Of a stretch of 64,000 bases of DNA, positions 1 to 64,000 are shown in pieces. The stretch is taken from contig NZ_CP038143.1 in assembly GCF_006542375.1 (NCBI RefSeq), positions 620,001 through 684,000 of the forward strand, written 5' to 3'. Both the position numbers and the translations under genes were made by a program. The notes beneath the pieces are model-generated. The model did no database searches. It saw only the letters and a list, made by a program, of their open reading frames with translations, and was not told the DNA's origin. Position 1 is the first letter of the stretch. Every line of letters begins with the position of its first letter. The stretch comes from Oecophyllibacter saccharovorans (GTDB lineage: Bacteria; Pseudomonadota; Alphaproteobacteria; Acetobacterales; Acetobacteraceae).

Positions 1-479
1 CGCGCTGCTTCCCCATTATCCCGGTGCAGCCCCATATGTGCGTCTTCACTGTACCAATTGACCAGGCAGCAATCAGGCGGCGGCAGGGGTTCACTTCCCC
101 TTCCCGCCTCCCGCCAGTAGGGAAGCGTGAAATGTTGCCAGAGGCCCAGCAGGAAGTCAGGAATCGGCGGCCAGGGCTGCTGGGTTTTGGGGTGAACGGG
201 CTGATAACGCGCCCCGCGACGTTCGGAAACCCAGCCAAGCGGGCCAAGATTGGTCATGCGTACGCTGAAAGGAACGCCGCTTGCCGGCGAGCCGGGGCGT
301 TCAGGCATATAGGGCCGGAAGAAGGGCGCCTCTTTCAGGCGCTCCCGCAGGTCTGCCACCACACTTTCCTGCTCCGGCAGGCTCAGTGCCTCCGGTGCAT
401 GCCATACGCCGGGGGGCAGTTCGACACCGGGGAACTGAGAGCCGGCCTCTGGAAACAGTGAAAGTGAATTGGCACCCAT
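1..479 (-). CDS. alkB: Alpha-ketoglutarate-dependent DNA repair dioxygenase AlkB (C-terminus off window)
   Basis: AlkB removes alkyl groups from 1-methyladenine and 3-methylcytosine by Fe(II)/2-oxoglutarate oxidative demethylation. Reading the minus strand from the ATG at 479 gives about 159 residues. They include the family signatures GWVSERRGARY, a QPWPPIP segment, and NWYSEDAHMGLHRD, whose HRD supplies the first two iron ligands (HxD). The rest of the double-stranded beta-helix, with the distal His and the Arg residues that bind 2-oxoglutarate, lies beyond the left edge. A strong AGGAGGT ribosome site precedes the ATG. The gene follows the HdeD-like gene on the same strand but is separated from it by a terminator, so it probably has its own promoter. 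Family assignment is confident; completeness cannot be judged. Confidence 0.9.
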   Translation of the reverse strand, partial: MGANSLSLFPEAGSQFPGVELPPGVWHAPEALSLPEQESVVADLRERLKEAPFFRPYMPERPGSPASGVPFSVRMTNLGPLGWVSERRGARYQPVHPKTQQPWPPIPDFLLGLWQHFTLPYWREAGRGSEPLPPPDCCLVNWYSEDAHMGLHRDNGEAA

Positions 480-534
480 CTGTCCTGACCTCCTGATCCG
501 CTTGCGGGCTCCGGCTTTCTTTTTCCATTACCAG

Positions 535-576
535 AACAATAAAAAAGCCTCCCAGCACAAATGTGGAGGGAGGCTT
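535..576 (-). terminator. Rho-independent terminator after the HdeD-like gene
   Basis: On the minus strand a 9-bp stem (AAGCCTCCC with GGGAGGCTT) closes a loop of about 14 nt and runs straight into a T-rich tract. It lies 25 bases past the stop of the gene at 601-1191 and before the start of alkB, so it separates the two transcription units. Confidence 0.85.
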
Positions 577-600
577 CCATCACAGCTCAGAAGATGAAAC

Positions 601-1191
601 TCAGGGAACCTGAGTAAGCTCCTGCTCCACCTTGCGCAGGGTGAAGCCGAAATAAGTGGCAGAGACGCCAGCCATGATCAGCTCGACTGCGATCAGCGTG
701 CCGATGAACAGCAGACCGGCCCACGGCAGAGTTGCATAGAGCAGCACACCGACCAGCAGGGTCACGCCGCCGCTGAGCAGCCCGACCCACCAGCCGGGAA
801 TGTGGCGCAGCTGGAAGGCCCAGTAAATACGCATCAGGCCACCGATGATCAGCATGGCTGCGATGAAGGCCGTCAGGAGCATGGCGCCCTGGACAGGCTC
901 AAGGCACAGCAGGGCACCCGAGATAATGATCAGCACGCCCGTCAGCGCTGCAAGCCAGCGCGGCATACCGGCAGTGGGACCATGGCCGAAAACCTGCACC
1001 AGCTGCATCACACCACCGGCGATCAGCAGAACGCCGAGCACGATGGTGCTGGCCAGAGAAACCTGGAAAGCACAGATCCAGGCGAGGATGCCAAGGAGGA
1101 CCATGATGATACCGGCGGCGATGAAGTAGCCCGGCTTCATGGCTGGAGTCGGCAGAACGCCGACTCCAGGGATAATCTCCTGTTCGTTCAT
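601..1191 (-). CDS. HdeD-family membrane protein
   Basis: This is a 196-residue, highly hydrophobic protein with about six predicted membrane segments arranged as repeats. It resembles the HdeD/DUF308 family, linked to acid resistance in enterobacteria. Segments such as VLGVLLIAGGVMQLVQ and FIAAMLIIGGLMRIYWAF fit that pattern. The start was set at MNEQEII (ATG 1189-1191), which has a GGAG about 10 nt upstream. A longer reading frame exists upstream but adds an arginine-rich, unlikely N-terminus. A terminator follows. In an acid-producing bacterium an acid-stress role is attractive, but that is inference; the biochemical function of the family is not settled. Confidence 0.8.
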   Translation of the reverse strand: MNEQEIIPGVGVLPTPAMKPGYFIAAGIIMVLLGILAWICAFQVSLASTIVLGVLLIAGGVMQLVQVFGHGPTAGMPRWLAALTGVLIIISGALLCLEPVQGAMLLTAFIAAMLIIGGLMRIYWAFQLRHIPGWWVGLLSGGVTLLVGVLLYATLPWAGLLFIGTLIAVELIMAGVSATYFGFTLRKVEQELTQVP

Positions 1192-1913
1192 ATCTCGAAA
1201 ACTCCGATCTTGCGGCACCCTGGCGGAAAACGGCATGGACCGCCGCGCCGATGGCACCAGTGTTACATGACCGGACCATGGCGGCCGGTCTCAAAAACAG
1301 GGGATATCGCCCGCTTCGCCTTCTGCCCTGCCTCTTCTGGGCAGCAGGTATCAGATGCCGAAACCTTTCCCACTTGCACGCCCCTAACACAGACCGGCAG
1401 GCAGGGGTAGACTTCCAGTGAAGGTTTTAACCTATTTCCCGTCTTCTTTTCCATCTTCAATGGCAGCAATTGCGGCACTACCAGCTTCAGGTTCTACGCA
1501 TAGCGCGCGTGCCAGGTGCAAGTCTCGTGCATGGGAATCACCGCAGGTTCACCCGGGGAAACAGGAAAAGGCCTGAAAACAGCACTTGATCGTTCTTTAA
1601 ACATTCATTTCACACGTTTGTTTTTACTCTGAACGCCTCCCGTTTACAGCTCAAACACTGCTGGCTTCCCATTGCCGGCCCTGAACGTTTCGAAACAGTC
1701 ATGAGCTTGCCGCCTCTTGTCAGACAGATTGTCAGACAGGCCCAGCTCTGGGGCAGGGGAAACGTGCAGGAAAGCTCTGGCCTCCTCAGAACACGCGCGA
1801 TAAGATACGCCCTTTTCAGCCGGGCGGCGCGCCTGCAGCTTTCCTGCACGCAATCCCCAGACTTCGGCAGCCCCGGGTGCGGCCGCCCAGACCTATGGAG
1901 AGAAAAACGACCC
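1192..1913. other. Long non-coding region upstream of accD
   Basis: About 720 bases without a supportable gene; the open frames here are short, lack ribosome sites and look like composition shadows. It should hold the divergent promoters for the HdeD-like gene and accD. Visible small features are a 10-bp palindrome (GTTTCGAAAC, about 1688-1697) and a direct repeat of TTGTCAGACAG at 1717-1727 and 1729-1739. No tRNA or recognisable riboswitch was seen. Confidence 0.5.
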
Positions 1914-2957
1914 ATGAGCTGGCTGACCGATTATGTCCGCCCCAAGGTGCGGAGCCTCCTCCAGCGCGACGTGCCGGACAATCTCTGGACCAATTGCGAC
2001 AGCTGCGGGCAGATGCTGCTGATCCGCGATTATGAGCGCAACTGGAAGGTCTGCCCCCATTGCGGTCACCATGGGCGCGCCCTGGCCCATGAACGGATGA
2101 AATGGACGTTCGACAACGGGGAATACACCCCCATCGAACTGCCGAAAATGCCGACTGATCCCCTCGCCTTCCGCGATTCCAAACGCTATACCGACCGCCT
2201 GAAAACAGCGCGTGCCAAGACACAGCTTGACGACTCCCTACTGGTGGCCCACGGCCGCATCGGCGGCCGCGAGACAGTGGTTGCCGTGATGGCGTTCGAG
2301 TTCATGGCCGGCACGATGGGGCCTGCCCTGGGCGAGGCCTTTCTGGCTGCCTGCCGCCTGGCCGTGCTGCAGAAGGCGCCTTTGGTCATCTTCACCGCCT
2401 CAGGTGGGGCACGCATGCAGGAAGGGGTTGCCAGCCTGATGCAGATGCCGCGCACCACGATCGGCGTGCAGATGCTGCGCGAGGCCGGGCTGCCTTACAT
2501 CGTGGTCTTCACCAATCCCACCACCGGCGGGGTCTCGGCCTCTTTTGCCATGCTGGGCGACGTGCATGTGGCTGAGCCCGACGCCCTGATCGCCTTTGCG
2601 GGACCGCGCGTCATCCGCGACACGGTGCGCGAGGAACTACCGGAAGGCTTCCAGAAATCGGAATACCTGCTGGAGCACGGCATGGTCGACCTCATCGCCC
2701 CGCGCGCCGAGCTGCCCCAGACGCTCGGTCGCCTGGTCAACATGCTGGCGCCTACCACCCGCACGGTCACCCTGCCGGGCGCCGGGCAGGAAGAGCAGCG
2801 CCCCCCCACCCAGCACCCGGCCCCCCACCCGCCGGCCACGCGCCAGTCTGCCGCCCCGTCAGGCCATAATTCAGGCCACAGTGAGGCCGGGCATAAACCG
2901 CCCTCCGGCAAGCACAGCGCCAAACACCACAAGCACCGCAAGAGGTCCGGCGCGTAA
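1914..2957 (+). CDS. accD: Acetyl-CoA carboxylase carboxyltransferase subunit beta
   Basis: AccD pairs with AccA to transfer the carboxyl group from carboxybiotin to acetyl-CoA, giving malonyl-CoA for fatty acid synthesis in the cytoplasm. The 347-residue product has the N-terminal zinc finger (NCDSCGQ near residue 25 and CPHCGHHG near 45) and the crotonase-like core with SGGARMQEG, FTNPTTGGV and FAGPRVI. Translation starts at ATG 1914 behind GGAGAG; an in-frame upstream extension to 1701 is unlikely. The last 55 or so residues are an unusual tail rich in Pro, His, Lys and Ser. folC follows 27 bases later, the common alphaproteobacterial accD-folC pair. The trp genes that often precede it are absent. 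Confidence 0.97.
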   Translation: MSWLTDYVRPKVRSLLQRDVPDNLWTNCDSCGQMLLIRDYERNWKVCPHCGHHGRALAHERMKWTFDNGEYTPIELPKMPTDPLAFRDSKRYTDRLKTARAKTQLDDSLLVAHGRIGGRETVVAVMAFEFMAGTMGPALGEAFLAACRLAVLQKAPLVIFTASGGARMQEGVASLMQMPRTTIGVQMLREAGLPYIVVFTNPTTGGVSASFAMLGDVHVAEPDALIAFAGPRVIRDTVREELPEGFQKSEYLLEHGMVDLIAPRAELPQTLGRLVNMLAPTTRTVTLPGAGQEEQRPPTQHPAPHPPATRQSAAPSGHNSGHSEAGHKPPSGKHSAKHHKHRKRSGA

Positions 2958-2984
2958 ACGGCCCGCGCCGGCTGCAGGTTGAGC

Positions 2985-4496
2985 ATGGTCAAGACGAATG
3001 CACGCACCAGCGAGTTCAGCGGGCGGAGCGGGGAGATCCTGGCGCGGCTGGAGCGGCTTCATCCGCGCCTGATCGACCTGTCCCTGCAGCGGCTGGAAGC
3101 GCTGCTCTCCAGGCTCGGCCATCCGGAACGGCATCTGCCGCCGGTCATTCACGTCGCCGGCACCAATGGCAAGGGCAGCACGGTGGCTGACATGCGCACC
3201 ATTGCTGAGGCCGCCGGGCTGCGTGTTCACGCCATGACCAGCCCGCATCTCCTTTCCCTGACCGAACGCTTTCACGTCGCCGCCCCGGTTTCCGGCCTTC
3301 CTGGCGGCCAGGCGGGCGGGCCAGTGGATGAAGACCTGCTCGTCGCCACGCTGGAGGAGGTGGAACAGGTCAATGCCGGGGCGCCGATAACAGTGTTCGA
3401 GGTGCTGACCGCAGCGGGCTTCCTGCTGTTCTCACGCCTGCCTGCCGATCTGGTCCTGCTTGAGGTCGGGCTGGGCGGGCGCTTTGACGCCACCAATGTC
3501 ATTACAGCCCCGGTGGCCTGCGTGCTGACCTCCATCAGCCTCGACCACCAGGCTTTCCTGGGCGAAACGCTGAGTGAGATCGCTTTTGAGAAAGCAGGTA
3601 TCATCAAGCCCGGCGTGCCGGTCATCAGTGCCCCCCAATCTCCTGAAGCGGCTGCGGTAATCGCAGCACGGGCCGAAGCCCTGAACGCCCCCCTTTACCG
3701 GGTGCAGGAAGTCAGGGGGACACCCCCTGAACCACTCGCGCCTGAAGCTCGGAAAATTCATTGGCGTGTCCGCGATACAGGGAACCCCTCTACCCCTGCT
3801 GAAGAAAGAGGGCAGATCGACTATGCCGACGCGCTGGGGACACTCCGCCTGCCGCAGCCGGGGTTGGCCGGGCCACACCAGCGAGAGAATGCCGTTCTGG
3901 CCGTAGCCGCCCTGCGCCGCGCCCTGGCGGCAGGGGCTTTCCCGGCTTTCACGCCCGCCAGTTTCCCTCCCCAGGCGTACCAGACCCTCAGCCGGACCCT
4001 CTGGTCCGCACGCCTGCAACGCCTGGAAGGCCGGCTGGCCCGGCTTCTGCCGGAAGGCTGGGAACTCTGGGTAGACGGTGCCCACAATCCCGGCGGGGCC
4101 GAAGCCCTGGCTGAACAGTTGCGCCTCTGGCGTGACGAAGGCACGCGCCCGGTTCATCTCATCATGGGGCTGAAAAACACCAAGGATGTATCAGGCGTCC
4201 TGCGCCCGTTGCTGCCTCTGGCCGACAGTTTTCAGGCCGTAGCTGAGCCGCAACAGCATCTGGCCATGCCGATTGCTGACATCCTTGCTACGGCCCGTGC
4301 TCTGGAGCCTGCCCTTGATCTGCCGCCCGGGCGTTCTCCCCCAACTTTGAGCGAAGGACCCCTGCTTCAGGACGCGCTGGAACGCCTTGCAGCCTCGGCT
4401 GGTGCGAACTCCCGTGGGCGCGTGGTGATCTGCGGCAGTCTTTACCTGGCTGGCTGCGCGCTGCAGCAGGACCGGGAACAGGTGGGGCCTATCTGA
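2985..4496 (+). CDS. folC: Bifunctional dihydrofolate/folylpolyglutamate synthase
   Basis: FolC adds L-glutamate to dihydropteroate and to folates using ATP, making and retaining folate cofactors. The 503-residue product shows the P-loop HVAGTNGKGST near residue 55, the SPHLLSLTERF segment, the LLEVGLGGRFDATN motif and the C-terminal WVDGAHNPGG motif typical of Mur ligase-like enzymes. It is longer than many homologues because of Pro/Gly-rich linkers. ATG 2985 was preferred over an in-frame TTG two codons upstream because AGG lies six bases before it. It is probably co-transcribed with accD. Together with pabB-pabC at 48-50 kb it covers both ends of folate synthesis. Confidence 0.95.
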   Translation: MVKTNARTSEFSGRSGEILARLERLHPRLIDLSLQRLEALLSRLGHPERHLPPVIHVAGTNGKGSTVADMRTIAEAAGLRVHAMTSPHLLSLTERFHVAAPVSGLPGGQAGGPVDEDLLVATLEEVEQVNAGAPITVFEVLTAAGFLLFSRLPADLVLLEVGLGGRFDATNVITAPVACVLTSISLDHQAFLGETLSEIAFEKAGIIKPGVPVISAPQSPEAAAVIAARAEALNAPLYRVQEVRGTPPEPLAPEARKIHWRVRDTGNPSTPAEERGQIDYADALGTLRLPQPGLAGPHQRENAVLAVAALRRALAAGAFPAFTPASFPPQAYQTLSRTLWSARLQRLEGRLARLLPEGWELWVDGAHNPGGAEALAEQLRLWRDEGTRPVHLIMGLKNTKDVSGVLRPLLPLADSFQAVAEPQQHLAMPIADILATARALEPALDLPPGRSPPTLSEGPLLQDALERLAASAGANSRGRVVICGSLYLAGCALQQDREQVGPI

Positions 4497-4538
4497 GCAA
4501 CCAGCTTTATTTCTTGCCTGTTAAAACAAGGGGCCGGA

Positions 4539-5132
4539 TCATCTGAACAGGGAATAGTTCAAAATGCTTTTATCCAGCTCCTCAAATATCTTCGCTGATT
4601 TCAGCTTCAGCCTGACGAAATCATCATAGCTGATTTTCACGCGCTCTTCATTGTGGTCCGCGATGGCCTGGCACAGATCCTGCACTTCTTTTTCGTAGAA
4701 GTCATAGATCTCCTCACATTTCTTCCCGATAAGCTTCTGGCCGAACAGCATTTTCATCTGGAAGAGCGCGCCCTTGAAATCGGTTTTCTCTTCCATGATT
4801 TCACTGACGGACAGCAGGGATTTGCGGTCCTGAATGATTTCCCTGGAACTGTCACTGATCTCCCTGATGATCCTTTCCACTTCCAGGGCGGATTTCCTGA
4901 AATTCTCCCAGGCATCATAACGCCTGTTGAACAGGTCCAGCTGCAGCTTCTCATCGGCAATCCGCTGCTGCTGCCCGGCAATCTGTTTCTGCGCCCAGGA
5001 AATGCGCCACTGCATGAAAGCAATGACAAACGTGCTCACCACCCCGAAAACCGGCGCCCATTCTATGATCCAGCCAGAGTCCATAATGACTCTGATTTGA
5101 GGGGGGAGTGCTGAGCTTAGTGAAACGTCCAT
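4539..5132 (-). CDS. Hypothetical one-TM coiled-coil protein (tandem paralogue 1)
   Basis: A 197-residue protein with one predicted membrane segment near residues 20-42 (EWAPVFGVVSTFVIAFMQW), followed by a long charged, probably helical region. The segment IAFMQWRIS, then IA..Q..IA..KL, then LDLFNRRYDAWE is shared closely with the next gene at 5218-5880. This start of membrane helix plus KLxLDLFxxRY is common in uncharacterised bacterial proteins. Base composition is close to that of the chromosome, unlike its AT-rich partner. A second ATG (MDSGWIIEW) 16 codons in is also possible. The pair sits between folC and dnaB and looks like an accessory insertion. Function is unknown. Confidence 0.75.
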   Translation of the reverse strand: MDVSLSSALPPQIRVIMDSGWIIEWAPVFGVVSTFVIAFMQWRISWAQKQIAGQQQRIADEKLQLDLFNRRYDAWENFRKSALEVERIIREISDSSREIIQDRKSLLSVSEIMEEKTDFKGALFQMKMLFGQKLIGKKCEEIYDFYEKEVQDLCQAIADHNEERVKISYDDFVRLKLKSAKIFEELDKSILNYSLFR

Positions 5133-5217
5133 AACATCCTAAATATCGGTTATATCTCAACTTAATTAATAGAGATTTTAGCAGTATCTTATGTCGATTT
5201 ATTCAGAAGCCATATAA

Positions 5218-5880
5218 TTAAATTGGCAAAGTCATTTTCTTCATACATAAATCTCTAATATTTGAAAATGTATTTCCTATTCTTTCATTATACTTGAAAA
5301 TTTTTTCAAATGTCAAGGTAAAATTAGATAAACCATTTTTCCCGAACAGAATTCCTCCTTCATTTACATACTTATATAGCAATTCAGCATCGCCACATAT
5401 CTTCCGACTTAATTCCCTACATTCTATTTTAAGTTCATTTAGCAGATTGACCATTTCCGTTGAATCAAATAAAATTATCATTTCATCAATACTTTTATAA
5501 ATAACATCATCTGATCTAAATTTTTCATATCCATTTGATAAAATGCGTTTTATCTCTTGAGTGTAATTTTCTTTATTTAATTTAGGTGATATGTCATTAA
5601 AAATTTTCTCTTTATTATCAAAATAATCTACTATTTCTTTATCATATTCAATCATATTATTATATAGTCTTTCCCAAGCATCATAACGTTTATTAAATAT
5701 ATCTAGTCCCAATTTAGAAACCGCGATATTTTTCTGCTCCTCTGCAATCAGATGCATACCCTGAGAAATTCGCCACTGCATGAAAGCAATAATAATTGTG
5801 CCAATAGCTGAAAAGAAAGATACAGCTACTGTTGCCCAAGGGGCGTGCTGTGGATCCAGCAGCCAAGACCAAAATCCCAT
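5218..5880 (-). CDS. Hypothetical one-TM coiled-coil protein, AT-rich (tandem paralogue 2)
   Basis: A 220-residue protein with a predicted N-terminal membrane segment (about residues 15-38) followed by IAFMQWRIS and LDIFNKRYDAWE, then about 150 residues of Lys/Glu/Asn-rich helix. It is clearly paralogous to the upstream-coordinate neighbour at 4539-5132 in the first 70 or so residues; the C-terminal halves have diverged. The coding sequence is strongly AT-rich with A/T-ending codons, in sharp contrast to nearly everything around it except the defence-like island at 56-58 kb. This points to recent horizontal acquisition. It is transcribed first of the pair, 85 bases ahead of its paralogue. Function is unknown. 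Confidence 0.8.
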   Translation of the reverse strand: MGFWSWLLDPQHAPWATVAVSFFSAIGTIIIAFMQWRISQGMHLIAEEQKNIAVSKLGLDIFNKRYDAWERLYNNMIEYDKEIVDYFDNKEKIFNDISPKLNKENYTQEIKRILSNGYEKFRSDDVIYKSIDEMIILFDSTEMVNLLNELKIECRELSRKICGDAELLYKYVNEGGILFGKNGLSNFTLTFEKIFKYNERIGNTFSNIRDLCMKKMTLPI

Positions 5881-6032
5881 TATCTACGTTCCTCTACTCT
5901 TCCTGGAATTCTTTGCTTTTATTCCCTTACACGTTCCTTACTGCTTACCCAACAACCGCCTTCATCTACCCCTTTCCACCACCCCAACATTTTCCTTTCC
6001 CCAAGCCCCGGCAGACCCGCTAAAAGGGCGGC

Positions 6033-7583
6033 ATGAGTGATCGTGTTACCGAATCTTCCATTCCCACCACCCAGCTTGCCACCCCCGCAGTTGCCGGGCC
6101 GCTGGCGGCGTTGGTCAATGCCGGTCTGGAGCGCGGGCTGCCGGCCAATGCACAGGCCGAGCAGGCGTTGCTGGGCGCCATTCTCACCAACAACAAGGCT
6201 TATGAGCACGTCTCCGACTTCCTGCAGCCGGTGCACTTCTCCAACGGCCTGAACGGGCGCGTTTATGAGGCGATCGCACGCCGGATCGAGAACGGACAGC
6301 TTGCCGACCCCGTCACGATGCGGGGCGAGTTCGAGCATACCGGCATCCTGGCTGAGGCCGGCGGCCCCGCTTACCTGGTCGAGCTGCTTAACGCCATGGT
6401 GGGCATCGTCAATGCGGGGGAATACGGGCGCATCATCCATGATTGCTGGATCCGCCGCCAGCTGATCGAAATCGGCGAGACAGTGGTCAACAACGCTTTC
6501 GGCGGCACGCCGGAGCTGGACGGGCCCGACCAGATCGCCGCGGGCGAGGAAGCGCTGTTCAAGCTCGCTACCGACAAGGGCCAGGATGGCGGCTTCGTCT
6601 CCTTCGAGCGCGCACTGATCGAAGCGCTGGGCACGGCGGAACAGGCCTTCAACCGCACGGGCGACATCGTCGGCCTCACCTCGGGCCTGCGTGATTTCGA
6701 CAAGAAGACCGGCGGCCTGCATCCGTCCGACCTGATTATTCTGGCGGGCCGGCCGGCCATGGGCAAGACGGCATTGGCCACCAAGATCGCCTTCTCCGCC
6801 GCCCGCGCGCTGATGCGCGAGGCCGAGGAACAGGGCGGGCGCCCGGCAGGCAGCGTGGCGATCTTCTCGCTTGAAATGTCAGCCGAGCAGCTGGCGACGC
6901 GTATCCTGTCCGAGCAGGCGGAGGTCTCGGGCGAGAGGATCCGCCGCGGCGATATCGGGCAGAAGGAGTTCGACCGGTTCGTGCGCGTCTCGCGCGAGCT
7001 CCAGCGCCTGCCGCTGCACATTGACGACACGCCGGCCATCAGCCTTTCAGCCATGCGCACGCGCTGCCGGCGCCTGGCGCGCACCAAGGGGCTGAGCCTG
7101 GTGGTGGTGGACTACCTCCAGCTCATGCGCCCTGCCGTCGGCACCCGCATCGACAATCGCGTGCTGGAGATCTCGATGATCACCCAGGGGCTCAAGGCCA
7201 TCGCCAAGGAGCTGGAAGTGCCGGTCATCGCCCTCTCCCAGCTCTCGCGACAGGTTGAATCGCGCGAAGACAAACGACCCATGCTGTCCGACCTGCGTGA
7301 ATCAGGCTCCATCGAGCAGGATGCTGACGCGGTGATGTTCGTCTACCGCGATGAATACTATCTCCAGCAGCGACAGCCCAAGGACAGCGCCTTCGACAGC
7401 CCTGACAAATACATCGAGGCGCTGGAGGAGTGGCAGCGCAAAATGGCGCTCGTGCACAACAAGGCCGAGCTCATCCTGGAAAAGCAGCGCCACGGGCCGA
7501 CCGGCACCATTCCCCTTTACTTTGAAGGCCAGTACACCCGCTTTGCCGATCTCGATACGGTGCATGAGGATTACGGGCCGTAA
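6033..7583 (+). CDS. dnaB: Replicative DNA helicase DnaB
   Basis: DnaB is the hexameric 5'-3' helicase that unwinds the replication fork and recruits primase. The 516-residue product has the N-terminal DnaB domain (PANAQAEQALLGAIL, residues about 30-130) and the RecA-like C-terminal domain. That domain shows Walker A (AGRPAMGKTALA, about 237-248), SLEMSAEQLATR, Walker B (LVVVDYLQLM), the LSQLSRQVE motif and DLRESGSIEQDAD. Length is normal and no intein interrupts the Walker regions. The gene stands alone, convergent with the TonB-dependent receptor, only 23 bases separating the two stops. Confidence 0.97.
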   Translation: MSDRVTESSIPTTQLATPAVAGPLAALVNAGLERGLPANAQAEQALLGAILTNNKAYEHVSDFLQPVHFSNGLNGRVYEAIARRIENGQLADPVTMRGEFEHTGILAEAGGPAYLVELLNAMVGIVNAGEYGRIIHDCWIRRQLIEIGETVVNNAFGGTPELDGPDQIAAGEEALFKLATDKGQDGGFVSFERALIEALGTAEQAFNRTGDIVGLTSGLRDFDKKTGGLHPSDLIILAGRPAMGKTALATKIAFSAARALMREAEEQGGRPAGSVAIFSLEMSAEQLATRILSEQAEVSGERIRRGDIGQKEFDRFVRVSRELQRLPLHIDDTPAISLSAMRTRCRRLARTKGLSLVVVDYLQLMRPAVGTRIDNRVLEISMITQGLKAIAKELEVPVIALSQLSRQVESREDKRPMLSDLRESGSIEQDADAVMFVYRDEYYLQQRQPKDSAFDSPDKYIEALEEWQRKMALVHNKAELILEKQRHGPTGTIPLYFEGQYTRFADLDTVHEDYGP

Positions 7584-7606
7584 GCCCCCAGGCAAAGAAC
7601 CCGGTC

Positions 7607-9937
7607 TTATAACGTATAGGAGATACCGCCCAGAATGGTGCGGCGCAGGCCGTATTGCGGCGCGCCGACGCCGATGCCTGAGCCGTCACGCAGGCGGTAG
7701 CTGCGGTCGAACAGATTTATCACGTCAAGCCGCAGGCGCAGGCGGCCTTCCTCGCTCATGCCGAAAAGCCCGCTGCCGCTGGAATGCGCATTGAGAAAGA
7801 TATCCTGCACCAGCCCCAGATTGAACGTGACATATTGCGGCAGCACGCCGCCATTGGGCACGCCGACCCGCGCCCCCGTGCCGTCACGGCGCAGGCCGCT
7901 GCCGTAAACCATAGTGGCCGAGATGTTGAACGGGTGCGACGTATGGGCGAAAAAGCCATAGGCAGCGCCTGCCGAGGCGGTCCAGCGCTGGTCATGGTCG
8001 AGATGCACCCAATGGTGGCGCATATAGGCCAGGTCCTCAGGCGAGAAGTTCCATTGCGACGAGGTGATGCCTTTGCCCATGGCGCGTGACCAGGCCATGT
8101 TGCCGTAAAGGGTCAGCGGGCCGTGGGTGTAATCGGTGGTGAACTCCACCCCGTGCACCCTGCCGCGGCGGTAATTGTAGGAAGTCAGGATGATCGGCGC
8201 GCCGAACTGGCCTTCATCCAGCAGGTTGTGGGCCTGCTTGAAATAGCCGTCCACACTGACCTGCCAGCCACGGGTCACCTCCTGCATGAAACCGAAATCA
8301 AAACTGTTATCACGCTCAGGCTTCACCGCGCTGTCAGGGCCGGAGAGGTTGGGCGGCGCACCTGATGTGTTGCGATAGGCAGCCAGGCTGTTGCCGCTGA
8401 CCGTCTGAAAGGCAGGCGGCGTGAAATAGCGGGCGTAGGAAGCATGGAACCGCCCGTTGCGCCACGGGGTCCAGACCAGGCTGAAGCGGGGCGAGAGCTG
8501 GGTGGCGCTGACATATTCATCCACCCCGTCAAAGCGCAGGCCGCCATTGAGAACCAGGCCCGGGCGAACCCGGTACTCATCCTGCGCGTAAACGCCGTAA
8601 AGCGCGCCGGTGTGCCCCGAGCCCTGATGAATGGTGACAGGCGTGGACAGGAAAACAGGCGTGTCCCCGTCGCTGCCGGCCCCGTTGCTGCCGGGCTGCA
8701 CCGGGTAAACATCCGCATCGGTGCGGGTGACGCTGCGCGCGCCGTAGGCCTGGAAACCCATGCGCACTGTATGGGCAGGGGCGGCGCGCCACTCGACATC
8801 GCTCTGCACCCCGGCGGTGAATACCGAGCGGGCAGCGCGTTCCGCCATGCCGTTATAGACCAGGTCCCCCACCGGATCCGGCGAGTAGCGCACCGCACTT
8901 GCGTGCACCACGGCAGAAGTCGTGGCCTTGATCGCGCCGCGCTTTTCCTGCCAGGAGAAAATGCCGAAATCCCCAAGCTCCGCCTGGTGCTCGTTCAGCG
9001 CCGCACTGGCCGGGTCAGAGGCCGGCACGCTGTGGCCGCGCCAGACCGGGCTTGCGAACTGCCGCTGCTGGGCAGGATTGTTGGGCAGCTGGAACCAGGC
9101 ATTGGCCACGCCGGCTGTCAGGCTGAACTGCGTATGCTCGCTGGCTGTGTACCGCAGATGGCCCATGAAGTGGTACTGGTTGGTCAGGTCATGGGGGGCA
9201 TTGAAACGGGGCGTGGGGTTTTCAATGCCCACGCGGTCATGAACGGCATCAGCCGTCAGGTACCAGTCCCATTTTCCCAGGCGGCCGCCCCACAGGGCTG
9301 AAGGCTGCAGGTTGTCGCGCGCACCGCCGTAAAGCTGCAGGCCGGCATGCGCATCCTCAACGCCGTTGCGCGTGTGAATATCCACCACGCCGGCCTGGCG
9401 GAAGCCGAACTGCGCCGGCAGCGCGCCGACGGTCAGGCTCAAATCATGGGCAAAGCGCGTCATGAGGGCCTGGCTGAACAGGTTGACGCCTTCAGGCAGC
9501 ATGACGCCGTCCAGGCGGTACTGCACATTGCCATGATCGCCGCGGATGTGAAGCTGGCCGAAACTGTCCTGCGCCACGCCGGGTGCCTGCAGCAGAACAG
9601 AATTGAGGGAAGCGTTATCCCCGCCGGGAATGGCGGCCAGGGCCTTGGCGGAAAATCGCGTCTGCGTCGCCCCGAGACCGGGCGGAAGCGCCTCACGCCC
9701 GGAAGAGCCGCGGCTCGCCGTGATGCGGAGATGCTCGGGAAGCGGGGGCTGGACCGCAGCGCTGCGGTTTGCGGGTGCAGGTGCGGAAGAAGTGGACGGA
9801 AGGTTTTTTTTCAAATGCGCCCCCGGCTTGCCTTTGGCAAGCATTGGCGCAGCCTGGGCGGTAGCCAGGAGAAATCCGGCGCAGATCACACTGCTTGCGG
9901 CCCCCACCCGCAAATATTTTCCTGCCCCCCCTGCCAT
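7607..9937 (-). CDS. TonB-dependent outer membrane receptor
   Basis: A 776-residue outer-membrane receptor expected to import a scarce metal or metal complex using TonB energy. It has a signal peptide (VGAASSVICAGFLLATAQAAP), a plug domain with a QLHIRGDHGNVQYRLDG segment, and an alternating-strand barrel with late motifs YVTFNLGLVQD and RLDVINLFDRSYRLRDG typical of the family. The start was moved to ATG 9935-9937, which has a GGGAGAG ribosome site; the longer frame to 9976 lacks one. A Zur-like palindrome lies at 10074-10092. The protein is fairly His-rich in loops (MRHHWVHLDHDQ), consistent with but not proof of zinc uptake. The likely energy source is TonB-ExbBD at 16.5-19.4 kb. Confidence 0.9.
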   Translation of the reverse strand: MAGGAGKYLRVGAASSVICAGFLLATAQAAPMLAKGKPGAHLKKNLPSTSSAPAPANRSAAVQPPLPEHLRITASRGSSGREALPPGLGATQTRFSAKALAAIPGGDNASLNSVLLQAPGVAQDSFGQLHIRGDHGNVQYRLDGVMLPEGVNLFSQALMTRFAHDLSLTVGALPAQFGFRQAGVVDIHTRNGVEDAHAGLQLYGGARDNLQPSALWGGRLGKWDWYLTADAVHDRVGIENPTPRFNAPHDLTNQYHFMGHLRYTASEHTQFSLTAGVANAWFQLPNNPAQQRQFASPVWRGHSVPASDPASAALNEHQAELGDFGIFSWQEKRGAIKATTSAVVHASAVRYSPDPVGDLVYNGMAERAARSVFTAGVQSDVEWRAAPAHTVRMGFQAYGARSVTRTDADVYPVQPGSNGAGSDGDTPVFLSTPVTIHQGSGHTGALYGVYAQDEYRVRPGLVLNGGLRFDGVDEYVSATQLSPRFSLVWTPWRNGRFHASYARYFTPPAFQTVSGNSLAAYRNTSGAPPNLSGPDSAVKPERDNSFDFGFMQEVTRGWQVSVDGYFKQAHNLLDEGQFGAPIILTSYNYRRGRVHGVEFTTDYTHGPLTLYGNMAWSRAMGKGITSSQWNFSPEDLAYMRHHWVHLDHDQRWTASAGAAYGFFAHTSHPFNISATMVYGSGLRRDGTGARVGVPNGGVLPQYVTFNLGLVQDIFLNAHSSGSGLFGMSEEGRLRLRLDVINLFDRSYRLRDGSGIGVGAPQYGLRRTILGGISYTL

Positions 9938-10073
9938 GTGCTCTCTCCCGCTTGCCCTACAGGGTTCCTCTGTCATAGCTGAAATTCATGTTGACACCGT
10001 AACAGTCTGAGACCGAATCGGAAATTCCGTCCTGAAAAACTACCTGTCCAGAACCATCTGTCGATAGAAATAG

Positions 10074-10092
10074 AATGTTATAACGTAACATT
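10074..10092. promoter_or_regulatory. Perfect inverted repeat, candidate Zur operator
   Basis: AATGTTA-TAACG-TAACATT, with 7-bp arms and a 5-bp centre, stands about 137 bases upstream of the TonB-dependent receptor start. It resembles the AT-rich Zur consensus of proteobacteria (AATGTTAT...ATAACATT). The regulator is not in the window; the assignment rests on pattern similarity only. Confidence 0.45.
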
Positions 10093-10187
10093 ACAAGGGG
10101 CGGCTGAAGACCGGATCACATCAGTGACCCGATTTTCAGAACTATTCAGAACTAGCGGTGCTACCCGCCCGATTAGGCTTCAGCCAA

Positions 10188-10883
10188 TTAAGCTTCAGGA
10201 GGCGCGACGCATTCCGCCACGAAACGCTTCATGGCACGACCGCGGTGGCTGCAGCGGTTTTTCTCCTCGTCACTCATCTGCCCGAAACTGCGCGGCTCGG
10301 GGCTGGCAGCACCGGCGCTGGCTGCGATCTCCTCGGCCGGCACGAAGATCGGGTCATAGCCATGACCGCCCGTGCCACGAGGGGGCCAGCACACCTCGCC
10401 CTCGCAGGTGCCGCGCACGCTGCGCGTTTCCCCGTCCGGCCAGGCCAGGCACAGGACTGCAACGAAAGAAGAGCCACGGTCAGCGGAACGGCTTTGCGCC
10501 ATTTCATCATGCACCCGCTTCATCGCCACGTTCATGTCGCGCTCAGGGCCGGCCCAGCGGGCGGAATAGACCCCCGGCCTGCCCTCTAGGGCCGACACGC
10601 AGAAACCGGAATCGTCTGCGAGGGCGGGCAGACCGGTCGCACGCGCGGCAGCCAGCGCCTTGATCTCGGCATTACCTTCAAAGCTGTCAGCGGTTTCCTC
10701 AGGCTCCGGCAGGTTAAGCTCGGCAGCGGAGCGTACCTTGATGCCCAGCGGCGCCAGGAGAAGGGAAAATTCCCTTATTTTCCCGGCATTGTGACTGGCC
10801 AGAACGATCTCCGCGCCCCTCTGCAAGCAACGCCGGCTTTCGGCAGGCGTGTTTCCATCTGCCGGGGTTTGGGCCCTGCTCAT
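10188..10883 (-). CDS. rdgB: XTP/dITP pyrophosphatase (HAM1/RdgB family)
   Basis: RdgB hydrolyses ITP, dITP and XTP to monophosphates, keeping deaminated purines out of nucleic acids. The 231-residue product has the opening [14 protein letters not shown], the FEGNAEIKA block, the [23 protein letters not shown] signature of the active site (each part seen, residues about 90-112), and the C-terminal [10 protein letters not shown] and [14 protein letters not shown] motifs. A 25-residue N-terminal extension is longer than usual. Its ATG overlaps the rph stop by four bases (ATGA, 10880-10883), so translation is probably coupled to RNase PH, a classic gene pairing. Confidence 0.95.
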
Positions 10884-11704
10884 GACGCGCCTCCTGCAGC
10901 AGGGGCAGGAGAAGATGAGCCCTCTCCCTGGTTCTCCGAAGGCAGCTGGGCCAAAGCGGCTTTCTGGGCGGCAAACAATGTGGGCACGCCATTGCGCGCC
11001 AGCTCCAGCAGTTCCAGGAACTCCTCATGGCGGAAAGGCTTGTCTTCCGCCGTGCCCTGAATCTCCACAATGCCGCCATCAGCAGTCAGGACAAAATTCG
11101 TGTCTGCCTGAGCGCTGCTGTCTTCCACGTAATCAAGGTCCAGCACCGCGCCGGCTTCGGTCAGCCCGCAGGACACCGCCGCCACCTGCCCGGTCAGGGC
11201 GCGGCTCTTGCCTGCTTTCTCCAGGGCCTGGGCCAACGCCACCCAGGCCCCGGTGATGGAGGCGCAGCGCGTGCCGCCGTCAGCGTTCAGCACGTCGCAA
11301 TCAAGCGTGACCGTGCATTCCCCCAGGGCGCGCAGGTCCACGCAGGCCCGCAGCGCCCGGCCGATAAGGCGCTGGATCTCCTGGGTGCGGCCTGACTGCT
11401 TGCCTTTGGCCGCCTCGCGCTGGCCGCGCGTATGGGTGGCACGCGGCAACATGCCGTATTCAGCCGTGATCCAGCCCTGCACGGGGCCTTTCTGGTGGCG
11501 CAGGAAAGGCGGCAGCTTCCATTCCACGGAAGCGGTGCACAGCACTTCCGTATTGCCGACCCGCACCAATGCCGAGCCTTCAGCATGGCGTGCCATGCCC
11601 GTGGTGATGGAGACGGGGCGATTCTCGTCAGGCGCCCGCCCGCTGGGGCGTTTGGCGCGTATCTTGAGATCAGCCGCCTTGAGGGCGGAACGGAGGTCGG
11701 CCAT
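10880..11704 (-). CDS. rph: Ribonuclease PH
   Basis: RNase PH is the phosphorolytic 3'-5' exoribonuclease that trims tRNA precursors. The 274-residue product has [19 protein letters not shown], the substrate loop [16 protein letters not shown] (residues about 75-95), the Arg-rich [12 protein letters not shown] helix, and [18 protein letters not shown], which carries the conserved acidic residues. The last 25 residues are a Ser/Pro/Ala-rich tail beyond the usual end. Start is ATG 11702-11704 behind AAGGAG. The gene is divergent from the PBP1A gene and overlaps rdgB. Members this complete are expected to be active. Confidence 0.96.
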
Positions 11705-11887
11705 GAACGGGAGGCTCCTTACGGGGTCGGGACAAGGGGGAGGCCACCTTAACGGGGAGCCGGTTTTTGTGCACGCTTTTCCGGGGTCCTGCTCGGAGTT
11801 CCCCTCACAGGCCCAGCACCAGTCCCGCGCCTGTTCTGGATTTCCTTTGCAGTTTCCCCTTTCCGGCGGGCCTGATATAGGTGCAGC

Positions 11888-14605
11888 ATGACGTCAGTAA
11901 CGCCTCCCTCGCCTGAGGACCGCCCGGCCTCTTCCCGCCGCTCCCCCCTATCCCGGCCGAGCACCGCCCCCCGTGGTGAAAGCCAGGCCGATGGGGGGCG
12001 AAAGTCCCGCGGACCGCTGCCGCCCACGGCCCGGCCCGGCTGGCGGCGCTGGCGCATGCTGACAGCCACCCTGCTTGGCACAGGGGTGCTGGGCGTCAGC
12101 GTGGTCGCCATCGGCTGCTGGGGCTTTTATGAGCAGCTGGCCGGCAACCTGCCCAGCGTGGCGGCCCTGCAGCATTATCACCCGCCTGTGGTCAGCCGGC
12201 TCTATACCGGTGATGACCGTCTCATGGCCGAGCTGGCGCATGAAAAGCGCATCTACGTGCCCGGCAACGCCATCCCGCCGCTGGTGAAGAACGCTTTCAT
12301 CGCCGCTGAAGACCAGCATTTCTACACCCATGGCGGGGTGGATTTCCTGGCCATCGGGCGCGCCGGGCTGACCGATCTTTTCAACCGCCATGGCAAGCGC
12401 CCGCTGGGGGCTTCAACCATCACCCAGCAGGTGGCCAAGGTCATCCTGCTCAACAACTCCTCGCTCAGCCTGCTGCGCAAGGCGCGTGAAGCGCTGCTGG
12501 CCATGCGCATTGAAGACACGCTGCCCAAGAGCCGCATTCTCGAAATCTATCTCAACGGCATCTACCTGGGCAGCGGGGCCTATGGTGTGGAAGCGGCGTC
12601 TCAGACCTTCTTCAACAAGCCGCTCGACCAGCTTGACGCCGCTGAGGCAGCCACCCTGGCCGCCCTCCCCAAGTCACCCACCAACTACAACCCCTATCTG
12701 CACCCCAAAACCGCGCTCTGGCGGCGCAACTGGGTACTTGACCGCATGGTTGAAACCCATGCCATCACGCCTGAACAGGCTGAGGCTGCCAAGCAGGAGC
12801 CGCTTTCCCTGCGCAGCCGCAAGCGCAGCGGTCCGCTGCCGGATTCCGAGTGGTTTGCCGAGGATGTCCGCCGGGAGCTGATCAGCCGTTACGGTGAAGA
12901 CCAGGCCCTGCAGGGCGGACTGGATGTGCATACCAGCCTCGACCCGCACCTGCAGCACATCACCACCCAGGCCCTGCGCGAAGGCCTGATCCGCTATGAT
13001 CGCAGTCACAGCAGCTGGCGCGGCGCTGCCGGCACCCTGCCCGCAGCCGCCCTGTCTTCCGGAGACACGGCGGCAGACGCCCTCATGCCTGCCGGCTCAG
13101 GCGCGCAAGGGACGGAACAGGCCCTGCCGGACTGGGCGCTGCAGCTGGCGCAGGCCAAGCCGCCCACCAGCATGCTACGCAGCTGGCGCCTGGCCGTGGT
13201 GCTGTCGACAGCGGGCAGCGTGCGGGTCGGCTGGCTGGAAAATCCGCTGGACCCTACCGATCTGGCGCCGCGCACCGGAACGCTGCGCAGCGTTGACGTC
13301 GGCTGGGCACGCCGCACCCATCCCCTGCGCAAGGGCCAGCTCATCATGATCGAGCCTGAAGCGGACGGTCAGGCACGGCTGGAGCAGACGCCCCAGGTTG
13401 AGGGCGCGGCCGTGATCATGGATGCGCGCACGGGGCGCGTGCTGGCGATGTCAGGCGGCTGGTCCTTCCACCAGAGCCAGTTCAACCGGGCTTCGCAGGC
13501 CCTGCGCCAGCCCGGCTCCTCCTTCAAGCCGCTCGTCTATCTTGACGCGATGCAGCATGACATCTCCCCCTCCCAGACCTTTCTTGATGCCGCCGTCTCC
13601 TATGGCAGCTGGCATCCACAGAACTATGAGCATGACAACTGGGGCCCCACCACACTGCACGACGCGCTGCGCGAGAGCCGCAACCTTGTCACCATCCGGC
13701 TGGCTGCCTATCTGGGCATGAAATCCCTCTGCGAAATGGCGGAAAAATCCGGCATGGTCGACAAGATGCCGCCTTACCTGCCAGCCGCCCTCGGCGCGGT
13801 GGAAACCACCGTGCTGCGTGAGGCGGGCGCTTACGCGGCCATCGCCAATGGCGGCCACGTGGTCAAGCCCAGCCTGATCGACTACATCCAGGACCCCGAA
13901 GGCACGGTGATCTGGCGACCCGAAGGCCTGGCCCTTTCCCCGGAAGGCACAACCCAGGACGGGCAGGCGGGACTGCCTGCCGTGGTCGATACCCGCCCAG
14001 CTCTTGCCAGCCCCCAGAGCGCCTATCAGGTGGTGACCATGATGCGCGCAGTGATGGAGCACGGCACCGGCATGAGTGCGGCAGCCGGCATCGATCGCCC
14101 CCTGGCCGGTAAGACAGGGACCAGTCAGGACTACAAGGACGCCTGGTTTGCCGGCTTCTCGCCTGACCTGGTCACGGTCGTCTGGGTCGGCTATGACGCC
14201 CCGCGCACCCTTGGCCGCCATGAGACAGGCGCGCGCGTGGCGGCCCCGATCTGGAACCAGATCATGAAGGAGGCCCTGGCCACGCGGCCGAAGCTCGATT
14301 TCGCAGCCCCTGAGGGGGTAGTGCTGCGCCGCACCAGCACAGGGCGTATTCCCGCCATCGACGCCTTCAAGCCCGGTCAGGTCCCGGGCGTTTCAGCCAC
14401 CCTGCACGGCCATGGCGCCGGCACGCGCGAGCTGACAGCCAGCGACACGGGAGCGGATGCCATCCCGCTGTCTGAAGACAGCATGGACGGCCCCCAGAGC
14501 ACAGGGGCCGGCGCATCGGCAGGGCCTGCCCAGCAGAGCGCAGGCCCATCAGGTGCCAGGACACCTGAAGGAGGTGGTGACATCGGCGTCGGCGGGCTTT
14601 ACTAA
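11888..14605 (+). CDS. mrcA: Bifunctional penicillin-binding protein 1A
   Basis: A class A PBP that polymerises glycan strands and cross-links peptidoglycan in the periplasm. The 905-residue product has a basic, Pro-rich cytoplasmic N-terminus, one membrane anchor (about residues 57-80), and a GT51 transglycosylase domain with [25 protein letters not shown] and [12 protein letters not shown] transpeptidase domain follows with the nucleophile motif SSFK (in QPGSSFKP), an SRN in the [11 protein letters not shown] segment, and KTGTS before the C-terminus. A Gly/Ala/Ser-rich tail ends the protein. No upstream partner is seen; prfB follows 85 bases later. The symbol mrcA is by function; the family is often simply named PBP1A. 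Confidence 0.95.
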
Positions 14606-14690
14606 GAGGACCTGTCAGGAACCGCGCCGGTTCCACCCGCAATTCCGGGTATGTCGTTTCATGTTTTCATTCTGCACAGGGACTACGCGC

Positions 14691-15822
14691 ATGTCGGCCG
14701 AGACCGAATCCCTTTCCGAACAGATCAGGCAGTCGGTGGCACTGCTGAGGAGGCATCTTTGACTGGGATGCAGCCAAACTCCGCCTGGATGAACTGAACC
14801 ACCGCGCTGAAGACCCGGACCTGTGGAATGATGCCGAGGCCGCCCAGAAGCTGATGCGCGAGCGCACCCTGCTTGCCAACCAGATTGAAGGTGTCGAGCA
14901 GCTTGAAGCCGATGTGCGCGACACGCTGGAGCTGGTCGAGCTGGCCGAGATGGAAAGCGACGAGGCGCTGGTGGCTGACAGCACGGCCACCCTGCGCCAG
15001 CTTGCCGCCCAGGCAGCCCAGCGCGAGACAGAAAGCCTGCTCTCGGGCGAGGCGGACGCCAATGACTGCTACGTCGAGATCAATGCAGGCGCTGGCGGCA
15101 CCGAAGCGCAGGACTGGACGGAAATGCTGCTGCGCATGTACACGCGCTGGGCCGAGCAGCACGGCTACAAGGTCACGCTGATGGAAACCAGCGACGGCGA
15201 GCAGGCCGGGCTGAAATCAGCCACGATGCAGGTCAGCGGGCCCAACGCCTATGGCTGGCTGAAGACCGAAGCCGGCGTGCACCGCCTGGTGCGCATCTCG
15301 CCCTTTGATGCGGCAGCCCGACGCCAGACCTCATTTGCCAGCGTCTGGGTCTATCCGGTCGTGGACGACACGATCGAAATCGAGATCAATCCGGCTGACC
15401 TGCGCGTCGATACCTTCCGCGCCTCCGGCGCTGGGGGGCAGCACGTCAACAAGACCGATTCCGCCATCCGCATCACCCATGAGCCGACCGGTATCGTGGT
15501 TGCCTGCCAGACTGACCGCTCCCAGCACCGCAACCGCGCCACCGCCATGGAGATGCTGCGCGCGCGCCTCTATGAGGCAGAACTGCAGAAGCGCGAAGCC
15601 GCCGCCGCTGATGCCGAGGCTGCCAAGACCGATATCGGTTGGGGACACCAGATCCGCTCCTACGTGCTGGCGCCCTACCAGCTGGTGAAGGATCTGCGCA
15701 CCAACGTGGAAAAAGGCAATCCCGACGCCGTGCTGGATGGTGATCTCGATGCTTTCATGGCCGCCTCTCTCGCTCAGCGCGTCGGCGGCACGCGTTCCGA
15801 GGCCAGCGCCAACGCTCAGTAA
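14691..15822 (+). CDS. prfB: Peptide chain release factor 2 (programmed +1 frameshift)
   Basis: RF2 recognises UAA and UGA and triggers release of the finished protein. The first frame runs from ATG 14691 for 23 codons to an in-frame TGA at 14760. Reading then continues in the +1 frame from GAC 14761 to 15822, giving about 376 residues in total. The second part carries [26 protein letters not shown], the stop-codon-reading SPF (in [11 protein letters not shown]) and the catalytic GGQ ([13 protein letters not shown]). Simple annotation would lose the first 70 residues or call it broken. It follows the PBP1A gene closely. Confidence 0.96.
14748..14763 (+). other. RF2 programmed +1 frameshift site
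   Basis: The sequence AGGAGG-CAT-CTT-TGA-C matches the known RF2 recoding site. It has an internal Shine-Dalgarno three bases before the slippery CTT, then the UGA stop and a following C that weakens termination. When RF2 is scarce the ribosome slips +1 and makes more RF2. Confidence 0.95.
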
Positions 15823-15841
15823 GCCCTCAGTAAGCACAGCC

Positions 15842-16372
15842 ATGCAACTGCACCGCCTGCCTCAGACAATCCGTTATCCCGGGCTCCGCGCAGTCGGTCT
15901 CCTGCTGGTTCTGGGCGGGCTGTGCGCCCCGAACCAAGCGCCTGCTTCCTCCACGCCCAGCGCCCGGCTGCCCTTCCTGGCTCATTACGTCCTGAATCAT
16001 CACAGCGGTAGCCAGGGAGCCGGGCTGGCGCCGGAAGAAACCCATACGCTGACTCTTCTCCACCAGAGGACTGATGGGCCCTGGTATTTGTTGCTTGATG
16101 AGCCGGAACTGCACGAAGGCAGCGTGGTGCCCGGTTCAGGAGAAGGCTGCCCTGTCCTGGCCAAAGGCAAGCTGGAAGGTGCAGTCGTGCAGGCCGTGGA
16201 CGCCGATCATGCCTCTCGGACAGATGGGCGCTTTCAGGCCCGGCTGGTCCCGGGAGGGCTCAGGCTGGAACGGGCCGATGTCATCAGCAGCTGCGGCGTC
16301 GGCGCCCATGTTCTGGGGGATTACCGCCAGCTGGTCTCTTCTTCCACCCCGCCTTCGCCTGCCGCGCCCTGA
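15842..16372 (+). CDS. Hypothetical secreted protein
   Basis: A 176-residue protein with an N-terminal hydrophobic stretch (residues about 14-25, LRAVGLLLVLGGLCAPN) that looks like a signal peptide or single anchor. A Cys in this stretch could make it a lipoprotein, but the lipobox is weak. No known domain is recognised; two further Cys residues (GEGCPVLA and ISSCGVGAH) could form a disulfide. The start is ATG 15842, placed 19 bases after the prfB stop, so the two genes are probably co-transcribed. The longer in-frame extension into prfB is not needed. Confidence 0.65.
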   Translation: MQLHRLPQTIRYPGLRAVGLLLVLGGLCAPNQAPASSTPSARLPFLAHYVLNHHSGSQGAGLAPEETHTLTLLHQRTDGPWYLLLDEPELHEGSVVPGSGEGCPVLAKGKLEGAVVQAVDADHASRTDGRFQARLVPGGLRLERADVISSCGVGAHVLGDYRQLVSSSTPPSPAAP

Positions 16373-16380
16373 CCAGACAG

Positions 16381-16407
16381 AAAAGCGGGAAAAGCTTTTT
16401 ATTTTTC
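16381..16407 (+). terminator. Probable weak terminator after the prfB unit
   Basis: A short stem (AAAAGC with GCTTTT, 7-nt loop) is followed by a run of T residues. It lies eight bases past the stop of the hypothetical secreted gene and before tonB. The stem is short, so efficiency is uncertain. Confidence 0.4.
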
Positions 16408-16543
16408 GTTTTCATTCCGTAACGCTTGACAGACACGCGCAGGATTTGTCCACTTGTCGGGACTGGCTGGCGTTCCGCTTTCCGGAGCCCGGCAGGGCCT
16501 GGGGCAGCCGGGCCCACAACAGAGAAAGAGGCAACGGGCTGAA

Positions 16544-17251
16544 ATGAAGAGTTACGCCGAGCAGCAACGCAAGCCGACGGATTATCTCGTCGCTGCCGCT
16601 GTCGCGCTTCTGGCGCTGGCGCTGGTGGGGATCGGCCTCAATACCCAACCGAGCCCGCCCACCCAGACAGTGCGGCCGCCCATGCATACGGTCATTCTCC
16701 CGCCCGCTCCGCCCGCGCCCAAGCCCACCAATCCTCCCCCGCCGCCACCGCCCGCTTCAGTGGCGCCGCCGCCGGTTTTCGTACCGCCGCCCAAGCTCAA
16801 CCTGCCGGCCCCCAAACCGCCTCCGATCCGGGTCAGCCACCAGAAGGCGCCCCCCCATCCGCCCAAGGCAGCTGCCGCGCCTTCAAATGCGGCGCCCGGT
16901 CCCACTGATTCCACCTCCACCAAAGGCGCACCCGGGGGCACCAAGGGAGGCTCCACGGCCGACCATGCAGCCGGTGCGGTTCCCATCAACAATGTGCGGC
17001 CTGAATATCCCCAGGATGCGCAAGAGGAAAACCGCGAGGGGGCCGTGACAGCCTCCTGCGACATTCTCGCCACCGGCAAACCCGCCCATTGCCGTATTCT
17101 GAGCGTCAAAGGTGGCCGCGATTTCGCTGAGAGCGCCATGCAGTTCCTGGAACATTCCGCCGTACGCTATCAGCCGGCCGTCGTAAACGGTCAACCGGTC
17201 GTCGAGCACAACCACGTGCTGCATCTCGACTTCACCCTGAGCGATGATTGA
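16544..17251 (+). CDS. tonB: Energy-transducing protein TonB
   Basis: TonB carries proton-motive energy from ExbB-ExbD in the inner membrane to outer-membrane receptors. The 235-residue product has an N-terminal membrane anchor (residues about 14-32) and a long Pro-rich spacer (PNPPPPPPP-type runs, residues about 45-120). The C-terminal TonB domain has VRPEYPQDAQEENREGAV and YQPAVVNGQPV. Start was set at ATG 16544 because the anchor begins there; an upstream in-frame ATG gives an atypical basic leader. Its stop overlaps or abuts the start region of exbB, and two exbD genes follow, forming a full energisation operon. Confidence 0.93.
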   Translation: MKSYAEQQRKPTDYLVAAAVALLALALVGIGLNTQPSPPTQTVRPPMHTVILPPAPPAPKPTNPPPPPPPASVAPPPVFVPPPKLNLPAPKPPPIRVSHQKAPPHPPKAAAAPSNAAPGPTDSTSTKGAPGGTKGGSTADHAAGAVPINNVRPEYPQDAQEENREGAVTASCDILATGKPAHCRILSVKGGRDFAESAMQFLEHSAVRYQPAVVNGQPVVEHNHVLHLDFTLSDD

Positions 17252-17405
17252 GGACAGCATGAGCGATAAACCGGCCCGCCCCCTACCGGAAAGACGTTTC
17301 CTGACTCCCGGCGCACGGCGAATGCGCCGCACAGGACAAACGGACCAGACGCAGCTTCAGACCCAGATCAACACGACCATCACGACCAAGAGGATACCGG
17401 CCCCC

Positions 17406-18536
17406 ATGACCTCACTGTTCCGCTCCTTCCCGCTTTCCGCCTGCAAGCCCCAGGGCCTGGAAACCACACGCAGCCTGCGTTTCGGTCGGGGCGCGGCACT
17501 CGCCCTGGCCTTCGCCCCCCTGGTCGGAACCAGCCTGGCCGGCGTTGCGGCTGCCCAGACCCCTGCCCCCCAGGCAGCGGCCAGCCAGCCGGTCATTCCC
17601 GGGGCCAGTGCGACAGCCGGAGCTTCCGGGAATGCAGCCGAGCCGATGCCTGTTGTTCCGACCGCACCGGCCGGCCCCCCCGGTGAAGCGGCCGCTCCAG
17701 GTGCCACCCCGGCAGGCGCGGCACCCACCACAGGCACGGAAGCGACACCCCTGGCACCCGACACGGACAGCAAGGCCCAGGCCAGTGCGAAGAGCGGGGA
17801 CAACCCCTACGGGCTGAAGGCCCTGTGGAAGAATGGCGATATCATCGCCCGCAGTGTCCTGCTCATCATGGCCATCATGTCCCTGGGTTCGTGGATCATC
17901 ATCATCGTGAAGCTCCTGGAGGAAAACCGCCTCTTCAAGGCCGCACGCGAAGCGGCGCGGAGCTTCTGGGGGGCCGCGACGGTGCAGGAAGGCGCCAAAA
18001 CGCTCAAGCCGAACTCACCGTTCCGCTACATTGCCGAAACCGGCATCATCGCCGCCGAGCACCATGAAGGCGCGATGCGGGATTCGATCGACCTGCCCAC
18101 CTGGACGAGCCTTTCCATCCAGCGCGCGGTCGACACGATCAACACCCGCCTGCAGTCGGGCCTGGCCTTCCTCGGCACGGTGGGTTCCACCTCACCGTTC
18201 ATCGGCCTGTTCGGCACGGTGTGGGGCATCTATCACGCGCTGACGGCCATCGGCATCGCCGGCCAGGCCTCCATTGACAAGGTGGCGGGCCCGGTGGGTG
18301 AATCCCTCATCATGACCGCCATCGGCCTGGCCACCGCCGTGCCCGCCGTGCTGGGCTACAACCTGCTCGTGCGCCGCAACAAGGCAGCCATGGACTGCGT
18401 GCGCAACTTCGCCTCCGACATCCAGTCCGTCCTGCTGGGGGGGTACCGTCACGCTGATGTGCTCTCGGCTGCCAAGCAGGGAACTTCCTCCAACAATGAA
18501 CCTCCGGTGACCATCACCACCAGCAGCAGGGTCTGA
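17406..18536 (+). CDS. exbB: Biopolymer transport protein ExbB (MotA/TolQ/ExbB proton channel)
   Basis: ExbB forms the pentameric proton channel that energises TonB with ExbD. The product (376 residues from ATG 17406) starts with a signal-like segment (GAALALAFAPLVGTSLAGVAAAQ), then about 100 residues rich in Ala, Pro and Thr. The channel domain has a first TM (ARSVLLIMAIMSLGSWIIIIVKLLE) and the conserved FLGTVGSTSPFIGLFGTVWGIYHAL and ESLIMTAIGLATAVPAVLGYNLL blocks. The start is uncertain: ATG 17259 has a good GAGGA ribosome site and would add 49 polar residues, while 17406 gives a signal peptide at the N-terminus, as in extended ExbB proteins. Confidence 0.93.
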   Translation: MTSLFRSFPLSACKPQGLETTRSLRFGRGAALALAFAPLVGTSLAGVAAAQTPAPQAAASQPVIPGASATAGASGNAAEPMPVVPTAPAGPPGEAAAPGATPAGAAPTTGTEATPLAPDTDSKAQASAKSGDNPYGLKALWKNGDIIARSVLLIMAIMSLGSWIIIIVKLLEENRLFKAAREAARSFWGAATVQEGAKTLKPNSPFRYIAETGIIAAEHHEGAMRDSIDLPTWTSLSIQRAVDTINTRLQSGLAFLGTVGSTSPFIGLFGTVWGIYHALTAIGIAGQASIDKVAGPVGESLIMTAIGLATAVPAVLGYNLLVRRNKAAMDCVRNFASDIQSVLLGGYRHADVLSAAKQGTSSNNEPPVTITTSSRV

Positions 18537-18541
18537 GCTCC

Positions 18542-18964
18542 ATGGCCATCACCACTGGAAACGACAGCGAAGACGAGGTGGTCTCGGCCATCAACACCAC
18601 GCCGCTCGTGGATGTGATGCTGGTGCTGCTCATCATCTTTCTCATCACCATCCCTGTTGCCACGCATACGGTGAAGGTGAAGCTGCCCGTGGACCGAAAC
18701 CAGCCGACCCAGACCAAGAACGGCAATGTCGTGCTGGCTGTCACGACCGACGGACAGGCCTACTGGAACACCACGCCCCTGCACAGCCACCAGGAACTGG
18801 TCGCACGCCTGATGAACGTGGCCAGGCAGCAGCCCCAGCCCCAGATCCAGATCCGCGGGGATGCCAAGGCCAAGTATCAGGCGGTCGGACAGCTGGTGGC
18901 GGCCTGCCAGGAAGCCGGCATCCAGCATGTCGACTTCATCACCGAGCAACCCAAAGGACCTTGA
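18542..18964 (+). CDS. exbD: Biopolymer transport protein ExbD (first copy)
   Basis: ExbD is the single-TM partner that works with ExbB to couple proton flow to TonB. The 140-residue product has a short cytoplasmic N-terminus and INTTPLVDVMLVLLIIFLIT, where the Asp of PLVDVML is the conserved proton-responsive residue. A periplasmic domain ends the protein. The gene begins five bases after exbB and is 33 bases ahead of a second exbD. Identity between the two copies is clear in the membrane segment and low in the periplasmic part. Confidence 0.94.
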   Translation: MAITTGNDSEDEVVSAINTTPLVDVMLVLLIIFLITIPVATHTVKVKLPVDRNQPTQTKNGNVVLAVTTDGQAYWNTTPLHSHQELVARLMNVARQQPQPQIQIRGDAKAKYQAVGQLVAACQEAGIQHVDFITEQPKGP

Positions 18965-18997
18965 TATCAACGCCCCCTCATTTGCGGAGATTGCATC

Positions 18998-19429
18998 ATG
19001 GGCATGAATGTCGGCACCGACAGCACGCATGAAGACGAAGGCATCGTCGATATCAACACCACGCCGCTAATCGACGTGATGCTGGTGTTGCTCATCATGC
19101 TCATCATCACCATTCCGCTGCAGACGCACTCTGTCTCGATCGACCTGCCGCAGGGCAATCCGCCCCCGCCCACGACGGAGCCGAAGATCGATACGATCGA
19201 TATCGGTTATGACAACGCCATCAGCTGGAACGGCCAGCCCGTCGATGAAGCGACCCTGCAGGCCGATTTGCGCCAGGCAGCCAGTGAACCCGACCAGCCG
19301 GAGCTGCATATCCACCCCGACCGGCTGGCCGATTACAGGACGGTGGCCCATGTCCTGGCCCTTTCCCAGCGCCTGGGCATGACCAAACTGGGTATTGTCG
19401 GGCTGGACCAGGTCATGGACGACCAATAA
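18998..19429 (+). CDS. exbD: Biopolymer transport protein ExbD (second copy)
   Basis: A 143-residue second ExbD with INTTPLIDVMLVLLIMLIIT; the conserved Asp is kept, so it should be functional. The periplasmic part differs from copy one (PPPPTTEPKIDTIDIGYDN). Tandem exbD genes of this type occur in other alphaproteobacterial and xanthomonad TonB clusters, where both may join the complex or serve different receptors. A GGAG-like site (GCGGAG) precedes the ATG. It is probably transcribed with tonB-exbB-exbD1 and the following TPR gene. Confidence 0.93.
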   Translation: MGMNVGTDSTHEDEGIVDINTTPLIDVMLVLLIMLIITIPLQTHSVSIDLPQGNPPPPTTEPKIDTIDIGYDNAISWNGQPVDEATLQADLRQAASEPDQPELHIHPDRLADYRTVAHVLALSQRLGMTKLGIVGLDQVMDDQ

Positions 19430-19518
19430 CCCGACCAGACCCGGGATTCCGGGCCTTCTTTCCGTTCCCCCTCAACCCCGGCCGCTTATCCCTGCCTTTC
19501 CAGTCTCAGGAGCCATTC

Positions 19519-20889
19519 ATGCAGGTTTTTCGCCCCACCCTCCTATCGGTTTCCACGCTGGCTGCTTCCATGCTGGTGCTGGGGATGGCGGGGCTGCAGC
19601 CGGCCCTGGCCCGGCATCACGGGGGCACCTCTTCAGGAACCGGCCAGACACTTGCCCCTTCGCCCGGCAACGAAGTTCTGACCGGCGCCGTTGGTGAATG
19701 GCTGCAGAAGGCCCAGGCTGCCCTGCGGGCCCACAACCTCACCCAGGCCATGGAAGCGGTCAACGCAGCCCAGGCCGTGCCTGGCAAGACGGCTTATGAC
19801 AATGACACCATTGCCGAAATGGCGGCCGCGGTGGCTATGCAGGCCGGGCAGCCGGAAGTCGCGGTCCGGGCCTATGACATGCTGATCCACAGTCCCCGGA
19901 CCACGCGGGCGCAGAAAGCACAGATGCTCGATTCGGAAATCGGCATCGCTTATGCGGCCAAGAATTATCCTCAGGTCGAGGCGACCGTTGCCCGTTACCT
20001 CAAGGAAATCGGCCCCAGTGACAAGCTGGAAACGCTTCTGGTGCAGATCCCCTACAGCCAGCAGAACTGGGCGGCCGCGGTGAAGGCCGCTCTTGCCCAG
20101 GTAGATGCGGCGCGCAGAACCGGAACACGTCCTCCCGAAGCCGTGCTGCAGCTTCTGGCCAGTGCCCAGAAAGCGCTGCATAATTTCAGCGGTGTCACTG
20201 CGGCCTATGCGCTGTCAGCCCGCTATTACCCAAGCGCGCTTTACTGGCAGAACCTCCTTTATAATCTGGCCAGCGACAAGGGTCTGACCTCCCGGCTGGG
20301 CTTCAACCTGGCACGACTGCGCCTGACGGCCGGCCTGGCCACCAATGCCGCCACCTACCGGGACCTGGCCGAGCGGGCCGTGCAGATGGGACTGCCCCAG
20401 CTGGCGCTGAATCTGCTTGACTACGGACAGGCGCATCACGTGCTGGGCCCCGGATCAGGCGCAACCCCCGCTGAGCTGAATGCCCAGGCCCGCTTCCAGG
20501 CTTTCGTGACCCAGCAGGTCGTCAAACTCAAAGCCACCCTGCCGCAACAGGTTGCTGCTGCCCAGGCCTCGCCGGCCCCAGGGCCCGCGCTGACGACAGG
20601 TTATGACCTCGTTCTGGCCGGCCAGGCGCATAAAGGCCTGGCCCTGATGCGCACCGGGCTGAGCCGTCACCCCAAGCATCCCGCTGCTGCCCTGCTGGAA
20701 TACGGCATGGCCCTGCTCGACAGCGGTCGTGTCAATGATGCGCTGAAGGTCTTCGCCCTGGTGCCGCCTGACACGACCGCGCGCAGCCTTGCCGATGCCT
20801 GGACGGCCCTGCTGCTGACGCCGCCCCAGACATTGAAACAGGTCCTGGCCCAACCGGCCCAGCGATCCGCCAGCCCGCATACTCGCTGA
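19519..20889 (+). CDS. Secreted TPR-repeat protein
   Basis: A 456-residue protein with a signal peptide (STLAASMLVLGMAGLQPALARHH, cleavage near residue 31) and a helical, Ala/Leu-rich body with TPR-like repeats (for example LQKAQAALRAHNLTQAMEAVNAA and a late HPKHPAAALLEYGMALLDSG). Start is ATG 19519 behind AGGAG. It sits 89 bases after exbD2 and may be the last gene of the TonB operon, suggesting a periplasmic scaffold role with TonB or its receptors. That is inference from position. No enzymatic motif is seen. Confidence 0.8.
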   Translation: MQVFRPTLLSVSTLAASMLVLGMAGLQPALARHHGGTSSGTGQTLAPSPGNEVLTGAVGEWLQKAQAALRAHNLTQAMEAVNAAQAVPGKTAYDNDTIAEMAAAVAMQAGQPEVAVRAYDMLIHSPRTTRAQKAQMLDSEIGIAYAAKNYPQVEATVARYLKEIGPSDKLETLLVQIPYSQQNWAAAVKAALAQVDAARRTGTRPPEAVLQLLASAQKALHNFSGVTAAYALSARYYPSALYWQNLLYNLASDKGLTSRLGFNLARLRLTAGLATNAATYRDLAERAVQMGLPQLALNLLDYGQAHHVLGPGSGATPAELNAQARFQAFVTQQVVKLKATLPQQVAAAQASPAPGPALTTGYDLVLAGQAHKGLALMRTGLSRHPKHPAAALLEYGMALLDSGRVNDALKVFALVPPDTTARSLADAWTALLLTPPQTLKQVLAQPAQRSASPHTR

Positions 20890-21204
20890 TCTTCGCCAGG
20901 CCCACGCGCCTGGAGCAAAATTACAGGCCATCCTGGTCCCCCAGCACACCTGGCGCCTTTCTTCTTTTGCGCTGAGGGCCATTTTTGCCGTTTTTGCAAG
21001 TGTATCGTCCTGGCTTCATTGCAAGTATCATTGCAGCCATTGCCGCAGCACATTCCTGCAGCCTGTACTTTTCGGAAGAGGTTCCTTTCCGTGCCGACCA
21101 ACGCTTTCCTGTTCTGCTCTTTGCCCCTTTTCAGCTCTGTTTTTGCAGGGCTTTCCACCAAACGTGCGCCACGGTCTTGCAGAGAGAAGCTTCAGGGAGC
21201 CGGA
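20890..21204. other. Intergenic region before the MscS-type gene
   Basis: About 315 bases. An in-frame extension of the downstream gene reaches back to 21019 but lacks a ribosome site and encodes a Cys/Phe-rich leader unlike a signal peptide, so it was not used. No clear terminator, operator or RNA gene was recognised. Confidence 0.4.
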
Positions 21205-24200
21205 ATGCGGGCAAGCCTGCTGGCGCTGGGCCTCTTTTTCAGCCTGGTCGGCCTGCCTGCTCTGTCAGACGGGTCGGGAGGCGGTTGCTGGTTTTCGCCA
21301 GCCCGGGCGGAAGAAGCCTTTTCCGGTGCTGGCGCCAGTGCTTCGGGCCCTGCCCAGAACACACCGCCTCATGACGCCCAACCTCACAGGGAACAGCCTC
21401 ACAAGGAGAAAGCCGCCAAGCCGGCGCCGGCGCTCGATCCTTCCCAGGCCCAGCAGCTGCTTAGCGTTCTGAACAACCCCGTCAAGCGCAAGGAATTCAC
21501 CCAGACCCTACAGAACATGAGCAAGGTCCAGACTACCCTGGATCACAAGGAAGACCAGAGCCTGCTTGACCAGGGCTGGGCGCATATCAGCGCTTTCAGT
21601 GAGCACCTGCTGGGCAAGTCCCAGGCGCTGATTCAGGATGTCACCAATTTCCACGCTTTCGTGCCGTGGACGCATCACGTTCTGAAAACGCCGTCCTTGC
21701 AGGTGGAAATCGCCCGGATCTGCCTGCGCGTCGCCATCATGATCATCGGGGGGCTCGCGCTGTCCTATGGCATGGCCTATCTGCTGCGCATACCGCGACG
21801 CAAGCTTGAAGAAGCAGCCAAGCGGATGAGCGAGCGCGAAATCATGAGCGCTGAAAAAGAGGCGGCCCGGGCTGAGGAGCAGGCTGAACGCCTGGCAGAG
21901 CTCGCCAAAGAAGCCAAGGAAAAAGCCCGCCAGGCAGCCGAGAAAAAGGCCCACGCTGAAGCCGCTGCCAAACAGGCAGCCGAGCAGAAAGCGGCCACAG
22001 AAGCAGAAAAAGAAAAAGAAAAAGAAAAAGAAAAAGAAAAAGAAAAAACGTCTTCCCATAAGCCCGAAGCTCAGCAAATCGCCCCGCAGAAAGACGCCGC
22101 GGCTGATCATGGCTCAGAAACAGCTGAACCTTCCGAAGCCTCCGAAGCCGGTCACGCGCCGAAACCTCCTGAAACCGGCGAAAGCACTGAGACCGCTGCG
22201 GGTGGGCAGGACGGCAAAAGTGACAGCAATGACGATGCTGAGGACGACGAGAAACCGCTGGCCTTGAAGGACACAACCCAGATCGTGCCCCATCATGAGA
22301 CTGACGCTCATGCTGCCGAGGCACCGCATCCAGAAAGCGCTGAGCACGCGGGCAAAGCAGATACAGCCTCAGAAGCGGGTAAAGAAAAAACGCCTGCCCG
22401 TACTTCTGCCACAGAGGAGGACATGTCGGCCCTGGCAACAGGGATTCCATCACTCAGTGATCCAACCCAGCTTGATCCTGCCCAGGCGCGGGCAGAACGG
22501 GAAAAAGCCGCTCATAAAAAAGAGGAAGAGGCTCGGAACGCATCGGCGGCCCAAGCGGACCCGGAACAGACTTCCCCAGATGCCGCCGGAATCGATGCCA
22601 ACCAGGACGCCCACAAGGATTCCGGGGAAAACAGCGCCCAGGACAGTTCCGGGGCCACGCCACTGGCACAGGCTGCCATTGTTCAATACGAACTCTCCGA
22701 AACCCAGCCTCCTTATCCCAAGCCCCTCGCCAATGTAGCCCAGGCAGAGGCGGACGCTGCCGATGCCCAGGCGGGAAAGGCGCAGTCCACTGCTGCCGCA
22801 GCACAGAACGGCAACAAGGCGGAATCGAACGCCTCGGAAGCAGACAACCCCGCGCAGAACAGCGCCCCCACTGACGCCGGCACTTCAGACGGGAAGTCAG
22901 GCCCCAACGCTGAACAGAGCGACAGCCAGGCCAATGATCAGGCCGAGCTGGCCCAGGACAAGGCGCAACTCGCCGCCGATGGCCGCGACTGGCAGGCGTC
23001 GATGACGCAGATGGTGGAGCTGTTCAGGCGGATCCCCTACGCCCTGGGCCTGTTCTGCCTGAATCTGGTCAGCATCATGATGTTCCCGCTCATGGCGCTG
23101 ATCATCCAGTCTCTCGATCCCAGCCCTGACAAACAGACCCTGCAGGCTGTCTGGAGTATCTCCTGGCTGGCCAGTGTCGCGCTCGGCGTGTGGGTTGCAG
23201 GACTGCGCGCGCTGTTTGCCCCCCTGCGGCCCTGGATGCGTCTTATCCCGTGCAGTGACCAGACAGCTTGGTTCTTCTTCCGGGGACTCAAGCGCATCGG
23301 CACGGTCAGCAGCTGGGGCGTTACGGCCCTGATCATCCTGCGCTGCTGTACCCTGCCTGCCAATGTGCTGGATTCACTGGCCAAGCTGCTGATGCTGATC
23401 GTGCACATCATGATCGCAGTGATGATTCTCGGCTCGCGCCCCCTAGTCCGGCATGCCTGCGACCGCGTGGTGGCGCACAAGCCCTCCCTGCGCACCATCA
23501 TGCGCATCGTTTCTGGCGTCTGGTGGATCGCGGCCCTCTTCTTTGATTTCAGCCTGTGGCTGGTCTGGGCCATGGGTATTCCAGGCGGCTACCAGCTTAT
23601 CTTCAGGGTTTTCCTGCATACCTGCATCACCCTGGCGATCATGCGCGCTTTCAGCATCCTGATTCTGGGCGCTTTCGAACGCGTTCTCTCGCGGCTGGAG
23701 AATTCGCCGCGCATCAGCAACGTGCTGTCCACGCGCATCACCACCTACGCCCCTGTGATCGAGAAAATGCTCAACGTCATTCTGCTGGGGCTGACGGCAG
23801 TGGCGCTGCTTCTGGCCTGGGGGGTGCCGCTGCGGGCGCTGATCGGACCGCACAGCTTCGGGGCAAAGGTGTTCTCCTCGCTCACCGATATCTGCCTTTC
23901 CGTCTTTATCGGCTTCTGCATCTGGGAAGCGGCCAACATGTTCTTTGAGCGCCGCATCAATCTCCTGCTCGAGGAAGGGAACTCACGCGGGATCAAGGCA
24001 CGCGTTGCCCGGCTGCGTACCCTGCAGCCGATGATGCGGATCATCCTGTTTGTCAGTCTCACCATCCTGATCGGCCTGACGACCCTGTCCGATCTCGGCG
24101 TCAATATCGCCCCGCTTCTGGCAGGCGCGTCCATCTTCGGCGTGGCGCTGGGCTTCGGTGCCCAGAAACTGGTGCAGGATTTCATCAGCGGCATTTTCCT

Positions 24201-24783
24201 GCTGCTGGAAAACGCCTTCACGGTCGGTGACGCGGTCACGCTCAATGGCACCTACGGCATTGTGGAAAAGCTTTCCCTGCGCACGGTGCATGTGCGGGCT
24301 GATGACGGGTCGATGAACATCTTCCCCTTTTCTTCGCTCTCGCAGACGGTCAACTACAACCGTGAGTTCGGTCGCGCTCTCATCGTGGCGGACGTGGCTT
24401 ACGACAGCAATATCGGCGACGTGATCAAAGCCTTTCACGACATCACAGCTGAAATGCGCAGCAGTGAGGATTACGGCGATCTCATCATCGATGATTTCCA
24501 GCTCTGGGGTGTCTCGTCGCTCAACGATTCTTCAGTGACCGTCAAGGGCGCCTTGCCCACCATTCCACCTGGTCGCCTGCCCGTGCAGCGCGAGTTCAAC
24601 CGGCGCATGCTGGTGGTCTTCGCCGAACGCGGAATCGACTTCCCCTATCCCACGCGCACCCTCGACGTCCCGGTGCTCGATACCTTCCTGCAGCAGGAAC
24701 GTGAAAACCGCTTTCCGCTTCTGGGTGGAAACGAAAGCAAGGATCAGGACAACCCGAACGGTCACGGGAAGGGAAAGCGCTAA
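21205..24783 (+). CDS. Large MscS-family mechanosensitive channel with long charged insert
   Basis: A 1192-residue MscS-type channel, expected to release solutes on hypo-osmotic shock. It has a signal peptide (about residues 1-25), a periplasmic helical region, and a first TM (about 166-195). Next comes about 390 residues rich in Ala, Glu, Lys, Asp and Gln (about 200-590), and then several TMs. The MscS core has the pore helix (APLLAGASIFGVALGFGAQKLVQDFISG split over residues about 968-1000), the NAFTVGDAV beta-domain entry and FPFSSLSQ. Start ATG 21205 has AGGGAG five bases upstream. The insert contains the run encoded by seven GAAAAA repeats. A strong terminator follows. Confidence 0.88.
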   Translation: MRASLLALGLFFSLVGLPALSDGSGGGCWFSPARAEEAFSGAGASASGPAQNTPPHDAQPHREQPHKEKAAKPAPALDPSQAQQLLSVLNNPVKRKEFTQTLQNMSKVQTTLDHKEDQSLLDQGWAHISAFSEHLLGKSQALIQDVTNFHAFVPWTHHVLKTPSLQVEIARICLRVAIMIIGGLALSYGMAYLLRIPRRKLEEAAKRMSEREIMSAEKEAARAEEQAERLAELAKEAKEKARQAAEKKAHAEAAAKQAAEQKAATEAEKEKEKEKEKEKEKTSSHKPEAQQIAPQKDAAADHGSETAEPSEASEAGHAPKPPETGESTETAAGGQDGKSDSNDDAEDDEKPLALKDTTQIVPHHETDAHAAEAPHPESAEHAGKADTASEAGKEKTPARTSATEEDMSALATGIPSLSDPTQLDPAQARAEREKAAHKKEEEARNASAAQADPEQTSPDAAGIDANQDAHKDSGENSAQDSSGATPLAQAAIVQYELSETQPPYPKPLANVAQAEADAADAQAGKAQSTAAAAQNGNKAESNASEADNPAQNSAPTDAGTSDGKSGPNAEQSDSQANDQAELAQDKAQLAADGRDWQASMTQMVELFRRIPYALGLFCLNLVSIMMFPLMALIIQSLDPSPDKQTLQAVWSISWLASVALGVWVAGLRALFAPLRPWMRLIPCSDQTAWFFFRGLKRIGTVSSWGVTALIILRCCTLPANVLDSLAKLLMLIVHIMIAVMILGSRPLVRHACDRVVAHKPSLRTIMRIVSGVWWIAALFFDFSLWLVWAMGIPGGYQLIFRVFLHTCITLAIMRAFSILILGAFERVLSRLENSPRISNVLSTRITTYAPVIEKMLNVILLGLTAVALLLAWGVPLRALIGPHSFGAKVFSSLTDICLSVFIGFCIWEAANMFFERRINLLLEEGNSRGIKARVARLRTLQPMMRIILFVSLTILIGLTTLSDLGVNIAPLLAGASIFGVALGFGAQKLVQDFISGIFLLLENAFTVGDAVTLNGTYGIVEKLSLRTVHVRADDGSMNIFPFSSLSQTVNYNREFGRALIVADVAYDSNIGDVIKAFHDITAEMRSSEDYGDLIIDDFQLWGVSSLNDSSVTVKGALPTIPPGRLPVQREFNRRMLVVFAERGIDFPYPTRTLDVPVLDTFLQQERENRFPLLGGNESKDQDNPNGHGKGKR
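22006..22047 (+). repeat. Seven perfect tandem GAAAAA repeats in the MscS-type gene
   Basis: Seven head-to-tail copies of GAAAAA encode alternating Glu-Lys. Because the unit is six bases, gain or loss of copies keeps the frame and changes protein length by two residues at a time, so the tract could vary between strains by slippage. Confidence 0.95.
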
Positions 24784-24813
24784 AAGGCGGCCTGCCTCAA
24801 AAGCAGACAAGAA

Positions 24814-24864
24814 AAACCCCTGTCAGATTGCTGCCCTTATAATGGCGGAATCTGACAGGGGTTT
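24814..24864 (+). terminator. Strong hairpin terminator after the MscS-type gene
   Basis: A perfect 16-bp stem (24814-24829 with 24849-24864) surrounds a 19-nt loop and begins 31 bases past the stop. The arm begins and ends with A/T runs, so it could terminate from either strand and also serve the small minus-strand gene at 24936-25133. Confidence 0.85.
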
Positions 24865-24935
24865 ATTGTATCAGGCCTAATTACCGACCCCAGCTTTAAG
24901 ACAAGGGGTATCCAGCCCGTTGCGATGGGTCGCGC

Positions 24936-25133
24936 TCAGCCGTGATGACGCAACGCATCAGCCGCACCGGTCTGCAGGTCATATTTACGCAGCGCCATGA
25001 AGGCCCAGATTGCGGCAATCGGCCAACCGATCAGGAAAACCTGCAGAAGCAGACACACGATCCCGGCGATCGGACGGCCAATCGTAAAGAAAGTCAGCCA
25101 GGGAGCAAAAAAAGCGATCAGAACGCGTAACAT
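24936..25133 (-). CDS. YqaE/Pmp3-like small membrane protein
   Basis: A 65-residue peptide with two hydrophobic helices separated by a short polar turn (FFAPWLTFFTIGRPIAGIVC and LLLQVFLIGWPIAAIWAF), then a short polar tail (LRKYDLQTG). The layout and the LLLQ...GWPIAAIWA pattern resemble the YqaE/Pmp3 (UPF0057) family of stress-induced membrane peptides. An AAGGAGAG ribosome site lies directly upstream of the ATG. It is a lone gene facing the MscS-type gene, and the hairpin between them probably ends both transcripts. Assignment to the family is reasonable but not certain; a role in membrane potential or salt stress is known only for other members. Confidence 0.7.
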   Translation of the reverse strand: MLRVLIAFFAPWLTFFTIGRPIAGIVCLLLQVFLIGWPIAAIWAFMALRKYDLQTGAADALRHHG

Positions 25134-25662
25134 GCAAACTCTCCTTGTAAATCCAGCTCCTGCAGGCCCATGCCGGCAGTTTGCCAGAACACGGCAGCAG
25201 AGCCAGCCTGATCAAGCTGATCGGGACATAAAATCTTTACCAACATGAAGATATCGGAAAGCCCTGTATCCGCCGCAAGATCTCTGAACCGGCAAAGTGG
25301 TTTTTCTGTGTGACTTTACAGCCCGACCCAGCTGACAGCAGGCCCAGCGGCCCGCCCAAAGCGCAGAAGCATTAAAGATCATTAACGCCGACTCGGAGCC
25401 TGGCAGGACCTGTCAGAACCGCTCCTTTTCTCACTTCTCCAGCCTGTCCTCTGCGCCTTTAGCGCTTGCTCGCCAAAGGGCACAGACAGCTGCTGCCATG
25501 TTTTTTCTTTTTCAGGGCATGACAAATTTGTTATTGATGGAGATAAGACTCCACAAATAACCGGCGCCTTTCCGGGTGCTCTCTTAATAGAGGTGAGAGT
25601 CGCTCCACTATCCAGACACTCGTTTCTTTTCGGGTCTCGCGGGAAAGGAAAGCCGTTTTTCC
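25134..25662. other. Long upstream region of the cyd operon
   Basis: About 530 bases without a supportable gene, between the divergent Pmp3-like gene and cydD. It must contain the promoters of both. It has a moderately AT-rich patch near 25500-25560 that would suit a promoter. No perfect FNR, ArcA or other known box was recognised. Confidence 0.4.
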
Positions 25663-27510
25663 ATGCCGTCCTCCGTCCTCAGCACGCCATCCGGTGGCCC
25701 GGTCGCCCGCAAGGCGGCAGACCGGAATGACGGTTCCCCGCTTCCCAGGGAACTGGGCAAGCTGGGAGGCCTGGCCCGGCGCGCCGCAGGGTTGCTCGGA
25801 CTGGCAGTAGGGCTTGGGAGCTTCAGCGCTGGACTGCTCATTACACAGATGGGCCTTCTGGCGCGGCTCGTGACCGATCTGGCTTTCCGCCACCAGCCGG
25901 TCATGCAGGAAACGCGACTGATCTGCGCACTGGCCGCCTGTGCCTTGCTGCGTGCCCTCGTGCAGACTGCCGCTGACAGCGCCAGTGACCAGGCGGCGCT
26001 GAAAGTCACCTCCTCTCTGCGCCTGGAACTGCTGGGGCATCTCTTCCGCGTTGGTCCGGTCGGTCTGGCAGGCCAGGACAGCGGCCGCATGGCAACCGCC
26101 CTTTCCGAAGGCGTGGAAGCCCTGCGTCCTTACCTGGCCCGCTACATTCCGCGCGCCGCTGCCATGGTGGTGATCCCGCTGCTCATCCTGGCCGTCGTCT
26201 TCCGTCTCGACTGGATCAGTTTTCTGACCCTGGCGATCACCGGCCCGCTTATTCCCTTCTTCATGGCGCTGGTCGGCTATGGCGCCCAGGCAGTGATGCG
26301 CAAGAAATGGAACGAGCTTCTGCTGCTTGGCTCGGCCTTTCTGGATATGCTGCAGGGCTTGACCACGCTGCGCCTGTTCGGCGAAGCGCAGGAAGGGGCA
26401 GCCCTGGTCGCCCGGCTGGCTGAGCGTCACCGCAGCACCACGATGGAGGTGATGCGCGTCGCTTTCCTGACGACGGCCGTGCTGGAGTTCTTCTCCAGTC
26501 TCTCCATCGCGGCTGTGGCTGTTTTTTTCGGCGTGCGGCTCCTCAAGGCCAGCGTGCCGTTTGAAACGGCTTTTTTCGTGTTGCTGCTTGCGCCGGAATA
26601 CTTCATGCCCCTGCGCGCCTTCTCGGCCAGCTATCACGCGCGGCAGAATGCAGCCAGCGCCTTCACCCCCCTGGCAGAAATGGCCCAGTTGCCGGAAGTG
26701 CGCGCTCTTGAAGGCCCGCTCACTTCTCAGACCAACACCCTTCCCGTACCCGGGCTTGAGGCCGTGCTGATGCACAACGTTTCGGCAGGCTACGCGGAGC
26801 TTGTGCCCCAGGAAGGCACTATGCTGAGCGTGCCGGGGCCTGACGTGCTGAAAAGCGTGACAGCCTGTTTCTCTGCCGCCAGCCTCACTGTCGTGACGGG
26901 GCGCAGCGGCGCGGGCAAGACGACCCTGTTCCGCCTGCTGATGGGGCTGATGCCGCCCCGCACCGGCAGCATGGAAGGCCAGATTGACAAGGGGGAAAAC
27001 AACGAGCCGGGAACCGTGGCTCTGAGCCGCATTCCGGTCGCCTGGGTGCCGCAGTCCCCTTATCTGATGGCAGACAGCATCGCTGCCAATCTGCGCCTTG
27101 CCGACCCGCAGGCTTCGCTCGCTGCCCTGATGTCTGTCTGTGCCGAAGCGGGTGCGCTTTCGTTTATCGAAGCCCTGCCTGACGGTTTCGATACGGTGCT
27201 GGGCGAGCGCGGCGCGCCCCTTTCAGCCGGGCAGATCCGTCGCCTGGCCCTGGCACGCGCCCTCCTCCCTGCCCCACAGCTGCTGCTGTTTGATGAACCG
27301 ACCGCAGATCTGGATGCTGAAAACGCCCGTCAGGTCTGTGAAGCGGTGAAGCACGCAGCCCACGCTCCCGCCAGCCCGCGCATCGTGATCGCCATTTCCC
27401 ACCGCGACGACATTCTGCAGCTGGCCGATCAGGTGCTGCAGCTGAGCGACGGGCACCTGCGGAAAAACGACAGAGTGGATAAGCGGGCTGCTGAAGGAGG
27501 CAAGGCGTGA
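25663..27510 (+). CDS. cydD: Thiol reductant ABC exporter subunit CydD
   Basis: CydDC exports cysteine and glutathione to the periplasm and is needed to assemble cytochrome bd. The 615-residue half-transporter has a Pro/Ser-rich N-terminus, six TMs (about residues 45-330) with the ARYIPRAAAMVVIPLLILAVV segment typical of CydD, and an ATPase domain. That domain shows Walker A GRSGAGKTTLF, a Q-loop (WVPQSPYLMADS), a signature LSAGQIRRLALARALL and Walker B LLLFDEPTADLD. It overlaps cydC by four bases (ATGA-type, 27507-27510) and lies upstream of cydAB, forming the expected assembly-plus-oxidase cluster. Confidence 0.95.
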   Translation: MPSSVLSTPSGGPVARKAADRNDGSPLPRELGKLGGLARRAAGLLGLAVGLGSFSAGLLITQMGLLARLVTDLAFRHQPVMQETRLICALAACALLRALVQTAADSASDQAALKVTSSLRLELLGHLFRVGPVGLAGQDSGRMATALSEGVEALRPYLARYIPRAAAMVVIPLLILAVVFRLDWISFLTLAITGPLIPFFMALVGYGAQAVMRKKWNELLLLGSAFLDMLQGLTTLRLFGEAQEGAALVARLAERHRSTTMEVMRVAFLTTAVLEFFSSLSIAAVAVFFGVRLLKASVPFETAFFVLLLAPEYFMPLRAFSASYHARQNAASAFTPLAEMAQLPEVRALEGPLTSQTNTLPVPGLEAVLMHNVSAGYAELVPQEGTMLSVPGPDVLKSVTACFSAASLTVVTGRSGAGKTTLFRLLMGLMPPRTGSMEGQIDKGENNEPGTVALSRIPVAWVPQSPYLMADSIAANLRLADPQASLAALMSVCAEAGALSFIEALPDGFDTVLGERGAPLSAGQIRRLALARALLPAPQLLLFDEPTADLDAENARQVCEAVKHAAHAPASPRIVIAISHRDDILQLADQVLQLSDGHLRKNDRVDKRAAEGGKA

Positions 27511-29270
27511 ATTCAGCCGCTGCCAGAAACCACCCCGCACAGGCCAACAGCCTGGACATGAAGCCCTTTCTGCGCCCGATGCGCGGCCTGCTCCTGCTGG
27601 GGCTTGCCCTTTCATGCCTGGCCACGCTGTCAGGTTTCGGGCTGCTGTTTCTGTCGGGGTGGTTTCTGGCAGCGGCTGCGGTGGCGGGGCTCGGCGGAGC
27701 CGCAGCGCAGAATGCCTTCAACATGTTCACCCCCGCAGCTGGCGTGCGCCTGTTTGCCCTGACGCGTATTCTGGCGCGCTACCTCGAGCGCCTGGCCACG
27801 CATGATGCGGCCCTGCGGGCTACGGGTGAGCTGCGCAGCTGGAGCTTCCGTCGGCTCATTCCGCGCTCAGTCCCCCTCGTGATCCTGACCCGCAGCGGTG
27901 ACCTGCTTTCCCGCTTCGTGCAGGGCACCGAAGTGGTGGGACAATATCCGCTTGATGTTCTGCTTCCCTGCCTCAACGCCCTTCTCTGTGCGGTGGTGGT
28001 GGTTGCGGTAACGGCCCTGTTCGCCCCTGCAGCAGGTGCTGTGCTGGCGATCGGGCTCATGCTCGGGGGCGTGGTTCTGCCCTGGCTGACCGGTCTGCTG
28101 ACCGCGCGGGCCATCGAGAGGGAAGCGGCTGCTACCGATGTGTTGCGCAGCGACATCCTCGAATGTCTTCAGGGGATGGCCGACCTGCTGAGTTGCGGGG
28201 CTGCCGGGCGCAGGCTGGATAGTGTCGCCGCGCGGCAGGGAGAGATCCGCCAGCTGAGCTTCACGATCGCCCTGCGCGCCAATCTGGTGCGCCAGATGCT
28301 GCCCATGCTCGCTGTGCTGGCGGTGCTCGCTGTGCTGCTGGTCAGTGACCGCGGCTTCCTGGCCGGCACCCTGCAGGCGCCCGAGCTGCCCATGCTGGCC
28401 CTGGGATGTCTGGCGGCATTCGAGATCGTCGCCCCGCTGAACGAGGCGCGCATGGCCCGTAGCCGGTTCCAGCGCGCCGCCCGGCAGGTGAAAGAGGTAT
28501 GTTCCCTTCCCTGCCCCGTCAAAGAGATTCCCGAAGCCGGGCTTCCCACAGGCTTCGGGTTGGAACTGCGTGATGTCAGCTTCCGTTTTCTCCCGCCCGG
28601 CTCAACAAAGCCGGGCCGGCACGACCGCGACCTCCTGCGCCATCTCAACCTCCGTCTGGAGGAAGGGGAGCGCGTGGCAATCGTCGGGCCGTCGGGAGCT
28701 GGCAAAACCACCCTTATCCGGCTGGTCATGCGGCTGCTTGACCCCACTGAAGGCCAGGTTTTCCTGGACGGTGTGGACCTGCGGCGCCTGACCACCCTGG
28801 AACTGTCGCGCCCGATCGGCGTGCTGATGCAGAATCCGCATCTGTTTCAGGGAAGTCTGCGCCGGAATCTTCTCATCGCCTGCCCGCAGGCCACAGAAAG
28901 CGATATGCAGCAGGCGCTCTCTGTGGTAGGGCTGGCCGATGAAGTGCGCCAGATGCCTGGCGGTCTCGACACGCCTTGCGGTGAGCAGGGCGTTCGACTT
29001 TCAGGCGGGCAGTTGAGGCGCTTCGCTGCAGCGCAGATTCTCCTGCGGCGCCCCCGCGTTCTCGTCCTTGACGAACCGACCGAAAGCCTTCCTCCCGAAG
29101 CCGGTCGCGCGTTGATGGCGAACATGCTGGAGGCGTTGCCTGGAGCCAGCGTGCTCTGCATCACCCACCGGCCGGAACCCCTGGCCTTCATGAACAGGGT
29201 GTACCGGTTGGAAAATGGGCGGCTGATTGCTGAATCAGCTCGCCCGGGAGTTGCCATCATGGTTTCGTGA
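27507..29270 (+). CDS. cydC: Thiol reductant ABC exporter subunit CydC
   Basis: The partner half-transporter of CydD, 587 residues. After a short polar start come six predicted TMs, beginning with LLLLGLALSCLATLSGFGLL, and the conserved GVRLFALTRILARYLERLATHDA block of CydC. The ATPase domain has Walker A GPSGAGKTTLI, a Q-loop LMQNPHLFQGS, signature LSGGQLRRFAAAQILL and Walker B VLVLDEPTESL. The residue after the Walker B Glu region reads TESLP rather than TxxLD, a mild deviation. The GTG start overlaps the cydD stop, so the pair is translationally coupled. cydA begins 140 bases later. Confidence 0.95.
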   Translation: MNSAAARNHPAQANSLDMKPFLRPMRGLLLLGLALSCLATLSGFGLLFLSGWFLAAAAVAGLGGAAAQNAFNMFTPAAGVRLFALTRILARYLERLATHDAALRATGELRSWSFRRLIPRSVPLVILTRSGDLLSRFVQGTEVVGQYPLDVLLPCLNALLCAVVVVAVTALFAPAAGAVLAIGLMLGGVVLPWLTGLLTARAIEREAAATDVLRSDILECLQGMADLLSCGAAGRRLDSVAARQGEIRQLSFTIALRANLVRQMLPMLAVLAVLAVLLVSDRGFLAGTLQAPELPMLALGCLAAFEIVAPLNEARMARSRFQRAARQVKEVCSLPCPVKEIPEAGLPTGFGLELRDVSFRFLPPGSTKPGRHDRDLLRHLNLRLEEGERVAIVGPSGAGKTTLIRLVMRLLDPTEGQVFLDGVDLRRLTTLELSRPIGVLMQNPHLFQGSLRRNLLIACPQATESDMQQALSVVGLADEVRQMPGGLDTPCGEQGVRLSGGQLRRFAAAQILLRRPRVLVLDEPTESLPPEAGRALMANMLEALPGASVLCITHRPEPLAFMNRVYRLENGRLIAESARPGVAIMVS

Positions 29271-29410
29271 TCCTGCCTGAAACGATCCCTGCCTGGCGCA
29301 GGCGCTGACGGAATCAGGAACGGTCCTGCTGCTCCGCTTCTTTCAGCCCTCGCCCTGCGCTTTCGCCGGCGCGCACCCGCGTCCATCCTGACCACAGGAG
29401 TTTTCAATTC

Positions 29411-31024
29411 GTGGACCTTATTAACCCGCAAGTCGTAGACCTGTCGCGCTTCCAGTTCGCGCTGACGGCCCTCTACCACTTCATGTTCGTCCCGCTCACG
29501 CTGGGCCTGACATTCATGCTTGCCGCCATTGAGACGGTGTACGTCATCACCGGTCGCAAGATCTACAAGGAGATGACGCAGTTCTGGGGCGGCATCTTCG
29601 GCATCAACTTCGCTCTCGGCGTGGCCACCGGCCTGACGATGGAGTTCGAATTCGGCACCAACTGGTCGATGTATTCGCACTTCTTCGGCGACATGTTCGG
29701 CACGCCGCTGGCCATTGAAGGCCTGATGGCGTTCTTCCTTGAAGCGACGTTCGTCGGCCTGATGTTCTTCGGCTGGCACCGTCTCAGCAAGGGCGCGCAT
29801 CTGGCCGTCACCTATCTGGTGGCCCTGGGCTCCAACCTGTCGGCTCTGTGGATCCTGGTCGCCAATGGCGGCATGAACCTGCCCGTCGGCGGCTATTTCG
29901 ACCCCACCACGATGCGTCTGCAGATCGACAGCTTCGCTGACGTGGTGTTCAATCCCGACGCGCAGGCGAAGTTCGTTCATACTTCCGTCGCCGGTTATGT
30001 CTGTGCCGCCATGCTCATCATGGGCATCAGCGCGTTCTACATCCTGCGCCGCCGTCACATGGAGCTGGCCCTGCGCTCTTTCCGCATGGCCACCCTCTTC
30101 GGCCTGCTGGGCACCTGTGCAGTCATCGCGCTGGGCGACGCCCTGGGCGTGGAAGACTACAAGCACCAGCCCACCAAGCTCGCGGCCATGGAAGGCATCT
30201 GGAACACCACCCATCCGCCCGAAGAACCCTGGCTGCTGTTCGCGCTGCCTGACGATGCGCAGCAGAAGAACTATCTCGAGATCGGCATCCCCTATGTGCT
30301 GACCCCGCTGGTAACGCACAGCTTCAACACGCCGATCCTGGGCATGCATCAGCTTGAGGAAATGTCCGGTCCCAAGATCCGCTCGGGCATCGTCGCCCTC
30401 AGTGCCCTGAAGACCTACAGCGAGACGCATTCCGCTGACGCCCTGGCCCTGTTCAAGGCGCATGAGAACGATCTCGGCTATGGCTTCCTCGCCGTGCAGC
30501 ACGCGCCTAACCAGGACGTCTCGGCCATCACCGATGCCGACGTCGACCAGGTCGTCAAGGCCACTGAGCCCGACATCCTGCCCAACGTGTTCGTGACCTT
30601 CTGGTCCTTCCGCATCATGGTGTTCCTGGGCGGCTACTTCCTGGTGTTCTTCGCGTTCGCCGCGCTGTTCAGCCTCAAATACACCCTGGTCAAGCACCGC
30701 TGGTTCCTGCGTCTTGCCGTGCTCTCCATCCCGCTGCCGGTGCTCGCCACCGAATTCGGCTGGATCACTGCCGAGGGCGGCCGCCAGCCCTGGACCGTGT
30801 TCGAAAAACTTCCGACCTTCCTGTCCTCTTCCTCGCACAGCGTCGGTTACATGATCTTCTCGCTGGTGGGCTTTGCTCTGCTCTACAGCATCTTCATCGT
30901 GATCGAGCTGTTCCTGATGTTCCGTACGGCACGTCTGGGTCCGCAGGATTATCATCATGAGACTGCTCAGACCGAGAACAAGAAGGGCGCTTTCGGTCTG
31001 AACTTCCTGAACGGAGACCGTTGA
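29411..31024 (+). CDS. cydA: Cytochrome bd ubiquinol oxidase subunit I
   Basis: CydA holds hemes b558, b595 and d and oxidises ubiquinol while reducing oxygen to water at the inner membrane. The 537-residue product begins at a GTG with AGGAG nine bases upstream. Heme ligands are visible: His19-type in ALYHFMFVPL, His in KFVHTSVAGYV and Met in FWSFRIMVFLGGYF. The quinol-binding Q loop is long, with LGDALGVEDYKHQPTKLAAMEG, which matches the E. coli bd-I type rather than the short-loop CIO type. It is followed three bases later by cydB and preceded by cydDC. Confidence 0.97.
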   Translation: MDLINPQVVDLSRFQFALTALYHFMFVPLTLGLTFMLAAIETVYVITGRKIYKEMTQFWGGIFGINFALGVATGLTMEFEFGTNWSMYSHFFGDMFGTPLAIEGLMAFFLEATFVGLMFFGWHRLSKGAHLAVTYLVALGSNLSALWILVANGGMNLPVGGYFDPTTMRLQIDSFADVVFNPDAQAKFVHTSVAGYVCAAMLIMGISAFYILRRRHMELALRSFRMATLFGLLGTCAVIALGDALGVEDYKHQPTKLAAMEGIWNTTHPPEEPWLLFALPDDAQQKNYLEIGIPYVLTPLVTHSFNTPILGMHQLEEMSGPKIRSGIVALSALKTYSETHSADALALFKAHENDLGYGFLAVQHAPNQDVSAITDADVDQVVKATEPDILPNVFVTFWSFRIMVFLGGYFLVFFAFAALFSLKYTLVKHRWFLRLAVLSIPLPVLATEFGWITAEGGRQPWTVFEKLPTFLSSSSHSVGYMIFSLVGFALLYSIFIVIELFLMFRTARLGPQDYHHETAQTENKKGAFGLNFLNGDR

Positions 31025-31027
31025 TCC

Positions 31028-32167
31028 ATGACCTGCTACGTCGTTTTCAAACTGATCTGGACGGGGCTGCTCGGCGTTCTGCTGTCCCTTGTCGGCCTGA
31101 TGGTCGGCATGGACATGGGCGTCGGCACGCTGCTTCGCTGGGTCGGTCGCAACAATGAAGAGCGCCGCGAGGCCCTCAACATCATCGGCCCGCACTGGGA
31201 AGGCAATCAGGTGTGGTTCGTGCTGGGCGGCGGCGCCGTCTTCGCGGCGTTCCCCACCCTGTACGGCACGTCCTTCTCCGTCTTCTACATCGTCATGATT
31301 CTGCTGCTGTTCAGCATGATCCTGCGTCCGGTCGCTTTCGACTACCGCTCGAAAGTCAACAGCGCCACCTGGCGTGACTGGTGGGATTGGGCCTTCTTTA
31401 TCTCCGGCTTCGTGCCGATGTTCATCTTCGGCGCCGCCATGGGCAACGTGCTCGAAGGTGTGGGGTACCACTTCCTGTGGGACGGCCAGTACATTCAGGA
31501 TGAGAACTTCCTCAGCTACCTTTTCAATCCGTTCGCAATCCTGTGCGGACTGATGTCAGTGGCGCTGGGTATTCAGGGGGGCGGTGCGATCCTGATGATC
31601 CACGGCATCCAGCCGATCTACGGTCGTGCCCGTGCTGCTGCGGTGCCGGCTGGCATCATCGCTGCCATCCTGTTCGTGATCGGCGGGTTCTGGGTCAGCC
31701 GCATCAACGGCTTCCACATGATCAACAAAGTGGACATGAGCATGCCCGCCAACCCGCTGTACGGCCAGGAAGTCGGTCGTGGCGTAGGTGACCTGCTGCT
31801 CAACTTCCACCACTTCCCCATCCTGTGGGCGCTGCCGGCCATGGCCCTGTTCGGCATGCTGGGCTCTTCGCTCATGCTGCGCGCCAACAAGCCGCTGGTC
31901 GCCTGGTGGCTGGGTGTTTTCACGTGGCTTGGCACCATCGGAACCGTGGGCGCTGCGCTCTTCCCGTTCCTGATGCCCTCCACCACGGCCCCGAACCAGA
32001 GCCTCAGCGCCTGGAATGCAACGGGCAGTGAATACGGCCTGATCTGCATGGCTCTCGTCGCCGCGATCTTCGTGCCCACAATCTTCTGCTACACCGCCTG
32101 GAGCTACTGGGTGACGCGTGGCAAAGTGACGCCCAAGACCGTCGCTGAAGATTCCCACAGCTACTGA
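31028..32167 (+). CDS. cydB: Cytochrome bd ubiquinol oxidase subunit II
   Basis: CydB is the second large subunit of the bd oxidase and pairs with CydA. The 379-residue product has about eight TMs, the opening LIWTGLLGVLLSLVGLMVGMDMGVGTLL (read in parts), the conserved IGPHWEGNQVWFVLGGGAVFAAFP block near residue 55 and RPVAFDYRSK near 100. Start is ATG 31028, three bases after the cydA stop; the ribosome site lies within the cydA end (GGAGACCG). It is followed by the CydX-like gene 17 bases downstream. Confidence 0.97.
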   Translation: MTCYVVFKLIWTGLLGVLLSLVGLMVGMDMGVGTLLRWVGRNNEERREALNIIGPHWEGNQVWFVLGGGAVFAAFPTLYGTSFSVFYIVMILLLFSMILRPVAFDYRSKVNSATWRDWWDWAFFISGFVPMFIFGAAMGNVLEGVGYHFLWDGQYIQDENFLSYLFNPFAILCGLMSVALGIQGGGAILMIHGIQPIYGRARAAAVPAGIIAAILFVIGGFWVSRINGFHMINKVDMSMPANPLYGQEVGRGVGDLLLNFHHFPILWALPAMALFGMLGSSLMLRANKPLVAWWLGVFTWLGTIGTVGAALFPFLMPSTTAPNQSLSAWNATGSEYGLICMALVAAIFVPTIFCYTAWSYWVTRGKVTPKTVAEDSHSY

Positions 32168-32184
32168 GGAGCGGAAGAGGAATT

Positions 32185-32460
32185 ATGACTCAGTCACAAC
32201 ACTCGGCGGCGTCCCTTACGGACCATGCCGTCAAAAAAGAGCCCAGGGAGCATCCGCTGGTAGCCCTCATCCGCCTGGGTCTCCTGGCGCTGATGGTCGG
32301 CGTGGCCATGATCGTTGTCATGGTCTGCGGCAATCTCGGCCATTGGTACCTGGCCTGGATCCTGGGCACGATGATGATCGTTCTGATCTCCGCCTGCGGC
32401 GCGATTCTGTTCGATCATCAGGAAGAGATCCGTCACAACGCCGGCAATCGGGAGTACTGA
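32185..32460 (+). CDS. cydX: CydX-like protein with N-terminal extension
   Basis: A 91-residue membrane protein placed directly after cydB. Its middle section, HWYLAWILGTMM followed by a helix and FDHQEEI, matches the whole of the short CydX peptide (WYFAWILGT... EHVE) that stabilises bd oxidase. CydX is usually about 35-40 residues and starts at this Trp. Here about 55 extra residues precede it, including a polar leader and a further TM (VALIRLGLLALMVGVAMIVVMVC). The ribosome site GGAAGAGGA lies just upstream. A role as the third oxidase subunit is strongly suggested by position and motif; the job of the extension is unknown. Confidence 0.75.
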   Translation: MTQSQHSAASLTDHAVKKEPREHPLVALIRLGLLALMVGVAMIVVMVCGNLGHWYLAWILGTMMIVLISACGAILFDHQEEIRHNAGNREY

Positions 32461-32464
32461 AACC

Positions 32465-32563
32465 ATGATGGGTGATCTCGAAGGCATCATCTTCTTCGTG
32501 CCCTTCCTGTTCCTGGGCATCTACATCGTGATGGCGCTCATCATGCGCCGTCTCTATCCCTGA
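32465..32563 (+). CDS. 32-residue membrane micro-peptide at the end of the cyd operon
   Basis: A short reading frame begins four bases after the cydX-like stop and encodes MMGDLEG, one hydrophobic helix (IIFFVPFLFLGIYIVMALIM) and a basic RRLYP tail, the shape of a single-pass oxidase accessory peptide. GGGAG lies about 10 bases before the first ATG; a second ATG follows at once. The operon terminator lies 40 bases after its stop. It is not clearly CydX, CydH or DUF2474; position suggests a further small subunit. Such genes are easily missed. Confidence 0.6.
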   Translation: MMGDLEGIIFFVPFLFLGIYIVMALIMRRLYP

Positions 32564-32603
32564 GATCCTGGCGTAAAAGCGTCAGGGCCATACAGGCCTG
32601 AAG

Positions 32604-32640
32604 AAAAGAGCCGCTTCCCTGCAGGGAAGCGGCTCTTTTT
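32604..32640 (+). terminator. Rho-independent terminator of the cyd operon
   Basis: A near-perfect GC-rich palindrome of about 17 bp per arm centred on CCCTGCAGGG, flanked by an A run on the left and a T run on the right. Its symmetry means it could also stop the convergent permease transcript. Confidence 0.9.
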
Positions 32641-32696
32641 CGATCTTCAGACAAAATAAACATACCCTCAGCCCCTGTGGGCCCGCACTTAACCCC

Positions 32697-34067
32697 TCAC
32701 TTCACGCAAGTCGCCTGGCCTGCAGGCACACAGAGGCGAGCAACCAACCCCAGCCCCCCGACCAGGCCGAGGGACAAACAGGCCTCAAGCCGGGTGCTTG
32801 GCAGAAAAAACATCAGGACTACCACGGTGAAAAGCAACGCCGTCGTCACGCTACCCCAGTATTTCCCGATACCCGCACGCCAGGCGGCCAGGGCCACCAT
32901 GAAATACACGAACAGGATCAGTCCGCCTGAAGCGCCAAGCAGGAGCGGATAAGCCCCTTTTGGCGAGCCTGCCGCCCAGAGGACGATCAGTACTTCCAGC
33001 AGTGTCGTCAGGCGCGTTGCCCAGAGCCTCTGCCCACCGGCCCTGTGCTGCAGCCAGGCCGGCGCGAGCTGACAGGCACTGAGTTCCTCAAGAACACGTG
33101 CCACCACATAAACCGATGAGTTAAGGCAGGAAAGCACGGCCAGCAGGGTGACTGTCGCTGCGGCCCCGGCCGCAAAGGGCAGACCCAGGCGCTGCATGAC
33201 TTCCAGAAAGGGCGAGCTACCGGGTTGCACATCATTCCAGGGCAGCAAGGCCAGGATCACCAGCACAGAGCCTGCGAAGAAAAACAGCATATACAAGGGT
33301 AGGCGGCGCATGGTGCGCACGATGCTGCGCAATGGGCGTTCACTGTCAGTGGCGGCGATAACGGAGATCTCGCAGCCTGCAAAGCTCTGCATGATCATCG
33401 GAATGGCTGCCACGACCGCCCACAGGCCGAGAGGGAAAATGCCCCCATGGCCGAAAATGTTTCCCGCCACCTGTTGGAACGGATGGGCACTGCAGGCCAC
33501 CCACGCCACGCCCCCGATGATGAAACAGGCCAGGAATATCAGCTTGAGTGCCGACAGTCCCGTTTCAGCATGGCCATAATAACGTAACGCCATGCGATTG
33601 ACCGCCCAGGCCAGGGCGATGAAGCCCAATGCCGCCCAGAGGGGCGGTATGGCGCAAAGGGCATGGACCACCAGTCCCCCCGCCACTGCCTGCGCTCCGG
33701 CCGTCACAGCCCAGAGAAAGGCATAGGCCCAGCCGGTCATGAACGCGGCCCGCGGCCCGAGAATACGCGCAATATGCGACACAAAAGAACCGCGACCGCG
33801 CGCACTGATAGCCAGCAGGCCCAAAAGCTGCATTACCAGCCATACCACCACTCCGGCAGCCACGTAGGAAAGCATCACCCCCGGCCCCGCTGCGCTGATT
33901 GTGGCGGAAGTGCCGACAAACAGCCCCGCCCCGATGATGCCGCCGATGGAGATCATGGTCACGTGCAGCGTGGCCAGCTGCGCTTTGCGCCGTGCCTGAC
34001 GAATAGCTGGCGGTGTCAGGAATGAGGGGGGCGCAGGAAAAACGTCCGGGACATCAGATGGGGGCAA
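32697..34067 (-). CDS. APC-family amino acid permease
   Basis: A 456-residue transporter with about 12 predicted TMs, of the amino acid/polyamine/organocation (APC) superfamily. The first helix carries ISIGGIIGAGLFVGTS, the unwound glycine motif that binds the amino-acid backbone, and a later segment has FAGCEISVIAATDSERP, close to the AAT family (FxGxExxxxxAxExxxP). It likely imports an amino acid by proton symport; the substrate cannot be read from the sequence. It is convergent with the cyd operon and divergent from metQNI, with a 465-base gap to metQ. Confidence 0.9.
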   Translation of the reverse strand: MPPSDVPDVFPAPPSFLTPPAIRQARRKAQLATLHVTMISIGGIIGAGLFVGTSATISAAGPGVMLSYVAAGVVVWLVMQLLGLLAISARGRGSFVSHIARILGPRAAFMTGWAYAFLWAVTAGAQAVAGGLVVHALCAIPPLWAALGFIALAWAVNRMALRYYGHAETGLSALKLIFLACFIIGGVAWVACSAHPFQQVAGNIFGHGGIFPLGLWAVVAAIPMIMQSFAGCEISVIAATDSERPLRSIVRTMRRLPLYMLFFFAGSVLVILALLPWNDVQPGSSPFLEVMQRLGLPFAAGAAATVTLLAVLSCLNSSVYVVARVLEELSACQLAPAWLQHRAGGQRLWATRLTTLLEVLIVLWAAGSPKGAYPLLLGASGGLILFVYFMVALAAWRAGIGKYWGSVTTALLFTVVVLMFFLPSTRLEACLSLGLVGGLGLVARLCVPAGQATCVK

Positions 34068-34532
34068 GAGAGAGGCTCCAAAGGCGACAACAAGAGGGAT
34101 AATCTCTGATGGAATGTCCTTTTAGGAAGGATCGCCTGAAAAGAAAAAGCCAGATGCGCGCCTGACTTACGGAAGGGGATCACTTACGCCTGCTTGCCAA
34201 GCGGAAGTGCAAACCTTATTCAGGAAGGGTCCGGTACGTGATGACGGCTGGCTGAAAACGCGACAGACGGCCTGGGAAGACCAATCGCCCGGGGCCCGGG
34301 CCGCACCGTCGCTTCAGTCACTTTCACGAAGCTGCATCCCTTTACAGGGCTCCTGCAGGACCGCCGGCGTTCACCTGAGCGGGAAGCTTTGAGCGCGCCT
34401 GACCTGAATCAGCACGCCTGATGCGCCCCGCTCTTATCTCCGCTCCTTCCGGAAGTCCGGAAAGAGCGCTGTCCGGCCCCTCCCAGCAAAGCGGAAGCCG
34501 GGCAGCACGACAAACATAAAAGGGCATTCATC
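34068..34532. other. Intergenic region between permease and metQ
   Basis: About 465 bases with divergent promoters expected. No SAM-I or SAM-II riboswitch core was recognised although the downstream genes are methionine transporters. A GC-rich self-complementary stretch (CCCGGGGCCCGGG) lies near 34290-34302 and an inverted repeat (TTCCGGAAGTCCGGAA) near 34448-34463. Confidence 0.4.
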
Positions 34533-35495
34533 ATGACTCGTTTTCCCGATTCCGATTCCGCTGTACCGGAAATCCTGTCGCAGCAGCACAGTGGTTTTCC
34601 CCGGCGCCGGTTGCTGCAGACCCTGGCCCTGAGCGCGCTAGGCCTGTTCATCGGCCACTCCCTGGCAGGCGCGCAGGCTTCTGAGGCACCGGCACCCCTC
34701 AACCCGCCGAAAACACTGCGGATCGGCATCATGTCGGGCGAGGATGAAGACATCTGGGCCGTGGTGGCGAAAAATGCCGCCAGAGAAGGGCTCCGGCTGA
34801 AAATCGTGCCGTTCTCTGATTACACGGCCCCCAACCAGGCTCTGGATGAGCACGATATCGACGCGAATGCCTTTCAGCACTTGCCTTACCTGCAGGCCCA
34901 GAACAAGGCCCACAACTATCATTTCGTCCCGGTCGGCAACACATTCTTCCAGCCCATCGGGCTGTATTCCCACCACTATCATGCGCCTGCCGACCTGCCG
35001 CACGGCGCGCGGATCGGGCTGCCCAACGATCCGAGCAATGAAGGGCGCGCCCTGCGGATGCTGCAGGCAATGGGGCTGATTTCTGTTGCGCCGGAAGCCG
35101 GATTGTTCCCCACCGCACTCGATGTCAGCACCAATCCCCATGACCTGCAGTTTCAGGAGCTGGATGCCGGTGTCATCGGGCGGTCGCTTCCCGACCTCGA
35201 TGCGGCCGTCGTCAACACGGACTGGGCTTACAAGGCCGGAATTGACGTCAGGAAAGACCGGATCGGCACGGAGACGATGAAGGACAATCCTTACGTCAAC
35301 TTCATCGCCGTCAATGCCTCAGACGCGAAAGCACCCTGGGTGCCCCTGCTGGTCCGCGCCTTCCAGCAACCTGACGTGCGGGCTGAGATTGAAAAGGTTT
35401 ATCACGGTACCACCGTACCGGGCTGGACAGAAGCGGGACAGGAGGCTGCAACCACTGCTGAAGGGCCCGGCAGTGACGGAAAGACGCCTTCATGA
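34533..35495 (+). CDS. metQ: Methionine ABC transporter substrate-binding protein MetQ
   Basis: MetQ (NlpA family) captures methionine in the periplasm for MetNI. The 320-residue product has an Arg-rich, Tat-like signal (PRRRLLQTLALSALGLF) and lacks a lipobox Cys, so it looks soluble rather than a lipoprotein. The body has LRIGIMSGEDEDIW, YTAPNQALDEHDIDANAFQH, IGLPNDPSNEGRAL and a late ENPYVN-like DNPYVNFIA, all typical of the family. AAGGG precedes the ATG. It overlaps metN by four bases (35492-35495), and the gene order metQ-metN-metI is a variant of the usual metNIQ. Confidence 0.94.
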   Translation: MTRFPDSDSAVPEILSQQHSGFPRRRLLQTLALSALGLFIGHSLAGAQASEAPAPLNPPKTLRIGIMSGEDEDIWAVVAKNAAREGLRLKIVPFSDYTAPNQALDEHDIDANAFQHLPYLQAQNKAHNYHFVPVGNTFFQPIGLYSHHYHAPADLPHGARIGLPNDPSNEGRALRMLQAMGLISVAPEAGLFPTALDVSTNPHDLQFQELDAGVIGRSLPDLDAAVVNTDWAYKAGIDVRKDRIGTETMKDNPYVNFIAVNASDAKAPWVPLLVRAFQQPDVRAEIEKVYHGTTVPGWTEAGQEAATTAEGPGSDGKTPS

Positions 35496-36643
35496 GCCAG
35501 GAGGCGGGAGCACAGGAAAAGGCTCCGGATGTATTGCTGGCAGTCGAGCATGTCTCGCGCAGTTTTAGCACCGGTGCCTCAACCCCGCCTGTGCCGGCCC
35601 TGAAGGACGTTTCCTTCACGGTGCGGCGTGGCGAGGTGGTGGGGCTGATCGGGCGGTCAGGCGCAGGCAAGTCCACATTGCTGCGCTGCCTGTGCGCGCT
35701 TGAGCGGCCGCAGGAAGGGCGCATCCTTTTCAACGGCCAGGACCTTGCCGCCCTGCCTGAAACCCGGCTGATCGACGTGCGACGCAGGATCGGGCTGGTC
35801 TTCCAGCATTTCAACCTGCTCAATTCGCGCAATGTCGCAGGCAACATCGCCCTCTCCCTGCAGATCGCAGGCTGGCCGCGCGCCAGGCAGAAGGAACGGG
35901 TGGCGGAGCTGCTGAAGCTGGTAGGGCTGGAAGGATTTGAGCGGAAATATCCCTCCCAGCTTTCAGGCGGACAGAAACAGCGCGTCGGTATCGCACGCGC
36001 CTTGGCTGCCAAGCCGGATCTGCTGCTCTGCGATGAAGCCACCTCGGCCTTGGACCCGGAATCAACAGCTGCGATTCTCAATCTGCTTGAGGAGATCAAC
36101 CGTTCCCTGGGGCTGACGATCGTGCTCATCACCCATGAGATGGACGTCGTCAAACGCTTCGCGCGCCGGGTACTGGTGCTCGACCACGGCAGTCTGGTCG
36201 AAGACGGCACAATGATGGACTTCCTGCGCAACAGAGCCCGCAATCCCGCCCTATCGCCTCTGCTTGCAGAGATCCAACCCCAGCTGCCCCCAACCTACAG
36301 CAGTCGGCTGGCGCCTCTGCCCGTCACGTTCCGCCCGGAAGCGAAGGACAGGGCATGGGAAGAAAGCTGGCGTGAGCTCCTGACCCATAGCCCCGGCGCT
36401 CAACTGATAATGCGCCTGGTGCTCGACAGCCGCACGGCCATTTCTCCTCTCTTCTCTGATCTCGACCGTCGCTTCGAGGTGGAAACCCATCTCCTGCAGG
36501 GCGGCGTGGGAACGATCGGCGAGGCTCTGGCCGGCGACATGATCATCGGGCTGACCGGGCACCGGGTGCCCGAAACCGTGCGCTATCTGCAGGAACGCGC
36601 ATCCGGCATGGAGGTTCTGGGCTATGTCCCCTCTGATCGTTAA
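35492..36643 (+). CDS. metN: Methionine ABC transporter ATP-binding protein MetN
   Basis: MetN is the ATPase of the methionine importer. The 383-residue product has Walker A GRSGAGKSTLLR, the Q-loop VFQHFNLL, the signature LSGGQKQRVGIARAL, Walker B LLLCDEATSALDP and the switch His in ITHEMDVV. The last 90 residues (RLVLDSRTAISPLFSDLDRRFEVE onward) form a NIL domain, where methionine binds to inhibit transport when the cell is replete. The start overlaps metQ and the end overlaps metI by 20 bases. About 25 extra residues lie at the N-terminus compared with E. coli MetN. Confidence 0.96.
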   Translation: MSQEAGAQEKAPDVLLAVEHVSRSFSTGASTPPVPALKDVSFTVRRGEVVGLIGRSGAGKSTLLRCLCALERPQEGRILFNGQDLAALPETRLIDVRRRIGLVFQHFNLLNSRNVAGNIALSLQIAGWPRARQKERVAELLKLVGLEGFERKYPSQLSGGQKQRVGIARALAAKPDLLLCDEATSALDPESTAAILNLLEEINRSLGLTIVLITHEMDVVKRFARRVLVLDHGSLVEDGTMMDFLRNRARNPALSPLLAEIQPQLPPTYSSRLAPLPVTFRPEAKDRAWEESWRELLTHSPGAQLIMRLVLDSRTAISPLFSDLDRRFEVETHLLQGGVGTIGEALAGDMIIGLTGHRVPETVRYLQERASGMEVLGYVPSDR

Positions 36644-37274
36644 GCTCATCTGGCAAAGCACGCTCCAGACGCTGGAAATGGTCTTCGCCTCCACCGCTAT
36701 CGCGGTTGCGGTCGGGCTGCCACTGGCCGTTTTTCTCATCGCCACCGGTCCCGCGAAGCTGTACCGCCTGCCGGTTCTGCCGCGCCTGATCGGGCTTCTG
36801 GTTGATGCCGCGCGCGCCGTGCCGTTCATCATCCTGCTGGTGGTGCTTATTCCCGTCACGCGCTTCATCGCCGGCACCTCCCTGGGTACAGCAGCTGCCA
36901 TCGTTCCGCTCTCGATCGCGGCTATTCCCTATTTCGCCCGCATTGCCGAGGTTGCGCTGGCAGAGGTGGATCCAGGCCTGATCGATGCCGTCCGCGCCAT
37001 GGGTGGCACGCGCCTGAGCATCATCCGCTCCGTGCTGCTGCCTGAAGCCATGCCGGGCCTTATCGGCGGGCTGACGGTCACGCTCATCACCATGGTCGGC
37101 GCTTCAGCCATGGCAGGCATGATCGGCGCGGGGGGGCTGGGCGATCTGGCCATCCGTTACGGCTACCAGCGTTACAACACCACCGTCATGATCTGGGTGG
37201 TGGTGGTGCTGATTGTCATGGTGTGCCTGATGCAATGGGGCGGCAATGCCCTGGCGCGGCGTCTGCGTCGCTGA
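36624..37274 (+). CDS. metI: Methionine ABC transporter permease MetI
   Basis: MetI forms the membrane channel of the methionine importer. The 216-residue product has five predicted TMs and the coupling loop VRAMGGTRLSIIRSVLLPEAMPG (EAA motif with the conserved G and P) that contacts MetN. It overlaps metN by 20 bases, so the three genes form one tightly coupled operon. The length is normal for the family. Confidence 0.95.
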   Translation: MSPLIVKLIWQSTLQTLEMVFASTAIAVAVGLPLAVFLIATGPAKLYRLPVLPRLIGLLVDAARAVPFIILLVVLIPVTRFIAGTSLGTAAAIVPLSIAAIPYFARIAEVALAEVDPGLIDAVRAMGGTRLSIIRSVLLPEAMPGLIGGLTVTLITMVGASAMAGMIGAGGLGDLAIRYGYQRYNTTVMIWVVVVLIVMVCLMQWGGNALARRLRR

Positions 37275-37425
37275 ACCCCAGCTCCAGCGCAGCAGAGGCT
37301 CAGGCCGTGTGAGGCTTCAGAAGCCCTGGCATGGCCCCTATACGGAACGGCCTGGGCGCGTTAAAGCTCTGGAAAGAAATAGATCACGCATTGAGCATTT
37401 TCAAGCAGCATTTTCAGGTCACGTC

Positions 37426-38133
37426 ATGGCGACACATCCCCCCATTCCGCCCCAGCCCCAGCAGAGACTGGTGCGGGATTCAGACCCCAGAGCGGGGCGC
37501 AAGCCGGTCACGCCCCGGCCAGGCGCCAATCCCGGCAGCAGCTTCAACCCTGCAACGGCTGGCTGGGCGGTGGAAGCCGAACGCCGCTACCCGGAAGCCT
37601 TCAGCCTGTTCCAGCCCCTGCTCAAAGAGACCACGACAGGCATGGAACGCCATTATCTGGGCGAGAGCTCAGTGGACGGCCTGTTCGAGGGAAGTTTCCT
37701 GATTCTGCTCCTGCTGGGCACGGGTTGGACGATGCACAAACTTCTGGCCCCGACCTGGACAGACCCCTTTCTGCCTCTCGGCCGCTGGGTGGTGCTGATC
37801 GGCCTTCTGGCCCTGGTGGGGATTATGCTGTTTCTGTGGGGCTTTGCCCATTACCTGCGCCGCCATACCCCTGCCCTGCATCTCTACCAGGGGCAGGGCG
37901 CTGAGATCGCCGCTTTCTGGCAGGGGCTTCTGGCACACCAGCCCGACCCGCAGACCGCGCGCGAGGAAGCGCAGGACTTTCTGGCCAGCTGGCAGGCCCG
38001 TGAAGCCCGGCTGCATGTCGATGCCTTTCCGGAGTGGGAAAAACGGGCGCTGTTACGCACAGCCGTGCAGTGGGGGATCTTCTTCTTCAGCGTGATCGGG
38101 CTGGTTTATTACTTCCTCTTCTGCGGTGCCTGA
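37426..38133 (+). CDS. Hypothetical membrane protein
   Basis: A 235-residue protein with a Pro-rich polar N-terminus (about 55 residues), two central membrane helices (about residues 88-103 and 120-142, FLILLLLGTGW and WVVLIGLLALVGIMLFLWG) and a third at the C-terminus (GIFFFSVIGLVYYFLF). The soluble stretch between the second and third TMs is Gln/Ala/Glu-rich. Start was set at ATG 37426; the longer frame to 37246 overlaps metI and is improbable. No family is recognised. It lies 151 bases after metI and could be separately transcribed. Confidence 0.65.
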   Translation: MATHPPIPPQPQQRLVRDSDPRAGRKPVTPRPGANPGSSFNPATAGWAVEAERRYPEAFSLFQPLLKETTTGMERHYLGESSVDGLFEGSFLILLLLGTGWTMHKLLAPTWTDPFLPLGRWVVLIGLLALVGIMLFLWGFAHYLRRHTPALHLYQGQGAEIAAFWQGLLAHQPDPQTAREEAQDFLASWQAREARLHVDAFPEWEKRALLRTAVQWGIFFFSVIGLVYYFLFCGA

Positions 38134-38139
38134 GCAGGC

Positions 38140-38463
38140 TCAGCGGATCTCGCGCACGTAGAAGCAGGATGTGACCAGCACGGTAATGAGGGTAAAGGCA
38201 AAGAGAATCAGCGTGAGCAGGGCCAGCCAGGGGGAGTTCAGCCCCTTGGCGACCAGGGCGGTCACGCAGCTGGCCAATGCCATGATCAATCCGGTCAGGG
38301 AAAAACAGGCCCGCTGCCAGTAGCGGGCTTTCACCTTTTCCTGATCAGCAGGCGCATAAGCTTCGTAAGCTGAAACGATAGCGCCCATAAAAACAAGAAT
38401 CAGACCGGCCAGCGCAGTCGAAGCGGTAACCAGATCATCCATCAGATCGAGAAGCTGCATCAT
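38140..38463 (-). CDS. Hypothetical small membrane protein
   Basis: A 107-residue protein with three predicted TMs (ALAGLILVFMGAIVSAY, ACFSLTGLIMALASCVTALVA and LALLTLILFAFTLITVLVTSCF) joined by a short charged loop (ADQEKVKARYWQRA). Two adjacent ATG codons could start it; AAGGG fits the second better. It is convergent with the preceding membrane protein, stops six bases apart. No function is recognised. Confidence 0.65.
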   Translation of the reverse strand: MMQLLDLMDDLVTASTALAGLILVFMGAIVSAYEAYAPADQEKVKARYWQRACFSLTGLIMALASCVTALVAKGLNSPWLALLTLILFAFTLITVLVTSCFYVREIR

Positions 38464-38646
38464 TTGCCCTTTCTAACGTCTCCTGCCGGCAGGGCGGTAG
38501 GGGGAAGGGGGGATATTTCCCCTTGCCGTGAAGTAAAAACCGGAAAAGACGGGCAGAAGAAATTGTGATTCTTCCCAAAAGCAGGCAGACTGCCGCTCAG
38601 ACGCCCTCAGGGTTCTCTTCCGGTTCTAGCAGGCACGCAGTTCAGC

Positions 38647-39447
38647 ATGGTCCTATCCTCCACTACCCCGCTTCAGCGCCAGATCACTCAGCGCATGGCG
38701 CAGGCAGGCTACACACAGCATACCCTGGCCCTGGCTGCGGGAGTGGGGCAGACCTATATCCGCGACATTCTCTCCGGCCGCTCACGTGAGCCCCGTCCCA
38801 GCAAGCTCACCCTGATTGCCGAGGCGCTGAACTGCACGCTGCCGGACCTTCTCGAGGAGGAAAATGCTTTCCGGCCCCCTTCTGTGCCTGAGTGGGAGGT
38901 GGAAGTGCGCGGCTCGGTCCAGGCCGGCATGTGGCGCGAAAGCACGGAATGGCCCACTTCCGACCGCTTCCGCGTGGCCCTGCCGACAGAAGCCCAGTGG
39001 CGTGACCGCGCGCCTTACGGACTTCTGGTGGAAGGGTTGTCGATGAATCTCATCTTTCCGCCCGGAACCATCGCTGTGGTGGTCAATTTCAGCGAAGCCC
39101 GACGCCAACCCCAGAATGGTGATTACGTGGTGGTGGCGCGGCGTGATCCGTTTGGAGACAGCTACGAAGCCACCATCAAGGCGCTTCAGCTCTGCGGGGA
39201 CGGGCGGGTGCTGCTCTGGCCGCGCAGCACGGCACCGGAATTCCAGACCCCGCTTGAACTCCCCCCCCTGCCTTCCCGGAACAGTTCCCGAACTCAAAAC
39301 GCGCTTGCCCGCAAGCAGGCTTCCCAGGACTGGGACCAGGATTTCTTCACTGAAGAAACGGAACATGATCCGGCCGGCGCGCCTGATGTCATCGTACAGG
39401 GGCTGGTGATCGGTTACTATTCCCCTCAGCCGAGGGCGGAATTCTAG
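38647..39447 (+). CDS. XRE-type repressor with S24 (LexA/CI-like) peptidase domain
   Basis: A 266-residue regulator. Residues about 8-75 form a helix-turn-helix (TQHTLALAAGVGQTYIRDILSGR), and residues about 90-260 resemble the S24 self-cleaving domain. An Ala-Gly pair in RGSVQAGMW fits the cleavage site, the Ser in VEGLSMN fits the nucleophile and the Lys in EATIKAL fits the general base. Such proteins act like phage CI or LexA and are inactivated by RecA-triggered self-cleavage. No phage genes flank it, so it is an orphan. A long insert near the C-terminus (about residues 200-240) is unusual. Targets are unknown. Confidence 0.85.
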   Translation: MVLSSTTPLQRQITQRMAQAGYTQHTLALAAGVGQTYIRDILSGRSREPRPSKLTLIAEALNCTLPDLLEEENAFRPPSVPEWEVEVRGSVQAGMWRESTEWPTSDRFRVALPTEAQWRDRAPYGLLVEGLSMNLIFPPGTIAVVVNFSEARRQPQNGDYVVVARRDPFGDSYEATIKALQLCGDGRVLLWPRSTAPEFQTPLELPPLPSRNSSRTQNALARKQASQDWDQDFFTEETEHDPAGAPDVIVQGLVIGYYSPQPRAEF

Positions 39448-39724
39448 AATTCTCTGAAAGCTTCATCCGGCCAAACCCGCCCTGGCTGATTACAGACATG
39501 TAGACCCTGCTTTGGAGTCGGGGCCGGATATCCGCGCTTCCGAAGCCCAAGAAATTCTCATCTTGCTTTTTGTGAAAAATCACAATACAAATAAAGACAC
39601 TCTTCGAGGGTCCTTGTAGTGGTCCCTCTCACGCGGGAAGGCGCAAGATTCTGCCCGCATATCTTACAGTTGCTCCTGCCCGCCTTCACCAGAAACCGAG
39701 GACGGACAGGTCGGGAGTCTGACA
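39448..39724. other. Intergenic region with an imperfect hairpin
   Basis: About 277 bases between the S24 repressor and the small ORF. An imperfect hairpin GAGGGTCC/GGTCCCTC lies at 39606-39628 next to an AT-rich patch (39560-39600) that could be a promoter. A palindrome GAATTCTAGAATTC overlaps the repressor stop. No known RNA family was recognised. Confidence 0.4.
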
Positions 39725-39937
39725 ATGAAATTCCGTTTCCGTTCCAACAGCCGGTCCCCTTCCGCGCCTCTTTCCGTCCGTGATCTCTTTGCCAACCTGC
39801 ATGAGATCTCCTTTTCCAATGATCTGCCGGCGCTGACCGATATCGTGGCCTGGTCTGAACGCCAGGGCATTCCCATGCAGATTCACATGGGCGGCAAATC
39901 CAAGCCTGCTTCGACCAACACGCGTCCCAGGCCCTGA
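39725..39937 (+). CDS. Small hypothetical protein
   Basis: A 70-residue reading frame with a good ribosome site (GGGAG, about eight bases before the ATG) and codon use like the surrounding genes. The N-terminus is basic (KFRFRSNSRS), followed by LSVRDLFANLHEISFS and a Lys/Pro/Arg-rich tail. No signal peptide, membrane helix or known domain is apparent. The ribosome site and codon pattern argue that it is real, but nothing in the sequence gives a function. Confidence 0.5.
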   Translation: MKFRFRSNSRSPSAPLSVRDLFANLHEISFSNDLPALTDIVAWSERQGIPMQIHMGGKSKPASTNTRPRP

Positions 39938-40176
39938 GTTCCATTCTGGAAATTCTGCAGCAGCACTGACTGCCGCCCTGTTGGGAACCCACCCGTTCCA
40001 GCGTGTCATTTCGGGCACGTAAACAGGCAAAACTCCTCCCAGGCCGTTGCTCCCGGCCGGGAGACTCCTTATGAAAACTCTCTTTGGATTTGGAAATGCA
40101 ACCGGGAAGCGCTGGGCTTGCCAATGGCCGCCCTCCTGCTTCTCCAAGCAACAGCCGAGGTGTTTTCCCCAACGAA

Positions 40177-41472
40177 ATGAAGACGGTTCCCCTTTCCGCT
40201 CTCCTGCCGGATTCCTTTTCTCCACCCCCTGATGGGGGTTCTATCGTCTTCAAAAAGCCGATTTCCGATACCCTTAAAGCTGGCCGTTATTTCAGCAGGC
40301 TGATCCTGTCAGTCATTTTGTCAGGGCCAGTTGCGTCTTCATATGCAGTTTCTGTTGCCCAGGCAGCTGTGCCTTCCAACCCTGAAACGGGTCAGGTCAC
40401 ACCGAATGCCATCCGCACCGGTCTGGCCAATGCCCGGCAAGCGGCTTCCATGAACAGCCAGGCACCTACGCCAGGCTTGCGGACTGCCTCGGACAAAGCA
40501 GGGAAGGCTGTTACAAAAACGGATGGGAAACCCGGCGCCAGCGCTTCGCTCACGCCGCACCGGAAGTCATTCTGGACCCGCCTGAACGATTTTCTCAATA
40601 CCGAAACCCCGGAACAATGGGCAACCGGACCGCTTTACGCGCTTTTTCCGGCATTGGATGAAGCCGGACAGGTCGTGTTCGAGCCCTATACCCAGTTTTC
40701 CGTCCCCCGCGGCAGTTTCGGCCCCAAAGGCCACCGGGATCCGCATGATCCCTCGCAGGCCAGCGTGCAGGCCTACTGGTTCTTCAACTATGCCATCACC
40801 GATCACCTCACTGTGGCCACTTATCCCACCTGGGGCTACAGCTGGGGGGGACACCAGAAAGCCTCTTCCGTTGAGTTTCAGGATCTGCCGGTTGATTTTG
40901 AATACCGCTTCACCGATACCTATGCCCCGTCCCTGACGGCCTATCTGGGCTTTGTCGCGCCGACAGGGCATTTCTCCAACCTCCGCAATCCCGCCAATGG
41001 CGTGGGGGCCGGGGTGTGGAGCATTCATTATGCGCTGGAAGGGCTGATGACCTTTCCCTTTTTCAAGCACGCGCTCAATGTCTATTTCTGGGGCGAGGAA
41101 TGGCAGCCCGTCAGCACGGCCCGGCTGCACAATGTCAGCGTTTACGGCACGGATCACGGCTTTCGCGGCCATGCCCATGTCGGCGCCAATGGCGATGCGG
41201 GCGCCAGTTTTGAATTCGGCATCACGCGGGAATTCCTGTTCGCCATCGACATGTATCAGAGCTGGGGGGCCAGCACGGTTACGCGTGGCCACCAGGATGG
41301 GGTGCACCAGTACGACCGCACGGGATGGTCCACCAGCTTCAACCTTGCCCCCGCACTGGAATATAACTGGAACCCCAACTGGGGGGTGATCATGGGGGTG
41401 ATCGTACCGACCATGGGCCACAACACTGATGCGGCCCTGCAACCTCAAGTTGCCATCAGCTCCGTATTCTAG
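40177..41472 (+). CDS. Putative outer-membrane beta-barrel transport protein
   Basis: A 431-residue protein with a late signal peptide (RYFSRLILSVILSGPVASSYAVSVAQA, split across residues about 34-60), a low-complexity linker, then alternating polar/hydrophobic strands rich in Tyr, Trp and Gly (FNYAITDHLTVATYPTWGYSWG, GAGVWSIHYALEG). The barrel part resembles the transporter family named after MetA of phenol degradation, but this is a loose match. The start is uncertain: ATG 40177 lacks a ribosome site and lies inside the stop of an 18-codon upstream frame. A TTG at 40084 in the same frame is less likely. Substrate unknown. Confidence 0.65.
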   Translation: MKTVPLSALLPDSFSPPPDGGSIVFKKPISDTLKAGRYFSRLILSVILSGPVASSYAVSVAQAAVPSNPETGQVTPNAIRTGLANARQAASMNSQAPTPGLRTASDKAGKAVTKTDGKPGASASLTPHRKSFWTRLNDFLNTETPEQWATGPLYALFPALDEAGQVVFEPYTQFSVPRGSFGPKGHRDPHDPSQASVQAYWFFNYAITDHLTVATYPTWGYSWGGHQKASSVEFQDLPVDFEYRFTDTYAPSLTAYLGFVAPTGHFSNLRNPANGVGAGVWSIHYALEGLMTFPFFKHALNVYFWGEEWQPVSTARLHNVSVYGTDHGFRGHAHVGANGDAGASFEFGITREFLFAIDMYQSWGASTVTRGHQDGVHQYDRTGWSTSFNLAPALEYNWNPNWGVIMGVIVPTMGHNTDAALQPQVAISSVF

Positions 41473-41572
41473 AAATTCCGATTCTCATCGCAACACTCTC
41501 TGGAAAATGCCCATAACGTTTCGTTTATGAAACTTATTGACTGAGCACCGGTCCTCGCGTTGTGATGAAACC

Positions 41573-42820
41573 ATGCCTTCTTGCCCCGGCTTCTTACTCA
41601 CAGACCGTATCATTGCAGCTGACGTTGCCGTTTCCTCCACCCGAATGTTGGTTGGCGCGACATCGGCCGTTTATATGCTGGGCAACGGAATCACCCTGGA
41701 AGGATTGGGCATGCTCAAGGCCGTTCAGGCTCTGACCATCCTGGGGTTCGGCACATTTGTCGGGTTCAGCTCTGGTCGGATTGACCGCAAGCTCCTGTTC
41801 CTGGCAGGCATTGCGCTCTGCTGCGCCTGGTTGCTGCTCTCCTGGACAGCCGTATGGATACCTCATGACAAGGTGAAGCCCTTACTGATCTTCATGGCAG
41901 CTGAAATCTGTAATGGCTGTTCCCTGGCGCTATTTCAGAACAATACCAATTCCTATCTGATTGACATTTACCAGGCCGAAGCCCCCGCAGCAGCTTCCAC
42001 AGAAAAACAGAGCACCGGACTTGAAAAACTCTTCGGCCAGCTTGGAAAACTGCATTTCTTTTTCATGGCCCTGGTCTCGCTGCTCAGCGGCACATTCTAT
42101 GCGCTTTTCCCGCGTCTGGAATTCCTTTATGCCGCTCTGCTTGCGGCTATAATCGGGGTGCTTGCCTGGTACTTTCTGCCCCCCTGCCTGGAAGAGAAAA
42201 GCCAGAAAGGCGGGGTTTTCCCTGGCGCTACAGCCTTCAGGCAGCTCCTCACTCTGTGCCGGCCACACAAAAGTGCATTGGCACTTTTCCTGCTGGCAGC
42301 CACGCTGTTTCAGGTAGTCATTCAGTACTGGCAACCCATGGCGGCTGTTTTTCCGCCCCTTGCCACGCATTCCGGCCTGTACGGTCTGATCCTGTTTCTA
42401 ATGCTCCTGGCTCAATCCGCAGCTGGTCATGTCCTGCAAAAAGCAGCCACTCATTTCACCTCTTCAAACCTTCGCCTATATCTCTGGCTCGCAGGTGGGC
42501 TCAGTCTCTTTGGATTCAGCGCCGGCCTGCTTTGGCATTGCCTGAGCGGACTTGTCATCGGTCTGGCAGCTTTCATGTTTGTGCTGCGACTGACCATGCT
42601 GCAGCTCAGCGCCGGGTTGCATGCAGAAATACCCTCCAGGCTCCGGCCCCGTTATGACATGACGCTCAATACGGTTCTGCGGCTCTGTACAGCAGCTGTC
42701 CTTCCCGGCGCAGGCGCATTGGCCACAGCATGGGGCCCGTTGAGCCTGCTCATCCCGGGGATCGGTTTTCTTCTGTTCCTTGGCCTGAAACCAGCAAAGC
42801 AAAGCTCACAGCCAGGCTGA
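41573..42820 (+). CDS. MFS-type transporter
   Basis: A 415-residue protein with about 12 predicted TMs. The first cytoplasmic loop carries FSSGRIDRKLLFLAG, the MFS motif A (GxxxDRxGR-like), and a long charged central loop separates the two halves (EAPAAASTEKQSTGLEK region is atypically placed near residue 140). The substrate cannot be predicted. ATG 41573 was preferred; a TTG at 41537 in frame is possible, and neither has a strong ribosome site. It lies about 100 bases after the barrel protein and could be transcribed with it. Confidence 0.75.
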   Translation: MPSCPGFLLTDRIIAADVAVSSTRMLVGATSAVYMLGNGITLEGLGMLKAVQALTILGFGTFVGFSSGRIDRKLLFLAGIALCCAWLLLSWTAVWIPHDKVKPLLIFMAAEICNGCSLALFQNNTNSYLIDIYQAEAPAAASTEKQSTGLEKLFGQLGKLHFFFMALVSLLSGTFYALFPRLEFLYAALLAAIIGVLAWYFLPPCLEEKSQKGGVFPGATAFRQLLTLCRPHKSALALFLLAATLFQVVIQYWQPMAAVFPPLATHSGLYGLILFLMLLAQSAAGHVLQKAATHFTSSNLRLYLWLAGGLSLFGFSAGLLWHCLSGLVIGLAAFMFVLRLTMLQLSAGLHAEIPSRLRPRYDMTLNTVLRLCTAAVLPGAGALATAWGPLSLLIPGIGFLLFLGLKPAKQSSQPG

Positions 42821-42831
42821 TCGGGTTTCTT

Positions 42832-43395
42832 TCAACCTGAAGAAGAGGCGCCCCTGTAATCGGGGCCCATCAGTTCCCGGAAAGTGCGTTCTTCCAGCTC
42901 ATTGATGAAGGTGCGGTACTGCTCATCGGTCATATTACCATAGCTGTGATGCGAGGTGGCGGCGATGTACTGGGCTGCGATATCGGTGGAGAACCAGTCT
43001 TTCAGGGCCTCGCGTGCCTCAACCCCTTCCGCGCCCAGGGTTTCAGCCAGGGTCCGGCCATTCCAGTGGCGGGCGGGGCGGCCCTGCGCTGTCGCGCCGC
43101 TGAACAGATCAGCATAGAGACCCGCCAGCTCTTCAAGCATGTGGATGGCACTGTCGCGTTCCTGAGCGGTTTTCGCCCCTTCGCGCATCTGCTCGCGGAT
43201 GATCCCGAAGAACTGGTCCACCAGCGCCTTTACGAGCTCCGGATCCGCCAGATCATATTCCTCTCCCCCCTCGGCGCGCAGGGAAGCCATGAACGCCTGC
43301 GCCTTGCGGGCCGTCGCGGTGCCGCCCTCCTCCCCTTCGGCCTGGCTGACAGGTTCAGAAGCGGCGGAAACAGGCGGGGCAGAATCAGACGTCAT
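42832..43395 (-). CDS. Hypothetical cytoplasmic protein
   Basis: A 187-residue acidic, Glu/Ala-rich protein without signal peptide or membrane helix. The middle is helical (LVKALVDQFFGIIREQMREG, HMLEELAGLYADLF) and the C-terminal part has HHSYGNMTDEQYRTFINELEERT. No family is recognised. It is convergent with the MFS transporter (11 bases between the stops). Codon use is normal for the region, so it is probably a real core gene. Confidence 0.7.
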   Translation of the reverse strand: MTSDSAPPVSAASEPVSQAEGEEGGTATARKAQAFMASLRAEGGEEYDLADPELVKALVDQFFGIIREQMREGAKTAQERDSAIHMLEELAGLYADLFSGATAQGRPARHWNGRTLAETLGAEGVEAREALKDWFSTDIAAQYIAATSHHSYGNMTDEQYRTFINELEERTFRELMGPDYRGASSSG

Positions 43396-43528
43396 GGAAA
43401 GCGCTTCACATAAGGAAAAATGAGCTGGAAACGACCTCTGAAGCGCAAGAGGCGAATGAAAACTGTCTTTGGGAAGTGTGAAATCACCTTCCGGATCACC
43501 GCAGCTTCAAGACATTTTCAAGAAGAAA

Positions 43529-43604
43529 TGGTGAACCGGGTGGGACTCGAACCCACGGCCATTCGATTAAAAGTCGAATGCTCTACCAACTGAGCTACCG
43601 GTTC
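43529..43604 (-). tRNA. tRNA-Lys (UUU anticodon)
   Basis: On the minus strand a 76-base cloverleaf can be folded: acceptor GAACCGG/CCGGTTC, D arm GCTC...GAGC, anticodon arm with loop CTTTTAA (anticodon TTT), T arm GTGGG-TTCGAGT-CCCAC, and an encoded CCA end. All stems pair fully. Confidence 0.97.
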
Positions 43605-43654
43605 ACGCAGCTGTGTTGTTAGCTTTCCGGGTGAAACCGGTCAAGGGTGGGGCC

Positions 43655-43708
43655 ACAAAAAACCCGCCTTCCTACACCGCCTGAAAAAGCGGGAGAAAAG
43701 CGGGTTTC
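43655..43708 (-). terminator. Probable terminator of the cyclophilin gene
   Basis: On the minus strand, 19 bases after the stop, AAACCCGC pairs with GCGGGTTT, and the distal arm leads into a T run. The loop is long (about 32 nt) and contains further pairing. Confidence 0.65.
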
Positions 43709-43726
43709 AAAGAGCCCGGAACAGCC

Positions 43727-44215
43727 TTACTGAGCTGCCGGCTCGACATAGGCGCGGATGATCTTGTCAGGCTCCTGCACCATGCCGGAGGGGCCGCTGC
43801 CGCGCTTGATCTTGTCGACGACATTCATGCCCTCGATCACCTTGCCGGCGATCGTGTACTGCCCGTCCAGCGACGGGCTCGGGGCAAACATGATGAAGAA
43901 CTGGCTGTTGGCGCTGTTGGGATCCATCGTGCGGGCCATGCCCAGCGTGCCGCGCTCGAATTTCGCCTTGTCGGTGAATTCGGCCGGCAGGTCAGGCAGC
44001 TTGCTGCCACCGGTACCGGTGCCGGTCGGGTCGCCGCCCTGGGCCATGAAGCCTTCAATCACGCGGTGGAAGGGCACGCCGTTGTAGAAGCCCTCATTGG
44101 CCAGCGTCTTGAGGCGTTCAACGGCCTTGGGCGCCAGGTCGGGGCGCAGGGCGATCACCACCTTGCCTTCCGGCATTTCAAGAACGAGATTTTCGTGTTT
44201 TGCAGCATCGGTCAT
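43727..44215 (-). CDS. Peptidyl-prolyl cis-trans isomerase, cyclophilin type
   Basis: A 162-residue cytoplasmic cyclophilin that speeds proline isomerisation during folding. It has VPFHRVIEGFMAQGGDPTGTGTGG, which carries the catalytic Arg, FERGTLGMARTMDPNSANSQFFI and PSLDGQYTIAGKVIEGM. There is no signal peptide. The second of two nearby ATG codons (44213-44215) was chosen because AGGAG lies eight bases upstream; the first ATG is too close. It lies downstream of gyrA-coaD on the same strand, about 100 bases after coaD. Confidence 0.95.
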   Translation of the reverse strand: MTDAAKHENLVLEMPEGKVVIALRPDLAPKAVERLKTLANEGFYNGVPFHRVIEGFMAQGGDPTGTGTGGSKLPDLPAEFTDKAKFERGTLGMARTMDPNSANSQFFIMFAPSPSLDGQYTIAGKVIEGMNVVDKIKRGSGPSGMVQEPDKIIRAYVEPAAQ

Positions 44216-44319
44216 GTGCATCTCTCCTGGAAAAAACTGTTTTCGTGCTGATCAGCATGTGGGGTGCACAGCCCTTTCCGACAAGGGGCAGAAAGCGCTT
44301 GGAGGAGGGCGGCAGGCTT

Positions 44320-44889
44320 TTATTGCCCTCCTGCTTCCGCGCCCTGTCCGCGGCCCAGCCTGTGTAGGACACGCCTGCGCACCCGCTCGCTGACAAAGGG
44401 GGAAATATCCCCGCCCAGCCGGGCGATCTCCTTGACGATGCGACTGGCTGTGCTGCGGTGGTTTTCAGCAGCGAGCAGAAAGACCGTCTCGATCTCGGGT
44501 GCCAGTCTGCGCAACGCCCCTGAAAGCTGGGTCTCGAAATCGAAATCCCCTGCCGAGCGCAGGCCGCGCACCACCGTTCCGGCACCTGCCTGGCGCACGG
44601 CATCAATCAGCAGCCCGTCAAATCCTACGACCGTGATGCGGTCCCCATGGGGCAGGGTCGCCACCTCATCGCGCACCATTTCCAGCCGTTCCTCCAGGGA
44701 AAGCAGGGGCTGCTTGCCTTCATTGACCGCCACGCCGACCACCAGGCGGTCAAACAGGGCGGCCGCGCGTTCGATCACGTCCAGATGGCCATTGGTGATG
44801 GGATCGAACGTGCCCGGATAAAACCCCGTGCGGTAATCAGGGGCAGGCGGAAGCCCGCCTTCCTGTGCCCCTGCCTTCACCGCGCTCAC
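44320..44889 (-). CDS. coaD: Phosphopantetheine adenylyltransferase
   Basis: CoaD transfers AMP from ATP to 4'-phosphopantetheine, the penultimate step of coenzyme A synthesis. The 189-residue product has the nucleotidyltransferase motif [14 protein letters not shown], then [14 protein letters not shown] and the ISxxxR-like ending [21 protein letters not shown]. It begins at a GTG that overlaps the gyrA stop (44886-44889), so its translation depends on gyrA. About 20 residues precede the usual start. The gyrA-coaD-cyclophilin order is common in Acetobacteraceae and relatives, as far as I recall. Confidence 0.95.
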
Positions 44890-47846
44890 GGCTCTTCCGC
44901 AGCATTTCCGGCCGCTTCGCCTTCAGCCAGTACGCCTTCAACAACCGTTTCCCCCTCGTCTCCTTCTCCCTCTCCTTCCCCTTCGCTGCCATCTTCAAGC
45001 ACGGGGAAGACACTGATGATGTGTTCATCCTCATCAACGCGGAACAGGGTCACGCCGCTTGCCATGCGCGACATGACGCGCACCTGGGAAACGGGAAGAC
45101 GGATCAGGCGGCCGGTATCGGTGACCATCATCACGTCAGTGCCGTCGCGCACGCTCAGCGCGCCGACCACCGTGCTGTCAGGCCGCGAGGCGGAAGCGCG
45201 CATGTTGAGCAGCCCCTGCCCGCCGCGCCCAGAAACCCGGTAGTCGTAAGCGGAGGAACGTCGCCCGTGCCCGCTGTCGGTCACTGTCAGCAGCAGCTCT
45301 TCCTGGCGCGCCAGCTCCTCGAATCGCACCTCGTCGATCACGCCCCCGGTTTCGGCAAGCTCAGCCTCTTCTTCCTGCCCCTCCGGATCAGCCTCGAGTT
45401 CCTCGGTGGGTTCAGCCATCGCCGTGGCGACGTCATCTTCTGCGCCCATTTCCGGCGTGTCGCGGCCGCGCATGTTGGCCAGGCGCAGGTAGGCAGCACG
45501 TTCCTCAGGGGTGGCTTCCACATGGTCGAGAACGCAGAGCGACACCACGCGGTCGCCCTTGGCCAGGCGGATGCCGCGCACGCCCGTGCTGCCGCGGCTG
45601 GCAAAGACGCGCACCGTCTCATCAGTGATCTGGAAGCGGATGGCGCGGGCCTTGCGCGTGGCCAGGAACACATCCTGCCCGACGCGGCATGTCGCAACAC
45701 CGATGAGCTGGTCGTCATCCTCCAGCTTCATGGCGATCAGCCCGGAAGCGCGGATGTTGCGGAAATCGCTGAGCCGGTTGCGCCGCACATTGCCGCTGGC
45801 CGTGGCGAAGACGAGGTGCAGGTCATCCCACAGCGTCTCATCCTGCGGCAGCGGCAGCACGGCGGTGATGGTGTCATTGCCCATTTCAGGCAGCAGGTTG
45901 ACCAGCGCGCGCCCCTTGGCTGCCGGCGCAGCTTCAGGCAGGTGCCATACCTTCATGCGGAAGACCTTGCCGCCCGAGGAGAAGAACAGCACCCATTGAT
46001 GGGTATGGGCGGTAAAGCTGCGCACCACCACGTCATCCCCGCGCCGGCCGGCCGCCTTGCGCCCGCGCCCGCCGCGGTTCTGGGCACGGAACAGCTCAAG
46101 CGGGGTGCGCTTGATGAAACCTTCGCGCGTGATGGTCACCACCATCTGGCCCGGCTCGACCAGGCTTTCATCCGTCTGGTCACCCAGCGCGTCAGAAATG
46201 GCCGTCAGGCGCGGCACACCCAAAGCTGTGCGGCTGTGGTGCAGCTCATCGCGCAGCACTTCCATGCGCCGGGGGCGGCTGGAAATGATTTCCAGCAGTT
46301 CCGTGATCCGGTGGGCCACCTCATCAAGCTCCGCCTGGATCTTCTCGCGCTCCATCCCGGTCAGGCGCTGGAGGCGCAGCTCCAGAATGCCGCGGGCCTG
46401 GGCTTCGGTCAGGCGCACCTGGCCGTCCACCACCACATTGCCCTCGTCATGGATCAGCTCCAGCAGGGGCGCGATGGGGCCGGCGGGAAAGGCGCGCGCC
46501 AGCAGCGCCTCACGCGCATGGGCCGCGTCAGGCGCTGCGCGGATCAGGGCGATCACCTCGTCAATATTGGCCACGGCCAGCACGAAACCCACCAGCAGAT
46601 GGGCGCGGTCACGCGCGCGGCCGAGGTCGTAGCGGGCCCGGCGCAGAATCACTTCCTCGCGGAAGTGAATGAAAGCCTCGAGCACTTCCTTGAGGCCCAT
46701 CACGCGGGGCTGGCCTTCATTGAGGGCCAGCATGTTGACGCTGAAGGAGGTCTGGAGCTGGGTGTAGCGGTAGAGCTGGTTGAGCACCACGTCGCCGGTC
46801 GCATCCCGCTTGAGCTCGATCACCACGCGCATGCCCGAGCGGTCGCTTTCATCGCGGATATCGGAAATGCCTTCAACAACCTTGTTGCGCACCAGGTCGG
46901 CAATGCGCTCCTGCAGCGTGGCCTTGTTGACCTGGTAGGGGATCTCCGTCACCACGATAGCCTGACGGTCCTTGCGGATCTCCTCGATCTCCGCCTGAGC
47001 CCGCACGGGAATGGAACCGCGGCCAGTCGCATAGGCCTGGCGGATGCCGTGCCGCCCCATGATGATGCCGCCGGTGGGGAAATCGGGCCCCGGCACGATC
47101 TTCATCAGCTCATCGAGCTCCAGGGCCGGATTTTCCACCAGCGCCAGCGTGGCATCGATGATCTCGGCGGGATTATGGGGCGGAATGTTGGTCGCCATCC
47201 CCACCGCGATGCCGGCAGCCCCATTGACCAGGAGATTGGGGAAGGCCGCCGGCAGCACGGCTGGCTCCATCTCGCTTTCATCATAGTTGGGATGGAAAGG
47301 GACGGTGTCACGGTCGATATCGTCCAGCAGCTGGGAAGCCGCTTTGGCCAGGCGCGCCTCGGTGTAACGCATGGCAGCCGGGCTGTCGCCATCCACGGAG
47401 CCGAAATTGCCCTGCCCGTCGATCAGGCGCAGCCGCATGGACCAGGGCTGGGCCATGCGCACCAGGGCGTCATAGATCGCACTGTCGCCGTGCGGGTGGT
47501 ATTTACCCATCACGTCACCCACCGCGCGCGCCGTCTTGCGGTAGGGCTTGTCAGCGGTGAAGCCGCTTTCGCGCATGGCGTAGAGAATGCGCCTGTGCAC
47601 CGGCTTCAGCCCGTCGCGCACATCCGGCAGGGCGCGGGAAACGATGACCGACATCGCATAAGCGAGATAGGAGGAACGCATTTCATCTGAAATAGTGATC
47701 GGTTCCGCCCCTTTCGGCAGGAACGGCACGGGCGCCGCACCTGCCAGTTCATCAACCTGCGCATCAGAGGGAGAGGCATTCGGATCATGGGGGTCGGTCA
47801 AGGTATGGTCCACCGATTTTTCAGGAGCATTAGAAGGATCTATCAT
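44886..47846 (-). CDS. gyrA: DNA gyrase subunit A
   Basis: GyrA breaks and rejoins DNA as part of the A2B2 gyrase that adds negative supercoils. The 986-residue product has [30 protein letters not shown], the quinolone region [17 protein letters not shown] with Ser and Asp in the susceptible (wild-type) positions, catalytic Tyr in AMRYTEARL, and the GyrA box as QNRGGRG. Six C-terminal blades follow with an acidic insert ([18 protein letters not shown]) and an acidic tail. It is somewhat longer than E. coli GyrA, mostly through the insert and a 35-residue N-terminal extension. coaD overlaps its stop. Confidence 0.97.
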
Positions 47847-47973
47847 ACGCCATCCGCAGCTTTCATGCCAGATGCCGCACCCCTGCCTGCCGGGACTTTC
47901 CCGGCTTTTTCCCCTGGTATCTGCCGGTCAGCTTCCCGCCTTCCGTTCCCCGAAAGCCTCTCCCGGCCTGCGC

Positions 47974-49482
47974 ATGACCGTTCCGCCTGAAACCGCCCTT
48001 TCCCCTTCCGTGACAGCCCTGCCCTGGCAGCCCCCCCAAGCCTATCTCGGTCTGCTTTCCCGTAGGCAGGGAGCTTCAGAGGCTGGAAGAGCGTTGCCCT
48101 CCACAGGGCCGGTCTTTCTCGACAGCGGCAGTTTCGACAAGGCCACAGCTGAAAGCCGGGACCGGCAACGCTGGAGCCTGCTGTGTCCCCGCCCCGAGGC
48201 CGCGCTGGTGCTGCCGCGCCTGAAGCCGGGGGGCCAAGACGGGCTGGAACCGCTCCGCCGCTTCGCCCAGGCCCACCGCCCGCCCCGGCCTGTGCCCACC
48301 TCGCCCGATCTACCCTTTACGGGCGGGATTATCGGCGTTCTGTCCTACGGGGCCGGGCTGGCGCTGCAGGACGTGTCTTCTCGCCATGCGGCGCAGGATG
48401 ACTGGCCCCATCTTCTGGCGCTGGTGTGCACCTCCTTCCTGCTGTTCGATCACGCCCGGGAAAAACTCTGGTGGATCAGCCCCGAGCAACACCCCGCCCC
48501 GGCGCCACGCCCGCTGACTGCCGCTTTTCCGCCCCTTGAAAACTGGCAGCCCGATTTCACCGAGCACGGCTGGGGTGAGGCGGTGGAGGAAACGCGCCGC
48601 CTGATCGGTGCGGGAGATATCTTTCAGGCCAATCTGACCATGCGCTGGCATGGCGGCTTCCAGCAGGCTGACGGAACGCACGCTGACCTGGCAGCGCTGT
48701 ACGCCCGCCTGCGCCAGGGCAGCCCCGCCCCTTTCGGGGCTTATCTTGATTTCGGCACCCACCAGCTGATGAGCGCTTCAGTGGAACGCTTTCTCTCACT
48801 TTCTCCGAACGGCACCATTGAAACCCGCCCCATCAAGGGCACCAGCGCCGTTTCGGATGACCCCATAACTGATGCCGCCCTGCGCGACGCCCTGGCGCAG
48901 GACGCGAAGGAACTGGCTGAAAACCTGATGATCACTGACCTGATGCGCAACGATATCGGTCGTGTCAGCCGCCCGGGCAGCGTCAGCGTGCCCCAGTTGG
49001 CCCGTCCTGAACGCTTTGCGCGTGTGCACCACCTCGTCTCCAGCGTGACCGGAAAGCTGGCAGAGGGAGAAGACGCCTTCAGCCTGCTGGAAGCCACCAT
49101 GCCGCCCGGCTCTGTCACCGGCGCGCCCAAGAAGCGGGCGCTGGAGGTCATTGACGCCCTGGAGCGCAGCCCCCGCGGCGCTTATTGCGGCACGCTGTTT
49201 CGCCTGGGCTGGGATGGCGCGCTCGACAGTTCAGTGCTCATCCGCACTGTCACAGGCACGCAGGAAGAGGCCCCCGCACAGGGTTGCGATCCTTCAGCCA
49301 AACCCTCCGGCGCCACCTGCCGCTTCGCCCTGGGTGCGGGCGGAGGAATCACCTGGCCTTCGGAGGCGCAGGCTGAATACCGTGAAACCTGTCTGAAAGC
49401 CGCCCCCCTCCTGCAGGCCCTGCGTGCCGCGCCTAACCCTGAAGACCCGGCCTCCCGGCACCCCCAAAGGCAGGCCCAATGA
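47974..49482 (+). CDS. pabB: Aminodeoxychorismate synthase component I
   Basis: PabB converts chorismate plus ammonia to 4-amino-4-deoxychorismate, the branch to folate. The product (502 residues from ATG 47974) has the chorismate-binding domain with GAGDIFQANLTMRW, SASVERFLSL, IETRPIKGTS, ENLMITDLMRNDIGRVS, MPPGSVTGAPKKRALEVID and RGAYCGTLF. Start is uncertain: no clear ribosome site is seen, and an alternative ATG at 47872 is possible; longer frames overlap gyrA. It overlaps pabC by four bases. The glutamine amidotransferase partner PabA is not in the window. Confidence 0.92.
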   Translation: MTVPPETALSPSVTALPWQPPQAYLGLLSRRQGASEAGRALPSTGPVFLDSGSFDKATAESRDRQRWSLLCPRPEAALVLPRLKPGGQDGLEPLRRFAQAHRPPRPVPTSPDLPFTGGIIGVLSYGAGLALQDVSSRHAAQDDWPHLLALVCTSFLLFDHAREKLWWISPEQHPAPAPRPLTAAFPPLENWQPDFTEHGWGEAVEETRRLIGAGDIFQANLTMRWHGGFQQADGTHADLAALYARLRQGSPAPFGAYLDFGTHQLMSASVERFLSLSPNGTIETRPIKGTSAVSDDPITDAALRDALAQDAKELAENLMITDLMRNDIGRVSRPGSVSVPQLARPERFARVHHLVSSVTGKLAEGEDAFSLLEATMPPGSVTGAPKKRALEVIDALERSPRGAYCGTLFRLGWDGALDSSVLIRTVTGTQEEAPAQGCDPSAKPSGATCRFALGAGGGITWPSEAQAEYRETCLKAAPLLQALRAAPNPEDPASRHPQRQAQ

Positions 49483-50321
49483 ACGCCCAACCCGACTTGT
49501 GGGCCTGGCATGACACGCGCCTTCTCCCGCTTTCAGAAATACGCATCTCCCCGACGGACCGGGGTTTTCTGCTCGGTGACGGACTGTTTGAAACCCTGGG
49601 CGTCACCCAGGGCGCCCCTGCCTGGCCGGCACTGCATTTCGACCGGCTGGAGGCAGGATGCAAGCTGCTCAACCTGCCTGCGCCTGACCGTTCTGCCCTT
49701 CTGGCTGCCATGACGGCCGTGCTGGAGGCCAACAGGCTTACCGAAGGCGCCCTGCGCCTCACCTGGAGCCGGGGTTGCGGGCCACGCGGCCTTTCCCCGC
49801 CCGCGCAACCACGACCAACCCTGCTGATCACCGCCACGCCCGGACCGCCTTCCCTCCCCACGCCCGTGCGGCTGCATATCCCGCAGCAGCGGCGTGATGA
49901 GACCTCGCCCCTCTGCGGGGCCAAGACCCTGTCCATGCTGCCTTCAATCAACGCCCGGCAGGAAGCCCAGGCGATGGGCGCTGATGACGCGCTGCTGCTC
50001 AACCAGCAGGGCCATCTCTGCGAAGCCAGCGCGGCCAATTTTCTGGCGCTGGACCGCAACGGCCTTCTCCTTACCCCGCCCCTGCGCGATGGCCCCCTGC
50101 CAGGCACAGCACGGCGTCGGCTGCTGGAAAGCGGCCTTTGCCGTGAGCAGCGCCTCATCCCCCATGAGCTCCCGGTCCTGCAGAGCGCCTGGCTGATAAC
50201 CGCCCTGGGGGTGACGGAAGTCAGCACTGTTACGATCAATGGGGGGAGCCAGCCTATCTCGCTGGACCTCAATGCTGTCAGGACGCATAACCTGCGCCGG
50301 TTTCTGGCGCGCATTTCCTGA
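49479..50321 (+). CDS. pabC: Aminotransferase class IV, probable 4-amino-4-deoxychorismate lyase
   Basis: A 280-residue PLP enzyme of fold type IV. Overlap with pabB (ATGA at 49479-49482) indicates it is PabC, which splits aminodeoxychorismate to p-aminobenzoate and pyruvate. It has DRGFLLGDGLFETLGV, the Arg region HFDRLEAGCKLL, the PLP Lys in AKTLSMLPSINAR (Lys after GA), and LCEASAANFLALDRNGLLLTPPL. Branched-chain or D-amino acid transaminases share these motifs, so the lyase call depends on context. The two genes form one operon. Confidence 0.88.
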   Translation: MNAQPDLWAWHDTRLLPLSEIRISPTDRGFLLGDGLFETLGVTQGAPAWPALHFDRLEAGCKLLNLPAPDRSALLAAMTAVLEANRLTEGALRLTWSRGCGPRGLSPPAQPRPTLLITATPGPPSLPTPVRLHIPQQRRDETSPLCGAKTLSMLPSINARQEAQAMGADDALLLNQQGHLCEASAANFLALDRNGLLLTPPLRDGPLPGTARRRLLESGLCREQRLIPHELPVLQSAWLITALGVTEVSTVTINGGSQPISLDLNAVRTHNLRRFLARIS

Positions 50322-50340
50322 AACCAGCCTTCCCGGAAGT

Positions 50341-51933
50341 TCAGAAAGCCTGCGCCAACCAATGCCGGAAACGGCTGATCAAGCTCTCTGCCGCCACCGG
50401 GGGCCGCAGAACCGGCTGCACGGAAGATTCCCGCCGCTTCGGGCTGTTTTCCACCGCCTGAACCGGGCGGGGCAGGGTATTCGCCTGTTCACGCGCCTGC
50501 CTTTGGCGCAGCGTCTCAAAGGCGGCCAGGCTGGTGGGGAAGTTTTCAGCCTGGGCTGGCGTCAGATAATGCTGGGTCATCAGAAAAGCCCGCAACCCCT
50601 GCGGGAAAGGCAGGGTCCGTTGCTGGGCCGGCGTGCAATGCGCCTGGGCCTCTTGCGGCATAAGGGTGCACGGCGAGACACCGAACATGGAATTCTTTTC
50701 AACCGGGGCCTGCAGCACAGCCCGCCAGATCCGGTCCTGCGTCTTCTGGTCTGCCGGCCCGCCTGAAGCGGCCAGGCGGCAGGCGATGGCCATGGCATAA
50801 GCCAGAAACCCCGGATTCTGCCTAAGCTTGCGGGCCGCAGCACTTTTGCCTGCCGGGGTGTTGGGCACAGAGGTCATCTCCGCCACAATCCGGCTGAAGG
50901 AGGCCAGCAGGTAAGGACGGTAGGCAGGGGATGCCGTCATATCCGTGGCTATGAGAGAGCGCAGGCCGTCCGGGCCCGGGGGACCCAGGTGCAGGGCTGT
51001 CAGCACCGGCGGCATGATCGACTCCGCATGGGGCGCAAAAGTGTAGTCGAAGCTCTGGTCCTGCAGCACCACAACAGGCGGCACTGCGGGATCGCCCGGC
51101 ACATCGAGAACAGAGGGCAGCCCGCTTCCATCCTGCTGCGGCAGCTCATAGACACGCCACGGGCCCGGCATCCCTGCAGCCTGCGCGCTGACAGTACCGG
51201 GCGTGTCATAGCCGGCGTCATAGTAAAGCCGGATGCGGTCGCAGCAATGGGCCCCGCCGGTATAGGTGGAGACCATCAGCACTGGGGGCGGCTCGGAAGG
51301 CGGCGTGCGCGTTGGGGCCTGGCCCGGTCCCTGCAGGAGGGCGTAAAACCCGGCCTGCAGGTCTGTCTCGGCTCCCAGACCGTAAGGACCGAGCGAGGCT
51401 GTGAACGGGGCCGGGATGACAGGAGCGGCTTTTTCCCCGCCTTCTGGCCCGGCTGAAACAGCCTCTTCCTCCAGGAAGGGATCAGAGAGGGGCAACAGGC
51501 TGAGATCCGGCAGGGGAAAAGCGCCTGGGCGAAGAAACTGCCGCTCCGTCCCCAGGGCCAGAGTGACGACCGGGCATTGCGGGAGCGCAGAAGGCCGGGC
51601 CCCTTTTGAACGCTTTGAATGCGAAGGGGCAGGAGACGTTTCCAGATCAGGGGGCGGGCAGGCCGGGTCCGGGTGGTTGGTGACCGCGAAAAGAGCAAAA
51701 ATCGGCAGGGTTTCGCCTGGTCCATCCTTCCAGACGGCAGCCAGCGTCGCCGCCTCGCCGGCCTTTACCTGCATGCCCAACCCCAGCGCGGCGGCTGGCG
51801 GAACCGAAGCCACTTTTGCTGGAATATGAGCCCGGGGGGTAAGCGTCTGACTGGGCTGGGCCAGGGCTGCAGGAGAGGTCAGACCAAGCCCGGCCAGAAA
51901 AGCAGTGCCTGTCAGGGCCGGGCGGGCGCGCAC
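50341..51933 (-). CDS. Hypothetical secreted protein
   Basis: A 530-residue protein with a signal peptide (TGTAFLAGLGLTSPAALAQ, cleavage near residue 26). The body is Pro/Leu/Ala-rich with no known enzymatic domain. A STYTGGAHCCDRI segment (about residue 230) is a motif seen in uncharacterised exported proteins of many bacteria, and CPP and CRLA residues could give disulfides. It starts five bases after the stop of the gene at 51939-52703, so the two are probably co-transcribed. It is convergent with pabC. Function unknown. Confidence 0.7.
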   Translation of the reverse strand: MRARPALTGTAFLAGLGLTSPAALAQPSQTLTPRAHIPAKVASVPPAAALGLGMQVKAGEAATLAAVWKDGPGETLPIFALFAVTNHPDPACPPPDLETSPAPSHSKRSKGARPSALPQCPVVTLALGTERQFLRPGAFPLPDLSLLPLSDPFLEEEAVSAGPEGGEKAAPVIPAPFTASLGPYGLGAETDLQAGFYALLQGPGQAPTRTPPSEPPPVLMVSTYTGGAHCCDRIRLYYDAGYDTPGTVSAQAAGMPGPWRVYELPQQDGSGLPSVLDVPGDPAVPPVVVLQDQSFDYTFAPHAESIMPPVLTALHLGPPGPDGLRSLIATDMTASPAYRPYLLASFSRIVAEMTSVPNTPAGKSAAARKLRQNPGFLAYAMAIACRLAASGGPADQKTQDRIWRAVLQAPVEKNSMFGVSPCTLMPQEAQAHCTPAQQRTLPFPQGLRAFLMTQHYLTPAQAENFPTSLAAFETLRQRQAREQANTLPRPVQAVENSPKRRESSVQPVLRPPVAAESLISRFRHWLAQAF

Positions 51934-51938
51934 TTTTT

Positions 51939-52703
51939 TCAGTCCGCATCCATCAGGCGCAGCATCTCAGCCACGGCGCGGCGTGAAAGGCGCAGGACGG
52001 GTTGGTCAGCTTCATCATACAGAACCCAGGTCACCGCGCCGCTTTCAGGGGAGATATTCCTGGAAGCGCTCAGACGGGGGCATTCGCCTTCCATGGCTTC
52101 CCCGCGCTCCAGGCTTTCACGCAGCGCTTCAATGCGCGCCACGATATCCTGCGTGCGGCCCAGGGCTTCCTGAATTCTCTCCCGCAGGTCCCGCTCCCTG
52201 TGGGCCAGCTGCAGGAGGTGCAGACGTCGCCCGGCACGACTGCGCGCAGAGCGCGGATGGCCCAGGGCGCGGATCTCGCTTTCCAGCGCGTCTGCTGCCG
52301 CCAGCCGGTCGATATCGTGCAGCAGGCCGCGCCAGGTGCGCAGCATTTCCGACACGTAAACCAGCCACGCTTCCGACTGGGCAGCAAGCTGCTGGACCGG
52401 GCGGGCGGGCAGATGCTCCTCAGCCAGGGCCTGTTGCAGCAGGGCCTGTTCCGCCTGGGCCAGGCTGCCATCCATGCAGGCGATCATATAAGCCCGCTGC
52501 ACCAGGTCAGGGTCATGCTCGGCCAGGTAGAGCCCGCGCAAAGCCGTGTTGAGCTCCCAGAGCGGCAGATCAGTCAGCAAGGCGTCGGCAGGAAACACCT
52601 CCCCGTCACCCGCTTCGAAAGTGGCAAAGGCGCCTTCTTCAGACGAGAAATCAGGCGTGAAATCCGGGGACAGAAAATCCGAAAAAGGGGTGAAAGCGGG
52701 CAT
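51939..52703 (-). CDS. Hypothetical cytoplasmic helical protein
   Basis: A 254-residue Glu/Ala/Leu-rich protein, mostly helical. It has no signal peptide and no TM. It includes a long helix-rich section with ERDLRERIQEALGRTQDIVARIEA (in parts, residues about 165-200) that could form a coiled coil, and an ending VTWVLYDEADQPVLRLSRR that looks like a small beta-domain. ATG 52701-52703 was chosen for its GGAGAG ribosome site; the longer frame to 52844 is less plausible. It is the first gene of a two-gene unit with the secreted protein downstream. Confidence 0.7.
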   Translation of the reverse strand: MPAFTPFSDFLSPDFTPDFSSEEGAFATFEAGDGEVFPADALLTDLPLWELNTALRGLYLAEHDPDLVQRAYMIACMDGSLAQAEQALLQQALAEEHLPARPVQQLAAQSEAWLVYVSEMLRTWRGLLHDIDRLAAADALESEIRALGHPRSARSRAGRRLHLLQLAHRERDLRERIQEALGRTQDIVARIEALRESLERGEAMEGECPRLSASRNISPESGAVTWVLYDEADQPVLRLSRRAVAEMLRLMDAD

Positions 52704-53057
52704 GAAGCAACTCTCCAGTTCTGGCCACCGGGCAGGCCCGGGGTCGGGCCGGACGCGCCTGCATAATCTGCTGATTCTTCCGGCAACGACCTTGCCAGAA
52801 GCCGCAACGGAGGGAAAGCGTTTCCGGCCCAAGACAGTGCCCAAGACAGTGAAAGCGAAAAGAGGCCATGGCTGCCATGACAGACCGGAGAGTCACATTT
52901 GGGTCACATTACAGGCGCATCAGGAAGGAACCGGAGGAAAGAAGTTCGGCCCCGTCCGACAGACCTCATGCCGCCCCGTTTCATTTCTTTTCTGCTCTTT
53001 GTTTGTCGGCAAAATGCCGTGAAAGCCGGAAAGGGGGCGCGTTGAAAGGAGCATATC
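52704..53057. other. Intergenic region with a PhoB-like direct repeat
   Basis: About 354 bases between divergent genes. A direct repeat GTCACATT at 52892-52899 and 52903-52910 is spaced by 11 bases, one helical turn, as in PhoB boxes (GTCAT/GTCAC repeats 11 apart). It lies about 150 bases upstream of the GT8 gene. The assignment is tentative. No other element was seen. Confidence 0.4.
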
Positions 53058-54029
53058 TTGTTAGCCCGCAACCTGCCTGCCAGCCAGACGACCGAGAAGG
53101 TGGTGGAAAACTGCCCGATCGTCATGGGTTTCGACCTCAAATATGCCCGCGCCGGCTTCACGGTCATGCAGTCCGTGCTGGAAACCACGCCTGACGCCCA
53201 GTTCTGCGCCTTCAACGTCCTGCATGACGGCCTGCCCGACTTCGCCCAGCGCCTGGGCCACCTGCTTTTTGACGGGCCCCGCTCCTCCATCACCTTCATC
53301 GACGTGCGGCCGCATTTCGACCATCTCGAGCTTTTCGAGACGCGCCATCTCTCGCGCGCCATGTATTACCGCCTGCTGATCCCCATCCTGTTCCGCGACG
53401 CGCAGGCGGTGATCTATCTTGATTCGGACATGGTGTGCCGCCGCAATATCTTCGCCATGGTCGACGGCCTGCCGCCCGGCGCCTGCCTGGGGGCCGTGCG
53501 CGACAACATCTCGCGCGGCGACCGGGCGCGCGGGGCCATGATGCGCGACGTCATGGACCACGGGCCTGAAGACATGCTTGAGCTCAGCCTGGCTGACTAC
53601 AAGCGCGATGTGGTGGGGCTCGACAATCCCGACCGCTATTTCAATTCAGGCATGGTGTTTTTCCGCCCCTCCGAGATCACCGACAGCGACGTGCAGGCCT
53701 GCTTCGACCTGTGCCATGCGCCGCGCTACTGCCCGGACCAGGACATCCTCAACACCATCTTCGGCGACCGCACCCATCTGCTGCCTGAGCGCTGGAACTA
53801 CGTGCTGACCTTCCCCGAAACCGTTGGGCTCATCCCTGATGACTGGATGCGCCACCACAAGGAGGAGGAGGAACACGCCGCCATCCTCCACTGGCCGGGG
53901 CCCCGCAAGCCGTGGCGCGACCCCAGCGTGCCGCAGGCCGAAGTGTTCCTGGAGATGGGCCGCCGGCTGGATGAACGCCTGCAGGAAGTGGCGCCGGAAT
54001 TCTTCAAAGACGTGCTGCCGGCCAGCTGA
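53058..54029 (+). CDS. Glycosyltransferase family 8 protein
   Basis: A 323-residue GT8 enzyme, which adds hexoses (often galactose or glucose) from UDP-sugars with retention. It has ENCPIVMGFDLKYARAGFTVMQSVL, the metal-binding DxD in VIYLDSDMVCRR, a FNSGMVFFRP block, CPDQDILN and the late HWPGPRKPW motif, all diagnostic. A TTG start at 53058 is supported by AAAGGAG seven bases upstream; no suitable ATG exists nearby. LPS core or other surface-glycan synthesis is plausible, but the acceptor is unknown. It is monocistronic. Confidence 0.9.
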   Translation: MLARNLPASQTTEKVVENCPIVMGFDLKYARAGFTVMQSVLETTPDAQFCAFNVLHDGLPDFAQRLGHLLFDGPRSSITFIDVRPHFDHLELFETRHLSRAMYYRLLIPILFRDAQAVIYLDSDMVCRRNIFAMVDGLPPGACLGAVRDNISRGDRARGAMMRDVMDHGPEDMLELSLADYKRDVVGLDNPDRYFNSGMVFFRPSEITDSDVQACFDLCHAPRYCPDQDILNTIFGDRTHLLPERWNYVLTFPETVGLIPDDWMRHHKEEEEHAAILHWPGPRKPWRDPSVPQAEVFLEMGRRLDERLQEVAPEFFKDVLPAS

Positions 54030-54123
54030 GCGGGCAGAACTGAAACCAGTCCAGCTGCCTGTGTGCTTGAAACACGGGTGAAACCCGATTGAAACTTGCC
54101 GGCCGCTGCCCACATTATGGAGC

Positions 54124-56400
54124 ATGAGCAAGCAGACTTCCTCCAGGCTTTCCCCGCCTGTGCCAAAGCGCGAATCCGTCATTCTGGAACAGCTCGGCCA
54201 CACGCGCTGCGACCCCTACGCCTGGATGAAGGACCCCGACTGGCAGCAGGTGCTGCGCGATCCGGGCCGCCTGCGCCCTGACATCCGCCAGCACCTGGAG
54301 GCGGAAAACGCCTATGCCGCTGACGTGCTGGCGGAGACGGAAGACCTGCAGGCAACCCTGCTTGAGGAGATGAAGGCGCGCATTCCCGCAACCGAGGAAT
54401 CCGTGCCCGTGCCTGATGGGCCCTGGCTCTACAACCGCCGCTTTGAGACCGACGCGCAGTATCCCCTGCACGTGCGCACCCCCCGCCCTGCCTCTGAAGA
54501 ACCCGCGACAGAAGGCCAAGAACAAGAAACAGCCGGGCCGGAAGAAATCCTGCTTGACGTGACGGCACGCGCCCAGGGCCATGATTTCTACAGCCTCGGC
54601 GGCGCAGCGGTGTCTGACGACCACGGACTTTACGCTTTCAGCGAGGACACCCAGGGCTCGGAAGTGTTCCGCATCCACCTCAAGGACCTGACCAATAAGG
54701 ACCAGGCAACTGACGCCATGCTGTGGGGCGAGGAAGCGGGGCCAGGCCTGCCGGGACCGGTGGAAAGCAGCACCGGAGCCTTTGCCTTCTCGCCTGACAG
54801 CGAATGGCTGTTCTGGATCTGGCGCGACGACAACGGCCGCCCGGCCCGGCTCTACCGCCGCCGCACACGCGCCAAACCAGGCGAGCCCCTGGAAGACATC
54901 CTGGTCTATGAGGAAACGGACTCCGGCTTCTTCCTCAATCTCTCTGTCTCCGCTTCGCGCCAGTGGATCATGCTGGAGCGCGGCGACCATGACACCAATG
55001 AAACCCTGCTGATCCCGGCTGCCGACCCCCAGGCCGACCCCGTCTCCTTTGCACCGCTGGTGCGCGGCGAGCGCTACAGCCTGACCCATTGGGGCGACCG
55101 CTTCATCATCCTCACCAACCGGGATGAACCGGGCGCCTCCAGCCCCGGCCAGGCGGTGGACTTCACCCTGATGCAGGCGCCAGACCGCCCCACACCCCAA
55201 CAGGAATGGACGCCCTTCCTGCCGCAGACGCCCGGGCATTTCCTGCTGCAGGTGAGTGCCGGGCGCGATTTCCTGGCCTGGAGCGAGCGCTTTGAGGGCA
55301 ATGAGCGCATCTACGTGCTGGCCCGCAAGGATGCTCCCGCACTCCGCCCCGCTGAAAACGGCCACTCTTCAGATGCCGAGCCAGACCTGCGCGAGGTCGC
55401 GCGCTCCGTGCAGATGGATGAACCGGCCTATGACCTGACGCTGCTGGGCATCCTGGAATATGACCGGCCCGTACTGCGCTACGTCTACCAGTCTCCCACC
55501 ACACCGCCGCACTGGTATGACCTCAACATGGAGACCGGCGCGCGCACCCTGCGCAAGGTGCGCGACGTGCCTTCAGGCCATGACCCGCAGGCCTATGAAA
55601 CCCGCCGCCTCTTCGCCCCTGCGCCGGACGGGGAGCTGGTGCCCGTGACCGTGCTGATGAAGCGCGGCACCAAGCTGGACGGCAGCGCGCCATTGCTGCT
55701 CTACGGCTATGGCTCCTACGGCATTTCCATGGAAGCGGCTTTCTCTACCACCACACTCAGCCTGGTGGACCGCGGCTGGATCCACGCCATTGCCCATGTA
55801 CGCGGCGGTTCGGAGAAGGGGTGGAACTGGTTTCTGGAAGGGCGCGGGCGCAAAAAGCCCAATACCTTCACCGATTTCATCGCCGTGGCCCGGCACCTGA
55901 TCGCTGAAGGCTATACGTCCCCCCGCCGCATCGTCGCCCATGGCGGCTCGGCAGGCGGGCTGCTGATGGGGGCTGTGGCCAACATGGCGCCCGAGCTCTT
56001 CGCCGGGATCGCCGCCCAGGTGCCTTTTGTGGACATGCTCAACACCATGTCCGACACCTCCCTGCCCCTCACCCCGCCGGAATGGCCGGAATGGGGCAAT
56101 CCGCTGACCGATCCGGAGGCCTACGCGCTGATTGCCAGCTACTCGCCCTATGACAATGTGCGCCAGGCCGACTACCCCGCCATTCTGGCCATGGGCGGCC
56201 TGTCTGACCCGCGTGTGACCTACTGGGAACCCGCCAAATGGATCGCCCGCCTGCGCGACATCGCCCAGGGCGGCCCCTTCCTGTGTCGCATCAACATGGA
56301 AGCCGGCCACGGCGGTTCTTCAGGGCGTTATACACGCCTGAAGGAGGTTGCGCTGGTGCAGGCTTTTGCGTTGTGGTGTTTGAATAAAACCGCACTATAA
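54124..56400 (+). CDS. ptrB: Oligopeptidase B (prolyl oligopeptidase family S9A)
   Basis: A 758-residue serine peptidase that cuts short peptides after basic residues. The first 450 residues form the beta-propeller (many WxW-like and GxRxS strands), starting with the PYAWMKDPDW family opening. The C-terminal hydrolase domain has the nucleophile in HGGSAGGLLMG, the acid in GLSDPRVTYWEP and the catalytic His in EAGHGGSSGRY. The gene ends at the border of the AT-rich island; its last seven codons are themselves AT-rich. It is convergent with the CD-NTase gene. Confidence 0.94.
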   Translation: MSKQTSSRLSPPVPKRESVILEQLGHTRCDPYAWMKDPDWQQVLRDPGRLRPDIRQHLEAENAYAADVLAETEDLQATLLEEMKARIPATEESVPVPDGPWLYNRRFETDAQYPLHVRTPRPASEEPATEGQEQETAGPEEILLDVTARAQGHDFYSLGGAAVSDDHGLYAFSEDTQGSEVFRIHLKDLTNKDQATDAMLWGEEAGPGLPGPVESSTGAFAFSPDSEWLFWIWRDDNGRPARLYRRRTRAKPGEPLEDILVYEETDSGFFLNLSVSASRQWIMLERGDHDTNETLLIPAADPQADPVSFAPLVRGERYSLTHWGDRFIILTNRDEPGASSPGQAVDFTLMQAPDRPTPQQEWTPFLPQTPGHFLLQVSAGRDFLAWSERFEGNERIYVLARKDAPALRPAENGHSSDAEPDLREVARSVQMDEPAYDLTLLGILEYDRPVLRYVYQSPTTPPHWYDLNMETGARTLRKVRDVPSGHDPQAYETRRLFAPAPDGELVPVTVLMKRGTKLDGSAPLLLYGYGSYGISMEAAFSTTTLSLVDRGWIHAIAHVRGGSEKGWNWFLEGRGRKKPNTFTDFIAVARHLIAEGYTSPRRIVAHGGSAGGLLMGAVANMAPELFAGIAAQVPFVDMLNTMSDTSLPLTPPEWPEWGNPLTDPEAYALIASYSPYDNVRQADYPAILAMGGLSDPRVTYWEPAKWIARLRDIAQGGPFLCRINMEAGHGGSSGRYTRLKEVALVQAFALWCLNKTAL

Positions 56401-56427
56401 ATCATTTTTATTATTATTCTCTTCCTT

Positions 56428-57774
56428 TTAAGGCGATTCAATTTCTGCATTATTTATAATAGGAACGTCAAAACGAGCTCGCGCAATGACTCGATTGCCT
56501 AATACAGCATAACATTCTACAAAATGTTCTCCCATAAAATCAGCACTTTCTTGTCGTGACCACCCCCCTTCGTCTTCAAGAATCTTCCCTCTAGTACATT
56601 TTCTTTTAATGGCCTCAGCTCCCCTATTTAAAATTTTCCAGTATAATTTAGTCTCATCAGGAAATTTACTCTTCATTTTAGGTGGAACCGTAAAAATTAA
56701 CTTTCCACTAGCTTTTATGCCTCTAAACAACTTTCCAATTTCAACAAGTTTTTCAAATGATTTTGGCCTAAAGGCTTTTTTCTCAACCACACACTTAATT
56801 TCAAGGGGATATTTTATATCTATTTCAAAATCACGAAATTCTTCGATAAATTGCTCATCACTTACCCTCACACTATCTAAAACAATATTCTTCGAACCAG
56901 TTATTGAGCGATAAAAATCAATATTTGGAAATTTCCTCCCAAATATCCCTCTCCATATCTTAAGGCATTTTTCTATATCATTTTCCTGCAATGCTTCGCC
57001 AATTTCATTACTAGTCCTCTCTGCCGCTCTTTTAAAACCGCCTTTAGATTTAATTAGAGCCTTACTTCCTAAAGCTTGGTAACTTTCATTCTCTTGTCCA
57101 GCAAGATAATCAAAAAAACCTTTCAACAACTCTTCTTTAGGACGCATAGTTAACTCATGATTATCTCGCAGGAATCTATAGACAAAAGTATCTATTAGTA
57201 ACCCAGACAATGAACTTATGCCTTTATTATTCCTCCAAGCTCTTATCATACGACATAAAGGCCGAATTAGCTCCTTAAAATCATTACTAGAATTTGTAAT
57301 AGCTTCCGTTTCTTTCTGGGCATAACTACGCTTGAAACAAGAAGATTTTGTATCTGGATACAGAAAGTAATCATTCTCTTTGAAAGCGGGCTGGACTTCT
57401 ACCCATATATTTCCAAAAATCACCACAACTACACAACGATTTACTCTAACATAAGTTTTTGAGTATCTAAGTCTTAAAAATTTTGCCGTATCTTCAAGAA
57501 GCTTTTTCGGTCCAGTAGAAGAGGCATTATAGCTAGCGAGAAGATTATCTGGTAGTAAATATAGCATGTCTAGATCAGATATTCCCCTAACAGCAGTTTT
57601 TCTACCATATGATCCAAAAGCTAACTTATTACTTTCACTTCCTATTCCTCTAAAGCCCTTATTTAGAACTTTAGCTATTTCATTATATTTATTTTTATAT
57701 AACTCATTATCTTCTTTCGTAATTTTTACTCTATTATGAAATTCATCCCATAGCTTAGAGGGCAATTCTGCCAT
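56428..57774 (-). CDS. CD-NTase (cGAS/DncV-like nucleotidyltransferase) with C-terminal AGS-C domain
   Basis: A 448-residue enzyme expected to make a cyclic or linear oligonucleotide signal on phage infection. It has the nucleotidyltransferase motif GSYGRKT (residues about 54-60) with ISDLDML (Asp67 and Asp69), and a probable third acidic residue in WVEVQPAF (Glu126), so all three metal ligands appear intact. The last 110 residues carry LYWKILNRGAEAIKR, GEHFVECYAVL and IARARFDVPI, which match the AGS-C sensor domain paired with SLATT effectors. It begins one base after the SLATT stop. The coding sequence is strongly AT-rich. No cap2, cap3 or other ancillary gene follows. Confidence 0.9.
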   Translation of the reverse strand: MAELPSKLWDEFHNRVKITKEDNELYKNKYNEIAKVLNKGFRGIGSESNKLAFGSYGRKTAVRGISDLDMLYLLPDNLLASYNASSTGPKKLLEDTAKFLRLRYSKTYVRVNRCVVVVIFGNIWVEVQPAFKENDYFLYPDTKSSCFKRSYAQKETEAITNSSNDFKELIRPLCRMIRAWRNNKGISSLSGLLIDTFVYRFLRDNHELTMRPKEELLKGFFDYLAGQENESYQALGSKALIKSKGGFKRAAERTSNEIGEALQENDIEKCLKIWRGIFGRKFPNIDFYRSITGSKNIVLDSVRVSDEQFIEEFRDFEIDIKYPLEIKCVVEKKAFRPKSFEKLVEIGKLFRGIKASGKLIFTVPPKMKSKFPDETKLYWKILNRGAEAIKRKCTRGKILEDEGGWSRQESADFMGEHFVECYAVLGNRVIARARFDVPIINNAEIESP

Positions 57775-57775
57775 T

Positions 57776-58327
57776 TCATTTCTCTCCGTTTTTATTTTTA
57801 TAATGCCCAGAATTTATTTTTTTTCTTGTTTTAGAAAAATATTTTTCATCAATTGGGCCAGACTGCTTACGTATATTGCTCAACTCATCACTAAGTCTCT
57901 CAAAGTTAAAAAATATTTCCTTTAGAGACATATGAGTTGCCTTAATATGGAGATACTCAAAGCGTTTTTGAAGGTCTTTATATCTATCCGCACTTCTTTT
58001 TAAAGTAGACGCATTACTCTTAAGGCCACTTGTTAAACAAATAACATTTAGACTTCCCCCTAAAATTGCTGCCGCTGACCCCCAAAGCGGCCCTGCAACT
58101 TTCCACAAAAAAAAGCTTCCAGATATAAATCCCAATAAACCTGCCGCAATATTTAGCCAAAGTAAATATTTTTCTTGATTGACAGATTTGAGATACAAAG
58201 CCGTTGAACACCATAAACAATTTTCAGCTTCATTCTTGATTTTCTTATAAATTTTCTCCCTTGTTATAAGAGGATTAGATGATGATTTCCTCTTCCCTTT
58301 AAGAAATATATCAAATGGAACTTCCAT
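57776..58327 (-). CDS. SLATT-family two-TM effector protein
   Basis: A 183-residue protein with two membrane helices close together (about residues 56-77 and 80-101, LWLNIAAGLLGFISGSFFLW and WGSAAAILGGSLNVICL) separated by a few residues, flanked by charged helices. This is the layout of SLATT (SMODS and SLOG-associating two-TM effector) domains, which are thought to form pores when the partner nucleotide signal appears. The C-terminal half is Lys/Arg-rich. It is the first gene of the two-gene unit and is AT-rich like the CD-NTase gene. The subfamily was not determined. Its role in killing infected cells is inferred from family knowledge. Confidence 0.8.
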   Translation of the reverse strand: MEVPFDIFLKGKRKSSSNPLITREKIYKKIKNEAENCLWCSTALYLKSVNQEKYLLWLNIAAGLLGFISGSFFLWKVAGPLWGSAAAILGGSLNVICLTSGLKSNASTLKRSADRYKDLQKRFEYLHIKATHMSLKEIFFNFERLSDELSNIRKQSGPIDEKYFSKTRKKINSGHYKNKNGEK

Positions 58328-58389
58328 ACTCTTAATTATACCTTACCTTAAATAGATTCACTGTAAATATTTCTGCCTAAGCCATATCC

Positions 58390-58890
58390 TTATCCCCCCG
58401 AAAGCAAAGAAGCCCCAGCCTCACCTGCATCAAGCGAAGAATCCTCCGCAGGCACAGCCGGCAAGTGCTGGCAGGCGGCGGCCAGGTTGGGGTTGGCGTT
58501 AGCGGAGCGGGCGCACAGGGCGGTGGCGTCTGTGCCGCAGGCGCGCAGGGCTTCTTCCATTGTGGAGCCCAGAACGTCATGCACTAGGGCCAGGTCGGGG
58601 TCGTTGCGGTTGTGGATGCGGTCCAGCTCGTGCTCGGCCTTGTGCATCTCGGCCAGGCCGGTCAGGCAGCGTTGGCTGGCATAGCTGTGGTCCTGGCGCA
58701 GAATGACAAGCACGCGGTTGATGTCGCGCCCCATGCGGTTCAGCGTCGGGTCATCCACATCGGTCGGCGCGCCGGTGGCATAAGCGGGCGCGGGCTGCAG
58801 GCCGACATAAGGCACTGCAAGCGGCAGGGCCAGAAAGGCCAGGGACAGCATGGAACGGGCGGCAGCGGGAATGCGAAAACAGGTCATCAT
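58390..58890 (-). CDS. Hypothetical secreted protein
   Basis: A 166-residue protein with a signal peptide (SMLSLAFLALPLAVPYVGLQPAPAYA, in parts, cleavage near residue 37). The mature part is helical, with four Cys residues (QRCLTGL, RACGTD, LCARS, ACQHL) likely paired. The start was set at one of two adjacent ATG codons (58888-58890); the longer frame adds an implausible leader. Composition is normal, so it marks the far border of the AT-rich island. No known domain is recognised. Confidence 0.7.
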   Translation of the reverse strand: MMTCFRIPAAARSMLSLAFLALPLAVPYVGLQPAPAYATGAPTDVDDPTLNRMGRDINRVLVILRQDHSYASQRCLTGLAEMHKAEHELDRIHNRNDPDLALVHDVLGSTMEEALRACGTDATALCARSANANPNLAAACQHLPAVPAEDSSLDAGEAGASLLSGG

Positions 58891-58935
58891 GGGGCCATGA
58901 TAAGCCGGTTGCAGGCGGGATTGAAGTAAAACCAC

Positions 58936-59247
58936 CGTGTAAGCCCTGCCCCCAGCCCAGATCTGACCCCTTCAGGGCGCAGGCAGCTTTCTCAGGCCCC
59001 TACGCCCTCTCGACAGGGGCTAGGCGACGGGTGGGGAAAGCGGGTAAAACCACGGGGAACACGCCTGGAGAAAACAGCCCCGGACCCGGCGCGCCCCTTG
59101 ACTCCCTGTCCGGAAAGCAGGTATGGGGGCTGCCGATTTGGCGCTGTGCCGCGCTGCATGAAATCTGAGACTATCAAGGGTCCGCGTCAGCCGCATTATC
59201 GGTAGCGCCTACCGGGCCTTTCCACTGGTTTGGGAGCCCGTTTTGCC
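58936..59247. other. Intergenic region upstream of rpmJ
   Basis: About 310 bases, GC-rich, between divergent genes. It should hold the rpmJ promoter (an AT-poor stretch near 59150-59230). The ribosome site for rpmJ is weak (GGGAGCCC). No operator or RNA gene was recognised. Confidence 0.4.
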
Positions 59248-59373
59248 ATGAAGATCCGCAACAGCCTGAAATCCGCCAAGGTGCGCGACAAGAACTGCCG
59301 CGTGGTGCGTCGCCGCGGTCGCGTCTACGTCATCAACAAGAAGAATCCGCGCCTGAAAGCCCGCCAGGGCTGA
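59248..59373 (+). CDS. rpmJ: 50S ribosomal protein L36
   Basis: A 41-residue zinc-lacking type L36 with [41 protein letters not shown] (each part typical). L36 sits in the large subunit near the peptidyl transferase base. Only one Cys is left where the four-Cys form would bind zinc, which identifies the C-minus paralogue, used in many alphaproteobacteria. The gene is very short but the match is essentially complete. A terminator follows about 105 bases later. It stands apart from the main ribosomal operons, as L36 often does in this group. Confidence 0.96.
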
Positions 59374-59478
59374 CAGCCGGGCGCCTGCAGCGCGGGCCCG
59401 GGCCGGCAGAAAGCAAAGAGCGCGACTCGCCGGCACAGTGCAAAGCCGGCTTCCGGTCCTGCCGCAGGGCGCTCGAAC

Positions 59479-59513
59479 AACTCCCTTCCTCACCGGTCGG
59501 GAGTTTTTTCTTT
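59479..59513 (+). terminator. Rho-independent terminator after rpmJ
   Basis: Stem AACTCCC/GGGAGTT with a 13-nt loop and a T-rich tail. It lies about 105 bases after rpmJ and before the TPR gene at 59555, so the two are separate units. Confidence 0.8.
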
Positions 59514-59554
59514 TTCAGCCCTTCCGCTTCCGCCCTGTCGCTGAGAGGAAGTCC

Positions 59555-60349
59555 ATGACCCGTTTCACGCCTCACCCTGTCCTTGCCGGCAGGAAATCTC
59601 CGCGCTCTCTGCGCCGGCTTGCGCTGGCCTGCGGGCTGGCCGGTTTCTGGGCGTGGGGCGGGTTGTCAGGGACAGATCAGGCAGGAATGGGTCAGGCAGG
59701 CATCAACCGGGCCTGGAGTGCTGCCGCCACTTCTTCCGCACCACATAACCAGACAGCCCCCCAGGCCAAGCAGGCGCCCAAAAAAGCCGCAGGCCAAAAA
59801 AGCCCGGCCCCAGCCGGCAAAACCCCTGCCAAAACGCCCCGCAAGATCCGCACCCCTGCAGAAGTGCTGGAGCTGCGCCTGCAGGCTGCCGAGCAGGCCG
59901 TCAAAGCAGCCCACACGCAGGAAGCCTCGAACCAGGCCTGGCAGCAGGCTGAGACCCTGCGCAAACGGCAGCTGAGTGCCGGGGCGGAGCTGCTGCTGAC
60001 TGAAGCGCGCGAAAAATCCACTGCACCTGACCTGCACGCAGCCCTTTATGATCTCTCGGCCGCCCTGACCCTGCAGCCCGATGCCGCCCTGCTGCGGCGC
60101 ACGCGCGCTGAGATACGCCTGGCCAGCAATGACCCCACCGGGGCCGTGCAGGATCTGGGAATCGCATTGCAGCAGGACCCGGGCGATCCGACCTCATGGT
60201 TCCTGCTGGCGCGCACTGAAGAGGCGCTGCACAATGGCCCGGCAGCGCTGAACGCCTTCTGTCAGGCGCTGAAAAACGCCCCTCTCTTTCCCGAACGCAC
60301 AACCCTGCTGCACCAGTTCACGCTCGACGCACAGGGCCAGCCGGACTGA
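59555..60349 (+). CDS. Secreted TPR-like protein
   Basis: A 264-residue protein with an Arg-rich start and hydrophobic anchor or signal (about residues 20-38, LALACGLAGFWAWGGL), then a Lys/Pro/Ala-rich linker and a helical C-terminal half with TPR-like repeats (LHAALYDLSAALTLQPDAALLRRTRAEIRLASNDPTGAVQDL, in parts). Start is ATG 59555 behind AGAGGA. A periplasmic scaffolding role is plausible; no function is known. It is convergent with the gene at 60370-60834. Confidence 0.7.
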   Translation: MTRFTPHPVLAGRKSPRSLRRLALACGLAGFWAWGGLSGTDQAGMGQAGINRAWSAAATSSAPHNQTAPQAKQAPKKAAGQKSPAPAGKTPAKTPRKIRTPAEVLELRLQAAEQAVKAAHTQEASNQAWQQAETLRKRQLSAGAELLLTEAREKSTAPDLHAALYDLSAALTLQPDAALLRRTRAEIRLASNDPTGAVQDLGIALQQDPGDPTSWFLLARTEEALHNGPAALNAFCQALKNAPLFPERTTLLHQFTLDAQGQPD

Positions 60350-60369
60350 AACCCGTCACGGCCCGGGTT

Positions 60370-60834
60370 TCAGCCCGGCTGGCGCGGGGTGAGCGTTCTG
60401 CTGACCGCCTCCAGCAACGTTTTGCGCGTATCAGGCGGCAGCCCGGCCAGCATGCGCTGCAAAGGCGTGCGCGGCTGAAAATGCGCCCCCTGTGTACTGA
60501 TCGCCGTCAGGGTCTGGTACAGCACAACAAGAGTCACTGTGCTCAGCTGCGGGTCCAGCTGGGCGTCTGCGGGAGGGACAGGCTTCTGCGTGGTCTGAAG
60601 CCCAGGCTGAAGCGGCTTGCCATCCGGGCCGAGGCGCACGGGCCCCGGGGCCAGCTGCAGCCGCCAGAGGGCCGCGGCCTGGGCCGGTGTCAGGGAAGTG
60701 GTGGGGCCAGCTGCAGGCGTGGGCCCAGACTGCGCCCGAGCTGGACATGCCAACACAGCGCCTGCCATCCCCCCAACCAGGGCGGCGCAGGGCAGGAAGC
60801 GGATGAGTGAAAAAATGGTAAAATGGTTTTTCAT
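60370..60834 (-). CDS. Hypothetical secreted protein
   Basis: A 154-residue protein with a signal peptide (FLPCAALVGGMAGAVLACPARAQ, cleavage near residue 35), a Pro/Gly/Thr-rich linker and a C-terminal helical part (LSTVTLVVLYQTLTAIS and PDTRKTLLEAVSRTLTP). Start was set at MKNHFTIF (60832-60834) because the basic N-terminus fits a signal peptide. The longer frame adds 16 residues. No family is recognised. Confidence 0.6.
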   Translation of the reverse strand: MKNHFTIFSLIRFLPCAALVGGMAGAVLACPARAQSGPTPAAGPTTSLTPAQAAALWRLQLAPGPVRLGPDGKPLQPGLQTTQKPVPPADAQLDPQLSTVTLVVLYQTLTAISTQGAHFQPRTPLQRMLAGLPPDTRKTLLEAVSRTLTPRQPG

Positions 60835-60981
60835 GCGGCCAGCCTGCGCCCCCCGGCCTGCAAGTGCAATGATCTGCGACAAGCCTTTTCCCGAACTGGC
60901 AGAGCGCCCGGACCGGAAACGTTACACGCAGATCAGGGTGGGTTATGATGGCGGCCCTCTCTCCTCTGCCACAGGCTTTTC

Positions 60982-61929
60982 ATGCCGTTTATCAACCCCC
61001 GCCCCGTTTTCCGCCATTCCCTCCGCGCCCTGGTCATGGCAGGGGTGATGTTGAACATGCTGCCGGTTTCAGCCCATCCACGCAGCCATAACAGCCAGTC
61101 AGGTAGCGGCACGACCTCAAGCTACGGTTACGGCGCGCCTGAAACCACGCCCCTCAACCCCGACCTGCCTCCCACGGAGGAAAGCAGCGGTGCAGGGCAC
61201 GCAGAGAATGGAGGGCGCACCCGCCAGGACCAGGGTGCCGGCGCTGACGCAGGGATGGAGGATGAGCATCTGGGCACCAGCGAAGGCGCGATGGAGGAAC
61301 GGCAGGCTGAGCTGCAGGCGCGTTTTGCCGCTGAAGCCCAGGCGGCTGACCACAGCCAGAAACGCCGTGGCCCGCCCCTGCTGCAGCACGGCAACTGGAG
61401 CTGCACGGTTGAAGCGCAGGTGAGGGTGGACTGTAACACCCGGACCGGTCAGGGCAATATCCGCTTCATCGCCGCCCGGCGCGACCCTGAAGCCCTCATG
61501 GAAACACCAGGCAAGCGGCCTGCCCAGCCAACAACCAACAGCCCTTCAGGTGATGTGGGGCTGGCCGTCACGCTGGAGCGCGGCACGCATGAGGAAGACG
61601 GGTTTTTCGTCAGTGATCCCGGCGCCAGCCCACCCATCGGCCTGCGCCTTTCAGGAGGTGCTGGCTCTACAAATGGGACTTTCTGGAAAGCGGACCTGCC
61701 CCGCCAGGTGCTGGACACAGACCCTGCCCGCCAGCGGAACGCGCGCGCCCTGCTTGATGCTTTGGCAGGCAGTTCCAGCGCCCGGCTTGTCACCGCCCCC
61801 ACCCCGGCAGGGGGCGGTGTGCACCCCAGGCCGCTTGTGGTGGATACCCGCGGCGCGGGCTTCGTGCGTGAGCAGATCCTCCGTCTTCTCGACAGCCCCG
61901 CACCTGCGGGCAAGCCCGTGGGCCAGTAG
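60982..61929 (+). CDS. Hypothetical secreted protein
   Basis: A 315-residue protein with a signal peptide (LRALVMAGVMLNMLPVSAHP, cleavage near residue 31), then a Gly/Ser/Glu-rich disordered region (residues about 35-120) and a C-terminal part with GNWSCTVEAQVRVDCNTRTGQG, whose two Cys residues may pair. No known domain is recognised. Codon use is normal for the region. It is probably transcribed alone; its upstream neighbour is divergent. Confidence 0.6.
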   Translation: MPFINPRPVFRHSLRALVMAGVMLNMLPVSAHPRSHNSQSGSGTTSSYGYGAPETTPLNPDLPPTEESSGAGHAENGGRTRQDQGAGADAGMEDEHLGTSEGAMEERQAELQARFAAEAQAADHSQKRRGPPLLQHGNWSCTVEAQVRVDCNTRTGQGNIRFIAARRDPEALMETPGKRPAQPTTNSPSGDVGLAVTLERGTHEEDGFFVSDPGASPPIGLRLSGGAGSTNGTFWKADLPRQVLDTDPARQRNARALLDALAGSSSARLVTAPTPAGGGVHPRPLVVDTRGAGFVREQILRLLDSPAPAGKPVGQ

Positions 61930-62070
61930 GTTCATGACCGGTCAATTTGGCACGGCCACGTTTTAGCCCTTAAATTTCCTCCCAAGACGCCCCAAATCTG
62001 GCAGGATCGGAAAAGCAGGAACAAAACCGCCCGAGAGCGGCCCTGAGCGCCCCACCAGAGGAGAACCCCC

Positions 62071-62403
62071 ATGAGATTTCCCCACCCCTTCCCCCGCCGC
62101 GCTGCCGGCACGCCTCAGGGCGGGTCTTCCCACAGCTCGGGCGCGCACAGCCCCCGGGGTGGCCGGGGCCGCTGGCAGATTGGTGGCCGCAAGAGCGATG
62201 AGCGCGTAAGCATTGAAGAGCGCGTGCTGCGGCGCGAACGCCGCAAGAGGCGCCTGCGCCATGCGGGTGAAGCCGCCGTGGCCGGCGCGACCTTCATGAG
62301 CATGGCCGGCCCGCGCCGTTTCCGCCCCTATTTCCAGCAGATCGTCGCCCTCATCGGCGTGCTCGGCTCCACGGTCGCGCTTTTCACCGGGCGCGATAAA
62401 TAA
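62071..62403 (+). CDS. Small basic hypothetical protein
   Basis: A 110-residue protein with a Gly/Arg/Ser-rich N-terminal half and a very basic stretch (EERVLRRERRKRRLRHAGEA, about residues 50-70). A C-terminal hydrophobic segment (QQIVALIGVLGSTVALFTG) could be a membrane helix. A good ribosome site (GAGGAGAA) precedes the ATG. It is convergent with priA, with three bases between the stops. Function is unknown. Confidence 0.6.
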   Translation: MRFPHPFPRRAAGTPQGGSSHSSGAHSPRGGRGRWQIGGRKSDERVSIEERVLRRERRKRRLRHAGEAAVAGATFMSMAGPRRFRPYFQQIVALIGVLGSTVALFTGRDK

Positions 62404-62406
62404 GCC

Positions 62407-64000
62407 TCAGAGAAAAGAGACGGGGTCCACGTCGACCTCGATCTTCACCCCGCCTTCTCCTCCCTGAACGCCCAGACCGTAGGTGCCGGACCAGCGGGCG
62501 CCCAGCCACTGGCGCAGCAGGGGTTGCAGGGCGATGCCGCGGCGGGTGCGCAGGAGCAGGCGCTGCCGCCAGCGGCCGCGCAACAGGGCCAGGGGGGCCG
62601 GCGCGGGGCCCAGAACCTGCACGCCCGGGCCACGGGGGGCAGATGCGGCCAGAAGGCGCGCCTGTTCCTCAGCCACCCGCTCCTGGGGCGCGCTGACGAT
62701 CACCGCGGCCAGCCGGCCGAAAGGCGGCCAGAATCCCGGTTGGCGCAGGGCGGCCTCCTGCGCCATGAACCCGTTGAAATCGTTCTTCAGCAGCGCCTGC
62801 ATCACCGGGTGCTCGCCAGCGTAGCTCTGCAGCAGCACGCGCCCGGGCCTGGTGCCGCGCCCGGCACGCCCGCCCACCTGGTGCAGGAGCTGCATCGTGC
62901 GCTCTGCTGCCCGCAGGTCGCCGCCTCCCAGCCCCAGATCGGCATCCACCACGCCCACCAGCGTCAGGTCGGGGAAGTCCCAACCCTTGGCCACCATCTG
63001 GGTGCCGATCACCAGGTTCACCTCCCCTGACGCCACCTTGTGCACGGCTTCTGCCATAGCTGCAGGGGAATCGAGCGTGTCAGAGGCCATGCACAGCAGC
63101 CGCGCCTGGGGAAAGCGCTTCTCGGCTTCCTCGCGGATGCGCTCAATGCCGGGGCCGATCGGCACCAAGGCGTGTTCCGCGCCGCAGCCGGGGCACTGCG
63201 TCGGCACAGGCTCGACATGGTCGCAGTGGTGACAGGCGAGCACGCCGCGCTTGCGGTGCTCCACCATCCAGGCCGAGCAGTTGGGGCATTCAAAACGGTG
63301 CCCGCAGGCGCGGCACAGGGTCAGCGGCGCATAACCGCGGCGGTTGAGGAACAGCATGGCCTGTTCCCCTGCCTCCAAAGCCCGGTCGACAGCCGCACTC
63401 AGCACGGGCGAGAGGAACTCACCCCGCTCAGGCCCATCGCGGCGCATGTCCACCAGGGCCGTTTCAGGCAGGCGGGCCCCGCCATGGCGCGCCGGCAGCA
63501 CAACATGGCCGTAACGCCCGTGCTCGGCATTGGCGCGCGTTTCCATCGAAGGAGTGGCTGAGGCCAGGATGACAGGCGCGCCAGCCTGGCGGCCGCGCAC
63601 CACTGCCATGTCCCGGCCGTGATAGGTCACCCCCTCTTCCTGCTTGTAAACGCTTTCATGCTCTTCATCGACCACCACCAGGCCCAGATTGCTGAAGGGC
63701 AGGAACAGGGCTGAGCGCGGCCCCACCACCACCTGGACCTGCCCTTCAGCCACCCCGCACCACACGTCACGCCGCCGCCGCGCGCCCAGCTCGGAATGCC
63801 AGACGGCTGCCTCGGCCCCGAAGCGGCGGGCAAAGCGCTCACGCCACTGGGTGGTCAGGGCGATCTCGGGCAGCAGCACCAGGACCTGCCTGCCCTGGCG
63901 CAGGGCCTCAGCCACCCCTTCGAAATAGACTTCCGTCTTGCCGGAGCCCGTAACACCTTCCAGCAGGATGACCGGGGCCGGCTTTGCGGTATCTGCAGCA
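62407..64000 (-). CDS. priA: Primosomal protein N' (helicase PriA), N-terminus off window
   Basis: PriA is the 3'-5' helicase that restarts stalled replication forks by reloading DnaB. About 530 residues are visible. They begin with Walker A (EGVTGSGKTEVYF near the right edge), then LPEIALTTQW, the DEEH box, SATPSMET and the two zinc-binding clusters (LCRACGHRFECPNC and CHHCDHVEPVPTQCPGCG). GTQMVAKGWDFPDLTLVGVVDAD and QVGGRAGRG follow. The DNA-binding N-terminal domain lies beyond the right edge. The chromosome copy is convergent with the small basic gene. Confidence 0.96.
   Translation of the reverse strand, partial: AADTAKPAPVILLEGVTGSGKTEVYFEGVAEALRQGRQVLVLLPEIALTTQWRERFARRFGAEAAVWHSELGARRRRDVWCGVAEGQVQVVVGPRSALFLPFSNLGLVVVDEEHESVYKQEEGVTYHGRDMAVVRGRQAGAPVILASATPSMETRANAEHGRYGHVVLPARHGGARLPETALVDMRRDGPERGEFLSPVLSAAVDRALEAGEQAMLFLNRRGYAPLTLCRACGHRFECPNCSAWMVEHRKRGVLACHHCDHVEPVPTQCPGCGAEHALVPIGPGIERIREEAEKRFPQARLLCMASDTLDSPAAMAEAVHKVASGEVNLVIGTQMVAKGWDFPDLTLVGVVDADLGLGGGDLRAAERTMQLLHQVGGRAGRGTRPGRVLLQSYAGEHPVMQALLKNDFNGFMAQEAALRQPGFWPPFGRLAAVIVSAPQERVAEEQARLLAASAPRGPGVQVLGPAPAPLALLRGRWRQRLLLRTRRGIALQPLLRQWLGARWSGTYGLGVQGGEGGVKIEVDVDPVSFL

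Follow-up and report, generated by a model that had tools for sequence, protein, structure and literature searches.

The window, the whole 64,000-nucleotide stretch of DNA analysed here, contains a gene for a YbiO-type MscS channel whose features are listed in Table 1. The gene lies in a single unbroken open reading frame that runs from a TTG codon at 21019 to 24783; the ATG at 21205 precedes a signal-peptide-like stretch. In a Pfam search, the MscS beta domain (PF00924) was matched with an E-value of 1e-16 (61.3 bits, against a cut-off of 20.2), and three further MS_channel models scored just under their cut-offs (PF25392, 21.3 against 27.1 bits; PF21082, 20.9 against 21; PF21088, 18.2 against 23.1). 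The top NCBIfam model was NF008542 (YbiO; E-value 1.3e-48, profile positions 214-716 of 741). Its score of 165.9 bits falls far short of the equivalog cut-off of 596; therefore, the channel is a YbiO-type relative and should not be called a YbiO equivalog. The PF00924 and NF008542 matches agree with the MscS-type assignment that had been made from the letters and open reading frames alone (the sequence-only reading). The YbiO chains 9go3 and 7a46 were the top PDB matches, both by sequence and by Foldseek E-value; the superposition on these chains was poor, with TM-scores of 0.10 (by query) and 0.38-0.43 (by target). The layout predicted from hydropathy, K+R counts, AF2, and the family rows consists of a signal peptide, a periplasmic segment, 11 TMs, and a cytosolic C-terminus. 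The segment between the signal-peptide-like start and TM1 is common to the family. The channel is presumably heptameric, with an MscS-type pore.

Table 1. Features of the channel gene in the window, with the basis on which each was placed.
Feature	Position	Strand	Basis
YbiO-type MscS channel gene	21205..24783	+	ORF, ATG start, stop included, 1192 aa
Signal-peptide-like N-terminus (putative)	21205..21312 (end approximate)	+	Hydrophobic window at residues 3-21; similar start in relatives
TM1 helix, residues 163-193	21691..21783	+	AF2 helix, pLDDT ~94; hydropathy 1.96
Helical stalk prolonging TM1, residues 195-278 (predicted)	21787..22038	+	AF2 helix; similar plan in G029
Perfect 6-base microsatellite, 7.2 copies, encoding a Glu-Lys run	22005..22047	+	TRF
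Acidic disordered tip, part 1, residues 279-424, net charge -21	22039..22476	+	Block pLDDT 30-36 over most; composition
Short charged helix within tip, residues 425-448, 24 residues (predicted)	22477..22548	+	AF2, block pLDDT up to 85
Disordered tip, part 2, residues 449-567, net charge -13	22549..22905	+	Block pLDDT 29-46; composition
Motif PLAQAAIVQYELSETQP	22660..22710	+	Match in the G066 linker, about as far from TM2
Return helix into TM2, residues 568-607	22906..23025	+	AF2 helix 568-624, block pLDDT 80-95
TM2 to TM11, pore helix, cytosolic cage	23029..24780	+	AF2 secondary structure; PF00924; three MS_channel models just under cut-offs

TM1 and TM2 (residues 609-637) flank an insert of residues 195-607 (window 21787-23025), which is the position that the sequence-only reading had described. 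That reading had estimated about 390 residues at 21800-22980; the location holds, and the extent was slightly short. The linker has 414 residues counted from RIPRRK up to RIPYALG, and 423 by the hydropathy measure that was applied to the relatives, which is accurate to about 10 residues. The composition of the 414 residues (A 22.9, E 13.5, K 8.5, S 7.7, Q 7.2, and D 7.2%) and their net charge of -37 confirm a charged section rich in Ala, Glu, Lys, Asp, and Gln. At third codon positions, GC in the insert amounts to 0.59, whereas the codon use of the core would predict 0.70, a difference consistent with a younger sequence. We scanned 464 kb of the 1.94 Mb genome (the window plus twenty 20-kb stretches) for low-hydrophobicity runs. 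Among the 397 greedy stop-to-stop frames of at least 100 codons, some of which are surely not genes, the linker was the longest such run (419 residues; runner-up 241). For the other MscS-type protein found in this genome (an 864-residue frame), its stretch has no low-hydrophobicity run of at least 100 residues. The genome is in two contigs, and the second, of 2500 bases, matched nothing in the plasmid collection.

The insert is ten TMs away from the cage, and the K+R residues within the loops or close to them number 6, 4, 6, 4, and 7 on the cytosolic side versus 1, 1, 1, 1, 2, and 0 on the periplasmic side. For this count, the TMs were picked by hand from the AF2 helices (TM4 is weakly hydrophobic, at 1.14), and loops of more than 30 residues were scored over 15 residues at either end. 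Given ten TMs up to a cytosolic cage and the alternation in K+R, the insert is most likely cytosolic; the cytoplasmic placement proposed earlier is thus supported, short of proof.

The channel core was matched in 286 of 299 family genomes, a best E-value near 1e-13 being a match via another MscS type only. The nearest named relatives are Acetobacteraceae (an ESL0709 isolate, Gluconobacter, Saccharibacter, Neokomagataea, Bombella, and Asaia). In 77 of the 80 named loci, the TM1-TM2 linker measured 41-133 residues, with a median of 79; the other three yielded no measure. Among the 45 family rows, 42 have linkers of 48-133 residues or, in one case (G070), 174, while the others have 192 (G115), 214 (G029), and 250 (G066). 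Several named loci are the same records as family rows, and within the family rows three genomes supply two rows each and one supplies two copies from elsewhere. In L016 (350), L053 (229), and L069 (235), the automatic finder mistook the signal peptide for TM1; the linkers of the first two were set by hand (214 and 94), and the third was left out. Ten rows, including E. coli, were left out of the automatic measure because the core alignment began too late. Outside the family, seven loci with large or longish open frames were chosen among the matches listed for other alphaproteobacterial families. Five have a linker of about 15-30 residues by eye, the sixth (L207) probably likewise, and L208 partially matches a different type of channel; the large open frames of these loci are upstream of the channel.

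In a maximum-likelihood tree of 68 cores, the window, G066, G115, and G029 form one clade (100/98), within which the window groups with G066 (100/97). The tree tool flags the window and G066 as long end branches with less sure placement, and the G029/G115 stem is also long, so long-branch effects may contribute to the grouping. The 68 cores were sampled by keeping roughly one in four of the named rows below 45% identity and omitting rows that matched ones already included. The four members, from four species in three genera, all have linkers above 190 residues (423, 250, 214, and 192), and the remaining rows of the surrounding 42-row group have 71-133. The long linker is therefore not confined to the window, as the sequence-only reading had considered it might be. 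Since G070 falls outside this clade, its 174-residue linker represents a separate, smaller growth. A linker is present in every relative measured, and its lengths are graded, which argues for a lineage-specific enlargement and against a sudden foreign insert. The linker of the window looks like an extreme version of the shorter one in the relatives; the "insert" first proposed is better understood as an enlargement of this linker, not as a new element. MscL was matched in the genome of the window, in G066, in G061, and in G135, with no match in G029 or G115, which belong to one genus.

The AF2 model of the channel, computed from the 45-row alignment, has a mean pLDDT of 69.0 and a pTM of 0.52. 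In the predicted stalk, block pLDDT is 89-96 up to residue 250, then 83 and 77, and declines to 56 at residues 271-280. The periodicity of nonpolar residues at 3.5 in the return helix was reached by 3 of 1000 shuffles. A run with G029 as the first sequence gave a mean pLDDT of 79.9 and a pTM of 0.57; here, helices at 169-240 and 245-273 are followed by a low-confidence segment at 279-314 and a return helix at 316-402. The models thus suggest a plan of stalk, disordered tip, and return helix common to the window and G029, two of the four clade members. Both models are of monomers, and few alignment rows cover the insert. AF2 readily draws helices in sequence rich in Ala, Glu, and Lys. The sequence-only reading had called for disorder and coiled-coil prediction: disorder is predicted from pLDDT values of about 30-46 in both parts of the tip. 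Heptad patterns in the stalk did no better than chance (Ala plus hydrophobic residues, reached by 158 of 1000 shuffles; hydrophobic residues, 898 of 1000). The salt bridges of a single alpha-helix were likewise no better than in shuffles (313 of 2000).

Neither the insert nor the G066 linker matched any Pfam family. When the orthologues were compared, as had been proposed, neither length nor composition was kept within the long-linker clade, and net charge was not kept either. The net charges are -37 (423 residues), -10 (250), -8 (214), and -3 (192); in the 41 family rows with linkers of up to 133 residues, they range from -8 to +8. Similarly, the G066 linker contains 15.6% Q and 3.7% K, versus 7.2% and 8.5% in the window. 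The two linkers nevertheless aligned with a gapped score of 159 versus a shuffle maximum of 153 (0 of 500 shuffles reach it); without gaps, their best free match is unremarkable, being reached by 61 of 1000 shuffles.

A Glu-Lys run, a feature described previously, is present, and it is encoded by a perfect hexanucleotide microsatellite. A pattern search gave five overlapping matches versus none in 100 shuffles. Perfect hexamer repeats are of the kind prone to slip, and, because the unit has six bases, slippage would alter the Glu-Lys count and leave the frame intact.

We consider the linker to be a helical hairpin, on the outermost paddle helices, that slippage has enlarged specifically in this lineage and that is either tolerated or weakly tunes the gating, and we give this reading a probability of a little under 60%. 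It is favoured by the presence of a linker in every relative, the upward grading in length, the shared plan, the drift in composition, the hexamer repeat, the third-position GC, and the missing Pfam match. The sequence comparisons and models show the position, the likely cytosolic side, the helix-tip-helix plan, a single long-linker clade, and rapid change of the tip. The rest of the mechanism is more conjectural. A cytosolic TM1-TM2 hairpin would have lengthened to give a helical stalk that ends in an acidic, disordered tip of some 290 residues; this tip would have expanded through slippage and growth of low-complexity sequence. The site of growth would tolerate insertion and have no essential role in pore opening. 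Together, the seven tips would surround the base of the channel with a bulky, negatively charged fringe, and this fringe would at most slightly shift the gating threshold, crowding, or clustering. The linker is probably a fast-changing appendage and not a new kind of machine.

Several observations weigh against tolerated drift. The linker has stayed long in all four clade members across long branches, and drift would not have to produce this. None of 500 shuffles equalled the alignment score of the window linker with that of G066, and a short motif may be conserved. The models are of monomers with pTM values of 0.52 and 0.57, and the patterns tried in the stalk were no better than shuffles. 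Conclusions about constraint are limited by the small sample of four sequences.

The sequence-only reading had suggested that the segment might act as an osmotic or ionic-strength sensor, a tether, or a plug. As a sensor of ionic strength or crowding, the tip would be a polyanionic, disordered brush on seven stalks, which swells or collapses as cytosolic salt and crowding change and passes force to the sensor paddle by way of the stalk helices. The tip is indeed very acidic, predicted to be disordered, and joined to TM1 by a confidently predicted helix. Sensor paddles set the gating threshold in a YnaI-MscS chimera (PMC12375004), so that added mass on the hairpin of the outermost paddle could tune gating. 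A precedent for the sensor comes from plants, where salt and crowding elicit a response in vitro from the disordered N-terminal regions of MSL8-10 (PMC10400277). However, neither the net charge nor the composition and length of the tip are kept within the clade, which weakens the idea, and the relatives with linkers of 41-133 residues presumably gate without such a tip. A sensor is possible and unproven, and we regard it as unlikely. An extended version, in which the brush on seven stalks reads ionic strength or crowding and pulls the paddles, and slipping of the microsatellite at the end of the stalk tunes length and sensitivity among strains, would be a long shot.

The tether explanation concerns both the motif and the neighbouring genes. 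In it, the linker would dock the channel to a partner via the motif PLxxAA[IV]xQYx[IL]SE, the partner perhaps being a product of the adjoining TonB-ExbB-ExbD-TPR genes or a division protein. The motif reads PLAQAAIVQYELSE in the window and PLLRAAVSQYNISE in G066, and it lies 123 and 114 residues, respectively, before the TM2 anchor. Its statistics are weak: the scores were reached by 6 (14-mer), 3 (18-mer), and 19 (24-mer) of 300 shuffles, and by 4 of 100 in a second 14-mer run. The 10-mer test found another place and gave no signal (85 of 300 shuffles), and the best match in G029 and in G115 falls on a different segment. The possible conservation of the motif between the window and G066 is suggestive. 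Part of the tip is still recognisably common to the two, and the motif may be mere residual homology.

In the window, the genes at 16430-24783 are in the order TonB, ExbB, ExbD, ExbD, TPR-like, and YbiO-type channel, as identified with Pfam (the TPR match is under its cut-off). In the ExbB-like frame (17241-18533), the ExbB domain is preceded by 116 residues of low complexity, rich in Ala, Pro, and Gly. The order ExbB-ExbD-ExbD-TPR-channel was found in 8 of the 11 loci compared; in L038, truncated at its edge, the TPR gene is present, and L040 and L044 show none of these genes within the stretch compared. In G100, G200, and G157, a second, divergent YbiO-type channel lies near the first (L037:7539-9929, L038:2469-4856, and L039:2400-4787); its core is 33-34% identical, and its linker is 57-65 residues long. 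The conserved neighbourhood supports orthology and is not tied to linker length. For a tether, it offers candidate partners, and an interaction of the MscS cytoplasmic domain with FtsZ has been reported in E. coli (PMC4440785). However, the neighbours are equally kept beside short-linker channels and so do not explain the long linker. Taken with the statistics of the motif, this makes a tether quite doubtful. A possible link of a tension channel with the TonB energy system is worth a look.

A cytoplasmic plug or a selectivity filter at the portals of the cage is very improbable. The segment is acidic and would be long enough to reach the portals; however, it hangs from the TM1-TM2 pair, the furthest in sequence from the pore and cage, its charge is not kept, and the one element of the tip predicted with fair confidence is a single 24-residue helix. 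Low complexity and a microsatellite could mislead an assembler, but an artefact of assembly or frame reading, in which the stretch is not translated as presented, deserves hardly any credence, as one open frame of 1192 codons runs through a clean channel and the linkers of G066, G029, and G115 are long and in frame too.

The clade, in which the hairpin of the outermost paddle lengthened from about 80 to more than 400 residues, offers a natural series for testing whether bulk and charge added to a paddle in the cytosol alter tension gating. If tolerated drift alone is at work, the tip of the hairpin would be a permissive place for tags or reporters.

E. coli YbiO (NF008542; 7a46, 9go3) can be aligned with the channel from TM2 to the cage, and it, too, begins with a signal-peptide-like stretch and carries a linker in the corresponding position between TM1 and TM2; in contrast, its linker has about 25-30 residues by eye. 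The YbiO chains in the fold library contain 223 and 253 of 765 and 749 residues, respectively, so the outer paddle of YbiO was apparently not modelled. The YbiO-type channels of other Acetobacteraceae (Bombella, Saccharibacter, Neokomagataea, Asaia, and Gluconobacter) have cores 46-57% identical to that of the window, with a similar start, a similar N-terminal segment, and a charged, Ala/Glu-rich linker; however, in the named Acetobacteraceae with at least 46% identity, this linker has 71-133 residues. E. coli MscK and MscM share the MscS core, and they have many extra TMs and a long periplasmic N-terminal domain. We know of no cytosolic tip of this kind in either.

Among the matches listed in a search of open-licence PMC papers, whose titles and abstract beginnings were covered, no bacterial MscS with such a TM1-TM2 linker was found. 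In plants, the MscS-like channels MSL8, MSL9, and MSL10 bear cytosolic disordered regions (PMC10400277); unlike the tip in the window, these are N-terminal and not between TM1 and TM2. AtMSL10 and FLYC1 have a linker between TM4 and TM5, beside the pore helix, which differs from the position in the window, and the numbering 335-480 suggests that it is probably shorter (PMC10560256). Like the linker predicted for the window, it is cytoplasmic and joins two TMs of an MscS-like heptamer, and this partly unresolved domain has been proposed to take part in gating (PMC10560256).
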